This document shows, in pieces, positions 1 to 64,000 of a DNA stretch of 64,000 nt. A program made the position numbers and the translations under genes. The DNA is from Rhodopseudomonas palustris (GTDB lineage Bacteria; Pseudomonadota; Alphaproteobacteria; Rhizobiales; Xanthobacteraceae): assembly GCF_013415845.1 (NCBI RefSeq), contig NZ_CP058907.1, positions 62,001-126,000 of the forward strand, in the 5' to 3' direction. The notes under the pieces are model-generated. The model did no database searches. It was given only the letters and a program-made list of their open reading frames with translations, and had not been told where the DNA came from. The first letter of the stretch is position 1. Each line of letters starts with the position of its first letter.

Positions 1-245
1 AACACCATCGCGATATCGCGATCGGCCGGCTCGACGTCGTTGACGACACGGCCGCCGATCTCGATTTCGCCTACTGTTATCGTTTCCAGCCCGGCGACCA
101 TCCTTAGCAGCGTGGATTTGCCGCAGCCGGAGGGGCCGACCAGCACGCAGAACTGGCCATCGCCGACCGCGAAGTCGACACCCTTGATGGCCTCGAAGCC
201 ACCCGGATAGGTCTTGCGGACATTGCGGAGAACGACATCGGCCAC
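1..245 (-). CDS. ugpC: ABC transporter ATP-binding protein UgpC (partial, N-terminus)
   Basis: Only the first 81 codons are inside the window; the gene continues past position 1. Translation from a GTG at 245 gives a typical ABC ATPase N-terminus with Walker [10 protein letters not shown] at residues 37-45. It should energise import of sn-glycerol-3-phosphate or its diesters by the UgpA/UgpE channel. The start follows the ugpE stop by 2 bp, so it is the last visible gene of a ugpB-A-E-C operon. The nearby ATG is out of frame, which favours GTG. The exact substrate is inferred from the neighbouring UgpB; the ATPase alone could serve another sugar importer. Confidence 0.85.
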
Positions 246-247
246 GA

Positions 248-1096
248 TTACTTCTCCGTCTCGACCAGTCCGCGCACGAACAGCTTCTGCATCAGCACCA
301 CCACGGCGACCGGCGGCAGCATCGCCAGCACCGCGGTCGCCATCACGATCGGCCATTCGGTCAGCGCATCCGAGGTGACAATCATTTTGCGGATGCCGAT
401 CTGGATGGTCTGCATGTCGTCACGCGTGGTGATCAGCAGCGGCCAGAGATATTGATTCCAGCCGAGGATGAAGAGGATCACGAACAGCGCCGCCATATTG
501 GTGCGCGACAGCGGCAGCAGCGTATCCCAGAAGAACCGCAGCGGCCCGGCGCCGTCGATCCGCGACGCTTCCAACAGCTCGTCCGGCACCGTCATGAAGA
601 ACTGCCGGAACAGCAGCGTTGCGGTTGCCGACGCGATCAGCGGCAGCGCCAGCCCGGCGTAGCTATCCAGCAGATTAAGGTCGGCGGCGATCTTGTAGGT
701 CGGATAGATCCGGACCTCGACCGGCAGCATCAGCGTGATGAAGATGATCCAGAAGATCGTCATCCGGAACGGAAACCGGAAGTACACGATCGCGTAGGCG
801 GAGATGATCGAGATCGCGATCTTGCCAAGCGCGATCGACATCGCCATCACGAACGAGTTGAACAGCATGCTGGCGACCGGCTCCCGCGTGGTGCCGGAGG
901 AACCGACGAAGATGGTCTTGTAGTAGGTTTCCAGGAAATGGCCGCCGGGCAGCAGCGACATCTGGCCATTGGCGATGGTGGCGTTGTCCTGGGTCGAGGC
1001 GACGAACGCCAGATAGACCGGGAAGGCAACGATCGCGACGCCGATCCACAGGATCAGGTGCGGCACCAGGTTTCCGAACTTCCGGCGCTCGACCAT
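248..1096 (-). CDS. ugpE: sn-glycerol-3-phosphate ABC transporter permease UgpE
   Basis: The 282-residue inner-membrane permease has about six hydrophobic segments. The first is near residues 12-30, followed by a periplasmic loop. It carries the EAA-type cytoplasmic loop ([20 protein letters not shown]) that docks on the ATPase. The length matches MalG/UgpE-type permeases. Its ATG overlaps the ugpA stop by one base (TGATG), implying translational coupling. With UgpA it forms the channel fed by periplasmic UgpB. The Ugp assignment rests on the whole operon; the permease alone only supports a CUT1-type sugar or polyol importer. Confidence 0.88.
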
Positions 1097-1977
1097 CAGT
1101 AATTCACCTTGCGCTCGACGAAGCGGAACTGGATCGCGGTGAGTGCAATCACGATCGCCATCAGGATCACCGACTGAGCCGCCGAACTGCCAAGGTTGGA
1201 GCCGAGCAGGCCGTCCTGATAAACTTTGTACACCAGCGTCTCGGTCGCTTTGGCTGGACCGCCGCGCGTCATGGTGTCGATGATGCCGAAAGTATCGAAG
1301 AAGGCGTACACGACATTGACGATCATCAGGAAGAAAATCGTCGGCGACAGCAGCGGGAAGATGATGGTCCAGAACCGGCGCATCGGCCGGGCACCGTCGA
1401 TCGCGGCCGCCTCGATCACGCTGGACGGAATCGCCTGCAGTCCGGCCAGGAAGAACAGGAAGTTATAGGAGATCTGCTTCCAGGCCGCCGCGAGCACGAT
1501 CAGCAGCGCCGCCTGATCACCATCGAGCAGCGGATTCCAATCGACGCCGAGCGCGCGAAGCCCATGGGCAATCACGCCGAGCGAAGGATTGAGCATGAAC
1601 ACCCACAGCACACCGACCACCGGCGGCGCCACCGCGTAGGGCCAGATCAGCATGGTGCGGTAGAACGTCGAGCCGCGCAGCGGCCGGTCCGCCATCACTG
1701 CCAGCAGCAGTGCCAGCGACAGCGACGACAGCGCAATCGCGAAGGAGAATACGAAAGTGCGGATGATCGCGTCGAAGTAGTCAGGCTGCTCGAGCAGCTC
1801 GCGATAATTGTCGAACCAGACGAAGACGGTCGATAGACCGAACGCGTCCTGCAGCAGGAACGATTGGATCACGGCCTGCACGGCCGGCCAATAGAAGAAC
1901 ACCAGCACCACCACGAGCTGCGGCAGCACCAGCAGATAGGGCAGGAACTTCGACTGGAAGACGGCGTGCTTGAGCAT
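1096..1977 (-). CDS. ugpA: sn-glycerol-3-phosphate ABC transporter permease UgpA
   Basis: The 293-residue MalF/UgpA-type permease starts [20 protein letters not shown], with a long first membrane helix. Its EAA loop reads [20 protein letters not shown]. It pairs with UgpE to form the heterodimeric inner-membrane channel. No clear ribosome binding site is seen before the ATG at 1977. The gap to ugpB holds a palindromic repeat, so expression relative to ugpB may be reduced or modulated there. Substrate by association with UgpB. Confidence 0.88.
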
Positions 1978-2023
1978 CGTGCGGTTTGCTTACCTGTGGC
2001 CGGCGGCCTCAACAAGCACTCCG

Positions 2024-2127
2024 CCGTCATCGCCCGGCTTGGCCGGGCGACCCAGTACTCCGAAAGCCCGCGATCTTGCCGCGACGCTCTGGAATACTGG
2101 GTGCCCCGCCTTCGCGGGGCATGACGG
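2024..2127. repeat. REP-like palindromic repeat, type A (CCGTCAT...ATGACGG)
   Basis: This is an imperfect palindrome of about 104 bp between ugpB and ugpA. It opens with CCGTCATCGCCCGGC and closes with GGGGCATGACGG. Inner arms CCAGTACTCC and GGAATACTGG pair. Dispersed elements of this kind, with CGTCAT ends and CCAGTA/TACTGG inner arms, are common between genes in Rhodopseudomonas and Bradyrhizobium. A more degenerate relative is at 40322-40418. Inside an operon it could act as an RNA stem-loop that lowers downstream expression or stabilises the ugpB message; that role is inference. Confidence 0.75.
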
Positions 2128-2141
2128 CCTGGAGCGTCGGC

Positions 2142-3470
2142 TCACTTCACCGCCGTCTTCTCGAACTGCCGCAGCATCGTGTTGCCGCGCGTCACAGCGG
2201 CGTCGAGGGCTTCCTGGGCGGTCTTCTTGCCGGCCAGCGCTTGCTCGATTTCTTCCGCCCAGACGTCGCGGAGCTGCACCATATTGCCGAGCCGCAGACC
2301 GCGCGAATTCTCGGTCGGCGGCTTGTTGGTCAGCTCCTTGATCGGCGTCTCCAGGTACGGCTGCTCCTTGTAGAAGCCGTCGGCCTTGGCCTTCTCATAG
2401 GCTGCCTTGGTGATCGGCAGATAGCCCGAGGCCTTGTGGATCGCGACCTGACGATCGGTGTCGGACAGGAACGCCAGGAACTTGGCGACGCCCTTGTACT
2501 CGGCGGCATTCTTGCCGCCCATCACCCACAGCGAAGCGCCGCCGATGATCGAATTCTGCGGCGCACCCTTGACGTCCGGATAGTAGGGCATAGGCGCGTT
2601 GGTCCAGTTGAACTTGGCTTGCGACTTGACGTTGCCGAAGAAGCCCGACGAGGTCAGGAACAGCGGGCATTCACCCGAGGTGAAGCGGCCTTCGCCGGTG
2701 TTGGTGCGGCCGGAATAGTCGTAGGTCTTGTCCTTCTGCAGCTCGATCAGCTTCTGCAGGTGCTTGACCTGAACCGGACCGTTGAATTCGAGCTTGGTGT
2801 CGAAGCCGTCGAGACCATTGGCTTTGCTGGCCAGCGGCACGTTGTGCCAGGCCGAGAGCTGCTCGAGATTGGCCCAGGTGACCCAGGCGGTGGAGAAACC
2901 GCAGGTGGCGTAGCCGGCCGCCTTCAGCTTCTTGGCGTCTTCGAACACCTCGGGCCAGGTCTTCGGGATCTCGGCGATGTCGGCCTTCTTCAGCGCGTCG
3001 AGATTGACCCACATCACCATCGACGACGAGTTGAACGGGAACGACAGCATCTCGCCCTTGGAGGTCGAGTAATAGCCGGTGATCGCCGGCAGATAGGCCT
3101 TGGGGTCGAACGGCTCGCCGGTCTCCTGCATCAATTTGTAGACCGGCTTTACCGCGCCAGTCGCCGCCATCATGGTGGCGGTGCCGACTTCGAACACCTG
3201 GAGGATGTGCGGCGCGTTGCCGGCGCGGAACGCCGCGATGCCGGCGTTCATGGTATCGGCGTAGCCACCCTTGTAGGTCGGCACCACCTTGTAGTCGCCC
3301 TGCGCGGCATTGAACTCGTTGGCCAACTTGACGATGACGTCGTTGTTGCCACCGGTCATCGCGTGCCACCACTGAATTTCGGTGACCGCATACGCCGGCG
3401 CAGCCATCGCCAGCGTTGCGGCGATCGCCGTCGCGGCGGCCGCAGTCAGGCCAAAGGATCGAAATGCCAT
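2142..3470 (-). CDS. ugpB: sn-glycerol-3-phosphate ABC transporter substrate-binding protein UgpB
   Basis: This is a 442-residue periplasmic binding protein. The ATG at 3470 is chosen because GGGAGG lies just upstream and because the protein then starts with a clear Sec signal peptide (basic MAFRSFG, hydrophobic stretch, AYA cleavage near residue 28). The mature part begins with TEIQWWHAMTGGNND and contains the family stretch PHILQVFEVGTATMM, as in UgpB. It captures glycerol-3-phosphate or glycerophosphodiesters as a phosphate or carbon source for the UgpAEC importer. In-frame codons further upstream would bury the signal peptide and were rejected. First gene of the operon; the promoter should lie in 3471-3701. 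Confidence 0.93.
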   Translation of the reverse strand: MAFRSFGLTAAAATAIAATLAMAAPAYAVTEIQWWHAMTGGNNDVIVKLANEFNAAQGDYKVVPTYKGGYADTMNAGIAAFRAGNAPHILQVFEVGTATMMAATGAVKPVYKLMQETGEPFDPKAYLPAITGYYSTSKGEMLSFPFNSSSMVMWVNLDALKKADIAEIPKTWPEVFEDAKKLKAAGYATCGFSTAWVTWANLEQLSAWHNVPLASKANGLDGFDTKLEFNGPVQVKHLQKLIELQKDKTYDYSGRTNTGEGRFTSGECPLFLTSSGFFGNVKSQAKFNWTNAPMPYYPDVKGAPQNSIIGGASLWVMGGKNAAEYKGVAKFLAFLSDTDRQVAIHKASGYLPITKAAYEKAKADGFYKEQPYLETPIKELTNKPPTENSRGLRLGNMVQLRDVWAEEIEQALAGKKTAQEALDAAVTRGNTMLRQFEKTAVK

Positions 3471-3701
3471 GAAAACCTCCCGGTTGGGCACGTCCTGTCG
3501 TGGTGGGCGCGCGTAGCAGCGTGCGATGACAGACACATGACCGTATAAGCGAGGCCCTGCCGGGTAGGGAAGCGGCGGCATCGCGGCCGCCGGAAAAGCT
3601 TGTGACGCAACGCAGCACGCCGCTGCGCTGCGGTAATTACTGCTGGTTAGCGGCGACGACCACGACGAGCGACGCCGGCATAGCTGCCGGCGCCGCTGTG
3701 A

Positions 3702-4907
3702 TCAGCGCTTGCGCTCTGGGCCGCTGACGATGCCCTCGGCGACCAGCTTGGAGATATCGTCCGCCGAATAGCCGAACTCGCCCAACACTTCGCTGGCGTG
3801 TTGGCTGAATTTCGGCGGCAGGCCGCGCAGGCTCGCCTTGGTGCGCTCGAACCTGATCGGTGAGGCTACGCCCTTGTACCAGTCCTTCTCGATCACATCG
3901 CCGCGGTAGGCGGTGTGGGGGCTGGTCAGCGCCTTGTCGATCGTCTGCACCGGGCCGGCCGGGAGGCCCGCATTGAGCAGCCGGTCGCACAGCGGCACCG
4001 CGTCGTGCTGGCTGAACACCGCTTCGAGTTCGGCGCGGAGAGCGGCGCGGTTGGCGATGCGGTCCTTGTTGCGCGCGAAGCGCGGATCGGTGCCGAGTTC
4101 CGGCTTGCCGATCTCCTTGCACAGCTTACGGAAGGTGCCGTCATTGCCGACGCCGGTGAAGATCTGGCCGTCGCGGGCGTTGAAGGTGGAATACGGCACC
4201 AGATTTGGGTGCTCGTTACCGGTCAGCGCCGGCGGCTTGCCATGCAGGAAGTAGTTCGCGGTATGCGGATGCATGATCGCGAGACCGGTTTCGTACAGCG
4301 TGGTCTCCACGAACTGGCCCTTGCCGGAGCGTTCGCGCTCCGCCAGCGCCATCAGGATACCGATGGTCGCATACAGGCCGGTGGTGATGTCGACCAGCGG
4401 CACACCGATTCGCACCGGGCCGGTCTCCGGCGAGCCGGTCGCAGCGATCATGCCGGTCATCGCCTGGATGATGGCGTCATAACCGGGATTGCCGCCGCGC
4501 GGGCCGTCGGCGCCGAAGCCCGAAATCCGGCAATGCACCAGCCGCGGAAACTTCTCGCGAATCACCTCGTTGGAGAGGCCCCATTTGTCGAGCGTGCCGG
4601 GTTTGAAGTTCTCGATCAGCACGTCGGCGTCTTCGAGCATCTTCAACAGCACCTCGCGCCCGCCGGGTGAGGCGAGATCGAGACCGATGGAACGCTTGTT
4701 GCGATTCACGCCGAGAAAATACGCCGCGTCCTCGTCATGGAAGGGAGGGCCCCAGTCGCGCACTTCGTCGCCGGCCGGAGGTTCGACCTTGATGACGTTG
4801 GCGCCGTGGTCGGCGAGGATTTGGGTGCAATAGGGGCCGCCGAGCACGCGAGTGAGATCGATCACGCGCAATCCGGCGATTGCGCCGGGCATCGATGCAG
4901 AGGTCAT
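3702..4907 (-). CDS. CaiB/BaiF (class III) CoA-transferase family protein
   Basis: The 401-residue protein matches family III CoA-transferases, which move CoA between organic acids through Asp-linked intermediates. The N-terminus after the start reads MPGAIAGLRVIDLTRVLGGP, the usual opening of the family. The candidate catalytic Asp is in NPGYDAIIQAMTGM, aligned to the formyl-CoA transferase Asp by context. An in-frame codon 18 residues upstream gives a poor N-terminus, so ATG at 4907 was taken; the Met six codons later is also possible. It stands alone, reading toward ugpB but 231 bp from it, so the acid substrate cannot be named from context. Confidence 0.85.
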   Translation of the reverse strand: MTSASMPGAIAGLRVIDLTRVLGGPYCTQILADHGANVIKVEPPAGDEVRDWGPPFHDEDAAYFLGVNRNKRSIGLDLASPGGREVLLKMLEDADVLIENFKPGTLDKWGLSNEVIREKFPRLVHCRISGFGADGPRGGNPGYDAIIQAMTGMIAATGSPETGPVRIGVPLVDITTGLYATIGILMALAERERSGKGQFVETTLYETGLAIMHPHTANYFLHGKPPALTGNEHPNLVPYSTFNARDGQIFTGVGNDGTFRKLCKEIGKPELGTDPRFARNKDRIANRAALRAELEAVFSQHDAVPLCDRLLNAGLPAGPVQTIDKALTSPHTAYRGDVIEKDWYKGVASPIRFERTKASLRGLPPKFSQHASEVLGEFGYSADDISKLVAEGIVSGPERKR

Positions 4908-5084
4908 AAGGGCTTTCTTACCGAAGCTTTGCAGGAGCGGAGAACTTATCGTCCTCGACACCGTCTTGGCAAATGCCCGGCGGGCTTCGGCTTCGTTTGC
5001 AGCGCGTAGGACGCTTCAGCGCTGCGGGCCTGAGCGGCGGCGCTGGATATGCGCCTGAGCGAAACAAAAGCCTGAGGGGAAGGA

Positions 5085-5160
<76 letters not shown>

Positions 5161-5230
5161 TTACCCTGGGTGCGCGGCGCAAATCAAAATCGGCCGCGCG
5201 GCAATCGTTGATCACATATCGGCGACGATC

Positions 5231-5632
5231 TCAAGTCTCCTCATCGCCAGAAACGTCACCAATGATGTCCGTGACGTCTTCATCCTCTTCTTCTTCGTCG
5301 GCGATGAAGGTCGAATCGTCGTCATCGTCGTCGATCGCCTCGTCGATTTCGATGTCGTCCTCGGATTCCGGCACCACGGCCTTGACCTTGCCGGTGTTCT
5401 CCTCGGCATCGGCCTCTTCCAGCGACACCAGCTCTTCGGCCTCCATCGCCTCGGGCGCCTCGGTGTCCACGACAGGGGAGCGCTGATCCGCACGGGTGCG
5501 CGGCGCCGTGACCGGTGCAATCGGCACCACCTCGCCAGTGTAGGGCGAGATCACAGGATTCTTGTTCAGATCGTAGAACTTTTTGCCCGTCGTCGGGCAA
5601 ATGCGTTTGGTTCCGAGATCGGATTTCGCCAC
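5231..5632 (-). CDS. FYDLN_acid (TIGR02300-type) conserved protein of unknown function
   Basis: The 133-residue protein of unknown function carries the hallmark KFYDLNKNPVISPYTGE near residues 14-30. It ends in a long acidic tail (runs of Asp and Glu over about the last 45 residues). The GTG at 5632 gives the family-like N-terminus VAKSDLGTKRICP, with AAGG upstream at proper spacing. An upstream in-frame start adds 18 atypical residues and was rejected. A Cys-poor zinc-ribbon-like start (one Cys) is seen. Known as an alphaproteobacteria-specific family; no function is established. It lies divergent to aroA. Confidence 0.88.
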   Translation of the reverse strand: MAKSDLGTKRICPTTGKKFYDLNKNPVISPYTGEVVPIAPVTAPRTRADQRSPVVDTEAPEAMEAEELVSLEEADAEENTGKVKAVVPESEDDIEIDEAIDDDDDDSTFIADEEEEDEDVTDIIGDVSGDEET

Positions 5633-5772
5633 TTGTGCAACCTTGGGATTTCTTGAAAAACGGTGCTTCACTTGGCTAGTTGGCACGCCGCTGTCAATAG
5701 CGGTTTATGCCGAAGGCCGCGAGGCGCCGCGACGCCAGGCCGAATCACCCGCAGCCCCGAGGGACCACCATC

Positions 5773-7110
5773 TTGACTGATTCGAACCAGCCGACGCCGC
5801 TGCAGGCGCGCAAGAGCGGCGCATTGCATGGCACCGCGCGCGTCCCAGGCGACAAGTCGATTTCGCACCGGGCGCTGATTCTCGGCGCGCTGGCGGTCGG
5901 CGAGACCCGAATCTCCGGCTTGCTCGAGGGCGAAGACGTCATCAACACCGCCAAAGCGATGCGCGCGCTCGGTGCCAAGGTCGAGCGCACCGGCGACTGC
6001 GAATGGCGCGTGCATGGCGTCGGCGTTGCAGGCTTTGCGACGCCGGAGGCCCCGCTGGATTTCGGCAATTCGGGCACCGGCTGCCGTTTGGCGATGGGCG
6101 CGGTGGCCGGATCGCCTATTGTGGCGACTTTCGACGGCGATGCATCGCTGCGCAGCCGGCCGATGCGGCGAATCGTCGATCCCTTGGAGCTGATGGGTGC
6201 CAAGGTGGTGTCGTGCAGCGAGGGCGGCCGATTGCCGCTGGCCCTGCAGGGCGCCCGCGATCCGCTGCCGATTCTGTACCGTACCCCGGTGCCGTCGGCG
6301 CAGATCAAATCCGCCGTGCTGCTTGCCGGCCTGTCGGCGCCCGGCGTCACTACCGTGATCGAGGCCGAGGCCAGCCGCGACCATACCGAGCTGATGCTGC
6401 AGCATTTCGGCGCCACGATCGTCACCGAAGCCGAAGGTGCCCATGGCCGTAAGATTTCATTAACCGGCCAGCCCGAATTGCGCGGCGCTCCGGTGGTGGT
6501 GCCGGCCGATCCGTCGTCCGCGGCCTTTCCGATCGTCGCGGCGCTAGTGGTGCCCGGCTCCGATATCGAATTGACCGACGTGATGACCAACCCGCTGCGC
6601 ACCGGGTTGATCACGACGCTGCGCGAAATGGGCGCCTCGATCGAGGACAGCGACGTCCGGGGCGATGCCGGCGAGCCGATGGCCCGGTTCCGGGTGCGCG
6701 GCTCGAAGCTGAAGGGCGTCGAGGTGCCGCCGGAACGCGCGCCGTCGATGATCGACGAATATCTGGTGCTGGCGGTCGCCGCTGCGTTCGCCGAAGGCAC
6801 CACCGTGATGCGCGGCCTCCACGAGCTGCGGGTCAAGGAAAGCGACCGGCTGGAAGCGACGGCGGCGATGCTGCGGGTCAATGGCGTCGCGGTCGAGATC
6901 GCAGGCGACGATCTGATCGTCGAGGGTAAGGGCCATGTGCCGGGCGGCGGTGTGGTCGCCACCCACATGGATCATCGCATCGCGATGTCGGCTCTCGCCA
7001 TGGGCCTCGCCTCGAACAAGCCGGTGACGGTCGACGACACCGCCTTCATCGCCACCAGCTTCCCGGACTTCGTTCCGATGATGCAGCGGCTCGGCGCGGA
7101 ATTCGGCTGA
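5773..7110 (+). CDS. aroA: 3-phosphoshikimate 1-carboxyvinyltransferase (EPSP synthase)
   Basis: The 445-residue enzyme joins shikimate-3-phosphate and PEP in the chorismate pathway in the cytoplasm. A TTG start at 5773 is chosen: GAGGG at 5759-5763 sits nine bases upstream, and the protein then begins (M)[15 protein letters not shown]. An upstream ATG (5707) lacks this signal. Motifs include [39 protein letters not shown] and the C-terminal LRVKESDRL. The overall pattern looks like class II EPSPS (Agrobacterium CP4 type). It keeps Gly in GNSGTG where, from memory of the CP4 sequence, CP4 has Ala. It converges on the DUF374 gene with only 3 bp between stops. Confidence 0.96.
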
Positions 7111-7113
7111 GCC

Positions 7114-7788
7114 TCAGACCGCTTCGACCGGCTGAAGGCCGACGATCCGGTCGGTTTCGTTCTGCGCGGCGGTCAGAGCCGCCTGCAGCCGCTCCGCGAT
7201 CTCTGCGGTCGGCGAGCCTGCCTCGACGGTGATCGGCTCGCCGAACCGGATCGCGACCTTCGCGAACAATCCCGGCAGCATCAGCCGATCCCAGCTCCGG
7301 AGCAGCTTGTGACGCGACAGGCTGACCGAAACCGGCAGGATCGGCAGCCCGGTCAGCCGCGCCATGTCGAGAACGCCCTCGCTGTTGATGCGCATCCGCG
7401 GACCGCGCGGGCCGTCGGGTGTGACGAACAGGCTGTGGCCGGACTTGCCCAGCCGCATCATTTCGCGCGCCGCCCGCATCCCGCCCTTGGAGCTTGAGCC
7501 GACCGCGGTCTGAATCCCGAACGCGGCCCCGACCCTGGAAATGATCTTGCCGTCGCGATGTCCGCTGATCAGCGCGACCAGCGGCTTGCTCTTGGTCTGC
7601 AGCATCGGCGCCATGATCAGCCGCCCGTGCCACATCGCCAGGATGTAAGGCTCGGGGATCGGAACGGCCTGCCGATCGTATCGGCCGGTCCACATCACGA
7701 ACTTAAAATAGATCTTGGAAAAGTTGACGCCGAGCGACAGGACCGCATCTGATCGCGTAATCCGTTTGACGAAAGCGGGCGTGGCCAT
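7114..7788 (-). CDS. DUF374 lysophospholipid acyltransferase-like protein
   Basis: The 224-residue protein is of the DUF374 family, distantly related to lysophospholipid and lipid A acyltransferases. Visible motifs are WHGRL at residues 53-57, SGHRDG at 75-80 (HxxxxD-like active site region) and TPDGPRGPR at 123-131. It probably acylates a lipid at the cytoplasmic face of the inner membrane; the substrate is unknown. Full length for the family. Its 3' end abuts aroA (3 bp between convergent stops), so the transcripts probably overlap. Confidence 0.85.
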   Translation of the reverse strand: MATPAFVKRITRSDAVLSLGVNFSKIYFKFVMWTGRYDRQAVPIPEPYILAMWHGRLIMAPMLQTKSKPLVALISGHRDGKIISRVGAAFGIQTAVGSSSKGGMRAAREMMRLGKSGHSLFVTPDGPRGPRMRINSEGVLDMARLTGLPILPVSVSLSRHKLLRSWDRLMLPGLFAKVAIRFGEPITVEAGSPTAEIAERLQAALTAAQNETDRIVGLQPVEAV

Positions 7789-7953
7789 CCAGGCAGGGTC
7801 CGGGCAGAGATTGATAGGAAATCGCCAACGAGGCTGGCTTCGGCGGATCGCGGATTTATACCCAGTCGTTCACGGCTGCAAACCACCGCGGTACGTCGTC
7901 GGGACGCCCCGCCGCCGTAAAGGCACACCACGCCAATTGGAATGCACAAGAGA

Positions 7954-8592
7954 ATGATCATCGCAATCGACGGACCGGCTGCATCGGGCAAAGGCACGCT
8001 CGCCAAGCGGCTGGCCGCACATTACGGCTTCAGGCACCTTGATACCGGCGTGATCTACCGCGCGGTTGCCAAGGCGATGTTGGACGCCGGCGCCGACCTC
8101 ACCGACGAGGCGCGCGCCGCCGAGGTCGCGCGCACGCTCGACCCGTCGCGGTTCGACGACCCGGCGCTGAAGGGTCACGCGGTCGGCGAGGCCGCCTCGG
8201 TGGTGTCGGCCCATCCGCAAGTTCGCGCCGCGCTGGTCGAGTTCCAGCAGGCTTTCGCGGCCGCGCCTCCCGGCGCCGTGCTGGATGGTCGCGACATCGG
8301 CACGGTGATCTGTCCCGACGCCGAGGTGAAGATCTTCGTGGTCGCCTCGCCCGAGGTCCGTGCCCACCGCCGCTTCCTGGAAGCCCAGTCCCGCGGCGAA
8401 CCCGCCGACGAGGCGGTGATCCTGGCCGATATCGTCAAGCGCGACGAACGCGACAAGAACCGCTCGGCGGCGCCGCTCAAGCAAGCACCGGATGCAGTCT
8501 TGCTCGATAATTCCTATTTGGATATAGAAGGCGGCGTCCGGGCCGCCATCGACATTGTCGAGGCCGTTCGAGCGGGCCGGCGTCGGGTCTAA
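7954..8592 (+). CDS. cmk: Cytidylate kinase
   Basis: The 212-residue CMP/dCMP kinase has P-loop [11 protein letters not shown] at residues 6-16, LDTGVIYR and [13 protein letters not shown]. It phosphorylates CMP and dCMP to the diphosphates for nucleic acid and CDP-lipid synthesis. Two in-frame starts exist, 7942 and 7954. The latter gives MIIAIDGP, the usual N-terminus, but its AAGAG signal is very close; the former adds only MHKR. It lies upstream of rpsA, a classic cmk-rpsA order. Confidence 0.95.
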
Positions 8593-8892
8593 TCGACCAA
8601 ACCGACGCCGTCATTGGAGGTTCGCCCGCTCCGCCGCCACCGCCGCGATGGCCGGATGAAGACCGCGAGATCCATCTCGGATTCGTCGCTTCTTTTGCCG
8701 CCGGACGTTCTGCTGGAATGCCCCAATCTGCGATCCGCTTCACCGCGGATCAACGTCTCGACCGTGCAGGCATGCTGCCGGCCCGCTCCGCACTGATGTG
8801 CTGGGCGGTCGTCAGGTTCGCGGACCCCTGACACTGTGCGCGCGAGACGGCCCTCAACCGAACTGCCGGCGACATCCGCATCTGGAGAACAA
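8593..8892 (+). other. rpsA upstream leader/promoter region
   Basis: Three hundred bases separate cmk from rpsA. A 60-codon open frame at 8614-8796 looks like chance coding: no family resemblance and no good ribosome binding site. The stretch probably holds the rpsA promoter and 5' leader. S1 is known to control its own translation through its leader in other proteobacteria. I could not identify a specific conserved fold here. Confidence 0.4.
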
Positions 8893-10590
8893 ATGGCTTC
8901 GACTGACACTTACAACCCGACCCGCGACGATTTCGCCGCGATGCTCGACGAGTCCTTCGCCGGCGGCAACCTGCAGGAAAGCTCTGTTATCAAGGGCAAG
9001 GTCGTCGCGATCGAGAAGGACATGGCCGTCATTGACGTCGGCCTGAAGACCGAAGGCCGCGTGCCGCTGCGCGAATTCGCAGGTCCGGGCCGCGACAACG
9101 AGATCAAGGTCGGCGATACCGTCGAGGTGTTCCTCGATCGGATCGAGAATGCGCTCGGCGAAGCCGTGCTGTCGCGCGACAAGGCGCGCCGCGAAGAGAG
9201 CTGGGGCAAGCTCGAGAAGGCCTTCCAGAACAACGAGAAGGTGTTCGGCGTCATCTTCAATCAGGTCAAGGGCGGCTTCACGGTCGACCTCGACGGCGCC
9301 GTGGCGTTCCTGCCGCGCTCGCAGGTCGACATTCGTCCGATCCGCGACGTTGCGCCGCTGATGAACAACTCGCAGCCGTTCCAGATCCTCAAGATGGATC
9401 GCCGCCGTGGCAACATCGTCGTGTCGCGCCGGACCGTGCTGGAAGAGACCCGCGCCGAGCAGCGCCAGGAGCTGGTGCAGAACCTCGAAGAGGGTCAGGT
9501 GATCGACGGCGTCGTCAAGAACATCACCGATTACGGTGCGTTCGTCGACCTCGGCGGCATCGACGGCCTGCTGCACGTGACCGATATCGCCTGGCGCCGG
9601 GTCAATCACCCGACCGAGGTGCTGACCATCGGCCAGACCGTCAAGGTCAAGATCATCAAGATCAACCACGAGACCCACCGCATCTCGCTCGGCATGAAGC
9701 AGCTGCTGGACGATCCGTGGCAGGGCATCGAGGCCAAGTACCCGCTGAACGCGCGCTTCACCGGCCGCGTGACCAACATCACCGACTACGGTGCGTTCGT
9801 CGAGCTCGAGCCGGGCATCGAAGGCCTGATCCACGTCTCCGAGATGTCGTGGACCAAGAAGAACATGCACCCCGGCAAGATCGTTTCGACCTCTCAGGAA
9901 GTCGAAGTGCAGGTGCTCGAGGTGGATTCGGTCAAGCGCCGTATCTCGCTCGGTCTCAAGCAGACCATGCGCAATCCGTGGGAAGTGTTCGTCGAGAAGC
10001 ATCCGGTCGGTTCGACCGTCGAAGGCGAGGTCAAGAACAAGACCGAGTTCGGTCTGTTCCTGGGTCTCGACGGCGACGTCGACGGCATGGTCCACCTGTC
10101 GGACCTCGACTGGAAGCTGCCGGGCGAGCAGGTGATCGACAACTTCAAGAAGGGCGACATGGTCAAGGCCGTGGTGCTCGACGTGGACGTCGAAAAGGAG
10201 CGCATCTCGCTCGGCGTCAAGCAGCTCGAAGGCGACCCCTTCGCCGAGCCGGGCGACGTCAAGAAGGGTGCTGTCGTGACCTGCGAAGTGCTCGACGTGA
10301 AGGAAAGCGGCATCGACGTGCAGATCGTCGGCACCGACTTCAACACCTTCATCAAGCGCTCGGAGCTGGCGCGCGACCGCAACGACCAGCGCAGCGACCG
10401 CTTCGCGGTTGGTGAGAAGGTCGACGCCCGCGTCATCCAGTTCGACAAGAAGGCCCGCAAGGTCCAGGTGTCGATCAAGGCGCTGGAAGTGGCCGAGGAG
10501 AAGGAAGCCATCGCGCAGTACGGCTCTTCCGATTCGGGCGCGACGCTGGGCGACATTCTCGGCACCGCGCTCAAGCAGCGCGACAAGTAA
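8893..10590 (+). CDS. rpsA: 30S ribosomal protein S1
   Basis: The 565-residue protein has six consecutive S1 RNA-binding repeats. Recognisable repeat cores include NITDYGAFVDLGGIDGLLHV and the closely similar NITDYGAFVELEPGIEGLIH. It binds the 30S subunit and unfolds mRNA leaders for initiation. ATG at 8893 is preceded by GGAG (8884-8887). An in-frame extension to 8836 lacks a ribosome site. Full length for the family. A strong terminator follows at 10615-10645. Confidence 0.98.
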   Translation: MASTDTYNPTRDDFAAMLDESFAGGNLQESSVIKGKVVAIEKDMAVIDVGLKTEGRVPLREFAGPGRDNEIKVGDTVEVFLDRIENALGEAVLSRDKARREESWGKLEKAFQNNEKVFGVIFNQVKGGFTVDLDGAVAFLPRSQVDIRPIRDVAPLMNNSQPFQILKMDRRRGNIVVSRRTVLEETRAEQRQELVQNLEEGQVIDGVVKNITDYGAFVDLGGIDGLLHVTDIAWRRVNHPTEVLTIGQTVKVKIIKINHETHRISLGMKQLLDDPWQGIEAKYPLNARFTGRVTNITDYGAFVELEPGIEGLIHVSEMSWTKKNMHPGKIVSTSQEVEVQVLEVDSVKRRISLGLKQTMRNPWEVFVEKHPVGSTVEGEVKNKTEFGLFLGLDGDVDGMVHLSDLDWKLPGEQVIDNFKKGDMVKAVVLDVDVEKERISLGVKQLEGDPFAEPGDVKKGAVVTCEVLDVKESGIDVQIVGTDFNTFIKRSELARDRNDQRSDRFAVGEKVDARVIQFDKKARKVQVSIKALEVAEEKEAIAQYGSSDSGATLGDILGTALKQRDK

Positions 10591-10614
10591 GCCTCAGGCT
10601 TACCTCACGACATC

Positions 10615-10645
10615 AAGGGCTCCGGCATGGCCGGGGCCCTTTTTC
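10615..10645 (+). terminator. Rho-independent terminator after rpsA
   Basis: The hairpin AGGGC-t-CCGGC / GCCGG-g-GCCCT has an ATG loop and is followed directly by a run of T (TTTTT). It lies 25 bp after the rpsA stop. The stem is GC-rich with a single G-T wobble in the middle, a textbook intrinsic terminator. Confidence 0.92.
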
Positions 10646-10818
10646 GTTGCGCGCCCCGCGATGCGACGGCCGACGCCAAGTGGTCGCAGGCGTGCGGGCA
10701 GGCAGCGGAACGAACCATGTTTTCTTCATATTGGATTGTAATTGATGTATTTCGCTCATGGGACGGCAACGATCCCATCCGACAACCGAAACGATAGCCG
10801 CCGACCGGAGAACCGCTG

Positions 10819-11799
10819 ATGTCGCTTGATTCCGATGTGATCGTCGATCGCCGACGGATGCGAAGGAAGCTGACGTTCTGGCGCGTGGCGGCTGTACTGG
10901 TCGCGATCGTCGCTGTGGTGGCGATCGGTGCGATGGTGTCGCCGGCGGGACGCGGTGCGCTCACGTCGACCGGCTCGATCGCCCGCATCAAGATCGAGGG
11001 CCTGATCCGCAGCAATGACGAGCGTGTCCAAGCGCTCGACCGGCTCGGCAAGTCGTCCTACTCGGCCGTGATCGTCCACATCAATTCGCCCGGCGGCACC
11101 ACTGCGGGCTCCGAGGAATTGCACGACGCGCTGGCGAGGCTGAAGGCGAAGAAGCCGATGGTCGTGGTGGTCGAAGGGCTCGCCGCCTCCGGCGGCTACA
11201 TCGCCGCACTTGCCTCCGAACACATCGTCGCGCAGCAGACCTCACTGGTCGGCTCGATCGGCGTGCTGTTCCAGTATCCGAACGTGTCCGAGCTGCTGAA
11301 GACCGTCGGCGTCAAGGTCGAGGAAGTGAAATCGTCGCCGCTGAAGGCTGCGCCGAACGGTTTCGAGCCGACGAGTCCCGAGGCGCGCGCCGCCATCGAG
11401 GCGCTGGTGAAGGATTCCTACGCTTGGTTCCGCGGCATGGTTCAGCAGAGCCGCAAGATGACCGACGATCAGCTCAACGTCGTCGCCGACGGCCGGGTGT
11501 TCACCGGGCGCCAGGCCGTGGGCCTGAAACTGATCGACGAACTCGGCGACGAGAGGACCGCGATCGCGTGGCTGGAGAAGGCCAAGAACGTCAAAGCCGG
11601 CCTGCCGGTGCGCGACTACAAGCTGGCACCGCAATTTGGGGATCTCACCTTCCTGCGTGCTGCGGCTTCCGTCGCGTTCGACGCAGCGGGGCTTGGCGTG
11701 ATCGCGCGCCGCGTCGAGCAGACCGGCGCGATGCAGTCGGTCGAGCGGCTCGGCCTCGACGGCATGCTGGCGCTGTGGGCGCCGTCCGCGGGTCAGTGA
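10819..11799 (+). CDS. sppA: Signal peptide peptidase SppA (S49 family)
   Basis: The 326-residue protein is a short (36 kDa-type) SppA. It has one N-terminal membrane anchor (residues 21-40) and one S49 protease domain. The probable nucleophile is Ser124 in GLAASGGYIA and the general base is Lys176 in SSPLKAAPN. It degrades cleaved signal peptides in the membrane, with the active site on the periplasmic side. ATG at 10819 follows GGAGAA. Between the rpsA terminator and ihfB, likely its own transcript. Confidence 0.93.
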   Translation: MSLDSDVIVDRRRMRRKLTFWRVAAVLVAIVAVVAIGAMVSPAGRGALTSTGSIARIKIEGLIRSNDERVQALDRLGKSSYSAVIVHINSPGGTTAGSEELHDALARLKAKKPMVVVVEGLAASGGYIAALASEHIVAQQTSLVGSIGVLFQYPNVSELLKTVGVKVEEVKSSPLKAAPNGFEPTSPEARAAIEALVKDSYAWFRGMVQQSRKMTDDQLNVVADGRVFTGRQAVGLKLIDELGDERTAIAWLEKAKNVKAGLPVRDYKLAPQFGDLTFLRAAASVAFDAAGLGVIARRVEQTGAMQSVERLGLDGMLALWAPSAGQ

Positions 11800-11863
11800 T
11801 CTCTGCCCGCGGGGCGTGCAGCCCGTGCGGTATTTTGACCCTGAAAGCGGGTTCAGTGACGCC

Positions 11864-11898
11864 TATCGGACGCCTTTCGCCGGGGCGTCTGTCCGATT
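11864..11898 (+). terminator. Stem-loop after sppA, possible weak terminator
   Basis: Arms ATCGGAC and GTCCGAT, with inner GACGCC/GGCGTC pairing possible, form a stable hairpin about 65 bp after the sppA stop. It is followed by TTTAGCG rather than a real T-run, so Rho-independent termination is uncertain. A TTGACA hexamer at 11906-11911 directly after it may be the -35 of an ihfB promoter; no convincing -10 was found at 17 bp. Confidence 0.4.
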
Positions 11899-11964
11899 TA
11901 GCGTCTTGACAGTTCACGGCATTTTCACGGAAATGGCGGTCCGCACGCACGGACCACATCCTCG

Positions 11965-12279
11965 ATGATCAAATCCGAACTCGTTCAGCGTATCGCCGAG
12001 CACAACCCGCACCTGTATCAGCGGGACGTCGAGAACATCGTCAACGCGATCCTCGATGAGATCGTCGACGCATTGGCGCGTGGGGATCGGGTTGAGCTTC
12101 GCGGCTTTGGCGCATTCTCGGTGAAGCATCGTCCGGCACGCGCCGGACGCAATCCGCGCACCGGGGCTCATGTGCCTGTCGATCAGAAGACCGTGCCGTT
12201 TTTCAAGACCGGCAAGGAAATGCGTGAGCGCCTGAACCGCGACAGCGGCGACGACGCCCCAACCAGCGATACAGCGTAA
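11965..12279 (+). CDS. ihfB: Integration host factor subunit beta
   Basis: The 104-residue HU/IHF-family DNA-bending protein starts [20 protein letters not shown]. It carries the diagnostic [21 protein letters not shown] arm with the Pro that intercalates DNA. With IHF-alpha (not in this window) it bends DNA for replication, recombination and sigma-54 promoters. The slightly longer acidic C-tail ([12 protein letters not shown]) is normal for rhizobial relatives. It is the first gene of a run that may include the lapA-like gene 37 bp downstream. Confidence 0.95.
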
Positions 12280-12316
12280 CGCGACGCCCCATTGCCGAGC
12301 CAGGCGAGCGAATGAC

Positions 12317-12703
12317 ATGCAGAAATTCCTGACGGCCCTGGTGCTGATCCCGCTCGGTTTGATCCTCGTGGTGTTCGCGGTCGCCAACCGCCACATGGTC
12401 GACGTCTCGTTCGACCCGCTCGACCCCACAAACCCGCTCGGCCACATCCGGCTGCCGCTGTTCGTGGTGATCATCGTCACCGCGATCATCGGCGTGATCC
12501 TCGGCGGTATCGCCACCTGGTTCGGACAGCGGCGCTGGCGACGCGCCGCCCGTCGGCATCAGGCCGAAGCGATCGAAGCCCAGAACCAGCTCGCCAGCCT
12601 GCGCGCCAGCATCGCGACGCCGGCGCAGAGCGAGCCACGCCGCCTGCTGCTCGAGAGCGGTTCCAGCGGCGCCGGGCGCGACAAGTCCCGCGCGACGTTG
12701 TAA
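12317..12703 (+). CDS. LapA-domain (DUF1049) membrane protein
   Basis: The 128-residue protein has two membrane helices (about residues 4-24 and 45-68) joined by a short loop VSFDPLDPTNPLG. A basic segment (RRWRRAARRHQ) and a cytoplasmic, helix-prone tail follow. The arrangement matches the LapA/DUF1049 family, linked to lipopolysaccharide assembly in E. coli. It lies between ihfB and trpF, as in related genomes. A role in envelope assembly here is inferred from the family only. Confidence 0.8.
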   Translation: MQKFLTALVLIPLGLILVVFAVANRHMVDVSFDPLDPTNPLGHIRLPLFVVIIVTAIIGVILGGIATWFGQRRWRRAARRHQAEAIEAQNQLASLRASIATPAQSEPRRLLLESGSSGAGRDKSRATL

Positions 12704-12761
12704 GACTGCGCATTCTCTGCGGCGCCCTGGCGCGCCGGCAACCCAGATTCAGCGCACAGCC

Positions 12762-13403
12762 ATGTCCACCATTGTGAAAATCTGCGGTCTGACGACCGCC
12801 GACACGCTGGAAGCAGCGGTCGAAGCCGGCGCCGATATGGTCGGCTTCGTGTTCTTTCCCGCTTCGCCGCGTCACCTCGACATCGACTTCGCCGATGCGC
12901 TCGGCCGTCAAGTCCGCAGCCGCGCCGCCAAGGTCGCGCTCACCGTCGATGCCGACGACGACCTGCTCGACGCCATCGTCGAGCAGCTTCGGCCGAACTG
13001 GCTGCAATTCCACGGCAGCGAGAGCCCGGAGCGGGTGCGTTCGATCAAGCGCATCTACGGCCTGCCGGTGATGAAGGCGATCGCGGTGGCGGGCCCGGAA
13101 GATCTTTCGGTGCTGCCGGACTACGCCGCGGTGGCCGACCGCATCCTGTTCGACGCACGGCCGCCGAAGGACGCCACCCGCCCCGGCGGGCTCGGCGCAG
13201 CGTTCGACTGGAAGCTGCTCGACGGCGTCAATCTCAAACTGCCGTTCCTGGTCTCCGGTGGGATCAACGCCGGCAACGTCGCCGAAGCGCTGCGGGTGAC
13301 GCGCGCGCAGGGCGTCGACGTGTCGTCGGGGGTTGAAACCTCGCCCGGCGAAAAGGACCCGGACCTGATCCGCGACTTCATCCGCGCCGCCCGCGCGGCC
13401 TAA
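12762..13403 (+). CDS. trpF: Phosphoribosylanthranilate isomerase
   Basis: The 213-residue TIM-barrel enzyme of tryptophan biosynthesis catalyses Amadori rearrangement of PRA to CdRP. The N-terminus [12 protein letters not shown] carries the catalytic Cys. The C-terminal part has [14 protein letters not shown] and [14 protein letters not shown], the phosphate-binding region and family signature. ATG at 12762. It is the first gene of trpF-trpB-trpA-accD-folC, with 13 bp to trpB. Confidence 0.97.
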
Positions 13404-13416
13404 CCGAAGAGCTGAC

Positions 13417-14631
13417 ATGAACCAAGCTTTGCCGAATTCCTTCCGGTCCGGCCCCGACGAGCGCGGGCATTTCGGTATCTATGGCGGCCGCTTCGTCGCC
13501 GAGACGCTGATGCCGCTGATCCTCGATCTGGAAAAGGCCTATGCGGAAGCCAAGGCCGACCCGGCGTTCCGCGCCGAGATGGACAACCATCTCAAGCACT
13601 ATGTCGGACGTCCCTCGGCGCTGTACTTCGCCGAGCGGCTGACCGAGCATTTCGGCGGCGCCAAGATCTACTTCAAGCGCGAAGACCTCAACCACACCGG
13701 CGCCCACAAGGTGAACAACGTGCTCGGCCAGATCATGCTGGCCAAGCGCATGGGCAAGCCGCGGGTGATCGCCGAGACCGGCGCCGGCATGCACGGCGTC
13801 GCCACCGCGACGATGTGCGCCAAGTTCGGTCTCGAATGCGTGGTGTTCATGGGCGCGGTCGACGTCGAACGCCAGCAGCCCAACGTGCTGCGGATGAAGG
13901 CGCTCGGCGCCGAAGTCCGCCCCGTCACCTCCGGCGCCAACACGCTGAAGGACGCGATGAACGAGGCGCTGCGTGACTGGGTCACAAACGTCCACGACAC
14001 CTTTTACTGCATCGGCACGGTCGCCGGCCCGCATCCCTATCCGATGATGGTGCGCGACTTCCAGGCGGTGATCGGTCAGGAAGTCCGCGAGCAGATCATG
14101 CAGGCCGAAGGTCGCCTGCCCGACTCGCTGGTGGCCTGCATCGGCGGCGGCTCCAACGCGATGGGGCTGTTCCATCCGTTCCTCGACGATCCGGGCGTCG
14201 CGATCTACGGCGTCGAAGCCGCGGGCCATGGGCTCGACAAGCTGCACGCGGCATCGATTGCCGGCGGCAAGCCGGGCGTGCTGCACGGCAACCGCACCTA
14301 TCTGCTGATGGATGCGGACGGCCAGATCGAAGAAGCGCATTCGATCTCCGCCGGCCTCGATTATCCGGGCGTCGGCCCCGAGCACTCCTGGCTGCACGAC
14401 GTCGGCCGCGTCAACTTCCTGTCCGCCACCGACACCGAAGCGCTCGACGCGTTCAAGCTGTGCTGCCGGCTCGAAGGCATCATCCCGGCGCTGGAGCCGA
14501 GCCACGCGCTCGCCAAGGTCGCCGACCTCGCGCCCAAGCTGCCGAAGGATCACCTGATGGTCGTGAACATGTCCGGCCGCGGCGACAAGGACCTCGCGTC
14601 GGTCGCAGAACATCTCGGGGGCAAGTTCTGA
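13417..14631 (+). CDS. trpB: Tryptophan synthase beta chain
   Basis: The 404-residue PLP enzyme condenses indole with serine. The cofactor Lys is in the family motif [17 protein letters not shown], and the phosphate-binding GGGSNAMG loop is present. The long N-terminal extension ([19 protein letters not shown]) is standard for TrpB1. Its TGA overlaps the trpA ATG by one base, so the two tunnel-linked subunits are translationally coupled. Confidence 0.98.
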
Positions 14632-15467
14632 TGACCACCCGCATCGACACCCGCTTCGCCGATCTGAAGCAGCAGGGCCGGCCGGCACTCGTCACCTTCG
14701 TGATGGCGGGCGATCCTGATCTCGACACTTCGTTGCAGATCCTCAAAGCCTTGCCGGCCGCAGGCGCCGACGTAATCGAGATCGGCATGCCGTTCACCGA
14801 CCCGATGGCGGACGGTCCGGCGATCCAGGCCGCCGGCCTGCGCGCGTTGAAAGCCGGCACCACGCTGAAGAAGACGCTGAGGCTGGTCCGCGACTTCCGC
14901 GCTACCGACAATGCCACCCCGCTGGTGCTGATGGGGTACTACAACCCGATCTATATCTACGGCGTCGATGCCTTCCTGGCGGATGCCAAGGCGGCCGGCG
15001 TCGACGGCCTGATCATCGTCGATCTACCGCCCGAAGAGGACGAGGAGCTGTGCTTGCCGGCCATGAAGGCCGGGCTCAACTTCATCCGCCTCGCCACCCC
15101 GACCACCGACGAAAAGCGGTTGCCGGCGGTGCTCGCCAACACTTCGGGCTTCGTCTATTACGTCTCGATCACCGGCATCACCGGATCGGCCTCGGCGGAT
15201 GCGTCGGCGGTCGGCGCCGCGGTGCAGCGGATCAAGCGTCACACCAACCTTCCGGTCTGCGTCGGCTTCGGCATCCGTACGCCGGATGCGGCGCAAGCGA
15301 TCGCCGCGCAGGCGAACGGCGCGGTGGTGGGCTCGGCGCTGATCGATGCGCTCAAGGCCAGCCTCGACGCCGAGGGCCGCGCCACCAAGGCCACGGTCGG
15401 TGCTGTGGCGGATCTGGTCGCCTCGCTCGCGGCCGGCGTTCGCGGTGCGAAACAGGCTGCGGAATAG
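14631..15467 (+). CDS. trpA: Tryptophan synthase alpha chain
   Basis: The 278-residue TIM barrel cleaves indole-3-glycerol phosphate and channels indole to TrpB. Catalytic Glu and Asp are visible in [17 protein letters not shown] (Asp region). The C-terminal phosphate site [13 protein letters not shown] is intact. ATG at 14631 is fixed by the one-base overlap with the trpB stop; an in-frame extension back to 14460 only overlaps trpB coding sequence. Confidence 0.98.
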
Positions 15468-15576
15468 CAGCAATCGAAGCAGGACGATGGTCTGGACGGG
15501 GCCCTGCCCCGCCGCCATATCCTGACAACGCCATGAACCCAGGCGGCGCCTTGTCGGGCGACGCGCGGAGCACGTC

Positions 15577-16560
15577 ATGAACTGGTTGACCAACGTCGTC
15601 CGTCCGAAGATCCGCAACATTCTGCGGCGCGAGACTCCGGAGAACCTCTGGATCAAATGTCCGGATACCGGGCAGCTCGTGTTCTACAAGGACGTCGAGC
15701 AGAACCAGTTCGTCATTCCCGGCTCCAACTATCACATGCGGATGGGCGCGGTGGCGCGCCTGCGGGCGATCTTCGACAACGAGACCTGGTACGACGTTGC
15801 GCTGCCCGAAGTCGTAGCAGACCCGCTGAAATTCCGCGACGAGCGCAAATACGCCGACCGCATCAAGGACGCCCGCACCAAGACCGGCGCCCATGACGCG
15901 GTGCGCGTCGGCTTCGGCAAGCTCGAGACCTCGCCTGTCGTGGTCGCTGTCCAGGACTTCGACTTCATGGGCGGCTCGCTCGGCATGGCGGCCGGCGAGG
16001 CGATCATCCGTGGCATGGAGCTTGCGGTCGAGAAGCACGCGCCCTTCATCATGTTCGCGGCCTCCGGCGGCGCGCGGATGCAGGAAGGCATTCTGTCGCT
16101 GATGCAGATGCCGCGCACCACCGTCGCGGTGCAGATGCTGCGCGAAGCCAAGCTGCCCTACATCGTGGTGCTGACCAATCCGACCACCGGCGGCGTCACC
16201 GCGTCCTACGCGATGCTCGGTGACATCCACATCGCCGAACCGGGCGCGCTGATCGGCTTCGCCGGCGCCCGCGTGATCGAACAGACCATCCGCGAGAAGC
16301 TGCCCGACGGCTTCCAGCGCGCCGAGTATCTCAAGGAACACGGCATGGTCGACATGGTGGTGCATCGCCACGACCTGCGCCCGACCCTGGCGCGGCTGTG
16401 CCGGCTGCTGACCAAGTCGCCGGCGCTGACTGTCACCACCGCGGTCGAGGCCCCGGCCGAAGCCGCCGCGAAAGCCGAGCCGGAGGCCACTACCACGGAG
16501 CAGCCCGTCGCTCCGGCGCCGACCGAGCCGCCGGCCCAGCCGGCCGCGCCGCAGGCGTGA
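15577..16560 (+). CDS. accD: Acetyl-CoA carboxylase carboxyltransferase subunit beta
   Basis: The 327-residue protein transfers CO2 from biotin-carrier to acetyl-CoA, the committed step of fatty acid synthesis, together with AccA (not in this window). The carboxyltransferase core is intact ([32 protein letters not shown]). The N-terminal zinc ribbon is degenerate: only Cys28 (IKCPDTGQ) remains, and the other three Cys positions read as Thr/Gly/Ser-like residues. There is a Pro/Ala/Glu-rich tail of about 40 residues. GGAG precedes ATG 15577. Confidence 0.96.
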
Positions 16561-17885
16561 GCGAAGGCTCCGCGCCCCCGGCCCCGCTCGGCGAGTTACG
16601 CGCGCGCCTGATGCGGCTGCATCCGGTCGCGATCGACCTTACGCTCGGTCGGATCGAGCGGCTGCTCGCGGCGCTCGGCCATCCTGAACGCAAGCTCCCG
16701 CCGGTGATCCATGTCGCCGGCACCAACGGCAAGGGTTCGACCGTCGCATTCCTGCGCGCGATCCTGGAAGCCACCGGACTCAAGGTCCACGCCTACACCT
16801 CGCCGCATCTGGTCCGCGTCAACGAGACGATCCGGATCGCCGGCCGGCTGGTCGGCGACGACGAGCTGCTGGCGGCACTGGCGCATTGCGAACGCGTCAA
16901 TGCCGGCGCGCCGATCACGCTGTTCGAGATCGAGACCGCCGCGGCATTGTGGCTGTTCGCGCAGCATCCCGCCGACGTCACGCTGCTGGAGGTCGGGCTC
17001 GGCGGCCGGCTCGACGCCACCAATGTGATCGAGCATCCGCTCGTTTGCGTGCTGACGCCGATCAGCATCGACCACACCGAGTTTCTGGGCCCGACCATCG
17101 CCGACATCGCCGCCGAGAAGGCCGGTATCCTGCGCCGCGGCGCGCCGGTGATCGTCGCCGAGCAACGCGACGAGGCGATGGAGGTGATCGAACGCGACGC
17201 CAAGCGGCTGCGCGCACCGCTGTTCGCCTGCGGCCAGCAATGGCACGTTCAGCTCGAACACGGCCGGCTCGCCTATCAGGACGAACGCGGCCTGCTCGAT
17301 CTCACCGCACCGAAGCTGTTCGGCCGGCATCAGATCGACAATGCCGGCCTCGCGATCGCGACGCTGCGCGCGCAGTCGCGATTTACGATCCCGCAGGACG
17401 CCTACCAGGCCGGGCTGCTGGCGGCCGAGTGGCCGGCGCGGATGCAGAGGATCACGTCGGGCAAATTGCTCGACGACGCACCGGCCGGCTGCGAACTTTG
17501 GCTCGACGGCGGCCATAATGCCGACGGCGGACGCGTTGCGGCGGCGGCGCTCGGCGACCTCGAAGAGCGGGTGTCGCGGCCACTGGTGCTGATCGCCGGC
17601 ATGATGGCCAACAAGGATGCAGCCGCGTTTCTCGCCAACTTCACCGGGCTGACGCGGCACCTGATCGCGGTGCCGATCCCGAACCGCGACGGCGCGATGC
17701 CGCCGGAGAGCCTCGCCGACGCAGGCCGCGCGCTCGGCCTGCGAGTCGAACTGGCCGACGACGTCCCGGCGGCGCTGCGGCGCATCGCGTCGCTGGCCTA
17801 CGAACTTCCGCCGCGGATCCTGATCACCGGATCACTGTATCTCGCAGGCCACGTGCTGAGCCTCAACGGCACACCGCCGAATTAG
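16557..17885 (+). CDS. folC: Bifunctional folylpolyglutamate synthase/dihydrofolate synthase
   Basis: The 442-residue Mur-ligase-type enzyme adds Glu to dihydropteroate and extends folate polyglutamates. It has P-loop GTNGKGST at residues 55-62, HTEFLGPT and EKAGI in the central domain, and LDGGHNADG in the C-terminal domain. The GTG start at 16557 overlaps the accD stop as GTGA, giving coupling, and supplies the expected N-terminal helix. It ends 98 bp before the bidirectional terminator shared with trxA. Confidence 0.94.
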
Positions 17886-17909
17886 TCCCATTGCTCATCG
17901 CCCTATCCC

Positions 17910-17967
17910 CGTCAGTGCGAGCGTAGCGAAGCAATCCAGTGCGCCGAGCAAGGGGCTGGCAATGACG
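17910..17967. repeat. REP-like repeat, type B (short copy)
   Basis: An imperfect palindrome has ends like GTCAGTGCGAGCG...GGCAATGACGAG, with the internal text GAAGCAATCCAG. It matches the CGTCATTGCGAG/CTCGCAATGACG family that also occurs at 44445-44564 and 52856-52998. Short and partly degraded. It lies between convergent folC and trxA, just before their shared terminator. Confidence 0.65.
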
Positions 17968-17982
17968 AGAGGCCGGAAAAGC

Positions 17983-18011
17983 AAAACGGCCGGCGGAATG
18001 CCGGCCGTTTT
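17983..18011. terminator. Bidirectional terminator between folC and trxA
   Basis: A perfect 12-bp inverted repeat AAAACGGCCGGC / GCCGGCCGTTTT flanks the five-base loop GGAAT. T-runs fall on the 3' side on both strands, so it can stop folC transcripts from the left and the trxA/addA operon from the right. Confidence 0.95.
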
Positions 18012-18034
18012 AGAACGTTCGTGCGCGTCGGAGT

Positions 18035-18355
18035 TCAGACAGCTGCGCTGATCCACTGCTGCAGCTTGGCCTTCGGCGCGGCGCCGACCTGGCGCGAAGC
18101 CATCTCGCCGCCCTTGAAGATCATCAGGGTCGGAATCGACATCACGCCATACTTCGAGGCGGTGACCGGGCTCTCGTCGACGTTGAGCTTCACGATCTTG
18201 ACCTTGTCGCCCATCGCTCCGGCGATTTCATCGAGCGCCGGCGCGATCATGCGGCACGGGCCGCACCACTCGGCCCAGAAGTCCACCACCACAGGCCCCT
18301 GGGCGTTGAGAACCTCGTTTTCGAAATCGGCGTCTGACACCTTACCAACGGCCAT
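18035..18355 (-). CDS. trxA: Thioredoxin
   Basis: The 106-residue cytoplasmic disulfide reductase has [13 protein letters not shown] with the WCGPC active site and the cis-Pro loop [15 protein letters not shown] at 18355 is chosen: GAGG lies just upstream and [12 protein letters not shown] is the normal N-terminus. An upstream GTG would add 31 Arg-rich residues and was rejected. It follows addA by 96 bp on the same strand and precedes the bidirectional terminator, so it is probably the last gene of the divL-to-trxA run. Confidence 0.97.
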
Positions 18356-18451
18356 GGGATACCTCGTGAAACCGGATGAAGAGCGGCGGCGGGAATCGCG
18401 CCGTGATGACGGGTGAACGTAGGAACGCACCGCGGTGCGGTCAAGCACGGC

Positions 18452-21400
18452 TCACGGCACCGTCAGATCGGCCTGCTCCGCGTCCAGCGCAGAGGCCGAA
18501 AGTTCCATGATTTCAGCCGCTTCGGTCCAGAGCAGGGCGGCCCGGACAGTGCGCTGTGGATAGATCGCGCCGAGCACCGCCCGGTAGCGGGCGAGCTGAC
18601 GGACGTAACTGCGCGGCGCCTCGGCCTCAACCCGCGGCGGGGCGTGGTTGGTCTTGTAGTCGACGATCAGAACCTCGGTCTCGGTCACTACCAGGCGGTC
18701 GATCTGGCCGGACACCAGCACCGGTCCGCCGCGCCACTGCAGCCGGCCGACGATCGGCACCTCGGCTCGGCTGCCTGAGCCGAACACCGTCGCAAACCTC
18801 GCATCGGCAATCAGCCCGAGCACCTGAGCGGCGAGCGCCGCCCGATCCTCCTCACTCCAATCCGACGCATTGCGAGCGAGGAACCGTCCAGCGGCGGCGG
18901 GACGACCGGCAACGGCGATCTCCGGCAGCGATTGCAGCAGCCGATGCACCAGCGTGCCACGCTGCAGCGCGCGGCTGCGGCTGGCGTCGGATTCCCCTGG
19001 CCGCAACCGGCGCCGATCATCGTCGTCGGCATCCGACGGCCGCAGCACCTGTTCGGCGGATGGTAAGCCGGGCGCCGGGCGGCGCAACCAGTTCGGCAGA
19101 TGCGTCACCGCCAGCTCTTGCCCCTGCGAGACCGTCCCGATCTCCTCGATCACATCCTCCGGGCGGCAGTAGCGCTTGATCACGCCCTCCGGCGGGACCG
19201 GCTGCATCACCAGCCCGGATGATTCCAGCCCCCTGCTGATCAGGTCGTACCAGGAGTGCGGCCGCACCTCGTTGCGGTTGCCCGGCATGCAGCCGCCGAC
19301 GATCAGCCGGTCGGCGGCGCGGGTCATCGCGACATAGAGCAGCCGGCGATACTCGTCCTCGGTCTCCTCGATCATCGCGCTGCGGGCCTGCTCGACGATG
19401 TGCGGATCATCAGCCTTGCGGCCCGCCCACACCATCGCAGCGACCGAGCCCGGCGCAGCGTTGCCACCCGCCAGCCGGATCAGGTTGAGCCGCTGGGTGT
19501 CGGCCGGCGACGAGGTGGTGTCGATCAGGAACACCACCGGCGCTTCCAGCCCCTTGGCGCCGTGCACCGTCATCACCCGGACTTCGTCGCGGGAGATCTC
19601 CATGTCGCGCTTGATCTCGGTGTCGGCTTCACGCAGCCACGCCATAAAGCCTTGCAGCGACGGCGCGCGCTTCTGCTCGAAGCTCAGCGCCAGTTCGAGA
19701 AACTCGTCGAGCGCATCGTTGGCCTCCGGCCCGAGCCGGCGCAGGATCCGGGCGCGGCCGCTGTCGCTGCCATCGCCGCCGAGCAGCCAGGCGTAGAACC
19801 CGAACGGCGTTTCGGCCTGCGCCCGTACCGCGTAGCTCTCCAGCCGGCGCTGCACAGCTGCGAACTTCGGATCGCCCGTGGCATGATCGGCCAGCGCGGC
19901 GCGTAGCGAGCCCTTGCGCTGCCAGGCCAATTTGAACAGGTCGTCGTCGTCGAGCCCGAACAGCGGGCTCTTCAGCGCCACTGCGAGTGCCAGATCGTCC
20001 TGCGGCAGCAGCAGCGCGTCGGCGAGCTTCATCAGGTCGATGATCGCGATGTGCTCGGTCAGCTTCAGCCGGTCGGCGCCTGCGACCGGGATGCCGCCGC
20101 GCTTCAGCGCCTGGATCACCGCGTCGAACGCCGACCCGCGCCGCCGCACCAGGATCAGCACGTCGCCATAGCTCAGCGGCCGGCGACGCCCCATCGGACC
20201 GGTCTGGGTGCCGCGCGCGATCAGTGCGCCGATCTCGGCCCTCACCTTGTCGGCAAGGCGGACCTCGGGACTGGTTTCGGACACCGCGTCGAACGGCGCC
20301 TGCCAGCCTTCGATCTGCTGGCGATCATCCGGCACTTCCAGCGGCCACAGGTCGATCAAGCTCGGCCCGGCATCGGCGAGCGACTGATGCAACGGATAGG
20401 TCGAATCCGCATGGATGCTGCGATAAATCGCCGGATCGCGGAACACGTGATCGACCGACTGCAGGATCGCGGCACCTGAGCGGAACGAGTAGTTGAACGA
20501 AACTTTTTCGAAGGTCAGGCCGGCGCCGGTGAATCGCCGCTGCAGCAGGTCGCGCCACTCGGCGAATTCCTTCGGCACCGCGCCCTGAAACGAGAAGATT
20601 GACTGCTTCTCGTCGCCGACCGCAAAGATGGTGCGCCGGACACCATCGCGGGCGCCCTCGCCGGCGGTGAATTCGTCGATCAGCCGGGCGACGATCTTCC
20701 ACTGCTTCGGCGACGTGTCCTGCGCCTCGTCGATCAGCACGTGATCGACGCCGCGGTCGAGCTTGAAATGCACCCACCCGGCCGCGCCGCTGTCGAGCAT
20801 TGCCAGCGTCTTGTCGATCAGGTCGTCGTAGTCGAGCAGACCGCGTTCGCGCTTCTCACGCGCGATGTTGCCCGCAACCTGCGCGGCAATCACCAGCAGC
20901 GCCCGGGTGCGCTCGCGCAACGCCAGCGCGCGGCGGCGTTCGAGCAGACCGGCGAGCCGCGCACCTTCGCGCTGCAGCCTCTCGGCGAGGCCGGGCGCGC
21001 CGTCGCCGAGCTTTTTGGTGATCAGGCTTTTGCGCAGGCCGCTATCCTTAGTGAAGAACACCTGGAGATAGGCATCGATCTGCGCCGCGTCAGTGAGCGC
21101 CAGCGCGGCGCGCAAGCGCCGAGCCTGCGCCTGGTCGTTGGCGCTGCCGCCTTCGAAGGTCGCCGCAACCGCAGCCCATTCCGATCGCGGCAGGTTCGGA
21201 CCATCGACGATGTCGCGATCGGCCGCGTCGCAGCTATCGTCCGGCGCAACACCGAGGGTCGCGGACAACTGCGCCATCGCACGCTCGACGCTGCCGGCCT
21301 GCGCCACCCACGCCATGAAGCGGTCGCGGCTCATGCAGGCTTCCTGCACCACGTCGCGGAAGGTGACGTCGGCGGCGCTGGTCATCGCAAACGCCAGTGC

Positions 21401-21937
21401 ACGCCCGGCATCGCTGTCCGGCGCCGCGGCGGCGCGCAGCAGCACGTCGAGGCTGGCGCGCTGCATCAGCTCGGCCTGGTCGCGATCGTCGAGCACGCTG
21501 AACCGCGCCGGCACGTTGGCTTCGAATGGAAACTGCTGCAGCAGCCGCGTGCACAGCGCGTGGATGGTCTGCACCTTCAGCCCGCCCGGCGTCTCAAGCG
21601 CACAGGCGAACAGTTTTCGCGCCTGGGCCAGCAGTGAGGGCCCGACCGTCTTCACGCCGGTGGCGTGGATCGCCGCTGACAGTTCCTCGTCGTCGAGTTT
21701 GACCCAGTGACCGAGCGTGGTGAACACCCGCTCCGCCATGTTGGCGGCCGCCGCCTTGGTGAAGGTGATACAAAGGATGCGCTCCGGCGATACGCCATCG
21801 AGCAGCAGCCGGATCACGCGCTGAACCAGCACATGGGTCTTACCCGAGCCGGCATTGGCGGAGACAAACACCGACGCTGACGGATCGGAGGCGATCTCCT
21901 GCCGGGCGCGGGCTTCGTTGGGAATGAGGCGGCTCAT
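18452..21937 (-). CDS. addA: Double-strand break repair helicase AddA
   Basis: The 1161-residue UvrD-type helicase-nuclease repairs double-strand breaks with AddB and loads RecA after Chi recognition. Walker A is AGSGKT at residues 29-34. Helicase motifs include VLIDEAQDTSPKQW and GDEKQSIFSFQGA. The C-terminal RecB-family nuclease has IVDYKTNH at about residue 1093. ATG at 21937 overlaps the addB stop by four bases (ATGA). Full length for alphaproteobacterial AddA. Confidence 0.96.
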   Translation of the reverse strand: MSRLIPNEARARQEIASDPSASVFVSANAGSGKTHVLVQRVIRLLLDGVSPERILCITFTKAAAANMAERVFTTLGHWVKLDDEELSAAIHATGVKTVGPSLLAQARKLFACALETPGGLKVQTIHALCTRLLQQFPFEANVPARFSVLDDRDQAELMQRASLDVLLRAAAAPDSDAGRALAFAMTSAADVTFRDVVQEACMSRDRFMAWVAQAGSVERAMAQLSATLGVAPDDSCDAADRDIVDGPNLPRSEWAAVAATFEGGSANDQAQARRLRAALALTDAAQIDAYLQVFFTKDSGLRKSLITKKLGDGAPGLAERLQREGARLAGLLERRRALALRERTRALLVIAAQVAGNIAREKRERGLLDYDDLIDKTLAMLDSGAAGWVHFKLDRGVDHVLIDEAQDTSPKQWKIVARLIDEFTAGEGARDGVRRTIFAVGDEKQSIFSFQGAVPKEFAEWRDLLQRRFTGAGLTFEKVSFNYSFRSGAAILQSVDHVFRDPAIYRSIHADSTYPLHQSLADAGPSLIDLWPLEVPDDRQQIEGWQAPFDAVSETSPEVRLADKVRAEIGALIARGTQTGPMGRRRPLSYGDVLILVRRRGSAFDAVIQALKRGGIPVAGADRLKLTEHIAIIDLMKLADALLLPQDDLALAVALKSPLFGLDDDDLFKLAWQRKGSLRAALADHATGDPKFAAVQRRLESYAVRAQAETPFGFYAWLLGGDGSDSGRARILRRLGPEANDALDEFLELALSFEQKRAPSLQGFMAWLREADTEIKRDMEISRDEVRVMTVHGAKGLEAPVVFLIDTTSSPADTQRLNLIRLAGGNAAPGSVAAMVWAGRKADDPHIVEQARSAMIEETEDEYRRLLYVAMTRAADRLIVGGCMPGNRNEVRPHSWYDLISRGLESSGLVMQPVPPEGVIKRYCRPEDVIEEIGTVSQGQELAVTHLPNWLRRPAPGLPSAEQVLRPSDADDDDRRRLRPGESDASRSRALQRGTLVHRLLQSLPEIAVAGRPAAAGRFLARNASDWSEEDRAALAAQVLGLIADARFATVFGSGSRAEVPIVGRLQWRGGPVLVSGQIDRLVVTETEVLIVDYKTNHAPPRVEAEAPRSYVRQLARYRAVLGAIYPQRTVRAALLWTEAAEIMELSASALDAEQADLTVP

Positions 21938-24900
21938 GACGACGCGTCTCCGCGACCGCCGGCCGCCGACCATTCCTTGATCCGAGCCAGATCATCATAG
22001 GTGCCGTAGCGCTGCGACCACATCGACAGCACCAGCGAGCGATAGGACTGCTTCTCGTCTTCGAAGCGGCGGACTAATCCTTCCAGCTTGGCGCGCGCTT
22101 CATCGGCGGCATCGTCGGGGTGCTGCGGCTCATCCTTGCGCTCGATCTTGAGTTCGAGCACGCGCTCATCGCCCGGCGGCGTGTTGCCGCTGAGCTTGAC
22201 GTAAGTGAGCTCGCTCACTGAGGCGGCCGCCGGAATATCCTCAAAGCCTCCATCGCGCAGGATCGCCGCTTCCAATGTGAGCTGCGGCGATAGCCCCATC
22301 CGCACCTGCTTGCCGGTCGGCGGATGACCGGTCTTGTAGTCGAGGATCGCGTAGCTACCGTCGTCGCGCCGTTCGATGCGGTCGGCGCGCGCCGACAGTT
22401 CGAAATTGCGCTCTCCACCAAGCGGGATCATCAGCGTGCCGCGACGCTCCGCCTGTACCTGCACGACGCCGGTGCGGCGCTGCTGCTCCCACGCGGCGAA
22501 CCAGGTGGCAATCCGCAAGAAGCGCGGCCACCACAGCGCGCGCGCCTCGGCATGATCCATCAGCGGCGCAAAATGTTTCTGGCCGATTTGGCGCAGCGCC
22601 GTCACCGGATCGTCCGGCAGAGCGTCCTGGTAGCGCTCGGTGAATTCGCCCAGCGCCGCATGGATCGCCGAGCCGCGATCGGCGCCCGACAGCGGCATGT
22701 CGACCGGATCGAGCGGCGACAGGCGCAGGATGTACTTGGCATAGATCGTATAGGGATCGCGTAGCCAATCCTCGATCGCGGTCACCGGCAGTTTCAGCGG
22801 CCGCGCGATCCGCGGCGGCCTCGGTGCAGGCTGCGCGATCGGCGTGACGCTCTCGGGCCGATCCAGTTCGTGGGTGTAGTCCAGATACGTCTGCCCGCGC
22901 GCTTTCATCGCCTTCCAACGATCCTCGCCGGCGACCGCTTCGAGACGGTGCAGGAAGCGCGACGCCACTGCGGGCGCACCGCCGACCTTGGCGGCGTGGG
23001 TGATGAACACCTCGTCGGCGCCGAGCGCCTGCGCGAAGTCATGTGCCGACAGGCCGATGCGGCGCTCCGGCAGATCGAGCCCAAGTTCGTGCCGCATCGG
23101 CCGGCTCAGCCACGGATCGATCCGCGGCGCCGGCGGCCACACGCCTTCGACCAATCCGCCGAGCACGACCCGGTCTTGCTGTGTCAGTCGCGCTTCGAGC
23201 GGGCCGTAGATCCGGATCGGCGCCTCGGCAAGTTCGGGACGGCGGACGACGCGATCGCCGAACGCGGTCTCGAACACTTCGCCATAGTCGCGCGCCGCGA
23301 CCAATACGCCGCTCGCCGGTCCGACCGCGGCGAGATCGTCGAACGCCCGGAGCAGTGCCGAGCCTTGCGGACCTTCGAACGCTTCGACGATGCCGTCGTC
23401 ATCCGTCGTCAGCGCCTTCAGCGCCGCGCAATGCCGTGCGCCGATCTCGCACAGATCGAGCGGGTTCGGCCCGACGGTTTCCAATGGTGCGAGCGCGGCC
23501 TTGAGCTGGGCGATGAGTTGCTGCGCTTCATCGAGGCTCGGTTCGGACAATCGCGTGCGCGGCTCCGACGGATGCAGCGCGCTGGCCTCGCCGCACTTCA
23601 GCTTCGCAAGCTCGCCCCGGAAGATCGCAAATTCCTTGGCGAGCCCATCGCAGCCGGCGGGTGGCCGGGGGCCGCGCAGCAGCGCCAGCTCCAAGGTCTC
23701 GATCGCGCCGCGCCAGCCATAGCCCGCGCGTCCGAGCCGAAGCAGCGGATGCTTGAGCAGCGCCAGCAGCGTCGCCGGTTCGCAGCCTTCGAGCGCAGTC
23801 TCGGCCGCGAGCCGTGCGAAGATGCCGGGCTGCGTCTCCATCAGCGTGTCGCCACCGGAATCGTCGACCGGCAGATGCCAGCGGCCGAGCGCGGCGACGA
23901 CGCGGCGCGCCAGCGCGCGATCCGGCGTGACCAGCGCCGCGGTCTTGCCCTGCTCACGCGCCTCGCGCAGCACCACCGCGATCGCCAGCGCCTCGGCTTC
24001 CGAATTCGGCGCTTCGATCAGCGTCAGTCCATCAGTGCCTTCGCCGATCAGGCGATCGACGGCGGTGTCCTTCAGCCGGTCGTGCCACACCGCCGTCGCC
24101 GATGACGGCCGCAGCGCCTCGGAGGCGAGAAGTTCGCGGCCGTGCCGGGTCGGTGTGCCGAGCTGCTGCACGTCGCGGCGTGTCACGCCCATCCGGTCGA
24201 GCAGGCCATGCATGGCGTATTGCGGATGGTTCGGCGATGGGGGCGTGACGAGCTTACCCTGCCGGTCGCGGCTGCCACCGATCAGATCCCACGCCGCATT
24301 GTCGAGATCGACATCGAGGCCGGGGAGCACCACCGCGCCGTGAGGCAATCGCGCGATCGCGTTGAGCAGCTTCGCGGTCGCTGGCATCGAGCCGGTCGAG
24401 CCGGCGGCAATCACCGGCCCGCTGCGCTGGGTCGCGAGCCGCTGCGCCTCGGCGTCGATCAGCCGGTCGCGCCGCGCGGCCGGTTCGATCCGGTCGGTCT
24501 CTTTCAGGTATTGCGGCCAGGCGTGGCCGGCGATCTTGAGGAAATCGAGCGTCAGGCTCCAGTACCGATCGAACGCATCGGGCACCAGTGTCTCTAGCGC
24601 CGACCAATCGACGCCGCGGGTCGACATGTCGTCGATCAGCCGCGCCAGATCGTCGGCGAGCGCCAGCGCCGAGGCCGGCCCGCCGACCACCAGCGGCGCC
24701 TGCGCTGGATCGTCCGGCTTCAGCCGCGCCGCCCAGCTCGCGATCAACTGCGCCAACAACAGCCTGCGCGGCAGCCCGTCGAGCGCTGGGGGAATTTCCA
24801 GATCGGCGAGTCCCGACGCAGCCTGCGCGAATGCCAGCTCATCTTCGTCGATATCGCCGAGCGCGACGATCCGCGGCAGCAGAACGGCGTCGGCGCCGAG

Positions 24901-25083
24901 CACGTCCAAGAAGATCTCGCGCGCCATCCGACCGGCGCGCCGGGTCGGCAGATACAGCGTGGCGTCGGCGAGCCGCTCCGGCGCGGCGCGCGCCTCGAAG
25001 CCCTCGACCAGCCGGCCGTCGACCAGGGCCGCGATGGTCGTGCGCAAGAAAGGCGCCGAAGATGGAACGCTGAAAAGGTGCAT
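21934..25083 (-). CDS. addB: Double-strand break repair protein AddB
   Basis: The 1049-residue partner of AddA has the alphaproteobacterial type of sequence. The N-terminal helicase-like region lacks a convincing Walker A. The C-terminal nuclease carries AILDYKTGHPP with Asp near residue 915. No cysteine cluster for the iron-sulfur fold of Bacillus AddB is evident around the nuclease. AddB acts as the second nuclease of the complex. It overlaps addA by ATGA and follows murU by 75 bp. Confidence 0.93.
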   Translation of the reverse strand: MHLFSVPSSAPFLRTTIAALVDGRLVEGFEARAAPERLADATLYLPTRRAGRMAREIFLDVLGADAVLLPRIVALGDIDEDELAFAQAASGLADLEIPPALDGLPRRLLLAQLIASWAARLKPDDPAQAPLVVGGPASALALADDLARLIDDMSTRGVDWSALETLVPDAFDRYWSLTLDFLKIAGHAWPQYLKETDRIEPAARRDRLIDAEAQRLATQRSGPVIAAGSTGSMPATAKLLNAIARLPHGAVVLPGLDVDLDNAAWDLIGGSRDRQGKLVTPPSPNHPQYAMHGLLDRMGVTRRDVQQLGTPTRHGRELLASEALRPSSATAVWHDRLKDTAVDRLIGEGTDGLTLIEAPNSEAEALAIAVVLREAREQGKTAALVTPDRALARRVVAALGRWHLPVDDSGGDTLMETQPGIFARLAAETALEGCEPATLLALLKHPLLRLGRAGYGWRGAIETLELALLRGPRPPAGCDGLAKEFAIFRGELAKLKCGEASALHPSEPRTRLSEPSLDEAQQLIAQLKAALAPLETVGPNPLDLCEIGARHCAALKALTTDDDGIVEAFEGPQGSALLRAFDDLAAVGPASGVLVAARDYGEVFETAFGDRVVRRPELAEAPIRIYGPLEARLTQQDRVVLGGLVEGVWPPAPRIDPWLSRPMRHELGLDLPERRIGLSAHDFAQALGADEVFITHAAKVGGAPAVASRFLHRLEAVAGEDRWKAMKARGQTYLDYTHELDRPESVTPIAQPAPRPPRIARPLKLPVTAIEDWLRDPYTIYAKYILRLSPLDPVDMPLSGADRGSAIHAALGEFTERYQDALPDDPVTALRQIGQKHFAPLMDHAEARALWWPRFLRIATWFAAWEQQRRTGVVQVQAERRGTLMIPLGGERNFELSARADRIERRDDGSYAILDYKTGHPPTGKQVRMGLSPQLTLEAAILRDGGFEDIPAAASVSELTYVKLSGNTPPGDERVLELKIERKDEPQHPDDAADEARAKLEGLVRRFEDEKQSYRSLVLSMWSQRYGTYDDLARIKEWSAAGGRGDASS

Positions 25084-25158
25084 CGATGTCCTGATTCGCC
25101 TCCGCCATCATGGCACGGCAAATCCGGCGAAAGGAGGTGGCCGGCGCGGGCCGCCCTC

Positions 25159-25881
25159 TCAGGCGACGCTGGCGAGATAGGCCCGTTCGGCTGCAGGCAC
25201 CGCGTCTGGCGTGCCGACATGCATCCACAAGCCGTCGAGCCGCAGCCCGTGCAGGCGATGCTGCTGGCCGGCGCGATCGAACATCTTGGTCAGCGAGAAC
25301 TCGCCCTGCGGCGCGTCCTTGAAAATCGCCGGCGACATGATGGCGGCGCCCGCATAGACGAACGGCACCACCTCGGTCTCCTTGCGCTTGTGCAGGCTGC
25401 CGTCGGGGCTCATCGCAAAGTCGCCCTTGCCCGCATAGCCGATGCTGTTCGCGGTCGGCGCCATCAGCAGCAGGATGTCCATCCGGTCCGGATCGAACGC
25501 TTCGGCGAGGCGCGCCAGATTCGGCCGCACGCCGTCGATCCACATCGTGTCGGCGTTGAGATGATAGAACGGCGCATCGCCGAGCAGCGGCAGCGCCTTC
25601 ACCACCGCACCGCCGGTGCCGAGCACCTGATCGCGCTCGTCCGAAATGATCACCCGCGGGCTGGTCCGCCCGGCGACGTGATCGATGATCTGGTCCGGCA
25701 GATAGTGGACGTTGACGACGGCTTCGGTGACGTCGACTTCGGCCAACCTGTCGAGCACGTGGTCGAGCAACGGACGGCCGGCGACGCGCACCAGTGGCTT
25801 CGGCATATGATCGGTGAGCGGGCGCATCCGCAGGCCGAGGCCGGCGGCCAGCACCATGGCTTTGTGGGGACGAACGGTCAT
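25159..25881 (-). CDS. murU: N-acetylmuramate-alpha-1-phosphate uridylyltransferase (MurU-like)
   Basis: The 240-residue nucleotidyltransferase has AAGLGLRMRPLTDHMPKPL at residues 12-30, the nucleotide-binding signature of sugar-1-phosphate transferases. The sequence is close to Pseudomonas MurU over VAGRPLLDHVLDRL and GTGGAVVKALPLLGDAPF. MurU makes UDP-MurNAc from MurNAc-1-P in the anomeric cell-wall recycling route that bypasses fosfomycin-sensitive MurA. The nearby AmgK kinase domain supports this; mannose-1-P guanylyltransferase is the usual automated name and remains possible. Confidence 0.82.
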   Translation of the reverse strand: MTVRPHKAMVLAAGLGLRMRPLTDHMPKPLVRVAGRPLLDHVLDRLAEVDVTEAVVNVHYLPDQIIDHVAGRTSPRVIISDERDQVLGTGGAVVKALPLLGDAPFYHLNADTMWIDGVRPNLARLAEAFDPDRMDILLLMAPTANSIGYAGKGDFAMSPDGSLHKRKETEVVPFVYAGAAIMSPAIFKDAPQGEFSLTKMFDRAGQQHRLHGLRLDGLWMHVGTPDAVPAAERAYLASVA

Positions 25882-26038
25882 GTTCTCCGACTCGGAACGC
25901 GCCGGGCGGCGCGAATCGATTGTATCATGCGGCTCCGAACGGTCTATCGGAGGCGGTCACTGGGTAGTCGGCGATCATGACGACGATACGACGGTGGGTG
26001 GTTCAGCGCCGGAGCATTGAGGGCCGCGCAGGCGCGGC

Positions 26039-26347
26039 TCAGGCGTTCTCGACTTGCGCCGCGCGCTTCTTCTTCCGGTCGAGACGCAGGAAGGTGACAC
26101 CGATCTGGTCGCCGTTGATCCAGCTCAGCTCGCAGCGCCGATAGGCCAAACCAGTCGACGACAGCAGCAGGAAGAATTCCTTGAGGTTGAGCCCTTCGAC
26201 CGTCCCCTCGACCGTCAGCTTGGCGCCGAGTTCGGAGACGTCCTCGATCAGGCAGGGACGGCGCCAGGTCCCGTCGATCGCCATCATCTGCGCGCGCAAC
26301 CCACGATCGAAAACGACGCGGCCGTCCTTATTGCGTTCGGCAACCAT
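26039..26347 (-). CDS. PilZ-domain protein
   Basis: The 102-residue single-domain PilZ-like protein shows IEDVSELGAKLTVEG, the D/NxSxxG half of the c-di-GMP-binding signature, at residues 38-52. The RxxxR half is not canonical: Arg5, Arg10 and Arg15 are spaced by four residues rather than three, so binding is uncertain. A basic C-terminus (RLDRKKKRAAQ) follows. It sits between murU and the TsaE-AmgK gene on the same strand, suggesting co-transcription with cell wall recycling genes. Target unknown. Confidence 0.8.
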   Translation of the reverse strand: MVAERNKDGRVVFDRGLRAQMMAIDGTWRRPCLIEDVSELGAKLTVEGTVEGLNLKEFFLLLSSTGLAYRRCELSWINGDQIGVTFLRLDRKKKRAAQVENA

Positions 26348-26450
26348 CCCGTAGTCCTGCAGTTCGGTCTTGGCGCCGCCGGGCCATGCCGCGGCGACCC
26401 CGCAACACTACGAGGCCGACTCTAAAGATGCGTAAAGGAAATCCGCCGAA

Positions 26451-27971
26451 TCAGAGCGGTGGAGGCACGTGGTCCCGATACCAGGCGCGGACCTCGGCGA
26501 GCGCCGGATGCGCCAGCGAGCGGGCCAGATAAGCCCACACCCGCGGCTGATGTTTCAAATATTGCGGCTTGCCGTCGCGCCGGTTGAGCCGAGCAAAAGT
26601 TCCCAATAGCCGCGTGTTCCGCTGCGCCGACATCACGGCGTAGAGCCGCGCGAACCCGGGGGCGTCGAACTCGGGATCGGCAGCGAGCCGGGCTTTGACG
26701 TAGCGGCCGAGCAGCGACAATTCTGTCGCTTCCGGCACGTCGATGCGAGCGTCCTGCAGCAGCGACACCACATCATAGGCGGCCGGGCCCAGCACAGTGT
26801 CCTGGAAGTCGATGACCCCGACGCGCTCGATGCCGGGACGGTCCTCCAACCAGATCAAATTCGGCGAGTGATAGTCGCGCAGCACCCAGGTCCGCGGCGC
26901 AGTCGCGATACCGGCGAGCAGCTTGCGCCACAGCGTGACGAATTCGGCCCGCAATGCTTCCGACGGCGGCGCGCCGCGATCTGGCAGATACCACTCGGGC
27001 ATCAGGCCGACCTCGATCATCATCGCGGCTTCGTCGAACGTCGGCACCGCGTAGCTCTCGCGCGTCGACAGCGGCAGATGATCCGGCAGCGGCTTAGCGT
27101 GCAGCGCCGCCAGCATGTCGGTGGCGGCCTGATAGCGGGCCACCACCGGCGCCGGCGGATCGCCCTCGACAAAGCCGACGCGGCCGAGATCTTCGGTGAT
27201 CAGGAAGCCGGCGTCCAGATCAGCGTGATGGATCGCGGGCGCCGAGAAGCCGCGTTCGCGCAGGCCCTGCCCGATCGCGACGAATGGCCGAACGTCTTCG
27301 GCCAGATGCACCGCGGCGCTGTAGCTCTTGCCGGCATAGAGCGCCGGACCGTCCGGGCGGCGCGGCGCGTTCATCAGGATTACGCTTTCGGCGCCGCGCT
27401 GCAGCCGCGCGTAGGAGCGCGTCGAGGCGTCGCCCGGCATGTGCCGGCGCTCGGCATCGGCGTAGCCGGCGGTCTCGATGAAGCTGCGCAGCGCAGCGAG
27501 CCGTTCGACCTGCTTCACGGCTTTGCCGTGGCCGGTGATTTCCGCCGCGCGCGCCGACGGGCCGAGCGCCGGACGATGACTGAGCGCGATGTCGATGCGA
27601 TCTTCCGGCAGCGCCGCCCCAGCGCGCTCGGGCCATTCGATCAGCGCCACGGTTCCGTCCGGCAGCGGCGACAGCCCGATCTCTTCCAGCTCGGACGGAT
27701 CCTCGACCCGATACAGATCCGCATGCAGCAGCGGATAAGGCGGCAGATCGTAGGTCTGCACCAGCGTGAAGGTCGGGCTCGGCACTTCGAGCGCGTCATC
27801 GTCCGCAAGATAACGGATCATCGCCCGCGCCGCGGCTGTCTTGCCGGCGCCGAGATCGCCCGACAAGGTCACGACGTCACCTGGACCGATCAGCAGCGCG
27901 ACCTCGGCCATCAGCCGCACGGTAGCCACCTCGTTGGCAAGCGCCACCGAGAATGTCGCGACCGCACTCAT
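26451..27971 (-). CDS. TsaE-AmgK fusion: tRNA t6A ATPase domain plus anomeric MurNAc/GlcNAc kinase
   Basis: The 506-residue protein has two domains. Residues 1-150 match TsaE: P-loop GDLGAGKT at 38-45 and SPTFTLVQTYD, the ATPase that helps TsaB/TsaD make tRNA t6A. Residues 170-506 match the APH-fold sugar kinase AmgK: catalytic loop LRDYHSPNLIW (Asp366, Asn371) and metal site IDFQD (388-391). AmgK phosphorylates MurNAc and GlcNAc at the anomeric carbon, feeding MurU two genes downstream. The start overlaps the divL stop by ATGA. The fusion is read straight from one continuous frame with no frameshift. Confidence 0.9.
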   Translation of the reverse strand: MSAVATFSVALANEVATVRLMAEVALLIGPGDVVTLSGDLGAGKTAAARAMIRYLADDDALEVPSPTFTLVQTYDLPPYPLLHADLYRVEDPSELEEIGLSPLPDGTVALIEWPERAGAALPEDRIDIALSHRPALGPSARAAEITGHGKAVKQVERLAALRSFIETAGYADAERRHMPGDASTRSYARLQRGAESVILMNAPRRPDGPALYAGKSYSAAVHLAEDVRPFVAIGQGLRERGFSAPAIHHADLDAGFLITEDLGRVGFVEGDPPAPVVARYQAATDMLAALHAKPLPDHLPLSTRESYAVPTFDEAAMMIEVGLMPEWYLPDRGAPPSEALRAEFVTLWRKLLAGIATAPRTWVLRDYHSPNLIWLEDRPGIERVGVIDFQDTVLGPAAYDVVSLLQDARIDVPEATELSLLGRYVKARLAADPEFDAPGFARLYAVMSAQRNTRLLGTFARLNRRDGKPQYLKHQPRVWAYLARSLAHPALAEVRAWYRDHVPPPL

Positions 27972-30481
27972 TCGGCCGCGTGGCGTTGGGCGGCCGGCTC
28001 GATCGGAAACTCGCAGGTCACCGATGTGCCGCGACCGACCGCCGACTCGACCAGGACTTTACCGCCGTGCAGCTCGACGAACGAACGCACCAGTGACAGG
28101 CCAAGGCCGGCGCCACGATGGCGCGAGCCCTGCGGATCGCTCTCGAACAGATCGAACATTTTCTCTTTGAACGCCGGCGCGATGCCGGGACCAGAATCGG
28201 TGACAGTGAACGCCACCCGGGTTTCGCCCCGGCGCACCGTCAGCCGCACCGTCCCCTGCGAAGGCGAGAAATCGATCGCATTGGCGAGCAGATTGTACAG
28301 CACCTGCACGACGCGCCGCTCGTCGCCGACAAAGCTCTCGATCGCCGGATCGACGTCGATCTGCAGCGCGATTTGATCGCGCGCCAGCCGGTCCTGAATG
28401 CCCTCGGCCGCCGCATCGATCGCCTTGCGGATGTCGATCGGGCCGAGATTGAGCGTCATCGCCCCGGCGTCGATGCTGGCCAGATCGAGGATGTTGTTGA
28501 TGATCGCCATCAGCGCGTTGGTCGAGGTCGTGATGTAGTTCACGTACTCGGCCTGCTTCTCGGTGAGCGGCCCGGTCGAAGAATCGCTGAGGAAGTGCGC
28601 GAAGCCGATGATCGTGGTCAGCGGCGAGCGCAGCTCGTACGAGACATGGTGGACGAAATCGATCTTGATCCGATCGGCGGTCTCGAGCGCCTCATTGCGC
28701 TCGCGCAGCGCCCGCTCGACGTTCTCGGTGTCGGTGATGTCCTGGAACGTCAGCATCGTGGCGCCGTCGGGCAGCGGCATGGTCTTGCAGGCCAGCACGC
28801 TGCCGTCCTTGCGCTCGATCTTGAGCAGGACGTGGCGGCGATCGTCGATGCCGGTGATGGCGCCGCGTAGCGCCTGCCAGAACACGTCGTCGTCGAACAA
28901 CGGCCGGCACCACTCCTCGATCGCCTCGATGTGCGGCTGACTCTGCAGCGCCTCGGCCGACAGGTTCCACATCCGCGCGAACGGCGGGTTGAACAATTGC
29001 GCGCAGCCGTTGGAGCCGAACACCGCGACCGCTTCCGACAGATTGTCGAGCGTCTCGCGCTGGACATCGATCAGGCCGCCATAGCGGCGCTTGAGGTCGA
29101 GACTCTCGGTGACGTCGTCAAACAGATAGGTGACGCCGCCTTCAGGATTGGGCGTGGTGACGATGCTGACGGCGCGGCCGTCCGGCAGATACCAGACGTC
29201 CTTCTCGGCCTCGACCGCCCGATAGGCTTCGTGCAGCTTGTTCTTCCACGCCTTGAAGTCGCGCTCCTCCGGCAGCTTGCGCTCGGCGCGCAGCCGGTCG
29301 AGCACGGTGGAATCGTCGGGATGGCTGTCGAGGAAGATGCGGTCGAGGTCCCACAGCTTGCGATAGGAGTCGTTGTAGAACGACAGCCGGCGCTGAGCGT
29401 CGAACACCGCAACGCCGGAAGAAAGCTGATCGAGCGTACGCCGATGCGCATCGGCCATCCGCTCCAGCGCGGCGCCGAGCGCGGCCGTTTCCGTGGCGTC
29501 GACCGCGATGCCGGCGCTGCCGCCGCTCACCTTCAGGGCGCGGACGTCGTAGTAGCGACGCTCGCCGCCGACCACGATCGGCAGCCGGCCGGAATATTCG
29601 TAGCCGTCGCCGAGCGCGCGTGCCAACGCGGCGCGATCGCCGGAATCGAGCAGTTCGAGATTGCGGCCGATCGCGTCCGCGGCGTCGCTGGCATCGGTCG
29701 CCCGCGCATAGGCGGCGTTGGCAAAGCTGAGCGTACCGTCGGAGCGGCGGGTCCAGATCGGCCATGGCGCGGCGGTGGCGAAGCCGCGCAGCATCTCGGT
29801 TTCTTCCTGCAGCGCCTTGAAGCGCCGGGTCATGTCGGCGAGCTCGCGGCGCACGCCGCTCAGTTCTCGGATGCGGACGACAGCCTGCCCGCCGACGGCG
29901 CGCCCCATCGCCTCGATCGACCGGCCGTTCGAGGTGACGAGCTGCAGCAGGAAGCCTTCGCCTTTGTCGAGCAGCGCATCGACCGCGTGATCCATTTGCA
30001 GCGCCGGCTCGGGCGGCAACCAGGTTCCGAACGCCAGCACGCGTTGCGGCTGGCGGCTCTGCGTCTCCAGCGGCAGGAACAGCGCGGTGTCGCCGCTGAC
30101 CTGCGGCCGGCTGTCACCAGCGGCCCAGGAGATCAGCACTTGCGGCTCGGCGAACAGCAGCGCCTGGAAACGATCGGACTCCGCCTGCAGCCCCTGCAAG
30201 TCGGCGCGCAGCCCCGCTTCGCGCGCAACCGCGCGCTGCCGCGTCCGCACCAGCATGATCGCAGACATCACCGAAAAGCCCAACGCCGCGAGCGCGATGA
30301 TCAATGTCATCATCTCGTGGCGGTTGAGATCCAGCAGCAGCGACGACGTGATGGCGGCCAGGTGATCGTCTGCGGCTCGCGCCGGCGACGACGCGACCAT
30401 CACGGCCGTCCCAGCCAAACCATGCACCAGGGAGGTGCACGACAGACTGGTCCGACGTATGGACCCCAATACGCCTGACAT
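27968..30481 (-). CDS. divL: DivL-like PAS-domain pseudo-histidine kinase (Tyr in place of phospho-His)
   Basis: The 837-residue membrane protein has a hydrophobic N-terminus and one clear helix (MMTLIIALAALGFSVMSAIM). Several PAS-like repeats span about residues 200-580, followed by a DHp and a HATPase domain. In the DHp box the phospho-acceptor His is replaced by Tyr615: it reads HVSYELRSPL where kinases have S-H-E-L-R. The N box (NLLANAIDFSP), DSGPGI and GAGLGLSLV are intact. This is the signature of Caulobacter DivL, which controls CckA-CtrA cell-cycle signalling with DivK. ATG 30481 is preferred to a TTG 11 codons upstream because GGGG precedes it. CckA and DivK are not in this window. 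Confidence 0.88.
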   Translation of the reverse strand: MSGVLGSIRRTSLSCTSLVHGLAGTAVMVASSPARAADDHLAAITSSLLLDLNRHEMMTLIIALAALGFSVMSAIMLVRTRQRAVAREAGLRADLQGLQAESDRFQALLFAEPQVLISWAAGDSRPQVSGDTALFLPLETQSRQPQRVLAFGTWLPPEPALQMDHAVDALLDKGEGFLLQLVTSNGRSIEAMGRAVGGQAVVRIRELSGVRRELADMTRRFKALQEETEMLRGFATAAPWPIWTRRSDGTLSFANAAYARATDASDAADAIGRNLELLDSGDRAALARALGDGYEYSGRLPIVVGGERRYYDVRALKVSGGSAGIAVDATETAALGAALERMADAHRRTLDQLSSGVAVFDAQRRLSFYNDSYRKLWDLDRIFLDSHPDDSTVLDRLRAERKLPEERDFKAWKNKLHEAYRAVEAEKDVWYLPDGRAVSIVTTPNPEGGVTYLFDDVTESLDLKRRYGGLIDVQRETLDNLSEAVAVFGSNGCAQLFNPPFARMWNLSAEALQSQPHIEAIEEWCRPLFDDDVFWQALRGAITGIDDRRHVLLKIERKDGSVLACKTMPLPDGATMLTFQDITDTENVERALRERNEALETADRIKIDFVHHVSYELRSPLTTIIGFAHFLSDSSTGPLTEKQAEYVNYITTSTNALMAIINNILDLASIDAGAMTLNLGPIDIRKAIDAAAEGIQDRLARDQIALQIDVDPAIESFVGDERRVVQVLYNLLANAIDFSPSQGTVRLTVRRGETRVAFTVTDSGPGIAPAFKEKMFDLFESDPQGSRHRGAGLGLSLVRSFVELHGGKVLVESAVGRGTSVTCEFPIEPAAQRHAAE

Positions 30482-30700
30482 CGATTGCCCCAAACCGCAC
30501 GGCGCAACTGACAAGCCGCGCCATAGCCGAATCGGAGGACATTATCGCCATCGCGACTCGGGGGGTAAGAGTCCAGACCGTGAACGGACTCGTGACCGTC
30601 CGCAAACGGACGATTTATATTTCTCCGAGCCGATTCCCGCCGTGCTTGACACTAAATCTAGTTGAGTCGCGGAAGTAACACCTCAACGCAACGCCGCTAC

Positions 30701-31159
30701 TCAGCGGCCGGTCGAGCCGAAACCGCCGGCGCCACGGCCGCTTTCCGGCAGCGCCTCGACCGCCACGAACTGAGCGCGGCTGACCGGGGCGATCACCATT
30801 TGAGCGATGCGTTCGCCGCGGCGGATCGCGAACGGTTCGGTACCGTGGTTGATCAGCAGCACGCCGATCTCGCCGCGATAATCTGCATCGATCGTGCCCG
30901 GCGCGTTCAGCACGGTGACACCGTGCTTGGCGGCGAGGCCCGATCGCGGCCGCACCTGCGCCTCGTAGTTCTCCGGAAGCGCGATCGTGAGCCCGGTCGG
31001 CACCAGCACGTAGCGGCCGGGCTGAAGCGTCAGCGGCGCATCCTGCGGGACGGCGGCGATCAGGTCGAGCCCGGCGGCGTGCGCGGTCTGATACTCCGGC
31101 AGCGGCAAGCCTTCGCCGTGCGGCAGGTGGCGAATCGAAACGGTGATCTTTTGGGTCAT
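30701..31159 (-). CDS. dut: dUTP diphosphatase
   Basis: The 152-residue trimeric dUTPase hydrolyses dUTP to dUMP and PPi, keeping uracil out of DNA. Five family motifs are present: AGLDLIAAV (I), [11 protein letters not shown] (II), [17 protein letters not shown] (III), RIAQMV (IV) and the flexible C-terminal [12 protein letters not shown] (V). The ATG overlaps the coaBC stop by four bases (ATGA), the last gene of ubiE-ubiB-coaBC-dut. Confidence 0.97.
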
Positions 31160-32601
31160 GCGTGAACTGCCATTGCTTGAGCGATCCGCGCCACCAGCGC
31201 GGTCGCGACTTCATCCTTGGTCATCAGCGGCCACGATTCGAGATCGGTGGCGGCATCGCGGCGCATCAGCAGATGCACGGTGTTGCGGTCGCCCCCCATC
31301 ACGCCAGTGGCCGGCGAGACGTCATTGGCGACGATCCAGTCGCAGCCCTTGCGGGCGAGCTTGGCGGTCGCGTTGTCGATCAGATTCTCGGTCTCGGCCG
31401 CAAAGCCGATCACCAGCGGCGGCCGGCCTTCGGTCAGCTTCGAGATCGTCGCGAGGATGTCGGGGTTTTCGGTGAGCTGCAGCGGTGGCGGTCCGGCGGC
31501 GCCCTTCTTCAGCTTCTGCATCCCTTCGGCAGCAACCCGCCAGTCCGCCACCGCGGCGGCGAAGATCGCCACATCCGCCGGCAGCGCGGATTGCACGGCG
31601 GCGAGCATCTCGCGGGCCGACTCCACGCGGATGCAATCGACCCCCGCCGGCGCGCGCAGCTCGACCGGACCGGAAATCAGCGCCACCTCGGCGCCGGCGG
31701 CGGCTGCGGCCGCCGCGATTGCGTAGCCTTGTTTGCCGGACGAGCGGTTGGCAATGTAACGCACCGGATCGATCGGCTCATGGGTGGGGCCTGCAGTGAT
31801 CAGCACGCGCTTGCCGAGCAGCGACTTCGGCGGCTGCGGCCGCCACAGCGCTTCGGCCGCGACCGCAATCTCGGTCGGCTCCGCCATCCGGCCGATGCCG
31901 GCCTCACCACGCTCGGCCATCTCGCCGGCATTGGGGCCGACCATTGCGACGCCGTCCTGCTTGAGCTGGGCGACGTTGCGCCGGGTCGCGGCGTTGTTCC
32001 ACATCAGCGGGTTCATCGCCGGCGCCAACAGGATCTGGCGATTGGTGGCGAGTAGGATCGCGGTCGCCAGATCGTCGGCATGGCCGCCGGCGATCTTGGC
32101 CATCAGGTCGGCGGTCGCGGGCGCGACGACGATCAGGTCACAGTCGCGCGCGAGGCGGATGTGGCCTGCATCGAACTCGCTCGAGGGATCGAACAGGTCG
32201 GTGTAGCAGCGCTGATGCGACAGCGCGCTCGCGGTCAGCGGCGTGACGAATTGCTGGGCCGCCTTGGTCAGCACCACACGGACGTCGGCGCCGCGCTCCT
32301 TGAGCCGGCGGATCAGGTCCATCGCCTTGTAGGCCGCAATGCCTCCGCCGACGATCAGCGTCACCCGCGCGCCGCCGGCCTGTGGCTGGGCACGCGGCCC
32401 GTCCGCTGGCTGATCGGCCGCGGGAGGTGCTGGCACGGACAAGTCAGCCGAGGCGGGCTCCGCGAAGCCGAGCCGCTTGTGGCAGGCGTCGCGTAGGATC
32501 ACCCGGACCTCATCCTCCATCGAGCGGCCGTTGGCGGCCGCGCGCTGGCGCAGTTCGGATTTGAGGACGTCGTCGAGCTTGCGGATCGTCAGATTGGCCA
32601 T
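31156..32601 (-). CDS. coaBC: CoaBC (Dfp) with an N-terminal FitA-like ribbon-helix-helix domain
   Basis: This is a 481-residue bifunctional CoA-biosynthesis enzyme. Residues 1-40 ([20 protein letters not shown], then [16 protein letters not shown]) closely resemble the RHH DNA-binding part of FitA/VapB antitoxins. An Ala/Pro linker (41-76) follows. The flavin-dependent PPC decarboxylase CoaC spans about 77-265, with [10 protein letters not shown]. The CTP-dependent PPC ligase CoaB spans about 275-481, with [11 protein letters not shown]. The frame is continuous, so the domain is truly fused or translated with the enzyme. Without it the enzyme would start near residue 77, but no good internal start is evident. 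A palindrome lies 23 bp upstream. It follows ubiB and overlaps dut. Confidence 0.93.
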
Positions 32602-32623
32602 AACGAAAAGCTAGCGGACGCAG

Positions 32624-32652
32624 GCATTGCGTTCAAGTCATGAACGCAATGC
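32624..32652. promoter_or_regulatory. Perfect 12-bp inverted repeat upstream of coaBC (candidate operator)
   Basis: Arms GCATTGCGTTCA (32624-32635) and TGAACGCAATGC (32641-32652) are exact reverse complements around a 5-base spacer. The site ends 23 bp before the coaBC ATG and starts just after the ubiB stop. No T-run follows on the minus strand, so it is not an intrinsic terminator. FitA-type RHH proteins bind short inverted repeats at their own promoters, so autoregulation by the RHH-CoaBC protein is a natural guess. An mRNA hairpin is the alternative. Confidence 0.7.
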
Positions 32653-32654
32653 AA

Positions 32655-34232
32655 TCAAATCATCCGTGATAGTGCGATCAGGACGCCAATGAAGGTGGCG
32701 GCGATCACCCACAGCGCCACGGTCCGACCACGGGTCCGGCCGCGCTCGGTCCGGCCGATCGCGGCGATGGTCTCCGGCGCCAGCACCAGACCGTCCTTGG
32801 TCATCACCTCAAGCTGATTAAGCACGGTGACGGCCCGCGACACGATGGTCGGCAGGCTGCTCAGGGTGTGACCAAGCTCGCCGGCGCCGGCCAGCGCGCC
32901 CTCGACCTTGCCGATCGGACCCAGATTGCGCTGGATCCACTCGCGCACCACCGGGTCGGCCACCTTCCAGATGTCGAGCTTGGGATCGAACGACCGCGCC
33001 ACGCCCTCGACCACCACCATGGTCTTCTGCAGCAGGATCAGCTCCGGCCGGGTCCGCATGTCGAACAGGCCGGTGACCTCGAGCAGCAGCGTCAGCAGCT
33101 TGGCCATCGAGATTTCTTCGGCGAGGCGATTGTGGATCGGCTCGCCGATGGCACGGATCGCCTGGGCGAAGTTCTCGACCGAATGATGCGGCGGCACGTA
33201 GCCGGCCTCGAAATGCACCTCGGCGACGCGGCGATAGTTGCGGGTGATGAAGCCGAGCAAAATCTCGGCGAGGAAGCGCCGCTCCTTCGGCAGCAGCCGG
33301 CCCATGATGCCGAAATCGACCGCGACCAGCTTGCCGTCGCGATCCAGGAACAGATTGCCCGGATGCATGTCGGCGTGGAAGAAACCGTCGCGCAGCGCGT
33401 GGCGCAGGAAGCTCTGGATCACCTTGCGGCCGAGCTCGACGGTGTCGACGTTGGCTTCTTTGAGACGGGCGTGATCGTTCAGCGGGATGCCGTCGATCCA
33501 CTCCATCGTCAGTACGTTGTGACTGGTGCGGTCCCAATCGACGGTGGGGACACGGAAGTCCGGATCGTCCTTGGTGTTCTCGGCCATCTCGGACGCCGCG
33601 GCCGCTTCCAGCCGCAGGTCCATCTCCATCGCGACCGAGCGCGACATCGTGTTGATGACCTCGACCAGCCGCAGCCGCCGCGCTTCGGCGGAGTACAGCT
33701 CGGCCTTCTCGGCCACGTAGAAGAAGTCGGACAGGTCGCGCCTGAACCGCGACGACACGTTCGGCCGCAGCACCTTGACGGCGACCTGCTTGCGGACGCC
33801 GTCGAGTTCGACCTCGCCGCGATGCACCTGAGCAATCGACGCGGCCGCGACCGGCGGGCTGAGGCTGACGAACAGATCGCGGACCGGCCGCTCCAGCGAA
33901 ATGGCGATCACCTGCTCGGCTTCGTCCTGCGAGAACGGCGGCAACCGGTCCTGCAGACTTTCGAGATCGCGTGCCATCGCGACGCCGACGACGTCGGGAC
34001 GGGTGGCAAGGAATTGGCCGAGCTTGAGATAGGCCGGGCCGAGCCGGGTCAGCGCCCGCGACAGCCGCGCCCCCGACTTGGCGCCGCGGCGCTCGATCAA
34101 CCGCGCCAGCCGCACCGGCACCTGACCGGCGGGCGGAATCAACGCCGGATCGACCACGCCGAACACACCCTCGCGCGCGAACACGAAGGCGGCGCGGCCG
34201 AGCCGCGCCACATGAGTGAGTGCTGCGATCAC
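32655..34232 (-). CDS. ubiB: UbiB (ABC1/ADCK-type) ubiquinone biosynthesis atypical kinase
   Basis: The 525-residue UbiB-family protein supports ubiquinone synthesis at the inner membrane. It shows the KxGQ motif ([17 protein letters not shown]), the Ala-rich loop [13 protein letters not shown], and the kinase-like [22 protein letters not shown] motifs. Hydrophobic C-terminal anchors include [20 protein letters not shown] at the very end. It is a regulatory ATPase/kinase rather than a hydroxylase in the current view of the family. It overlaps ubiE by ATGA. Confidence 0.93.
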
Positions 34233-34990
34233 AAACGCCAGCCCGAATGCAGCGCGACGATGCCGCCGCTCATCACCTGCCAGTTGGCGCGCGCAAAACC
34301 GGCGTCGCGCATCATCTCGGCGAAATCATACGGCTTGGGGAATTTGCGGATCGATTCGACCAGATACTGATAGCTGTCGGCATCGCCGGTGACGACGCGG
34401 CCGATCTCCGGGATCACCTTGAACGAGAACAGATCGTACAGCTTGGACAGGCCGGGCACATCGACCGACGAGAACTCCAGGCACAGGAAACGGCTGCCCG
34501 GTTTCAAAACGCGATAGGCTTCCTTCAGCGCCAGATCGATCCGCGGCACGTTCCGAATGCCGAACGCGATAGTGTAGGCGTCGAAGCTGCGATCGTCGAA
34601 CTGCAGGCTCTCGGCATTGCCCTCGACGAAATCGACCTTGTCGTCGAGATTCCGCTCGACCGCACGCTGGCGGCCGACTTCGAGCATATCGGTGTTGATG
34701 TCGCAGACGGTGGAGTGAAAGCCGGCGCCCGAGGCTTTGGCGGCACGGAACGAGATGTCGCCGGTGCCGCCGGCAACGTCGAGCAGCCGGAACGGCGTGT
34801 CGTCGCGCGGCGGGTTGAGGGTCGTGATCATCACGTCCTTCCACAACCGGTGCATGCCGCCCGACATCAGATCGTTCATCAGGTCGTAGCGGCCGGCGAC
34901 GCTGTGAAACACGTCGTTGACCAGCGTCTGCTTCTCGTCCAGCGGAACGTCGCGATAGCCGAAATGCGTGGTCTCGCCCGGCTCAGTCAT
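34229..34990 (-). CDS. ubiE: Ubiquinone/menaquinone biosynthesis C-methyltransferase UbiE
   Basis: The 253-residue SAM methyltransferase methylates the demethylated benzoquinol in ubiquinone synthesis. SAM motif I is [13 protein letters not shown], and the UbiE-type [18 protein letters not shown] stretch is at the N-terminus. ATG at 34990 is set by GAAGG upstream and by the N-terminus [15 protein letters not shown]. In-frame codons back to 35230 would overlap the promoter region shared with mutM. First gene of ubiE-ubiB-coaBC-dut, divergent from mutM. Confidence 0.96.
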
Positions 34991-35235
34991 GCCTTCAACT
35001 CCTGCGCGCGGACGGTTTTTCGGGCCGATTGCCGCCCGAAACACGAAAACGGCGGTCCGCGGCGGACCATATAGCGCGCTTGATGCGGAGGCGCTATCAC
35101 CTGAATGCCTTAACTGGCTGACGCAAAATGTAGAATGCAACGACGGACGGCTCGCGGCCGCAATCGCCGGGTTGTCGCCGCCATGCCTGAAATTCAAGCC
35201 AATCGAGTGGCTTAAAGCCCTTCCGAGCAAACCCG

Positions 35236-36111
35236 ATGCCTGAACTCCCCGAAGTCGAGACCGTCCGCCGCGGGCTGCAGCCGGCGATGGAGGGCTTTCG
35301 GATCGACCGCGCGGTGGCGCACCGGGAAAATCTGCGGTTTCCGCTGCAGAAGGACTTCGTCGCCCGCCTCACCGGCCAGACCGTCACCGGCCTCGGCCGG
35401 CGTGCCAAATATCTGCTGGCGGATCTGTCGAGCGGCGACGTGCTGCTGATGCATCTCGGGATGTCCGGTTCATTCCGGGTGGTCGAGGCCGACGGCGAGA
35501 CCACGCCGGGCGAGTTTCATTATCCGCGCAGCGAGGACCGCACCCACGACCACGTGGTGTTCGAAATGGCGTCTGGTGCCCGCGTCGTGTTCAACGATCC
35601 GCGCCGGTTCGGCTTCATGAAGGTGTTTCCGCGCAGCGAGATCGAAACCGAGCCCCATCTGAAGGGCCTCGGCCCCGAGCCGCTTGGCAACGCGTTCGAC
35701 GCCAGCCTGCTGGCGAAGGCCTGCGCCGGAAAGCAGACCAGCCTCAAGGCGGCGCTGCTCGATCAGCGCGTGGTTGCCGGGCTCGGCAACATCTATGTCT
35801 GCGAAGCGCTGTTCCGCGCGCATCTGTCGCCGAAACGCAAAGCCTCGACCCTGGCCAATCGCAAGGACGAGCCGACCGACCACGCGGTGCGGCTGACCGA
35901 GGCGATCCGCGATGTGCTCGGCGAAGCGATCAAGGCCGGTGGCTCATCACTGCGCGACCACCGCCAGACCAGTGGCGAGCTCGGTTACTTTCAGCACTCG
36001 TTCAAGGTTTACGACCGCGAAGGCGAACCCTGCCCGACCTGCGGCGGCACGGTGCAGCGCTTCGTGCAGAACGGCCGGTCGACGTTCTGGTGCCCGAAGT
36101 GCCAAAAGTAA
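35236..36111 (+). CDS. mutM: Formamidopyrimidine-DNA glycosylase (Fpg/MutM)
   Basis: The 291-residue base-excision repair enzyme removes 8-oxoguanine and formamidopyrimidines, then nicks DNA. The N-terminal Pro nucleophile region [13 protein letters not shown] is exact. The H2TH region and the C-terminal zinc finger CPTCGG...CPKCQK (Cx2C...Cx2C) are intact. Divergent to ubiE with 245 bp between starts, convergent with the pseudo-protease gene. Confidence 0.97.
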
Positions 36112-36138
36112 CTTAGCGCAGCATCGCAGCCAGACTGC

Positions 36139-37482
36139 TTACTTCCGCACGCAGATCACACGGACGACGCTCGCTTTGGCATCCTTGGTGCTGCCCTCGG
36201 CCGGCTTCACACCGATGCCAGCAAGATAGCCACGCACGGTGTCGGCTGAAATCAGTGCCGGCTGCGGCGCCGCGGCACTTTCAGCCGCGCCTGCGACCAG
36301 TGGCAGACGCAGCGTGGTCACCCCAGCGAAGCGCCCCTCCGCATCTCGTGCGGGCGCACCGGAAAAGCCGAGACTTGGCGGCGGCGTCACCACCAGACCG
36401 CCTGTGGTGCCGGCAGCCGTGAGCTGCGCCTTGACGGTGGTGATGGCAGCGCCGCCGCCCTGGCTCTGCGGATCGGCGACGCCGGTGATCTCGACCGCTC
36501 CGGACTTGGCTGCGCCGCCGCCGAACGGCAGCGGCTTCAGCTCGGACGCGCCGTAGATCCGCAGCAGCGCCAACTCGTGCTCCTTGCCGCGATCGGCCAG
36601 ATCGGCAGGACCGTAACCCGCCACAACGATCGACAGACAGCCCTCGACCGCCTCGCGATCGGCCAGGATCGCACCGTCGGCACCGACGATCGTGCCGGTC
36701 GAGTATTCGACCTTCTTGCGCGGCGGCGGCCCGGCCTGGACGCCGGCAGGGAACGGATTATAGGCGCTCGACATCGCGACCACGACCGGCTGCATCGTGC
36801 CTTCGGTGGCCTGGTCGTACAGCACGGTGAGGATGCGGACCTCGGCATCCTTGAAGCTGCCGCGGATGTAGAACTTCTTCTGGTTCTGGCTGCCGGACAG
36901 CACGAAGAAGTCCGGCTTGATCGCGCTGTATTCGATCTTGCGGCCCGGCTCCTTCTTCTCCTGATCGGCGAGCTTGGCGATCGAGACGTCCGCTTCCCTC
37001 CGCCGCGACAGCGCGACCTGGATCGTCCCGGTGGAGGAATTCCAGCGCGTGCCATTGGCGTCGGAGGCCTGTTGCGGCACCAGCCGGGTCGGTACGCCGA
37101 CGCGCGCGCCGGTGACCGGATCAGAAACCAGCTTCCAGCCGACGCTGGCCTGCAGCTTGCGCGCGGCCTCGGCGAGTTGCCCGCGCTCCTGCGGATTGAG
37201 CACGCCGGTCGGCTTGTGCCCCTGATTGGTCTGGAATTGCTTGATGGCAGCGATCATCCGGTCGGACACCTCGCCGTTGATCAGGCCGTTGTAATCGCCG
37301 GTCCAGGCGAGATCGGACTGGATCGCCTGGCGATCGCCCTGCGCGAGCGTTTTGGCCGTCTCCGCAGGTGTCTGCGCTGCCGGCGGCGCGGCTGCCGTCT
37401 GCTTCGGCGCAGCGTGTGCGCCATGCGCCGCCAGAGTGGCGGCACCGGCGACGATCAGGGTTGCAGCCAGCATCGATCTCAT
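36139..37482 (-). CDS. Secreted peptidoglycan-binding protein with a degenerate trypsin-like domain
   Basis: The 447-residue exported protein has a signal peptide at residues 1-24 (AHGAHA cut). A peptidoglycan-binding-like helical repeat spans about 50-110 (MIAAIKQFQTNQGHKPTG). A C-terminal trypsin-2-like domain spans about 260-440. Aligning its landmarks shows loss of two triad residues: the usual TNAHVVEGC reads ADREAVEGC (His to Glu277), NDLALL reads HELALL (Asp to Glu303), and only Ser374 in GFSGAP remains. It is therefore likely non-catalytic. ATG at 37482; a longer frame to 38001 runs into moeB and was rejected. Function unknown; an envelope role is likely. Confidence 0.75.
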   Translation of the reverse strand: MRSMLAATLIVAGAATLAAHGAHAAPKQTAAAPPAAQTPAETAKTLAQGDRQAIQSDLAWTGDYNGLINGEVSDRMIAAIKQFQTNQGHKPTGVLNPQERGQLAEAARKLQASVGWKLVSDPVTGARVGVPTRLVPQQASDANGTRWNSSTGTIQVALSRRREADVSIAKLADQEKKEPGRKIEYSAIKPDFFVLSGSQNQKKFYIRGSFKDAEVRILTVLYDQATEGTMQPVVVAMSSAYNPFPAGVQAGPPPRKKVEYSTGTIVGADGAILADREAVEGCLSIVVAGYGPADLADRGKEHELALLRIYGASELKPLPFGGGAAKSGAVEITGVADPQSQGGGAAITTVKAQLTAAGTTGGLVVTPPPSLGFSGAPARDAEGRFAGVTTLRLPLVAGAAESAAAPQPALISADTVRGYLAGIGVKPAEGSTKDAKASVVRVICVRK

Positions 37483-37689
37483 GACAATTCCCGAGCAACG
37501 TTGCGCCATGCGCAAATAACCACAACCGCTTGGTCGGCGCCAACGCTGTGCCGGTTCGATGCGCGGCACCGCGCACAATGTTTCGCTCGCCCGAAATCGC
37601 GCCTTCGACCGCAGGAAAGGATCAGCCGGATGCGCGTCTTCAAGATGACGGTGCCGGTCTGGCCGTGGAAGTGAAGGATACCATCCGTC

Positions 37690-38490
37690 ATGCTGAGTGC
37701 CGAGGAACTGGAACGCTACGCCCGCCACATCGTGCTGCGCGATGTCGGCGGCCCCGGGCAGGCGGCGCTGAAGAGCGCGCGGGTACTGGTGGTCGGCGCC
37801 GGCGGCCTCGGCGCGCCGGTGCTGATGTATCTGGCCGCGGCCGGCGTCGGCACGCTCGACATCGTCGACGACGACATCGTCACGCTGTCGAATCTGCAGC
37901 GCCAAGTGATTCACGCTACGCCCGACATCGGCGCCCGCAAGGCCGACAGTGCGGCCAGCCGGATCCTCGCACTCAATCCCAACGTACGCGTGGTGCAGCA
38001 CCGGGTGCGGCTCGACGGCTCCAATGCGCTGGCCCTGATCGGCGGCTGCGACCTAGTGCTCGACGGTTCGGATAATTTCGCCACGCGCTATTTGGTGTCC
38101 GACGCCTGCTATCTGGCGAAGAAGCCGCTGATCACTGCGGCGCTCGGCCAGTTCGACGGATCGCTGACCACGATCCGCGCCCACGAGCGCAACGCCGCGG
38201 GCGAACCCAACCCGACCTATCGTTGCCTGTTTCCAGAACCGCCGCCGGCCGGCACCGTGCCGAGCTGCGAGGAAGCCGGGGTGATGGGAGCGCTCGCCGG
38301 CGTGCTCGGCTCGATGATGGCGCTGGAGGCGATCCGTGAAATCGTCAGCTTCGGCGAAGGCCTGGTCGGACGGCTGGTGATGATCGACGCCCGCGCCATG
38401 CGGTTCGAGACGCTGCGCTACAGCCGCGATCCGCAAAACCCGCTGAATGGCGATGCGCCGACCATCACCGATCTGAGCCGGCACCTCTGA
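37690..38490 (+). CDS. HesA/MoeB/ThiF-family adenylyltransferase (MoeB-like)
   Basis: The 266-residue E1-like adenylating enzyme has nucleotide site GAGGLGAPVLMYLAAAGVG and LSNLQRQ. The acceptor region is YRCLFPEPP...GTVPSCEEAGVMGAL. MoeB activates the MoaD C-terminus for molybdopterin synthesis; ThiF does the same for ThiS. The paired Cys that bind zinc in E. coli MoeB are missing: the first pair reads TYRC and no CxxC is present at the C-terminus. No moa, moe or thi partner lies nearby, so MoeB against ThiF is unresolved. Confidence 0.82.
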   Translation: MLSAEELERYARHIVLRDVGGPGQAALKSARVLVVGAGGLGAPVLMYLAAAGVGTLDIVDDDIVTLSNLQRQVIHATPDIGARKADSAASRILALNPNVRVVQHRVRLDGSNALALIGGCDLVLDGSDNFATRYLVSDACYLAKKPLITAALGQFDGSLTTIRAHERNAAGEPNPTYRCLFPEPPPAGTVPSCEEAGVMGALAGVLGSMMALEAIREIVSFGEGLVGRLVMIDARAMRFETLRYSRDPQNPLNGDAPTITDLSRHL

Positions 38491-38517
38491 GGCGCAGCCT
38501 GGCCTGAGGGCTGCGCC
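38491..38517 (+). terminator. Stem-loop after the MoeB-like gene (terminator-like)
   Basis: A perfect 9-bp stem GGCGCAGCC / GGCTGCGCC begins directly after the stop codon. It lacks a following T-run (ACGTTGG), so termination, if any, may be factor-dependent. It may separate the MoeB-like gene from the MFS gene. Confidence 0.45.
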
Positions 38518-38614
38518 ACGTTGGCTCTGGACAGTGCGAGCGCTTCGCAGGCATCACTGTTTCCAGCGCCGTTGAATCGGCGAGGCGGTGAGGACGGCGG
38601 AGGGTCAGACCCAG

Positions 38615-40303
38615 ATGGCGGGCACGGCGAAGCGCGGGCTGTTTTCCGGCGACGGGATCGCGGCACCGCTGCGGCACGCACTGTTCCGGCGGATCTGGCT
38701 GGCGAGCCTGTTGTCCAATCTCGGCCTGATGATCAACGGCGTCGGCGCCGCCTGGGCGATGACGCAGATGACCTCGTCCGCCGACAAGGTGGCGCTGGTG
38801 CAGACCGCCCTGATGCTGCCGATCATGCTGGTGGCGATGCCGGCCGGCGCGATCGCCGACATGTACGACCGCCGCCTGGTCGCGCTGGCGGCGCTCGGCA
38901 TCGGCCTCGCCGGAGCCACCACGCTGGCTGCGCTGGCGCATTTCGGCTTGGTGACGCCGAACACGCTGCTGCTTTTCTGTTTCGTGATCGGCACCGGCAT
39001 GGCGCTGTTCGGGCCGTCCTGGCAGGCCTCGGTGTCCGAGCAGGTGCCGGCCGAAACGCTGCCGGCCGCGGTGGCGCTGAACGGCATCAGCTACAATATC
39101 GCACGCAGCTTCGGCCCGGCGGTGGGCGGCATCGTGGTGGCGGCCGCGGGCGCGGTGGCCGCATTCGCCGCCAATGCGGTGCTGTATCTACCGCTGCTGA
39201 TCGTGCTGCTGCTATGGCGGCGGGAGAGCGAGCCGCCGCGGCTGCCGCCGGAGCGGCTGAACCGCGCGATCGTCTCTGGCGTGCGCTACATCACCAACTC
39301 GCCGGCAATCCGCATCGTGCTGACCCGCACGCTGGTGACCGGCATCGCCGGCAGCTCGGTGCTGGCCCTGATGCCGCTGGTGGCGCGCGACCTGCTGCAC
39401 AGCGGCGCCGAGACCTACGGGCTGCTGCTCGGCGCGTTCGGCATCGGCGCGGTGATCGGCGCACTCAATGTCGGGATTGCGCGGCAGCGCCTGAGCAGTG
39501 AAGCCGCGGTTCGGCTGTGCGCGATGATCATGGGCGTGGCGATGGCGGTGATCGCGATCAGCCGCTCGCCGCTGCTCACCGCCGCAGCGCTGGTGATCGC
39601 GGGCGCGGTGTGGATGCTGGCGATCGCGCTGTTCAACATCGGCGTTCAGCTCTCGGCCCCACGCTGGGTGGCGGGCCGTTCGCTCGCCGCATTCCAGGCC
39701 TCGATCTCCGGCGGCATCGCGATCGGCAGCTGGGGCTGGGGCCACGTCGCCGACCTGGCCGGCGTCGCGCCGTCGATGCTGCTGTCGGGGCTGGCGATGC
39801 TGGCTTCTCCAGTGCTCGCCTTCCTGCTGCCGATGCCACCAGTCGGCACCCGCACCGAGGATGCCGAGCTGCTCGCCGACCCGGAAGTGAAACTGGCGCT
39901 GACGTCGCGCAGCGGTCCGGTGGTGATCGAAATCGAGTACCGGATCGATGCCGACGAAGCGCGCGCGTTTCACAACGTGATGCAGGAGGTGCAGCTCAGC
40001 CGTCAGCGCAACGGCGCCTATGGCTGGTCGATCGCGCGGGACATCGCCGATCCGGAATTGTGGACCGAACGCTATCACTGCCCGACCTGGCTCGATTACT
40101 TGCGCCAGCGCAGCCGATCGACCCAGGACGATCGCGCGCTGCACCGCCGCGCGATCGCATTTCATCGCGGCGTGGATCCGATCCGGGTCCGCCGGATGCT
40201 GGAGCGGCCGTTCGGCTCGGTGCGCTGGAAAGAAGAGTCGCCAGACCGTACTACCGCCACCGAAGTGCTACCTGTCGCCGGCGTCAGCGGCGGGTCAACA
40301 TAG
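38615..40303 (+). CDS. MFS transporter with soluble C-terminal domain (MFS_3-type)
   Basis: The 562-residue protein has about 12 membrane helices over residues 25-415, in the pattern of the EntS-like MFS_3 exporters. A soluble tail of about 130 residues follows. The tail (VVIEIEYRIDADEARAFHNV...HCPTWLDYLRQRSRS) resembles an antibiotic-biosynthesis-monooxygenase-like ferredoxin fold, a feature of this family. ATG 38615 follows GGAGGG by ten bases; a GTG 9 codons upstream is also possible. Probable exporter; the substrate is unknown. Confidence 0.85.
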   Translation: MAGTAKRGLFSGDGIAAPLRHALFRRIWLASLLSNLGLMINGVGAAWAMTQMTSSADKVALVQTALMLPIMLVAMPAGAIADMYDRRLVALAALGIGLAGATTLAALAHFGLVTPNTLLLFCFVIGTGMALFGPSWQASVSEQVPAETLPAAVALNGISYNIARSFGPAVGGIVVAAAGAVAAFAANAVLYLPLLIVLLLWRRESEPPRLPPERLNRAIVSGVRYITNSPAIRIVLTRTLVTGIAGSSVLALMPLVARDLLHSGAETYGLLLGAFGIGAVIGALNVGIARQRLSSEAAVRLCAMIMGVAMAVIAISRSPLLTAAALVIAGAVWMLAIALFNIGVQLSAPRWVAGRSLAAFQASISGGIAIGSWGWGHVADLAGVAPSMLLSGLAMLASPVLAFLLPMPPVGTRTEDAELLADPEVKLALTSRSGPVVIEIEYRIDADEARAFHNVMQEVQLSRQRNGAYGWSIARDIADPELWTERYHCPTWLDYLRQRSRSTQDDRALHRRAIAFHRGVDPIRVRRMLERPFGSVRWKEESPDRTTATEVLPVAGVSGGST

Positions 40304-40321
40304 AGGGTCGATGTCGTCCCG

Positions 40322-40418
40322 CGTCATGGTCGGGCTTGTCTTGACCACTCCCAACTTCGCTCCTGACGAAACCTTAAAAACGCGGGTGCCCGCGACAACC
40401 GCGCATGGACGGATGACG
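40322..40418. repeat. REP-like repeat, type A (degenerate copy)
   Basis: The left end CGTCATGGTCGGGCTTGTC and right end CGCATGGACGGATGACG are the remains of the CGTCATGGCCGGGCTTGTCC...ATGACG palindrome typical of these genomes. The middle no longer pairs well. It lies between convergent MFS and Cys-rich protein genes. Confidence 0.6.
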
Positions 40419-40433
40419 TATTGAACCGATCTG

Positions 40434-40652
40434 TTACTGACCGTTGTCAGTCAGCACCTTGGCGCATTTGGCGCTGAGCTTGGCGCGGTTCTGCTGCAGG
40501 CAGTTCAGGATCGCCCCGTCGGACTCGTTCATCACCGCCCGGCACAGCCGCGACACATCTCGGCCGCAGCCAGGGTCAGGGCGGCGCTCCTGCGCCTGCG
40601 CGGCGCCGGCGATCAGGGTGAGGCAAATGAGCGGACCGACGATCTTCAACAT
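40434..40652 (-). CDS. Small secreted cysteine-rich protein
   Basis: The 72-residue precursor has a signal peptide ending AAQAQE near residue 21. The mature part of about 50 residues has four Cys (CGRD...LCRAV...LNCLQQ...AKCAKVL), the pattern of the short cysteine-rich repeat proteins related to the GLG1 repeat. A periplasmic protein with two disulfides is likely. Function unknown. The stop is 130 bp from the MFS gene; it is followed upstream by the phasin gene on the same strand. Confidence 0.75.
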   Translation of the reverse strand: MLKIVGPLICLTLIAGAAQAQERRPDPGCGRDVSRLCRAVMNESDGAILNCLQQNRAKLSAKCAKVLTDNGQ

Positions 40653-40774
40653 GCTTGGTATCCAAATCAGAGCTGAGACTGTTCAGCTGGACCAATGCGA
40701 TCCATGCACAACCGTTCCCGTCGCACGCGACGACCGCTGCGCTGCTGACAGGCTGGTTGTTGCGACAACGTCTC

Positions 40775-41116
40775 CTAACCGTCGTTCGGAACGATAACGG
40801 TCGGCTTGGTCATCTCGACGACGTCCTTGGCCTGGTCGGTGAGAACGCGGAATTGCGTCTGCAGGAATTCGGTCTGGATCCGAACCACGTCCTGAAAGTC
40901 CTTGGCGTGCAAGAGCTGCTGCGAGAAATCGAACGTCGCCTGAACGTTGCGGTCGACATAGCCCTTCAGCGTCGTGGCCTGGCTGCTCTGCCCCATCGGC
41001 ACCACCGACATGCTCTTGCTGATAAACTCGAGGTAGTTGGTCATCGCGCCGCGCGCCTGCTCGAGGTTCTTGGTCATCACGTTCAGGATGACGTCGGACG
41101 AGTTCTTGTCTGCCAT
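40775..41116 (-). CDS. Phasin family protein
   Basis: The 113-residue protein is predicted all-helical and amphipathic. It matches the phasin_2 type (MTKNLEQARGAMTNYLEFIS, then repeated LQTQFRVLTDQAKDV at the C-terminus). Phasins coat polyhydroxyalkanoate granules. It lacks Cys and any signal peptide, consistent with the cytoplasm. GAGGAG-rich sequence lies upstream of ATG 41116. No PHA synthase is nearby, so a granule role is inferred from the family. Confidence 0.82.
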   Translation of the reverse strand: MADKNSSDVILNVMTKNLEQARGAMTNYLEFISKSMSVVPMGQSSQATTLKGYVDRNVQATFDFSQQLLHAKDFQDVVRIQTEFLQTQFRVLTDQAKDVVEMTKPTVIVPNDG

Positions 41117-41273
41117 CGCGATCTCCTCGAGGCTCTCCGGTTACCCAAGCACCAGATGGCCGCACGGCCGGAGCCCTGTGCATGCCATTCACGCGCGACA
41201 ATGATCGCAAAATCTGCAGCGCCGTCCAGTACTAACTGCGGAGCCTTTAAAGATGCCTAACCGCCGACACGCG

Positions 41274-41307
41274 AACGGCGGGCGTGGAGCTGGCCACACC
41301 CGCCGTT
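41274..41307 (-). terminator. Stem-loop between phasin and membrane-protein genes
   Basis: Arms AACGGCGGGCGTGG and CCACACCCGCCGTT pair over 13 of 14 bases around a six-base loop. It lies 47 bp after the stop of the 41354-41758 gene. No T-run follows, so it is terminator-like rather than proven. Confidence 0.5.
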
Positions 41308-41353
41308 GCCGATGTCGGTTCGAAGCGCGCCGCCAAAGCGGCGCGGCGTCGAA

Positions 41354-41758
41354 TTAGTTGAAGCGCGCGCGGTCGAGCTGATCCATGCCCTTCTGCGACC
41401 GGTAGATCTCCAGGCAGTACCAGGCCAGCACCAGCAGCGTGCCGATCCGCACCACCGAGGTCGGCAGCATCAGGCTGAGCGCGATGATCAGCAGCGGCAC
41501 CGCGGCAGCCTTCACCACCTTGGCGCGATCATCGAAGATCGGGAAGAACCAGACCTTGTTCTCCGCCGCCCAGAACGGCGGCTTCACGCGCTGCAGGCCG
41601 TAGCGCGACCAGGTATCCTTGAAACCGAGGTCGCGCGCCCACACCAGATACAGCGTGACCCAGAACGCCAGGAAGGCCACGACGACGGACATCGGTCCGG
41701 CGGCGAAGCCGATGAGCAGAAGCACTGCGACCGCGAGTGCGATGAACCAGTTTTGCAT
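41354..41758 (-). CDS. Conserved membrane protein of unknown function
   Basis: The 134-residue protein has about four membrane helices: two at residues 3-45 (including MSVVVAFLAFWVTLYLVWAR) and two near 87-120. Between them is a hydrophilic loop rich in aromatics (FKDTWSRYGLQRVKPPFWAA). No family was recognised with certainty. The codon use and GC content look native. A short hydrophilic C-terminus ends QLDRARFN. Confidence 0.7.
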   Translation of the reverse strand: MQNWFIALAVAVLLLIGFAAGPMSVVVAFLAFWVTLYLVWARDLGFKDTWSRYGLQRVKPPFWAAENKVWFFPIFDDRAKVVKAAAVPLLIIALSLMLPTSVVRIGTLLVLAWYCLEIYRSQKGMDQLDRARFN

Positions 41759-41836
41759 CGGAGAGAACCTTTGAGACTGACAGGAGCCCGCGGGTGCTTG
41801 GATCAGCCGCCGGCTCCCAGACGCGAACTGCCTGCG

Positions 41837-42178
41837 TTACTTGCGGGCGCAGGACACCACGATCGAGGAGGAGCTCGGGCCGCAGCTCGCGGTCATCTGC
41901 CCGTTCTCCAGAGTGAGGTTGTCGCTGAACTTGGCGCTGCTTGGCCCAATGCAGATCGCGGAGATCAGCGCTTCATCCGTCTCGCACGAGGTCGGGCAGC
42001 CGTTCGACGAGCAGGTCGACGACGACACGGTGCGGAAGGCACTGACCGGCGGCGCGACCGGCGTGGCGGCGACGGCGGGTTCGATCAGGGCCGGATGAGG
42101 CACACCGACCTGGTTCACCACCGACAGCGCGGCAACGAACGCGATGGCACCGAGGAAGATCATCGATGAGGAGCGCAT
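41837..42178 (-). CDS. Small secreted cysteine-containing protein, unknown
   Basis: The 113-residue protein has a hydrophobic N-terminus (MIFLGAIAFVAALSVVNQVG) acting as a signal or anchor, then an Ala/Pro stretch. A Ser/Cys-rich domain follows (STCSSNGCPTSCETD...SAICIG...ASCGPSSSSIVVSCARK). About six Cys suggest disulfides in the periplasm. GGAGG eight bases before ATG 42178 sets the start. No function could be assigned. Confidence 0.65.
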   Translation of the reverse strand: MRSSSMIFLGAIAFVAALSVVNQVGVPHPALIEPAVAATPVAPPVSAFRTVSSSTCSSNGCPTSCETDEALISAICIGPSSAKFSDNLTLENGQMTASCGPSSSSIVVSCARK

Positions 42179-42994
42179 ACTACCTCCATACCTGTTGGAA
42201 TTGTCACCAGACGGTTTGCAACTGCAGCATGTTATCAACGCCTCGGAATTTCAACAGGCGCAAGTTTCAGCACGCTTAAGGACAGAGCAACCGCTACTAA
42301 GGATGACGTCGGCGCAGTGCGATCGTCGCCACAACGCGCGCCGATGACGCGCGGATCACGGCGGCTCAAGATTCCGCGCAGCCCTTCACGACCGACCGCT
42401 TGTTGCGATGTTACCGTCGCTCATCGGTCTGCGCGAGTTGGTGATTTGCCGGACACACCGGCCGTTCGGGAGGACATTCGAATCCGCCATCAGGGACTCG
42501 CCGGAGGGGCAGCAACGCGACGCTCGCCAGCTCGCGCGCATTCGGACAAGACGGTTCTGACGACGAAGGCAGAGCATCGCTGGCCACCGGCCCAGTCCGC
42601 AATGTGCCGGTGATTCGGCATTTCCCGGACAAGGACACCACGAGGGCCGCGTGCCCCGAATCACTTCGCTAGATCGGACCACCGCTGCCGGCATCATTCG
42701 GCTCAAGAAGCGACCATGCGGCCTAGGCACGAGAATTCGAGCAGCCCCAACGGCTTGATGCTCTGCAGAATCTGTCAGCGAATCGATAGGTTCAGGGGCC
42801 TACAACACCCTGCGCTCCATCCGCCTCATGAGGAGGTGGGAGCACTCGCCGTGACATCGAGGCTCTCTGCCGGTCCTGAATGAGACGGACGAAGGCAGTA
42901 GAGCCGACGCCAGACGCCGCCGGCGACGTTTAAGCCTAATCATCGACGGCATCCGCATGCTTCTCGCCGCTGATCGCAACCACGAAGTTCCATC
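42179..42994. other. 816-bp stretch without a convincing gene
   Basis: Apart from the ribosome site of the 42178 gene, nothing definite is seen. Several short frames on both strands lack family resemblance, good ribosome sites and consistent codon bias (for example 42317-42613 plus and 42386-42730 minus). The segment may be decayed coding sequence or hold the PepSY gene promoter. Confidence 0.5.
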
Positions 42995-43891
42995 ATGAAT
43001 AATGCATTTCTGCTCAAACTGCATCGCTGGACCAGTCTGGTGTTCGCGCTGCCGCTGCTCGCCATCATCGTCACCGGACTGATCCTGTCAGTCGAGCCGA
43101 TGCTGCAAGGCCGCGGCCTGCCGGCCGGGACGCTCGATGCCGCCCGCCTCACGGGGCTGATCGAACGCTACGATCCGCAGGGACAGGCCCGCGGGGTCGC
43201 GATCAACGCCTCCGGCCAACAGATGCGGCTGCTCGGGGTCAATGCGCCACCGATCGATCTTGCGACCGGCGAAGCGGCTGCCGCCAGCGATCCGACCGGC
43301 GACCTGCTGCTATGGGCGCGGCGCACTCATGAGCGCCTGCTCGGCTACGAATGGCTGGTGATCGCCTCGACCATCGCCATGACGGTGCTGATGACGATCG
43401 GCGTGCTGATGGGGCTGCCGCGGCTGCGCAACAGCCTCGCCGGCTGGCACAAGGGCGCAGCGTGGTTCACGCTGCCGCTGTTGCTGCTCAGCCCCCTCAC
43501 TGCGCTGTGCATGGCGTTCGGCCTGACGTTCTCCAGCGGCCCGCCGCCGGCCCGCATGACCATCAAGCTGACCGACGCGGTGCAGCAGATCGCGCAATCG
43601 CACGACGTGTCACACTTGGCGATGATCGCCAATCGCGGCGGGCGGATGATGGCGCGGATCTACGAAGACGGCGAGCTGCGCGCCTACACCTTCACGCCGG
43701 ACGGCATCACGCCGCTGCCGCGCAACTGGCCACGGTTGCTGCACGAAGGCAATTGGTCGACTTGGCTGTCCGGCACGCTCAACGTCATCACCTCGGTGGT
43801 GCTGCTCGGGCTGCTGATCACCGGCGTCTGGCTGTGGACCCGGCGCAAGCTGCGGCGCCGCCCACAGCGGCCGGCGACGCAACCGTCCTGA
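42995..43891 (+). CDS. PepSY-domain membrane protein (iron-regulated type)
   Basis: The 298-residue inner-membrane protein starts LHRWTSLVFALPLLAIIVTGLIL, the PepSY-TM signature that opens with an HRW helix. Two further helix pairs follow around residues 120-150 and 155-185, and a last one near 265-288. The periplasmic loop (DISHLAMIANRGGR-like region) corresponds to PepSY. Such proteins often accompany TonB-dependent iron receptors and may reduce ferric siderophores; no receptor gene is next to this one. The basic C-terminus RRKLRRRPQRP is cytoplasmic. Confidence 0.8.
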   Translation: MNNAFLLKLHRWTSLVFALPLLAIIVTGLILSVEPMLQGRGLPAGTLDAARLTGLIERYDPQGQARGVAINASGQQMRLLGVNAPPIDLATGEAAAASDPTGDLLLWARRTHERLLGYEWLVIASTIAMTVLMTIGVLMGLPRLRNSLAGWHKGAAWFTLPLLLLSPLTALCMAFGLTFSSGPPPARMTIKLTDAVQQIAQSHDVSHLAMIANRGGRMMARIYEDGELRAYTFTPDGITPLPRNWPRLLHEGNWSTWLSGTLNVITSVVLLGLLITGVWLWTRRKLRRRPQRPATQPS

Positions 43892-44026
43892 CGCAACCCG
43901 CGTGACGCCTCGGCAGGATTGAGAAAGGCTTAGCCGGATCGCTCGAATTGCACCCAAGCGGTGCACGGATCGTTGGGAGGTGCGGGCGTCTTCTGCCCGC
44001 ACCTGTCCGCCGCAACGAGCGCGTCC

Positions 44027-44437
44027 ATGTCCAGCATTTCGTCGATTGCCGTCTCCGGCCTGAAAGCAGCGACCCGCCGGCTTGAGGTGTCGGCCAGCAA
44101 CATCGCCAATCAGCAATCGACCGGCGCGCTTCCCGGCGCCAACGGCACGGTGCCGGCCGGTGCGCCGCGGGCTTACAAGCCGCTGCAGGTCAATCAGACC
44201 GATACATCGACCGGCGGCACGCAGACCAGCCTGAGCACGACCTCGCCCGCCACCGTCCCGGTGTCCGACCCGCAAGCGCCGTTCGCCAGTGCGGACGGCA
44301 TGGTGGCGGCGCCGAACGTCGACCTGGCGCAGGAATTCATCGGCCAGATGGTCGCCAAATACAGCTACACCGCCAACCTCGCCTCGCTGAAGGCAGACCG
44401 CGAGATGAGCAAGGCGCTGCTCGACGCGAAGGTGTAG
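44027..44437 (+). CDS. Orphan FlgC-like flagellar basal-body rod protein
   Basis: The 136-residue protein has the rod-protein layout: N-terminal helix with VSASNIANQQSTG (the family ANxxNxxT-type motif, residues 19-31), a Thr/Ser/Gly-rich middle, and C-terminal ASLKADREMSKALLDAKV. It is close to FlgC in length and ends. No flagellar gene is near, so it may be an accessory rod protein or a divergent copy. ATG 44027; upstream in-frame codons to 43961 look non-coding. Confidence 0.75.
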   Translation: MSSISSIAVSGLKAATRRLEVSASNIANQQSTGALPGANGTVPAGAPRAYKPLQVNQTDTSTGGTQTSLSTTSPATVPVSDPQAPFASADGMVAAPNVDLAQEFIGQMVAKYSYTANLASLKADREMSKALLDAKV

Positions 44438-44444
44438 CTCCTTT

Positions 44445-44564
44445 CGTCATTGCGAGGCGGCGCAGCCGCCGAAGCAATCCAGCTCAGTGCACCGAAGGCT
44501 GGCTCGCTTCGCGGAGCCTGTCATCGGGCGGCGCTTCGCGCCGACCCGTTGGCTCGCAATGACG
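44445..44564. repeat. REP-like repeat, type B (long copy)
   Basis: The ends CGTCATTGCGAGGCGGCGCAG and GGCTCGCAATGACG are nearly complementary, and the inner texts GAAGCAATCCAG and TGGCTCGC repeat the type B layout. It lies between the FlgC-like gene and the convergent dppF-like gene, a typical intergenic setting. Confidence 0.72.
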
Positions 44565-44580
44565 ATGCCAGAGGCCGCAA

Positions 44581-45639
44581 CTAACCGATCGGCCCACTCG
44601 CCACGCGCGGCGCGAAATCGGGGACACCGATCTCGTCCTTGCGATGGCAGGCGACGTAGTGTTCGTGGCCGGCGGCGTCGAGAAAGGGCAACTCTGCCCG
44701 GCAGCGCGCCTCGGCAAACGGGCAGCGTTGCGCGAAGCGGCAGCCGGGCGGCGGATCGACCGGCGACGGCGGTTCGCCCTTGACCAGATACTTCGCCTTC
44801 AGCTCGTCGCGGAGCGGACCGGGCGGCACGGCGGCCGACACCAGCGACCACGTGTAAGGATGACGCGGCGCGGTGAACAGGGCCGAGGCCGGCGCCTGCT
44901 CGGCGATCTTGCCGAGATACATCACGGCGATCTCATCGCAGAACTGCTGGATGACGCCGAGATCGTGCGAGATGAAGATGTAGGTGAGGCCGCGCTCGCG
45001 CTGCAGCTTCTTGAGCAGGTTCAGGATCTGGGCCTGGATCGCGACGTCGAGCGCGGAGACCGCCTCGTCGCAGACGATCAGCTCGGGCTCCGGCGCCAGT
45101 GCGCGCGCGATGCACAGCCGCTGCCGCTGACCGCCCGAAAACTGATGCGGAAACAGATCGGCCGCCTCCGGCGGCAGGCCGACCTCGGCGAGCAGCTTGC
45201 GGACCCTGGCGTCGCGTTCGCTGCGGCTGCCGATCTCGAGCAGATCGAGCGGCTCGCGGATCTGGTCGCCGGCGCGGCGGCGCGGGTCGAGCGCCGAGAA
45301 CGGGTCCTGAAACACGATCTGCAGGTGCTTGCGCGCCTTGCGCAGCGGCTCGCCGGTGAGCGGCATGATGTCTTCGCCGCGAAACACCACCTGCCCTGAG
45401 GTCGCCTGCACCAGCCGCATGATCGCCTGCGCGGTGGTCGATTTGCCCGAGCCGCTTTCGCCGACGATGCCGAAGGTGGTGCCCCGCTTGACGCGGAAGC
45501 TGACGCCGTCGACCGCATGAACGAAAGACGGTTTACCCCACGGCCGCTTACGGCCGGTGCGGAAGTGCACCACGAGGTCGTTGACGTCGAGCAGATAGGG
45601 ATCGCCGTCGGCCGGGCGCAGATCTTCATGGATCATCAT
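44581..45639 (-). CDS. Oligopeptide/dipeptide ABC transporter ATP-binding protein (DppF-type)
   Basis: The 352-residue ABC ATPase has Walker A GESGSGKSTT, the signature FSGGQRQRL and Walker B LIVCDEAVSALDV, followed by a C-terminal oligo_HPY-type tail with Cys residues (GCRFAQRCPFAEARC) usual in OppF/DppF. It works with the DppD-type ATPase and DppBC to import peptides or related solutes. ATG 45639 overlaps the upstream ATPase stop by ATGA; it is the last gene of the operon. Confidence 0.92.
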   Translation of the reverse strand: MMIHEDLRPADGDPYLLDVNDLVVHFRTGRKRPWGKPSFVHAVDGVSFRVKRGTTFGIVGESGSGKSTTAQAIMRLVQATSGQVVFRGEDIMPLTGEPLRKARKHLQIVFQDPFSALDPRRRAGDQIREPLDLLEIGSRSERDARVRKLLAEVGLPPEAADLFPHQFSGGQRQRLCIARALAPEPELIVCDEAVSALDVAIQAQILNLLKKLQRERGLTYIFISHDLGVIQQFCDEIAVMYLGKIAEQAPASALFTAPRHPYTWSLVSAAVPPGPLRDELKAKYLVKGEPPSPVDPPPGCRFAQRCPFAEARCRAELPFLDAAGHEHYVACHRKDEIGVPDFAPRVASGPIG

Positions 45640-46634
45640 GCGGCGATCTCCTCGGCACGCCAGCACGACACCGCATGACCCGCGGCGATCGTCCCAAGCG
45701 GCGGCTGCGGTAGCGACCGACATGCCTCCGAGGCATTGGCGCAACGCGCCAGGAATGCGCAATCCGGCCCGCGATTGCCGAGCGCCGGCACCATGCCGGG
45801 AATCTCGCCGAGATCGACCCACTCCTCCGGCTTGGCGACACCGACGGTCAGATGCGGCACGCAGCCGAGCAGGCCGCGCGTATAGGGATGGCGCGGCCGC
45901 GCCGCGATCTCATGCGCCGGCCCGGTCTCGATGCAGCGACCGGCATAGAGCACGGCGATATCGTCGGCGAGTTCAGCGACCGCGCCGAGATCGTGGGTGA
46001 TCAGCACGATCGCGGCCTCTGTCTCGTCCTGGAGCTGGGCGAGCAGGTCGAAGATCTGCGCCTGCACGGTGACGTCGAGCGCAGTTGTCGGCTCGTCGGC
46101 GATCAAGAGCTTCGGCCGGCAGGCGAGCGCCATCGCAATCATCACCCGCTGCCGCATGCCGCCGGACATCTGATGCGGATAGGCCTTGGCGCGCTGTTCG
46201 GCCGCCGGGATCTGCACCGCCTTGAGAAACTGCACCGCCTGCTCGGCGGCGTCCTTGCGGCTGAGCCGCCGGTGATAATACAGCACCTCGGCGATCTGAT
46301 CGCCGACGGTGTAGAGCGGGTTCAGCGCCGTCATCGGCTCCTGGAACACCATCGACATCGCATCGCCCCGCAACGCCCGCATCCGCTTCGGCCGCGCGGT
46401 GAGCAGATCCTCGCCGTCGAGCACGATGCGTCCGCCGGTGACCACGAAGCCTTCCGGCAGCAGCCGCATGATCGCCAGCGCCGTCATGCTCTTGCCGCAG
46501 CCGGATTCGCCGACCAGCGCGATGGTGCGGCCCTTTTGAACCGTGAAAGACAGATTCTCCAGCACCGGCACGAGATCGCCGTCGCGATTGGTCATGCTGA
46601 CGCTGAGATTCTCGACTGATAGGACCGGCGCCAT
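45636..46634 (-). CDS. Oligopeptide/dipeptide ABC transporter ATP-binding protein (DppD-type)
   Basis: The 332-residue ABC ATPase has Walker [11 protein letters not shown], signature MSGGMRQRV, Walker [14 protein letters not shown] and a DppD/OppD-like C-tail with [17 protein letters not shown] 46634 follows the dppC stop by 2 bp and fits [15 protein letters not shown] longer frame upstream lies inside dppC in another frame and was rejected. It overlaps the next ATPase by ATGA. Confidence 0.92.
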
Positions 46635-46636
46635 TA

Positions 46637-47545
46637 TCACCTCCGCCGCAGCCGCGGATTGACCGCATCGTTGACGCCGTCGCCGACCAGGCTGACCGCG
46701 AGCACGGCAAGGAAGATCGCGGCGCCCGGGAACGTCACCGCCCACCAGGCGTCGAGCACGTAGTTGCGGTTCTGGCCGATCATCAGGCCCCAGCTCATGG
46801 TGTTGGGATCGCCGAGGCCGAGGAAGCTGAGGCCGCCCTCGAACAGGATCGCGGTGCCGATCGCCAGCGTCGCCGAGACGATGATCGGCGGCAACGCGTT
46901 CGGCAGCACCACGCGCAAGATCAGATGCAGACTGCCGGCACCGGCGGCGCGCGAGGCCTTGATGAAATCGAGATCCCGCAACCGCATGAATTCGGCGCGC
47001 GTCAAGCGCGCCGCCGAAGTCCAGCTCACCGCGCCGATCGCCAGCGTGATGGTCGACAGCTTGGGACCGAACAGCGTCACCAGCACCATTGCAAACAGCA
47101 GCGGCGGCAGCACCTGAAAGAACTCGGCGATCTTGACCAGGAGCGCATCGACCCAGCCGCCGAAGAAGCCGGCGAGCGCTCCGACGGTGACGCCGATCAC
47201 GATCGTGATCAGCGCCGCCACGGCGCCCACCGTCAGCGTGGCACGGCCGCCATAGATCAGCCCGGCCAGCACGTCGCGGCCAAGATAGTCGGTGCCGAGC
47301 GGAGCGTCGGCCGCCGGCGCGGCAAACGGCAGGCCGACGATGTCGAGCGGATCGACCGGATACAGCCACGGGCCGAGCGCGGTGCCGGCGAGCAGCAGCA
47401 GGAGCAGGATTGCGCCGGCGACGCCGGACGGACTTTTCATGAACTGGCGCAGCGCAGCCCGGGCCGGCGAAACCGCCTTCGGCACTTTGCTGACGCTGGG
47501 AAGGGGCTTCTGTGCCATCGCGAGCGAAGACTCCATCGTGCTCAT
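46637..47545 (-). CDS. Oligopeptide/dipeptide ABC transporter permease (DppC-type)
   Basis: The 302-residue inner-membrane permease has six predicted helices and the OppC-type N-terminal cytoplasmic segment (ARAALRQFMKSPSGVAGA). A periplasmic TDYLGRDVL stretch and the EAA-like loop (KASRAAGAGSLHLILRVVLPN) follow. It starts in an ATGA overlap with dppB. With DppB it forms the import channel. Substrate unresolved. Confidence 0.92.
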   Translation of the reverse strand: MSTMESSLAMAQKPLPSVSKVPKAVSPARAALRQFMKSPSGVAGAILLLLLLAGTALGPWLYPVDPLDIVGLPFAAPAADAPLGTDYLGRDVLAGLIYGGRATLTVGAVAALITIVIGVTVGALAGFFGGWVDALLVKIAEFFQVLPPLLFAMVLVTLFGPKLSTITLAIGAVSWTSAARLTRAEFMRLRDLDFIKASRAAGAGSLHLILRVVLPNALPPIIVSATLAIGTAILFEGGLSFLGLGDPNTMSWGLMIGQNRNYVLDAWWAVTFPGAAIFLAVLAVSLVGDGVNDAVNPRLRRR

Positions 47546-48522
47546 CGGGCACCTGCGCGGATACGGGGATCGATCAGGCGGTACACCAGGTCGGTGAGGA
47601 TATTGGCCGCGATCACCATCACGGCGGAGAAGAACAGCACGCCCATCAGCGTCGGGTAGTCACGGCGCAGGATCGAGTCGAACACCAGCCGCCCCATGCC
47701 CGGCCAGGAGTACACCGTCTCCACCAGCACGGCGCCGGCGAACAGATTGCCGAACTGCAGGCCGACCACGGTGACGATCGGAATTAGCGTGTTGCGCAGC
47801 GCGTGCTTGACAAGCACCACCCGCTCCGGCAGCCCCTTGGCGCGCGCGGTGCGGATGTAGTCCGCCGACAGCACGTCGATCATGTTGACGCGGGCGAGCC
47901 GGGAATATTGCGCGACGAATACCAGCCCCAGCGTGATCGACGGCAGCACCAGATGCTTGGCGACGTCGGCCGCGTAGGCGAAGCCGGTTTTCGGATTGAC
48001 CACGTCGGTCATGCCGTTGACCGGCAGTATCGGCCACACCGATCCGAACAGCAGCAGAAGCAGCAGGCCAGTCCAGAAGATCGGCGCTGCGTGGCCGGCG
48101 AGCGCCAGCACGGTGACGCCGTGGCTGAGCAGGCCGTTCGGGCGCCGGGCGCTGATCACGCCGAGCACCGTGCCGATCAGCACCGCCACCACAAGCGAGG
48201 CCGCCGCCAGATACAGCGTCGCGGGCAGCCGCTGCAGGATCAGGCCGAGCACCGGCTGGTTGAAGTAGTAGGAGTAGCCGAAGTCGCCATGCGCCACCTT
48301 GCCGAGATAGGTGAACATCTGTTCGAGCAGGCTGTGGTCGAGACCGTATTTTGCCCGCAGCGCCGCGATCACCTCGGGCGACGCCCCACCCATCTCGCCG
48401 GCGATCACCTGCACCGGGTCGCCCGGCGCAAGATGGATCAGGCAGAAATTCATCACCAGCACCGCCAGCAGCAGCGCGACGGCGTTGGCGAGTTTTCCGA
48501 ACAGATGGGTGAGGAGAGCCAT
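47542..48522 (-). CDS. Oligopeptide/dipeptide ABC transporter permease (DppB-type)
   Basis: The 326-residue permease starts MALLTHLFGKLANAVALLLA, with the family first helix and the PGDPVQ motif. The EAA-like loop is TARAKGLPERVVLVKHALRN. The C-terminus (YRLIDPRIRAG) is standard. It follows the binding-protein gene by 28 bp and overlaps dppC. Confidence 0.92.
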   Translation of the reverse strand: MALLTHLFGKLANAVALLLAVLVMNFCLIHLAPGDPVQVIAGEMGGASPEVIAALRAKYGLDHSLLEQMFTYLGKVAHGDFGYSYYFNQPVLGLILQRLPATLYLAAASLVVAVLIGTVLGVISARRPNGLLSHGVTVLALAGHAAPIFWTGLLLLLLFGSVWPILPVNGMTDVVNPKTGFAYAADVAKHLVLPSITLGLVFVAQYSRLARVNMIDVLSADYIRTARAKGLPERVVLVKHALRNTLIPIVTVVGLQFGNLFAGAVLVETVYSWPGMGRLVFDSILRRDYPTLMGVLFFSAVMVIAANILTDLVYRLIDPRIRAGAR

Positions 48523-48550
48523 TGATGCTTCGTCGATCGAGATTGGCGGA

Positions 48551-50152
48551 TCAGTTCTTCGGCGGAGTCACCCAGTACAGCTCGTCGAGCGGCGAGGCGA
48601 CGCCCCACACCGTGGTCGGCAGGTTGCCGAGCCCCTTGGCGAACGAGGTGTGGTACGGAGTGGCGTTGATGTAGAAGATCGGCGCATCTTCGACGACGAT
48701 CTTCTGGAACTCCGAATACAGCGCCTTGCGCTTATCCGGCGAGCTCTCCTGGGCGGCCTGGCCGAGGATCTCGTCGACCTTCGGATTGGCGTACTGCTGG
48801 GTGTTCGACCAGATGATGCCCTTGCGGATGTTCGAGCTCAGATAAGTCCGGTCGACGCCGATCACCGGGTCGCCCCAGTTGAACACCGTGTCCATGGTCA
48901 TGTCGAAGTCGAAATTAGCGACGCGCTGGGCCCAGGTCGGGAAGTCGGGGGCGGCGCGGACTTCGAGATTGATCCCGACCCGCTTCAGCGCCGAACGCAG
49001 ATATTCAGCGACGTTGCGCTGCTGCTCGTCGTTGCCGGGGATGTAGTCGATCGTCAGCGTGGTGCGCACGCCGGCCCCGTCCGGCTTGAGCCCGGCCTCG
49101 TCGAGCAGCTTGTTGGCCTTGGCGATGTCGAATTTGTATTGGTCGACGTTCTTCTCTTCCAGCGGCGAGCCCGGCGCGATCGGTCCGGTCGAAGGCAAGG
49201 CTTTGCCGCCCATCAGCTTCTTGACGATGAACTCGCGGTTCGCCGCATAGCCGATCGCCTGACGGACGCGAACGTCGTCGAGCGGCTTCTTCTTGGTGTT
49301 GAAGGCAAGCCAGTTCAGGGCACCGATGCCGGCAAAGCCCTTGTCGGTGACGACGACGTTCGGCGCCTTTTCCAGCCGCTCAATGTCGCGCACGCCGGTG
49401 AAGTAGGGCACCATATGAACATCGCCGCGCTCGGCCGACACCATCAGGGCGTTGGGATCCGAAATCAGCCGCACCACGATCTTGTCGAGCTTCGGCCGCC
49501 CCGGGATGAAGAATTTGTCGAACTTCTCCAGCGTGTAGTAGTCGCCCTGCTTGTACTCGGTGAGCTTGTAGGGACCGGAGCCGATCGGCTTCAGGTTGGC
49601 CGGATGCGATTTGACGTCCTGGCCGTCGCCATAGACGTGTTTCGGCAGGATCGGCATCAATGCAGGCGACATCGCCAGCAGCAGCGCCGGGTGCGGATGC
49701 GCCAGCTCGATCACCGCCGTATGCGGATCCGGCGTATCGACGCTCTCGACCGCGGCCAGCATCGTCTTGAACGGATGATTGGCCTTGATGGTCATGATCG
49801 AGAACGCGACGTCCTCGGAAGTCACCGGCTTGCCGTCGTGGAAGGTGGCGTTCTTGACCAGCTTCAGCGTCACCGTCAGCCCGTCCTTCGAGACGTCCCA
49901 GGACTCGGCGAGATAGGGCTGCGGGTTCCAGTTGTCGTCGTAGCGCAGCGGACTGGCGAAGATCTGCGTGCTCGGGAGCGCGGTGGCGATACCGGACTGG
50001 ACGGCGCCGTTGAAATGCCGCGGCACCTGCGTCGAACCGATCACCAGCGTTCCGCCGCTCCCCGCACCTTCCGCTTTGGTTTCGAGCGGCAGACCCATCA
50101 GCGCAATGCCGCCGAGGGCTCCGACTACAAAGGATCGCTTCGTCAACATCAT
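48551..50152 (-). CDS. ABC transporter substrate-binding protein (DppA/OppA-type, SBP_bac_5)
   Basis: The 533-residue periplasmic family 5 binding protein has a signal peptide in residues 1-28 (KRSFVVGALGGIALMGLP, cut near KAE). The mature part begins GTLVIGSTQVPRHFN and has the family GSGPYKLTEYKQGD and FEYTYD-like regions. It should deliver peptides, or peptide-like opines or amides, to DppBCDF. Located between cobW-like and dppB, so probably the operon's high-affinity capture protein. Confidence 0.9.
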   Translation of the reverse strand: MMLTKRSFVVGALGGIALMGLPLETKAEGAGSGGTLVIGSTQVPRHFNGAVQSGIATALPSTQIFASPLRYDDNWNPQPYLAESWDVSKDGLTVTLKLVKNATFHDGKPVTSEDVAFSIMTIKANHPFKTMLAAVESVDTPDPHTAVIELAHPHPALLLAMSPALMPILPKHVYGDGQDVKSHPANLKPIGSGPYKLTEYKQGDYYTLEKFDKFFIPGRPKLDKIVVRLISDPNALMVSAERGDVHMVPYFTGVRDIERLEKAPNVVVTDKGFAGIGALNWLAFNTKKKPLDDVRVRQAIGYAANREFIVKKLMGGKALPSTGPIAPGSPLEEKNVDQYKFDIAKANKLLDEAGLKPDGAGVRTTLTIDYIPGNDEQQRNVAEYLRSALKRVGINLEVRAAPDFPTWAQRVANFDFDMTMDTVFNWGDPVIGVDRTYLSSNIRKGIIWSNTQQYANPKVDEILGQAAQESSPDKRKALYSEFQKIVVEDAPIFYINATPYHTSFAKGLGNLPTTVWGVASPLDELYWVTPPKN

Positions 50153-50241
50153 CGGTCAGAACTCCGCTGCAAGAAAGGATGGGCGAGGCAGGACGTGGAA
50201 AGCCGCATGGCTTTCGCGGCGAGAAACTGGCAGGGCGGGCC

Positions 50242-51198
50242 TCACGACAGCGCTCCGGCCGGCGCCAAAGCGCGGTCGAGGATCGCGTCGAGTTCGGCCG
50301 GCGGCGGCAGATCGGCGGTGCCGACGCCGACCAGCACGATGCCGGGCTCGACCGGCCCGGCATCGGCCGGCGACAGGCTCCAGACGCTCTCGACCATCTG
50401 AAACACTTTGACGTCGTCTTCGCCGGCGAGGCGACAGGACCCCTTCAGCCGCAATAGCTGCGGCGGCAGCTTATCGACCGCACAGGCGAGCCGGACGCGA
50501 TCGAACCGGCCGGCGCGGCGATACGCCCAGCTCTTGAAGGTCGCGCCGTGATCGATCGCCGCGGCATCAACTGCGTCGGCTCGGAAACCGCTCGACGACG
50601 CAGCCGTCTTTAGCTCTGCCAGCGTCGGCATCGCGCCTTGCGCGGTTGCGACGATACCCACGTCCAGGCGCAGACTTCGTACCGCGGTGCGCGCAGCAGT
50701 CAGAGCCTCGGCATTCACCAGATCGGTCTTGTTCAGCAGGACAATGTCACAGCGCTCAAACTGGCCGCGCACGGTGTCGCCGACCTTGGAATCCTCGATC
50801 AGTTGCGCGATCCGGCTGGCATCGGCCAACACGATCACCCGGTCGAGCCGCAGCGACGGTTCGATCAGCGCAATTTCCGCGATCTTCCACGGATCGCCGA
50901 CCCCGGAGGCTTCGATCACGATCCGCTCAAACGGCACCGCAGCGTCGAGCACCTGGCACATCGTGTCGATGAAGCTGGTGCCGATGCTGCAGCAGATGCA
51001 GCCATTGGTCAGCGTCATCGTGGTGCCGTCGTGACTCTGGATCAGTGTCGCGTCGACATTGACCTCGCCGAAATCGTTGACCAGCACCGCCGTCCGAGGG
51101 CCGCCGCTGCGCAGCAGGTGATTGACGAAGGTGGTTTTGCCCGCGCCGAGAAAGCCGCCGATTACCGTGACTGAAATGGTCGCGGATGCTGCCGTCAT
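50242..51198 (-). CDS. CobW/COG0523-family GTPase (metallochaperone-like)
   Basis: The 318-residue G3E GTPase has P-loop GGFLGAGKT (14-22), the metal motif CICC in NGCICCSIG (67-70), Walker B-like IEASGVGDPW and the base-recognition NKTD. COG0523 proteins act in metal trafficking (zinc, cobalt, nitrile hydratase iron). The C-terminal domain is short and divergent. Here it lies between a metal-dependent amidohydrolase (4-bp overlap) and dppA, so delivery of metal to that enzyme is a plausible inference. Confidence 0.87.
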   Translation of the reverse strand: MTAASATISVTVIGGFLGAGKTTFVNHLLRSGGPRTAVLVNDFGEVNVDATLIQSHDGTTMTLTNGCICCSIGTSFIDTMCQVLDAAVPFERIVIEASGVGDPWKIAEIALIEPSLRLDRVIVLADASRIAQLIEDSKVGDTVRGQFERCDIVLLNKTDLVNAEALTAARTAVRSLRLDVGIVATAQGAMPTLAELKTAASSSGFRADAVDAAAIDHGATFKSWAYRRAGRFDRVRLACAVDKLPPQLLRLKGSCRLAGEDDVKVFQMVESVWSLSPADAGPVEPGIVLVGVGTADLPPPAELDAILDRALAPAGALS

Positions 51199-52838
51199 GC
51201 GCGGGGCGCCTCCTTGATCATGCCGCCGACCACGGTGCCCCAGACCGCGATCTCCTTGAGCCGCTCCGGCGGAACGGCCAGCGGATCCTCATCGAGCACG
51301 ACGAAGTCGGCGTACTTGCCGGTTTCGATGCTGCCGACCAGATGATCCATCTTCAAAGTATAGGCTGCGCCGATGGTGATTGCAGCAAGCGCCTGCTCGG
51401 TCGTGAGCGCTTCGGTATCCCGGCCCAGTACACGCCCGCTCGACGACACGCGATTGACCGCACACCATGCGGTGAACAGCGGCGCCAGCGGTGTCACCGG
51501 CGCGTCGGAGTGGATCGCGAACGGCACCCCGATCCGCTGTGCGGTCCCGGTCGCGTCGAGCCGTGCCGCCCGCTCCGGCCCCATCGTCAGCTCGTAGTGC
51601 GCGTCGCCCCAGTAGTACAGGTGGTTGGCGAAAAGATTGGCGCAGACACCGAGATTCTTCATCCGCCGGAACTGGGCGGCGCTGGCCATCTGGCAATGCT
51701 GCAAGGTGTGGCGATGATCCGGACGAGGCGCGACGGTCTGCGCCGCCTCGATCGCATCGAGCGCCACTTCGGTGGCCTCGTCGCCGTTGGTGTGGATGTG
51801 AAGCTGCACGCCAGCACGGTGATAAGCCTCCACCAGCCGCGGCAGTTCTTCGGGCGCGATGTACCACAGGCCGTTGGCGGCACCATTGTGATAGCCAGGC
51901 CAGCGCAGCCGCGCGGTGAAGCCCTGGATCGACCCATCGACCACTAGCTTGACGATGCCGTAATGCAGCTTGTCGCTGGCGTGGCCGCGCAGCGTCTCCA
52001 GCTTAGCGATCGCCTGTTCGGGCGTATGCGATACCGCGGCCAGCGCCGGCACCAAGCGAACGCCGAAATCAGCTTGGCTGGTCGCGCTGCGATAAACCTC
52101 GATGGTCGGGTCGGCGAGGTCGTTGTGCAGGTCGGTAATCGTGGTGACGCCCTGTACGCAGCACGACGCCGCATAGCGCCGTACGTCCGCCTCGGTGATG
52201 GTACCAGCGAGCGGATTGTGGCCGAGCGCACGGAACAGCCGCATCCGTGCCGGAATGCCCTGCAGCTCGCCGCTCGCCAGTCCGTCGGCTCCCGCGACGA
52301 CGCCGGAGATGTTGGTGGCGTGTAGCAGCTCGGCGCGTTCGAGCGTCAGCGTGTTGACGTTGTTGATGTGGAACGAGGCGTGGACCACCAGCACCGGACG
52401 CTTGGTCGACACTTTGTCGAGATCCTGCCGGGTCAGCATCGTGCCGCCGATATGCAGCGGATCGAAGCCCCAAGCGTAAAGCGGGGAACCGTCGTCCGGC
52501 ATCGCGGCCTCGGCCTGCTGCAGCCGCGCCACGATCGCCTCGATGTCCGGCACACCGGCGACTACTTTGCCTTCCGGCGAACGGCGGTCGAACGCGCCCA
52601 CATAGGGCTGCTTCCACATCAGGCCTTCCATGATGTGGCTGTGGCCTTCGACGAAACCGGGCATCAGCACCTTGTCGGCGAAGCGAGTATCGAGCCGCGC
52701 GCCGGTTACCATCAGTTCGTCGGCGCTGCCGGTCGCAACGATCCGCTCGTCCCGCACCGCAACATGCGTCGCACTCGGCCGCGACGGATTCATGGTGATA
52801 ATTCTACGGGCGGAATAAACGACGGTTTCGGACGTCAC
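51195..52838 (-). CDS. Metal-dependent amidohydrolase (YtcJ-like)
   Basis: The 547-residue amidohydrolase-superfamily enzyme has N-terminal HxH at His66/His68 (GFVEGHSHIM) after the family MPGFVEGHSH strand. Further metal or catalytic candidates include VQLHIHTNGDEA, RHTLQHCQM and AIHSDAPVTPL. It matches the YtcJ/N-substituted formamide deformylase-type group. It probably hydrolyses an imported amide or cyclic compound in the cytoplasm. ATG 52838 is the first gene of the minus-strand operon, opposite MocR. Confidence 0.85.
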   Translation of the reverse strand: MTSETVVYSARRIITMNPSRPSATHVAVRDERIVATGSADELMVTGARLDTRFADKVLMPGFVEGHSHIMEGLMWKQPYVGAFDRRSPEGKVVAGVPDIEAIVARLQQAEAAMPDDGSPLYAWGFDPLHIGGTMLTRQDLDKVSTKRPVLVVHASFHINNVNTLTLERAELLHATNISGVVAGADGLASGELQGIPARMRLFRALGHNPLAGTITEADVRRYAASCCVQGVTTITDLHNDLADPTIEVYRSATSQADFGVRLVPALAAVSHTPEQAIAKLETLRGHASDKLHYGIVKLVVDGSIQGFTARLRWPGYHNGAANGLWYIAPEELPRLVEAYHRAGVQLHIHTNGDEATEVALDAIEAAQTVAPRPDHRHTLQHCQMASAAQFRRMKNLGVCANLFANHLYYWGDAHYELTMGPERAARLDATGTAQRIGVPFAIHSDAPVTPLAPLFTAWCAVNRVSSSGRVLGRDTEALTTEQALAAITIGAAYTLKMDHLVGSIETGKYADFVVLDEDPLAVPPERLKEIAVWGTVVGGMIKEAPRA

Positions 52839-52855
52839 GCTTAGTCTCCAGGCTT

Positions 52856-52998
52856 GCGATTGCGAGCGTGAAGCGATCGTCCCGGCGGCACTAGCGCCAG
52901 ATGCCGAGCACGAATGGAGCCAGGGCCATGCGTCAGCCGCCGCCTCCCATGGCTCGCTTCTTGCAGACGGTTTGTAAAAGCTTCATTCTCGCAATGAC
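52856..52998. repeat. REP-like repeat, type B (degenerate, long)
   Basis: The ends GCGATTGCGAGCG and TCTCGCAATGACAG have the type B layout (compare 44445-44564), though the inner sequence is diverged. It fills most of the divergent promoter gap between the amidohydrolase and MocR genes, so it may overlap regulatory DNA there. Confidence 0.6.
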
Positions 52999-53076
52999 AG
53001 CCGTTTCGCGTCGTTGTGTCAGTCAGGGTATCGCGTCTTGGGAAAGCTAGCACAGCTCAGATTCCAGGAGTCCACT

Positions 53077-54618
53077 GTGGCACGCACGCCTAATGGCGGT
53101 GCAATTGCCTCTTCAGATGCCGCCGCATTAGGCAAAGACGAGTTATTCTGGGGCGCGTTGTTTCGCGGCCTCAACCGCGGCGGCTCTTTCCTGCAATTGC
53201 AGATTCGCCAGATCATCGTGACGGCGATCGAGGATGGCCGCCTACCGCTCGGCATGAAGATGCCGTCCAGCCGCGATCTCGCCACCGTGCTGAAGGTGTC
53301 ACGTAACACCGTGGTGATCGCTTACGAGCAGCTCGTCGATCAGAACTTTCTGGTTTCGCGGCAGCGCAGCGGTTACTTCGTCGCCGGCCTGCCGAAGAAA
53401 TTCGCCACCGAAGCGCCCGGCCTCGCCGAGGTCACCAGCCGCGGCGACGAACACTGGGTCGATCGCTTCGCGGTGAGGCCGTCGGCGCATCGCAACATTG
53501 TCAAGCCGCTCGACTGGCAGACGCATCCCTACCCGTTCATCTTCGGCCAGTTCGATCCGAGTCTGTTTCCGACCAACGACTGGCGCGAAAGCGCCCGCGC
53601 CGCACTCAGCGTTCCGGAAATCAACAACTGGGCCCGCGACCTGATCGACGGCGACGATCCGGCGCTGATCGAGCAGTTGCAGCTCCAGGTGCTGCCACGC
53701 CGCGGCATCCATGCCCGCGCCGACGAGATCATGATGACAATCGGCGCTCAGCACGCGCTGTATCTGATCGCGACGCTGTTCATTAACGGCCAGACCAAGG
53801 TCGGCATCGAAGAGCCGGGCTATCCGGACGCCCGCAACATTTTCCGGATGCTGACGCCCAACGTGGTGCCGCTTTCCGTCGACAGCGAAGGGCTGGTGCC
53901 GGACGCGATGTTCCAGAGCTGCGCGCTGGCTTATGTCACCGCCAGCCATCAGTGCCCTACCGCCGTGACAATGCCGCTGCCTCGCCGCATCGAGCTGTTG
54001 AAAGCCGCCGCGGCCGGCGACGTGGTCGTGGTGGAGGACGATTACGAAGGCGAATTGATGCCGGAGTCGGCAACGCTGCCGCCGCTGAAGAGTATCGATC
54101 GCGCCAGCAACGTCCTCTATGTCGGCAGCCTGTCGAAGGCGCTGGCACCAGGCCTGCGGCTCGGTTACGTCGTCGCTCCCGCCCCGGTGATCCGCGAATT
54201 GCGCGCCCTGCGTCGGCTGATGCTCCGGCATCCGCCGCTCAACAATCAGCGCGTCGCCGCGCTGTTCATCGGCCTCGGCCACTATCGGGCGCATCTCGCC
54301 CAAGTCGGTCGCGTGCTGCTTGAACGCGCCAAGCTGCTCGACCAGTTGCTGCCGAAGCATCTGCCGAGTTGCAGTTTTTCGCGCGGTCCGGGCTCGACCA
54401 ATTTCTGGGTGACCTGCCCGACTTCGATCGACGCGACCGCTCTGGCCCAGGCTGCGCTCGAACAGGGCGTCGTGATCGAACCAGGCGCCGTGTTCTCGAT
54501 GGACGAAACCGCGAGCCGGCAGTGTTTCCGACTCGGCTTCTCGTCGATCCGCACGGACCGGATCGAAGTCGGCATCCAGCGCCTCGGCGAAGTCATCGCC
54601 CAGCATCTGAAGGCCTAG
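53077..54618 (+). CDS. MocR/PdxR-type GntR-family regulator with aminotransferase domain
   Basis: The 513-residue protein has an N-terminal GntR winged helix (about residues 25-105: SSRDLATVLKVSRNTVVIAY) and a fold-type I aminotransferase-like domain. PLP Lys is Lys354 in GSLSKALAPGLRLG, with VEDDYEGEL nearby. Such regulators sense PLP or amino compounds. GTG 53077 is set by AGGAG six bases upstream; a start at 53014 lacks this. It is divergent to the amidohydrolase-dpp operon and probably controls it. Confidence 0.9.
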   Translation: MARTPNGGAIASSDAAALGKDELFWGALFRGLNRGGSFLQLQIRQIIVTAIEDGRLPLGMKMPSSRDLATVLKVSRNTVVIAYEQLVDQNFLVSRQRSGYFVAGLPKKFATEAPGLAEVTSRGDEHWVDRFAVRPSAHRNIVKPLDWQTHPYPFIFGQFDPSLFPTNDWRESARAALSVPEINNWARDLIDGDDPALIEQLQLQVLPRRGIHARADEIMMTIGAQHALYLIATLFINGQTKVGIEEPGYPDARNIFRMLTPNVVPLSVDSEGLVPDAMFQSCALAYVTASHQCPTAVTMPLPRRIELLKAAAAGDVVVVEDDYEGELMPESATLPPLKSIDRASNVLYVGSLSKALAPGLRLGYVVAPAPVIRELRALRRLMLRHPPLNNQRVAALFIGLGHYRAHLAQVGRVLLERAKLLDQLLPKHLPSCSFSRGPGSTNFWVTCPTSIDATALAQAALEQGVVIEPGAVFSMDETASRQCFRLGFSSIRTDRIEVGIQRLGEVIAQHLKA

Positions 54619-54633
54619 CGGTCCGCGCCGCCG

Positions 54634-55842
54634 CTACGCGCCCAGCACGTCGCCGAACCGCACCCAGGCCTTACCGTCCCATTTCTGCAGCTGCACTTGT
54701 GTCAGCGGCCGATAGTCGGTCGGGCTGGTGTTGACGCGGATGCCGGGCAGCAGCGTCGGCAGCTCGACGTCCTTCAAATTAGTCGCCTGTGCCATGATGT
54801 TTTCGCGCGTCCAGCCGTCGCCGCACTGCGTCAGCACCTTCACGAGCGCGGACGCCACCGTATAGGCGTAGAGATTGTAGAAATCATCCTTGTTGCCTTC
54901 CGGGAAGTAGCTCTGCATGAAGGCGAGGAAATCCTTGATGCCCTGATCGTCCTTCCAGGCCGGATCGGCGACATCCTTGAGATAGGCCGACGAGATCACG
55001 CCGACCGCGTTCTCGGGACCGGCCGGGCCGATCGTGCCCGCATAGGACGACGAGCCGCCGGTGATGTAGTGGCGGACCTGCCAGCGCGTCTCCGCCACCT
55101 TACGGATCGCCTGTGCGGTGAACTTCGCGGTGGTGCCCGAGATCAGGGCATCCGGCGCGGCGGCACGCAGCTGCAGGATCTGGGAATCGATCGTCGGATC
55201 GGAGGTCTCGTGCGAGATGGTCACGAGCTGGCGCGACTCGCGCTCGCCCAGCACATCCTTGGCACCGAGCACGAAGTCCTTGCCGAAATCGTCGTTCTGA
55301 TACAGAACCGCGAACTTCGCGTCCGGCTTCTCCGCCAGCATATGCTTGACGAAGATCGCCGCCTCGGTGCGCGCGCTCGGCGCGAAGCCGATGCTCCACG
55401 GATGCGCCTTGTAGTCGCTCCATTTGTCGCCGTTCACCGACAGAAACAGATGCGGGATCTTCTTGGCGTTGGCGTATTTGACGATCGCCGAATTGGTCGC
55501 GGTGCCGAGATTGCTGAACAGCAGCGCGACCTCGTCGCTCTCGACGAGCTTGCGGGTCTGCTCCACGGTCTTGGCCGGATTGAAGGCGTCGTCGTAATAG
55601 ATGAAGTCGATCTTGCGCCCGGCGATGCCGCCGCGATCGTTGATCATCTTGAAATATGCGGCCTGGCAACGCGCCTGCACCCCATAGGCCGACACTGGAC
55701 CGCTCTGCGGCGAGGTGCTGCCGATGCGGATGCTGGTCGGCGTGATGCCGGTGGTGTCGGCGGCCTGCGCTTTCATCGATGTCGCCACCAGCATGGTGGT
55801 AGCGGTGCCGAGCAGAAAGCAGCGGCGGTCCATGGCGGTCAT
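54634..55842 (-). CDS. ABC transporter substrate-binding protein (LivK-like, Peripla_BP_6)
   Basis: The 402-residue periplasmic protein opens MTAMDRRCFLLGTATTML, a Tat-like RR signal with a cut near AQA. The mature part begins with the family IRIGSTSPQSGPVSAYG. Such proteins bind branched-chain amino acids, aromatics or short acids. No liv permease or ATPase is adjacent, so it is an orphan binding protein that must share a distant transporter. Its gene follows the dehydrogenase by 19 bp. Confidence 0.88.
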   Translation of the reverse strand: MTAMDRRCFLLGTATTMLVATSMKAQAADTTGITPTSIRIGSTSPQSGPVSAYGVQARCQAAYFKMINDRGGIAGRKIDFIYYDDAFNPAKTVEQTRKLVESDEVALLFSNLGTATNSAIVKYANAKKIPHLFLSVNGDKWSDYKAHPWSIGFAPSARTEAAIFVKHMLAEKPDAKFAVLYQNDDFGKDFVLGAKDVLGERESRQLVTISHETSDPTIDSQILQLRAAAPDALISGTTAKFTAQAIRKVAETRWQVRHYITGGSSSYAGTIGPAGPENAVGVISSAYLKDVADPAWKDDQGIKDFLAFMQSYFPEGNKDDFYNLYAYTVASALVKVLTQCGDGWTRENIMAQATNLKDVELPTLLPGIRVNTSPTDYRPLTQVQLQKWDGKAWVRFGDVLGA

Positions 55843-55861
55843 TAGGCTTTCCCCCTTGTTG

Positions 55862-56902
55862 TTATGTGCCAGATCCCTGGTCCGGCCGCACCAGCACCTT
55901 GATTAGTGACTTCTCAGCGCGCAGCCGGTCGAAGATCTCGGGAAGCTCACTCAGCGACACAACGCGCGAGATCATCGCGGCGGCGGTCGCAGCATGCTCC
56001 TCGAGATAACGATTGACGTGATGGAAGTCGGCCATCGTGTAGCCGAGCACGAATTTGAGCGTCGCTTCCTTGCGGATCGCGGCGCGCGGCAGAACCCGGT
56101 CCTCCGTCATGCAGACGCCGACGATCACGGCCCGGCCGCGCAGCGCCATGACGTCGATGGTCTGCTGCAAAAAGCCGGGCGCGCCGACGCATTCGAACAC
56201 GATGCTCGGCGCACCGAGGCCGAGCCGACCGAGCGCGGTCGGCAGATCTTCGGCGATCGGATCGATCGCCGCGACGGCACCGACCTCCAGCGCGCAGGCA
56301 CGGCGGTTCGGATCCGGCTCGCTGACCACCACCCGAGCGGCGCCGGCATCGCGCGCCATCAGCACGACGCCGAGCCCGATTGGCCCGCCACCGATCACCA
56401 GCACGTCGGCGCCCTGCATCGGGCCGCAGACATCGACCGCATGGCGCGCAACGGCCAGCGGCTCCATCAGCGCGCCGTCGCGCAGGCTGACTTTATCGGG
56501 CAGGCGGATCGCCTGCCCGGCGCGAATCCGCACGTAGTCCGCATAGGCCCCCGGCAGGTCGGGACGGAAGCCCATGAAGCTGCCGTTGGCACAGGCCGCA
56601 TCGCCGCCGCCGCTACAAGAGCCGCCGGCCGCGCAGGCGTCGCATAGCCAATACGGGTTCGCCGCGACGCGGGCGCCGACCGGCCAGTCGGGCGCGGTCG
56701 ACTGCACGATTTCGCCGGTGAATTCGTGCCCCATTACAGTGCCGGACTGCAGCATGCCCGGCGTCTCGGCGGCGTGCAGATCAGAGCCGCAGATGCCGGT
56801 GAACGCCACCTTGAGAAGCAGTTCGTTTTCGCCCAGCGCCGGCGCGGCGACGTCGCGGACGACGAGCCGCTCGCCGGTTTTCTCGAACACTGCAGCCTTC
56901 AT
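55862..56902 (-). CDS. Zinc-dependent alcohol dehydrogenase (MDR family)
   Basis: The 346-residue medium-chain dehydrogenase has catalytic-zinc GICGSDLHAAE and GHEFTGEI. A Cys-rich structural-zinc region reads CDACAAGGSCSGGGDAAC with extra Gly. Rossmann site is VIGGGPIGLGVV. ATG 56902 follows GGAGG; residues encoded further upstream were rejected. The sequence resembles sorbitol/2,3-butanediol-type dehydrogenases. With the ThDP enzyme and SDR it may oxidise a diol or hydroxyketone, which is inference. Confidence 0.88.
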   Translation of the reverse strand: MKAAVFEKTGERLVVRDVAAPALGENELLLKVAFTGICGSDLHAAETPGMLQSGTVMGHEFTGEIVQSTAPDWPVGARVAANPYWLCDACAAGGSCSGGGDAACANGSFMGFRPDLPGAYADYVRIRAGQAIRLPDKVSLRDGALMEPLAVARHAVDVCGPMQGADVLVIGGGPIGLGVVLMARDAGAARVVVSEPDPNRRACALEVGAVAAIDPIAEDLPTALGRLGLGAPSIVFECVGAPGFLQQTIDVMALRGRAVIVGVCMTEDRVLPRAAIRKEATLKFVLGYTMADFHHVNRYLEEHAATAAAMISRVVSLSELPEIFDRLRAEKSLIKVLVRPDQGSGT

Positions 56903-56931
56903 TTGATCGCCTCCGCGCTGATGTGAGCCGT

Positions 56932-58680
56932 TCACGCCTGCGGACGGATCGGGATGTTCTCGTAGTAGGGGATCATGATCTCGCGCTTCTCGTCACTGAT
57001 CGTGCCGAGCGCCGCGACGGTGACCGGATGCACGACGTCCGGATCGATCATGATCTCGACGCAGGATGGCTGGCCCGACGCATAGGCACGAGCGATCGCG
57101 GGCTCGATCTCGTCGAACGCGGTGACGCGCTCGGCGTGGCACCCGAACGCCGCCGCGACGCTGGCGTAGTTGGTGCCGCGTAGCTCGCTGATCGCGCTAT
57201 AATTGGCGCCGTACATGATCTGCTGGCCGTGGATCGACATGCCCCAGATCTCGTTGTTGAGCACGATGGTACAGATCGGCAGACGATGCCGGCTCATCGT
57301 ATCGAACTCCTGGATGTGGAAACCCATCGCGCCGTCGCCGGTGATCTGCATTACCCGTTTGTCCGGATCGACCAACTGCGCTCCGATCGACTGGCCCGGC
57401 CCGGTGCCGAGGCAGCCGAGATAGCCGACGCCCTGGACGTGGCCCGGCTGATTGGTGCGGAGATGGAACGCGGCCCAGCTCGCCGCCTCGCCGCCGTCGA
57501 GCACGATCGCGGCGTCCGGCCCCGCCGCCCGAACCGCGGCTTCCGCGGCCCAGAACGGATGGATGCCTTTTGGTCCTTGCTTGTTCGGAAACATGTCGAG
57601 CATCTTGGCGGGTGCCTTGGTCACCGCCTCGATCCAGGCCGGACGCTGCGGCCATGTTTCGGCCGCGGCGGCGGCGCGCAGTGTGGTCAGCGCGGCGCCG
57701 ACATCGGCGACGATCGGCAGTTCGACATGGCGCAGCCGGCCGAGCTCAGCGGCGTCGCTGTGCACCTGAATCAACTTGGCATCGTCGGGAAAGAATGCGG
57801 TGCTGCGGCCGGCGAGGCGGAAGCCGAACCGGGTGCCGAGTAGCAGCGCGGCGTCCGGCCGCCGCGCCGACAGCAGTGCCAGATTGCCGACCACCTGACC
57901 GTTCAGCGGATGGCTGCTCGGAAACACGCCCATGCCCCGGGTGTTCGACACCACCGGAATCTGCGTGGCCTCCGCTAGCGCGACGAGGTCGTCGCGGCAA
58001 TTCGAATAGCGCGCCTCACCGCCAACCACGATCACTGGCCGCTCGCTCGCCCTCAGGATCGCGATGGCAGCCTTGATCTCCTCCGGATGCGGCGCCGGGC
58101 GGGGATTGATAGTGAGGCCGTGCGCCGGACGGACGTCGTCCTTGTGGGCGCGCATGTGCAGCACGTCGATCGGCACATCGAGCAGCACCGCGCCGCGGCG
58201 ACCCGTCGTGGCCTTGCGGATCGCCAACGCGGTAAGGTCCGGAATGCGTTCGGTGTTGGTGATGCGATGCGCATACTTCACCATCGGCAGCGTGACGGCG
58301 ATCTGATCGACGCCGCCCTGCAGCGCATTGGTCTCGGCCTCGCGCAGCGGCGGCGAGCCGACGATGAACAACGTCGGGATGCTGTCGAGCTGCGCGTTGA
58401 GAATCGCCGTGACGCCGTTGGTGAAGCCGGGGCCGGCGGTAATCACGCAGACGCCGAGCTTGCCGGTGGCGCGGGCATAGCCGTCGGCGGCGTGGCCGGC
58501 CGAGGATTCGTGGCGGAAATCGACCAACCGGATGTCGTTGGCGATGCAGCCACGATAGAAGGATTCGAGGTGGCCGCCGTGCAGGGCGAACACGGTGTCG
58601 ACGCCGGCGTCACGAAGTGTGCGGGCGAGCAGTTCGCCGCCCTCGAGCCAGTCGCCGGCCGACGAAGTCGCTGCGGACAT
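56932..58680 (-). CDS. Thiamine diphosphate-dependent enzyme (acetolactate synthase-like)
   Basis: The 582-residue POX-type ThDP enzyme has three domains. The activating Glu58 is in FRHESSAGHAADGYAR. The cofactor motif runs from GDGAMGF to the NN of IVLNNEIWG near residues 445-475. Family substrates include pyruvate, benzoylformate and 2-hydroxyacyl-CoA. The FAD-binding features of true AHAS are not evident. It is coupled closely with SDR (40 bp) and ADH genes. Product unresolved: carboligase or decarboxylase. Confidence 0.85.
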   Translation of the reverse strand: MSAATSSAGDWLEGGELLARTLRDAGVDTVFALHGGHLESFYRGCIANDIRLVDFRHESSAGHAADGYARATGKLGVCVITAGPGFTNGVTAILNAQLDSIPTLFIVGSPPLREAETNALQGGVDQIAVTLPMVKYAHRITNTERIPDLTALAIRKATTGRRGAVLLDVPIDVLHMRAHKDDVRPAHGLTINPRPAPHPEEIKAAIAILRASERPVIVVGGEARYSNCRDDLVALAEATQIPVVSNTRGMGVFPSSHPLNGQVVGNLALLSARRPDAALLLGTRFGFRLAGRSTAFFPDDAKLIQVHSDAAELGRLRHVELPIVADVGAALTTLRAAAAAETWPQRPAWIEAVTKAPAKMLDMFPNKQGPKGIHPFWAAEAAVRAAGPDAAIVLDGGEAASWAAFHLRTNQPGHVQGVGYLGCLGTGPGQSIGAQLVDPDKRVMQITGDGAMGFHIQEFDTMSRHRLPICTIVLNNEIWGMSIHGQQIMYGANYSAISELRGTNYASVAAAFGCHAERVTAFDEIEPAIARAYASGQPSCVEIMIDPDVVHPVTVAALGTISDEKREIMIPYYENIPIRPQA

Positions 58681-58720
58681 GGGTGTTTCCTTTTCTCGTT
58701 GGTCTGCGCGGAGGGGCGGT

Positions 58721-59509
58721 TCAGGGCTTGGGCGCCAGGTGCCCGAGGAAGTTCGGCTGCCCGGTTCGGGCAGTCAGCCCGCCATCGACCGCGAAGGCGA
58801 CGCCGGTGATGTAGGACGCATCGTCGGACGCGAGGAAAGCGATCGCGCCAGCGATTTCTTCGGGCGAACCGGCGCGGCCGAGCGGGATCAGCCGGTCGTA
58901 CTCGGCCATCACCGCTGCGTTGTCGCGCAGCTTCAGCGACAGCGGCGTCGCGATGAGGCCGGGGCAGACCGCGTTCACGCGAAGGCCGTCGCGGCTATAG
59001 TCGAGCGCCATGTTGCGGGTGAGATTGATCACCGCGCCCTTCGCTGCGTTGTAGGCAGCGAAGCCGTAGTCGCCGAACAGACCGGAGATGGAAGCGGTGT
59101 TGACGATCGTGCCGCGGGCCTTGATTAGATGCGGGATCGCGGCGCGACTTGCGTGAAAGATCGAATCTACGCAGATCCCGAACACGCGGTGCCAGGCTTC
59201 CGGCGTCACCTCGGTGATGCGGCCGAACGCGCCCATGCCGGCATTGTTGATCAGGATATCGAGCCGACCCCGCTCGCGCGCGGCTCCGTCAATTAGCGCC
59301 GAGACCTGCTCGGGTACGGTGACATCAGCCACCACCGTCGAAATCCGCTCAGCGACGTCGACCAAAGATTCGGCCTGTCGGCCCAGACCGTCCTGATCAA
59401 TATCCGAAAGATAGACATACGCGCCTTCCCGCGCGAGACGGGCGGCCGTGGCGGCGCCAATGCCCGATGCTGCTGCCGTGACGACAGCGACCTTGCCGTT
59501 GAAACGCAT
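58721..59509 (-). CDS. SDR family oxidoreductase
   Basis: The 262-residue classical short-chain dehydrogenase has cofactor loop TAAASGIGAAT, the NNAG motif ILINNAGMGAFG and catalytic YNAAK with Ser in TASISG. ATG 59509 follows GGGAGGACG. First gene of the SDR-ThDP-ADH-SBP operon, divergent from tetR, with the operator-like palindrome between. It probably reduces or oxidises an alcohol or ketone of the same pathway. Confidence 0.9.
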   Translation of the reverse strand: MRFNGKVAVVTAAASGIGAATAARLAREGAYVYLSDIDQDGLGRQAESLVDVAERISTVVADVTVPEQVSALIDGAARERGRLDILINNAGMGAFGRITEVTPEAWHRVFGICVDSIFHASRAAIPHLIKARGTIVNTASISGLFGDYGFAAYNAAKGAVINLTRNMALDYSRDGLRVNAVCPGLIATPLSLKLRDNAAVMAEYDRLIPLGRAGSPEEIAGAIAFLASDDASYITGVAFAVDGGLTARTGQPNFLGHLAPKP

Positions 59510-59576
59510 GGTAATGCGTCCTCCCGAAATCCGCGCCGCTTGGCGGCTGCGGTGTGACGTTGACCGCCACTTTTTA

Positions 59577-59590
59577 TATAACGCGTTATA
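59577..59590. promoter_or_regulatory. Perfect 14-bp palindrome, candidate TetR operator
   Basis: TATAACGCGTTATA is its own reverse complement and lies in the AT-rich part of the gap between the divergent SDR and TetR genes. Its ends resemble -10 elements on both strands, and TTGACC at 59560-59565 could serve a plus-strand promoter. A TetR dimer bound here would block both promoters; this is inference from location and symmetry. Confidence 0.65.
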
Positions 59591-59709
59591 CAGATCGCGA
59601 ACGTGCACCGTCAAGCCTCTATCCGGGCCGGATCGCCGCAGGCAATTTCGCGAAGGCCAAGCGAGCGATTACAACAGTCAGCTCAGGTAACTGGCACAGG
59701 ACTGACCCA

Positions 59710-60372
59710 TTGCCCCCACGCGAGCAGACACGTGAAGAGCTCCGTCAGAAGATCATCGCCGGCGCGCGCGCGTTGCTGTCCGAAACCGAATCGGCGGAAT
59801 TTTCGATGCGGGCGCTGGCCGCCCGGGCCGACGTCGCACATATGACGCCCTACAACGTGTTCGGCTCGAAGCAGGCCGTGCTGCTCGCGGTGCTGGATGC
59901 CGACATGGCCGACTTCACCCGCGCGGTGCAGGAGCGCGACGTCGCCGATCCGCTGTCCGAACTCTATGAAGTGGTCGGCCTGTGCGCCGAGTTCTGGTTT
60001 TCCGAGCCGGTGTTCTACAAGACGCTATATCGCGAACTGCTCGACTTGAAGGGCGCGCCGCATCAGGCGATGGTTACGCCGCTTCGCGACGGATTCTGGC
60101 GTCGTCTGACGCATGCGTTGGCGGAGCAGGGCTATCTGCAGTCTTTCGTCGCCGAGGAGCCGCTGGCGATGAACCTGCGCCGCATCGCCCTGCAGGCGAT
60201 CAGCGTCTGGATCGCCCGCGATCTGTCGAAACGGGAAGTCGAGGCCGAGCTGGGTTATAGCATTTCATTGGCTCTGCTCGGCGTCACCGCGCCCGCCTCG
60301 TCCTCCCTCGTACTAACGCGACTGCTAAACTACCAAGCCATAATTGAGGAGGCGGGTGCTCGAGACGGATAG
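59710..60372 (+). CDS. TetR family transcriptional regulator
   Basis: The 220-residue repressor has an N-terminal HTH (REELRQKIIAGARALLSETE...FSMRALAARADVAHMTPYNVFGSKQAVL) and a ligand-binding C-terminal domain. The TTG at 59710 is the best start by coding limits and has AGGA upstream; longer frames run into the palindrome. It is divergent to the SDR operon and likely represses it in the absence of its ligand. The start codon choice is the weak point. Confidence 0.85.
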   Translation: MPPREQTREELRQKIIAGARALLSETESAEFSMRALAARADVAHMTPYNVFGSKQAVLLAVLDADMADFTRAVQERDVADPLSELYEVVGLCAEFWFSEPVFYKTLYRELLDLKGAPHQAMVTPLRDGFWRRLTHALAEQGYLQSFVAEEPLAMNLRRIALQAISVWIARDLSKREVEAELGYSISLALLGVTAPASSSLVLTRLLNYQAIIEEAGARDG

Positions 60373-60424
60373 ATGCCCGTCAATGCGCGGAAAAGTTTGG
60401 TAGATCGCTGACAGACGTGCCACC

Positions 60425-61213
60425 TCACATCAGCTCGGAGAGCCCCTTCGCGGCACTCAGCAGCGCGACGCCGCCGAGGCTGGCGATGGAGACGCGGCGA
60501 TGCAGCCGCTCGGTGCCGCGGCGGAACCCCTGTTCGCCGATCCAGGTCCCGAGCATCATCACGGGCAACGCCATCGCGGCCAGCCACAACACATTCACGG
60601 TCGCAAGGCCGACCAGTGCGATGCTGGTGAAGCCGGCGATCGACGTGGCGAGGAAGAACACCAGCAGCGACGCCCGCACCGCGACCGCGTGAAATGGCCC
60701 CGACATGTAATACACGATCGCCGGCGGGCTCGGCATCGCCGCGAGGCCGTTGAACAGACCGCACAGCATGCCGACCGCCGTCGTGACCGACCGCGATGGA
60801 ATCTTCTCGATCGCAAAGCCGCGGCCGAGCACGACCACCGCCGCGGCCGTGATGGTCGCGATCACGATCCGCGCCACTGGCGCCGGCGCAACGCTGAGTG
60901 CCAGCGCTCCGATCGGCGACCCGATCACCGCGCCGACGATCAGCCAGCGCAGCGACGCCCAGTGACAGTCGCGATGATTACGGCGAAGATCATTGAGGCC
61001 GCCGAGCAGTTGCAGCAGCACGGCCACAGGCACGGCTTTGGCCGGTGGCATGAACATGCCCATCAGTGGCACGGCAGCGAGCGCGAAGCCGAACCCGGTG
61101 AAGCCGCGCAGCAGCGCGGCCGCCAGGACCGCGCTCAGCACGCCGGCGATCGCCATCGGCGACGGCAGCGTCGACCAGAAGCTCGCAGACGCCTCGGCGA
61201 TCAGCTCGTGCAT
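60425..61213 (-). CDS. TSUP (TauE/SafE) family membrane transporter
   Basis: The 262-residue protein has about eight membrane helices and the TSUP pattern: GVLSAVLAAALLRGFTGFGFAL near residue 24, and the second half repeat near MLCGLFNGLAAMPSPPAIVYYM. Family members move sulfite, sulfonates or organic anions. A GTG at 61225 would overlap the ALDH stop as GTGA and add MTTA; ATG 61213 was kept as the more cautious start. Co-transcribed with the ALDH gene. Confidence 0.84.
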   Translation of the reverse strand: MHELIAEASASFWSTLPSPMAIAGVLSAVLAAALLRGFTGFGFALAAVPLMGMFMPPAKAVPVAVLLQLLGGLNDLRRNHRDCHWASLRWLIVGAVIGSPIGALALSVAPAPVARIVIATITAAAVVVLGRGFAIEKIPSRSVTTAVGMLCGLFNGLAAMPSPPAIVYYMSGPFHAVAVRASLLVFFLATSIAGFTSIALVGLATVNVLWLAAMALPVMMLGTWIGEQGFRRGTERLHRRVSIASLGGVALLSAAKGLSELM

Positions 61214-61221
61214 CGCCGTCG

Positions 61222-62733
61222 TCACCGCATATCGATGACGACGGTCTTCTTCTTGGTGAAGTGCTCGAGCATCGCCTCCAGCGACGCTTCCTTGCCGAGG
61301 CCCGACTTGCGGAAGCCGCCGTAGCTCAGATTCGGCTGGATGGTGAGATTCTGATTGACCTGGACGTAGCCGGCGTCGAGCCGCTGCACGGTGCGCAGCG
61401 CGCTGCGCAGATCGTTGGTCCACACCGTCGCGGCCAGGCCGAAGTCGCTGTCGTTAGCGCGCGCGATGACGTCGTCCTCGTCGTCCCATGGCTGCACGCA
61501 GACCACCGGTCCGAAGATCTCCTCGCGCATCAGCGGCGAATCCTCCGGCACGCCGGTGATGATGGTGGGCTGCAGGAACAGACCGTCCTTCAGATGCGCC
61601 GCACCGGGCAGCTCGCCGCAGCGATCCACTTTGGCGCCCGCGGTGCGCGCGCCGAGATCGATGTAGGATTCGACTTTGGCCTTCTGCCGCTGCGAGATCA
61701 CCGTGCCGATATCGGTCGCCTCGTCCAGCGGATCGCCAATCTTCAGCTTGCTCACCGCCTCGCGCAGCGCCGCCACGAAAGCATCGATCAGCGAGGCGTG
61801 GACGTAGATCCGGCTGGCGGCGGTGCAGCTCTGGCCCTGACGGGTGAACCGCATGCCGGCGATCGCACCGGCGACGACCCGCGCCATGTCGGCGTCGGGG
61901 TAGACGATCATCGGGCTCTTGCCGCCGAGTTCAAGGCTGACCGGAACGATCTTCTTCGCCGCCATCTGATAGATCAACTCGCCGACCGCCTGGGAGCCGG
62001 TGAACGTCACCTTGGCGACCGCCGGATGCTCGACCAGCGCCGCGCCGCAGTCACGGCCGGTACCGCAAATCACGTTGAGCACGCCGTCCGGCAACAGCTT
62101 CGCCATCAGCCGCGCCATTTCGATGGTCGCGTATGGCGCCTCTTCGGAGGCTTTCACCACCACGGTGTTGCCCGCCACCAGCGCCGGGGCGATCTTCAGC
62201 ATCATCAGCACCAGCGGCACGTTCCACGGCAGGATCGCGGCGACGACGCCGAGCGGCTCGCGGCTTGTGTAGGTGAGGATCTGCGGATCGAACGGCAGCG
62301 TCTCGCCCTTCAGCTCCGACGCGAGACCGGCATACATCGTGGTGATGTCGATCGCGGTCGCGACCTCGCCGCGGCATTCGGTACGGATCGCCTTGCCGGT
62401 TTCGAGCGCGAGCACGGTGGCGATCACCTCACTCCGTTCAGCGATTGCGCTCGCCGCAGCCGCAATCAGCTTGCCGCGCTGCCGCGCCGGCGTCGCAGCC
62501 CATCCTGGAAATGCTGCCGACGCCGCCTCCACCGCGCGAGCGACATCGTCACCGCTTGCGGCCGGCACCTTGCCGATCACTTGCCCGGTTGCAGGATCGA
62601 TGACGTCGAGCGTGGCACCGCCGACGGACGGCACCAGCGCGTTGCCGATCAGGTGACGGGCCTGAAGTTGCGAGATCACCTCCGACACGGTGGGGGCGAT
62701 GGCGGGATTGATGCGGGTGGCGATGTTGATCAT
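61222..62733 (-). CDS. NAD(P)-dependent aldehyde dehydrogenase
   Basis: The 503-residue ALDH has LELGGKSP with the general-base Glu and QGQSCTA with the catalytic Cys. Other landmarks are PWNVPLVLMMLKIAPAL and EEIFGPVV. It oxidises an aldehyde to the acid in the cytoplasm. ATG 62733 has AAGGTG upstream and fits the N-terminus MINIATRINPAIAP. Followed directly by the TSUP gene. The aldehyde is unknown, but a link to the nearby ThDP/SDR/ADH operon or the amine oxidase is plausible. Confidence 0.93.
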   Translation of the reverse strand: MINIATRINPAIAPTVSEVISQLQARHLIGNALVPSVGGATLDVIDPATGQVIGKVPAASGDDVARAVEAASAAFPGWAATPARQRGKLIAAAASAIAERSEVIATVLALETGKAIRTECRGEVATAIDITTMYAGLASELKGETLPFDPQILTYTSREPLGVVAAILPWNVPLVLMMLKIAPALVAGNTVVVKASEEAPYATIEMARLMAKLLPDGVLNVICGTGRDCGAALVEHPAVAKVTFTGSQAVGELIYQMAAKKIVPVSLELGGKSPMIVYPDADMARVVAGAIAGMRFTRQGQSCTAASRIYVHASLIDAFVAALREAVSKLKIGDPLDEATDIGTVISQRQKAKVESYIDLGARTAGAKVDRCGELPGAAHLKDGLFLQPTIITGVPEDSPLMREEIFGPVVCVQPWDDEDDVIARANDSDFGLAATVWTNDLRSALRTVQRLDAGYVQVNQNLTIQPNLSYGGFRKSGLGKEASLEAMLEHFTKKKTVVIDMR

Positions 62734-62944
62734 CGCATCACCTTGGCGATCCGGCGCGCGCCGCGAAGGTCCAGCGCGCTCCAAGCCATTGGGCCAGACG
62801 CCAGCGCTTCGCGTCTGGTCCGCCGAGACCGCGCCATCTGGTTCTAAGGCGTGAGCTGCAGCTCGTGACACGCTTTGCACGAAGCTGCCGGCGGGTCCGC
62901 ATCAATCACGGAAACGCTCGCGCGCCCACCACGATGGAATCGAC

Positions 62945-63352
62945 ATGTCCGATCTCGATACTCAGCGATTGCAGACGCTGGATCAGCTCTTCGACGCGTT
63001 CAACCGGCACGACGGCGCCGCGGTGATGGCCGCGATGACCGACGACATCGTGTTCGATGCCGCGGCCGGACCCGAGGCTTGCGGTCGCCGCATCGTCGGC
63101 ACCGCCGATGTCCGCGCTGCATTCGAGATGACCTTCGCGACGTTTCCGGATGTGAGCTGGGAATGCACCCGCCACGCCGTGTTCGGTGATCGCGGCATCT
63201 CCGAGTGGATCTTCCGCGCCACCACCAAGGACGGCGGCAAGATCGAGGCCGAGGGCGTCGATCTGTTCGGCTTCCGCGGCGACAAGATCTTTAGCAAGAG
63301 CGCCTTCCGCAAGGATCGCCCGGTGCTGCCGGCAGCGGGGGCATCGGCATGA
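62945..63352 (+). CDS. SnoaL/NTF2-like protein
   Basis: The 135-residue alpha-beta-barrel protein of the SnoaL-like group reads QTLDQLFDAFNRHDGAAVMAAMTDDIVFDA at residues 10-39, then AFEMTFATFPDVSWE and IEAEGVDLFGFRGDKI. Members are hydratases, isomerases or ligand-binding proteins. The stop overlaps the next ATG as ATGA, coupling it to the FAD oxidoreductase. Divergent from the ALDH gene. Specific role unknown. Confidence 0.82.
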   Translation: MSDLDTQRLQTLDQLFDAFNRHDGAAVMAAMTDDIVFDAAAGPEACGRRIVGTADVRAAFEMTFATFPDVSWECTRHAVFGDRGISEWIFRATTKDGGKIEAEGVDLFGFRGDKIFSKSAFRKDRPVLPAAGASA

Positions 63353-64000
63353 ACAAGCCCGTGAAGACCCCACCGCTCGCCGCCTACGATCCGCATTACG
63401 ACCCGCTGGTGAGCGAGGGCCCCGGTCGCAACCGCGACTACGCGCCGACATACTGGACCGCAACCTGCGGTCCGCTGCCGGAAGACGACGGCCCGATCAG
63501 CCGTGACACAGATGTCGATGTGGCGATCGTCGGCTCCGGCTTCACCGGCCTCGCATCCGCGGTGTTTTTGGCACGCGAACATGGCATCAAGGCCGCGGTA
63601 CTCGAAGCTAATCGCGTCGCCTGGGGTTGCAGCACGCGCAACGGCGGCCAGGGCCAGAACGCCGCCGGCCGGCTGACGCGCTCGCAATGGATCGCGCGCT
63701 GGGGCCGCGATGTCGCGCTGAAGCTACACGCTGAAATCAGCGACGGCTTCGAGACGTTCGAAGAGCTGATCCGGCAGAGCCCGATCGATAGCGAGCCGCA
63801 GCGCGGCGGTCACCTCTACATTGCGCATCGCCCGCGCAACTTCGAGAAGATCGCCGCCGAGGCCAAAGTGCTGAGCGAGGTTTTCGGCGAGCCCACCAAG
63901 GTGATCTCCGCCGACGAGCTGCGCCGCGACTACGTCAACGAGGCCGAGGCGGTCGGCGCAACGCTGGAGCCGCGCGGCACCGGTGTGCACCCGGCCAAGC
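63349..64000 (+). CDS. FAD-dependent oxidoreductase of the DAO family (partial)
   Basis: 217 codons are visible before the window ends. After a 56-residue N-terminal extension comes the FAD-binding VAIVGSGFTGLASAVFLARE (GSGFTG at 62-67), then VAWGCSTRNGGQGQNAAGRL, typical of D-amino acid oxidase/gamma-glutamylputrescine oxidase-like amine oxidases. ATG 63349 overlaps the SnoaL stop (ATGA). The substrate is probably a secondary or polyamine-type amine; the C-terminus lies outside the window. Confidence 0.87.
   Translation, partial: MNKPVKTPPLAAYDPHYDPLVSEGPGRNRDYAPTYWTATCGPLPEDDGPISRDTDVDVAIVGSGFTGLASAVFLAREHGIKAAVLEANRVAWGCSTRNGGQGQNAAGRLTRSQWIARWGRDVALKLHAEISDGFETFEELIRQSPIDSEPQRGGHLYIAHRPRNFEKIAAEAKVLSEVFGEPTKVISADELRRDYVNEAEAVGATLEPRGTGVHPAK

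Follow-up and report, generated by a model that had tools for sequence, protein, structure and literature searches.

Why should an enzyme of coenzyme A (CoA) synthesis begin with the DNA-binding domain of an antitoxin? The question is raised by one gene in a 64,000-nucleotide stretch of the Rhodopseudomonas palustris genome, referred to here as the window. We consider it probable (roughly 0.8) that this gene product, RHH-CoaBC, is an autorepressing enzyme that would descend from a decayed toxin-antitoxin (TA) module, whose promoter, operator, and antitoxin domain it would have captured. The ribbon-helix-helix (RHH) domain, the selection on it, the octamer pairs, the covariation of residue 3, and the TA modules and remnants before coaBC in relatives were all computed.

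An RHH domain in frame with CoaBC

A first-pass annotation had assigned the first 40 residues to a FitA-type RHH and had placed RHH, CoaC, and CoaB in a single frame. Both statements held. PF22513 (FitA-like_RHH) matches residues 2 to 39 of the window CoaBC with 62.5 bits in the whole protein (cutoff, 27) and with 67.7 bits when residues 1 to 68 are taken alone, and a profile of 30 CoaBC N-terminal domains recovered the solved FitA chain 2h1o (E = 1.7e-8). The ORF is intact (Table 1), and the coaBC equivalog TIGR00521 matches residues 78 to 473 with 390.2 bits (cutoff, 219.7); from sequence, both CoaC and CoaB enzyme activities are predicted.

Standard bacterial CoaBC (Dfp; the solved, full-length M. 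smegmatis protein 6tgv) starts directly with CoaC and has neither RHH nor linker, whereas its CoaC and CoaB parts align to window residues 78 to 447. Because residue 6 of 6tgv aligns to residue 78, we regard residues 1 to 77 as an addition. The flap cysteine of E. coli-type CoaC is absent from window residues 228 to 239 (31885-31920); 6tgv also has no cysteine there in the alignment.

The AlphaFold monomer of the window protein has helices at residues 11 to 24 and 28 to 42 (block means of 91, 89, and 83), a low-confidence helix rather than a strand at residues 2 to 7 (block mean, 67), and pLDDT below 50 at linker residues 43 to 72. RHH strands pair between two chains, and for residues 2 to 7 the monomer model speaks neither for nor against a strand that would form only in a dimer; the fold support for this strand comes from sequence alone.

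The upstream neighbor is ubiB-like and forms the left flank of the junction at which relatives carry TA modules; the downstream one is dut-like. Since the start of the dut-like ORF overlaps the coaBC stop, the two are probably cotranscribed.

Table 1. Features of the RHH-CoaBC locus (window coordinates) and the other FitA-like locus of the same genome
Feature	Position	Strand	Remark
RHH-CoaBC gene	31156..32601	(-)	Intact ORF, ATG start, 481 aa
FitA-like RHH domain, residues 2-39	32485..32598	(-)	PF22513 match; dN/dS
Linker, residues 40-77	32371..32484	(-)	Low constraint; predicted disordered
CoaC + CoaB catalytic part, residues 78-473	31183..32370	(-)	TIGR00521; 6tgv alignment to 78-447
Upstream gene, presumably ubiB-like	32655..34232	(-)	ORF
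Downstream ORF, presumably dut-like	30701..31159	(-)	ORF
Octamer H1 TGATTGCA	32650..32657	(-)	Contains the upstream gene's stop codon (TGA)
Octamer H2 TGCGTTCA	32641..32648	(-)	1 nt after H1
Octamer H3 TGAACGCA	32628..32635	(-)	5 nt after H2
Degenerate fourth octamer H4 TGCCTGCG	32619-32626	(-)	After H3
Putative -35 box TTGAAC, inside H3	32631..32636	(-)	-35/-10 pattern
Putative -10 box TAGCTT	32608..32613	(-)	Inferred; 17 nt after -35, 6 nt before ATG
Other FitA-like ORF	G000:C1:3802543 (L002 1387-1629 and 966-1385)		Antitoxin-like ORF + PIN-like ORF, by eye

Distribution of the fusion

We scored a CoaBC as fused when its match began at query residue 1 to 3 (an alignment test). In the family of the window, the fusion is present in 85 of the 147 genomes with a coaBC match (149 searched; 83 full length and 2 fragments), and 61 of these loci, the window included, were examined, with the RHH found by profile. 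A second family (f24; Mesorhizobium, Phyllobacterium, and kin) has it in at least 34 of 149 genomes (151 searched with L132 as the query), 22 of them examined as loci. A sample of the order gave 6 fusions among 144 matching genomes (150 searched), all in one of these two families, and an RHH profile run over the same 150 genomes found no further fused frame. The class sample gave 1 in 104 (142 searched), the window alone.

Named genera with the fusion include Rhodopseudomonas, Bradyrhizobium, Nitrobacter, Afipia, Mesorhizobium, Phyllobacterium, Nitratireductor, and Zhengella; the named Mesorhizobium records cluster with the f24 loci on the tree. Rhizobium, Ensifer, Methylobacterium, Microvirga, Bosea, and Hyphomicrobium are unfused among the named records listed, in a search that favors fused loci because an RHH peptide was among its patterns. 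In a Fulvimarina locus whose alignment began at residue 16 (L272), an RHH was looked for and not found. Domain databases already mark PF22513 on nearly all 120 such proteins among the matches listed, P0018 excepted. The architecture is therefore annotated and, as far as we searched, not discussed: a search of open-access papers yielded no paper linking CoaBC to an RHH or an antitoxin, and "pantothen" does not occur in the main-text passages of PMC2701414.

Selection on the RHH domain

Over 13 sister pairs, chosen from the tree by the analyst, pooled dN/dS was 0.126 for the RHH, 0.596 for the linker, and 0.132 for the CoaBC catalytic part; RHH codons are as constrained as catalytic ones. In an alignment of 58 of the 61 fused proteins from the window's family (3 were dropped), residue 7 is Arg in 58/58 and residue 5 is Thr in 57/58, residue 3 is Ser in 49 and Asn in 8, and the invariant positions include R7, R20, S27, E29, and R33. 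Positions 3, 5, and 7 of RHH proteins face DNA. The patterns of conservation argue that selection maintains the domain as a predicted reader of DNA.

The same results bear on the possibility that the fusion is a gene prediction artifact and that translation in fact begins beyond residue 70. Such a misplaced start is very unlikely, because the RHH codons are under purifying selection and are conserved across two families; further, octamers and a promoter overlap precede the fused genes. We found nothing in favor of an artifact, reject it on dN/dS, and rate its probability as close to nil.

Octamer pairs upstream of fused coaBC

The inverted repeat reported earlier for this locus is present as GCATTGCGTTC-N7-GAACGCAATGC (32624-32652). 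Searched across the 5.32-Mb genome, its core, TGCGTTCA-N5-TGAACGCA, was found exactly at this locus alone, and a single further site resembles it with 2 mismatches; for want of a second exact copy, we rejected a wider regulon. A chance palindrome was rejected on the basis of unfused controls and shuffles.

TG-N4-CA octamers average 3.17 per 120 nt upstream of fused genes versus 0.24 upstream of unfused genes. Start-to-start distances of 9 and 22 occur 108 and 34 times, against 0.3 and 0.4 in shuffles. A pair of octamers separated by 1 nt (9-bp pitch) precedes 70 of 84 fused but 0 of 50 unfused genes (shuffled mean, 0.75). The window, arranged as H1-1-H2-5-H3-1-H4 with H4 degenerate, falls within the two-pair pattern of 23/84 fused loci.

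A narrower half-site pattern was found in 58/63 fused versus 3/50 unfused loci; these counts are in-sample, because the pattern was drawn up after viewing the fused upstream regions of this first set. Among 80 named loci, 6 of which repeat records of the first set, at least one half-site was present in 44/45 fused versus 1/34 unfused, with the frame-broken L229 set apart as split and the contig-edge fragments L233 and L259 taken as unfused. Over all rows, a half-site within 120 nt was absent from 9 of 101 with an RHH and present in 3 of 56 without one. In L033, L050, and L073, the octamer pair lies not near the start but ∼150 to 290 nt before it. Repeat-like sequence, of the ggccgggacaagcccggccat type in L073 and of a related type in L033, stands between the pair and the start.

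To correct for phylogeny, independent pairs were taken on starred branches of the CoaBC tree, and the counts of agreeing pairs are averages. Fused versus unfused state against two or more half-sites gave 6 independent pairs, of which 5.7 agreed and 0 were opposed (median P = 0.031); RHH presence against one or more half-sites gave 7 pairs, 5.0 of them in agreement (median P = 0.0625).

Exact TGATTGCANTGCAATCA was found at 10 sites in 10 of 24 other genomes (one of the 24, G041, is unfused), and 9 of the sites are at coaBC by their coordinates. The tenth, in G065 (L156 1501-1517), lies 26 nt past the end of one ORF, between two facing ORF ends; it precedes the end of an opposite-strand mutM-like ORF and does not stand before a gene of plausible size.

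The octamers may overlap a promoter. An octamer inside a -35 box, 16 to 18 nt from TANNNT, was found in 28/84 fused versus 0/50 unfused loci (0.6 in shuffles), and the window has a candidate of this kind, while a strict sigma-70 scan of 32500-32800 returned no promoter. With the putative -10 box at this position, the message would have no leader or almost none. By eye, several fused f24 loci (L166, L168-L173, and L176) have a further octamer-like TGCAATCA or a near-copy directly at the start codon, for example as GGAG-TGCAATCA-c-ATG; with such a layout, a bound RHH could obstruct the start region.

Residue 3 and octamer sequence vary together

We compared residue 3 with the octamer for all RHH proteins before or in coaBC, whether fused or separate. 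TGATTGCA accompanies Ser3 in 68 of 78 cases and Thr3 in 1 of 16; TGCTAGCA, TGACAGCA, or TGACTGCA (either strand) accompanies Thr3 in 16/16 and Ser3 in 12/78. Asn3, the residue of the window, occurs with TGATTGCA in 2 of 9, H1 of the window being one of the two. On the CoaBC tree, Ser3 and TGATTGCA gave 10 independent pairs, with 8.7 in agreement and 0 opposed (median P = 0.0039). The association between RHH residue 3 and the octamer persists when phylogeny is taken into account.

These results separate two roles that the first-pass annotation had offered for the domain. Control of the gene is supported computationally by the conserved DNA-facing residues, the accompanying operator-like site, and the covariation of residue 3. 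The other role, in which the RHH has lost DNA binding and serves only dimerization or assembly, draws on the facts that RHH domains dimerize and that the RHH of PutA sets the oligomeric state of that enzyme (PMC5293562). Such an aid predicts drift at positions 3, 5, and 7 and no operator, and for that reason it is not supported here: T5 and R7 are near invariant, an operator-like site is present, and it covaries with residue 3. Full-length mycobacterial CoaBC, moreover, is already a dodecamer without an RHH (PMC7794376). We therefore consider a mere assembly role to be very improbable.

TA modules and remnants before coaBC

The 161 loci that we examined were picked by hand, so their counts are not frequencies. 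In 21 of them, a separate FitA-like antitoxin ORF stands before coaBC, and in 18 of these 21 a near-full-length PIN ORF comes next. The PIN of L095 keeps only its ends, the middle being missing, and no PIN was found in L121 and L203. The PIN profile was seeded by 9 PIN loci and found 9 more full ones together with L095; Pfam confirmed PIN in 4 of 4 tested. All 8 split loci inspected have a ubiB-like ORF ahead of the antitoxin. Loci without an RHH had no PIN match (0/56), and labeled fused loci had one (1/80, in L175), where most fused loci of the window's family cover only ∼500 nt upstream. At the window locus, no PIN match was found in the 1.5 kb upstream of the ATG or in 0.7 kb beyond the gene. 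L174 and L175 each have a separate antitoxin ORF in tandem with a fused RHH-CoaBC; in L175, the antitoxin lies upstream.

Two fused linkers among 80 keep an antitoxin tail, those of L174 (E = 9e-10) and L085 (E = 1e-4), and L085 is the sister on the tree of L121, the locus with an antitoxin and no toxin. No toxin-binding tail was found in the linker of the window. Taken together, the sequences strongly support the derivation of the RHH domain from an antitoxin, and what looks like a stepwise record can be read at this place: a module, a gutted toxin, an antitoxin alone, a fusion with a tail, and a fusion with a worn linker.

Given this origin, the RHH part might still act in trans as an antitoxin against the PIN toxins of related modules. 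The scarcity of detectable toxin-binding tails argues against it, as does the only other FitA-like RHH match in the window genome, an antitoxin-like ORF that is followed, by eye, by a PIN-like ORF of its own. We judge continued antitoxin activity to be highly improbable.

Number and direction of events

On a quick tree of the catalytic parts of 157 of 161 CoaBC proteins (L079, L090, L092, and L183, all fused, were left out, their start motif not having been found), the fused label must change 18 times, and starred branches force at least 9 of these changes. A careful tree of 57 rows, from f24 and the named set, requires 7 changes, of which at least 5 are forced. A single origin of the second-family fusions was rejected by the AU test (P = 2e-5), for a group named with the data in view. 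Change counts cannot tell gain from loss.

L131, which has a full module, is nested among fused Mesorhizobium with support of 100/98; a module can therefore also displace a fusion, and a one-way origin of all fusions from modules was not upheld. Because gain and loss are indistinct and L131 sits inside this clade, we claim an antitoxin origin but no fixed history.

The mosaic distribution and its forced changes would also suit a passive leftover, a frozen accident of constructive neutral evolution in which the promoter needs its old repressor and the fusion brings no benefit. L119 fits this picture as well, since within a fused clade it has no RHH trace and one residual octamer. The occurrence in two families and a constraint at the level of the catalytic part weigh on the other side, and we regard this explanation as possible but doubtful. 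It is compatible with autorepression, from which it differs only in the reason for retention.

Relation to known systems

The closest working counterpart of RHH-CoaBC is trifunctional PutA (RHH-PRODH-P5CDH), likewise an N-terminal RHH on a bifunctional metabolic flavoenzyme, which represses its own genes (PMC5293562). RHH-CoaBC shares with it, as judged from sequence, an RHH-enzyme fusion and an operator-like site before its own gene. It differs in enzyme and pathway, and in that its RHH belongs to the FitA antitoxin family, with TA modules and remnants occupying the corresponding position in relatives.

FitAB (VapBC type) has an RHH of the same family, PF22513, and four of its heterodimers come together on 36 bp (PMC3920265). 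In contrast, the window has neither a PIN toxin nor a detectable toxin-binding tail, and the bridging oligomer could be CoaBC. Among free-standing FitA-like loci of the window's family (a set of 21, of which L002 and L012 were not parsed and the 16 free-standing ones were counted), 12/16 carry TGCTATCA, TGATAGCA, or TGATGGCA (either strand) upstream. That antitoxins can leave their module and become regulators is a general idea (PMC8987985); unlike such co-opted regulators, the RHH here is fused to the product of the gene that it would control and retains an operator of the module type.

A model of autorepression

The promoter of a TA operon is repressed by its own antitoxin. In the model that we favor, a FitA/VapB-type antitoxin and a PIN toxin would once have stood between ubiB and coaBC, and coaBC would have been read from the self-repressed promoter of the module. 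Toxin and antitoxin tail would then have been lost, leaving promoter, operator, and RHH joined in frame to CoaBC. Loss of the toxin would leave coaBC under a promoter that needs a repressor, and the joining of RHH to CoaBC would keep the two together. In the present protein, RHH dimers at the N termini of CoaBC oligomers would sit on the paired octamers at the coaBC promoter and thereby repress transcription of coaBC, and probably of dut too, so that CoaBC dosage would be held by feedback. CoaBC oligomers could link RHH dimers to one another, in the way that FitB links those of FitA (PMC3920265). Four parts of this model are inferred: that the protein binds DNA, that it represses, that a promoter lies at this site, and in what order events took place in each lineage.

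A possible extra layer is that CoA or intermediates alter binding. The first-pass annotation had suggested control that reads CoA or pantothenate status; whereas the control is supported as described above, the reading of status is a more tentative matter. As a metabolite-sensing trigger enzyme, RHH-CoaBC would change the grip of its RHH with CoA, acyl-CoA, or intermediates, in addition to autorepression, and transcription would then track CoA status. CoA and acyl-CoAs inhibit the CoaB activity of mycobacterial CoaBC (PMC7794376), and in trifunctional PutA the substrate decides between the repressor and the enzyme role (PMC5293562), while the fast-evolving linker, predicted to be disordered, argues against tight coupling. 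We think such sensing rather unlikely on balance. Equally speculative is a broader scenario in which the ubiB-coaBC junction of Hyphomicrobiales would repeatedly capture TA modules, in at least two families, and convert them into repressors attached to an enzyme, yielding a CoA enzyme that, in a single molecule, senses its pathway by binding CoA, acyl-CoA, or substrate and regulates transcription, with a residue-3 code that retunes the operator.

If autorepression is true, the gene of a CoA enzyme is regulated by the enzyme that it encodes. The locus is also an apparent record of a selfish TA module turning into a housekeeping regulator. The operator, the partner residue, and the natural unfused controls would make the mechanism directly testable.
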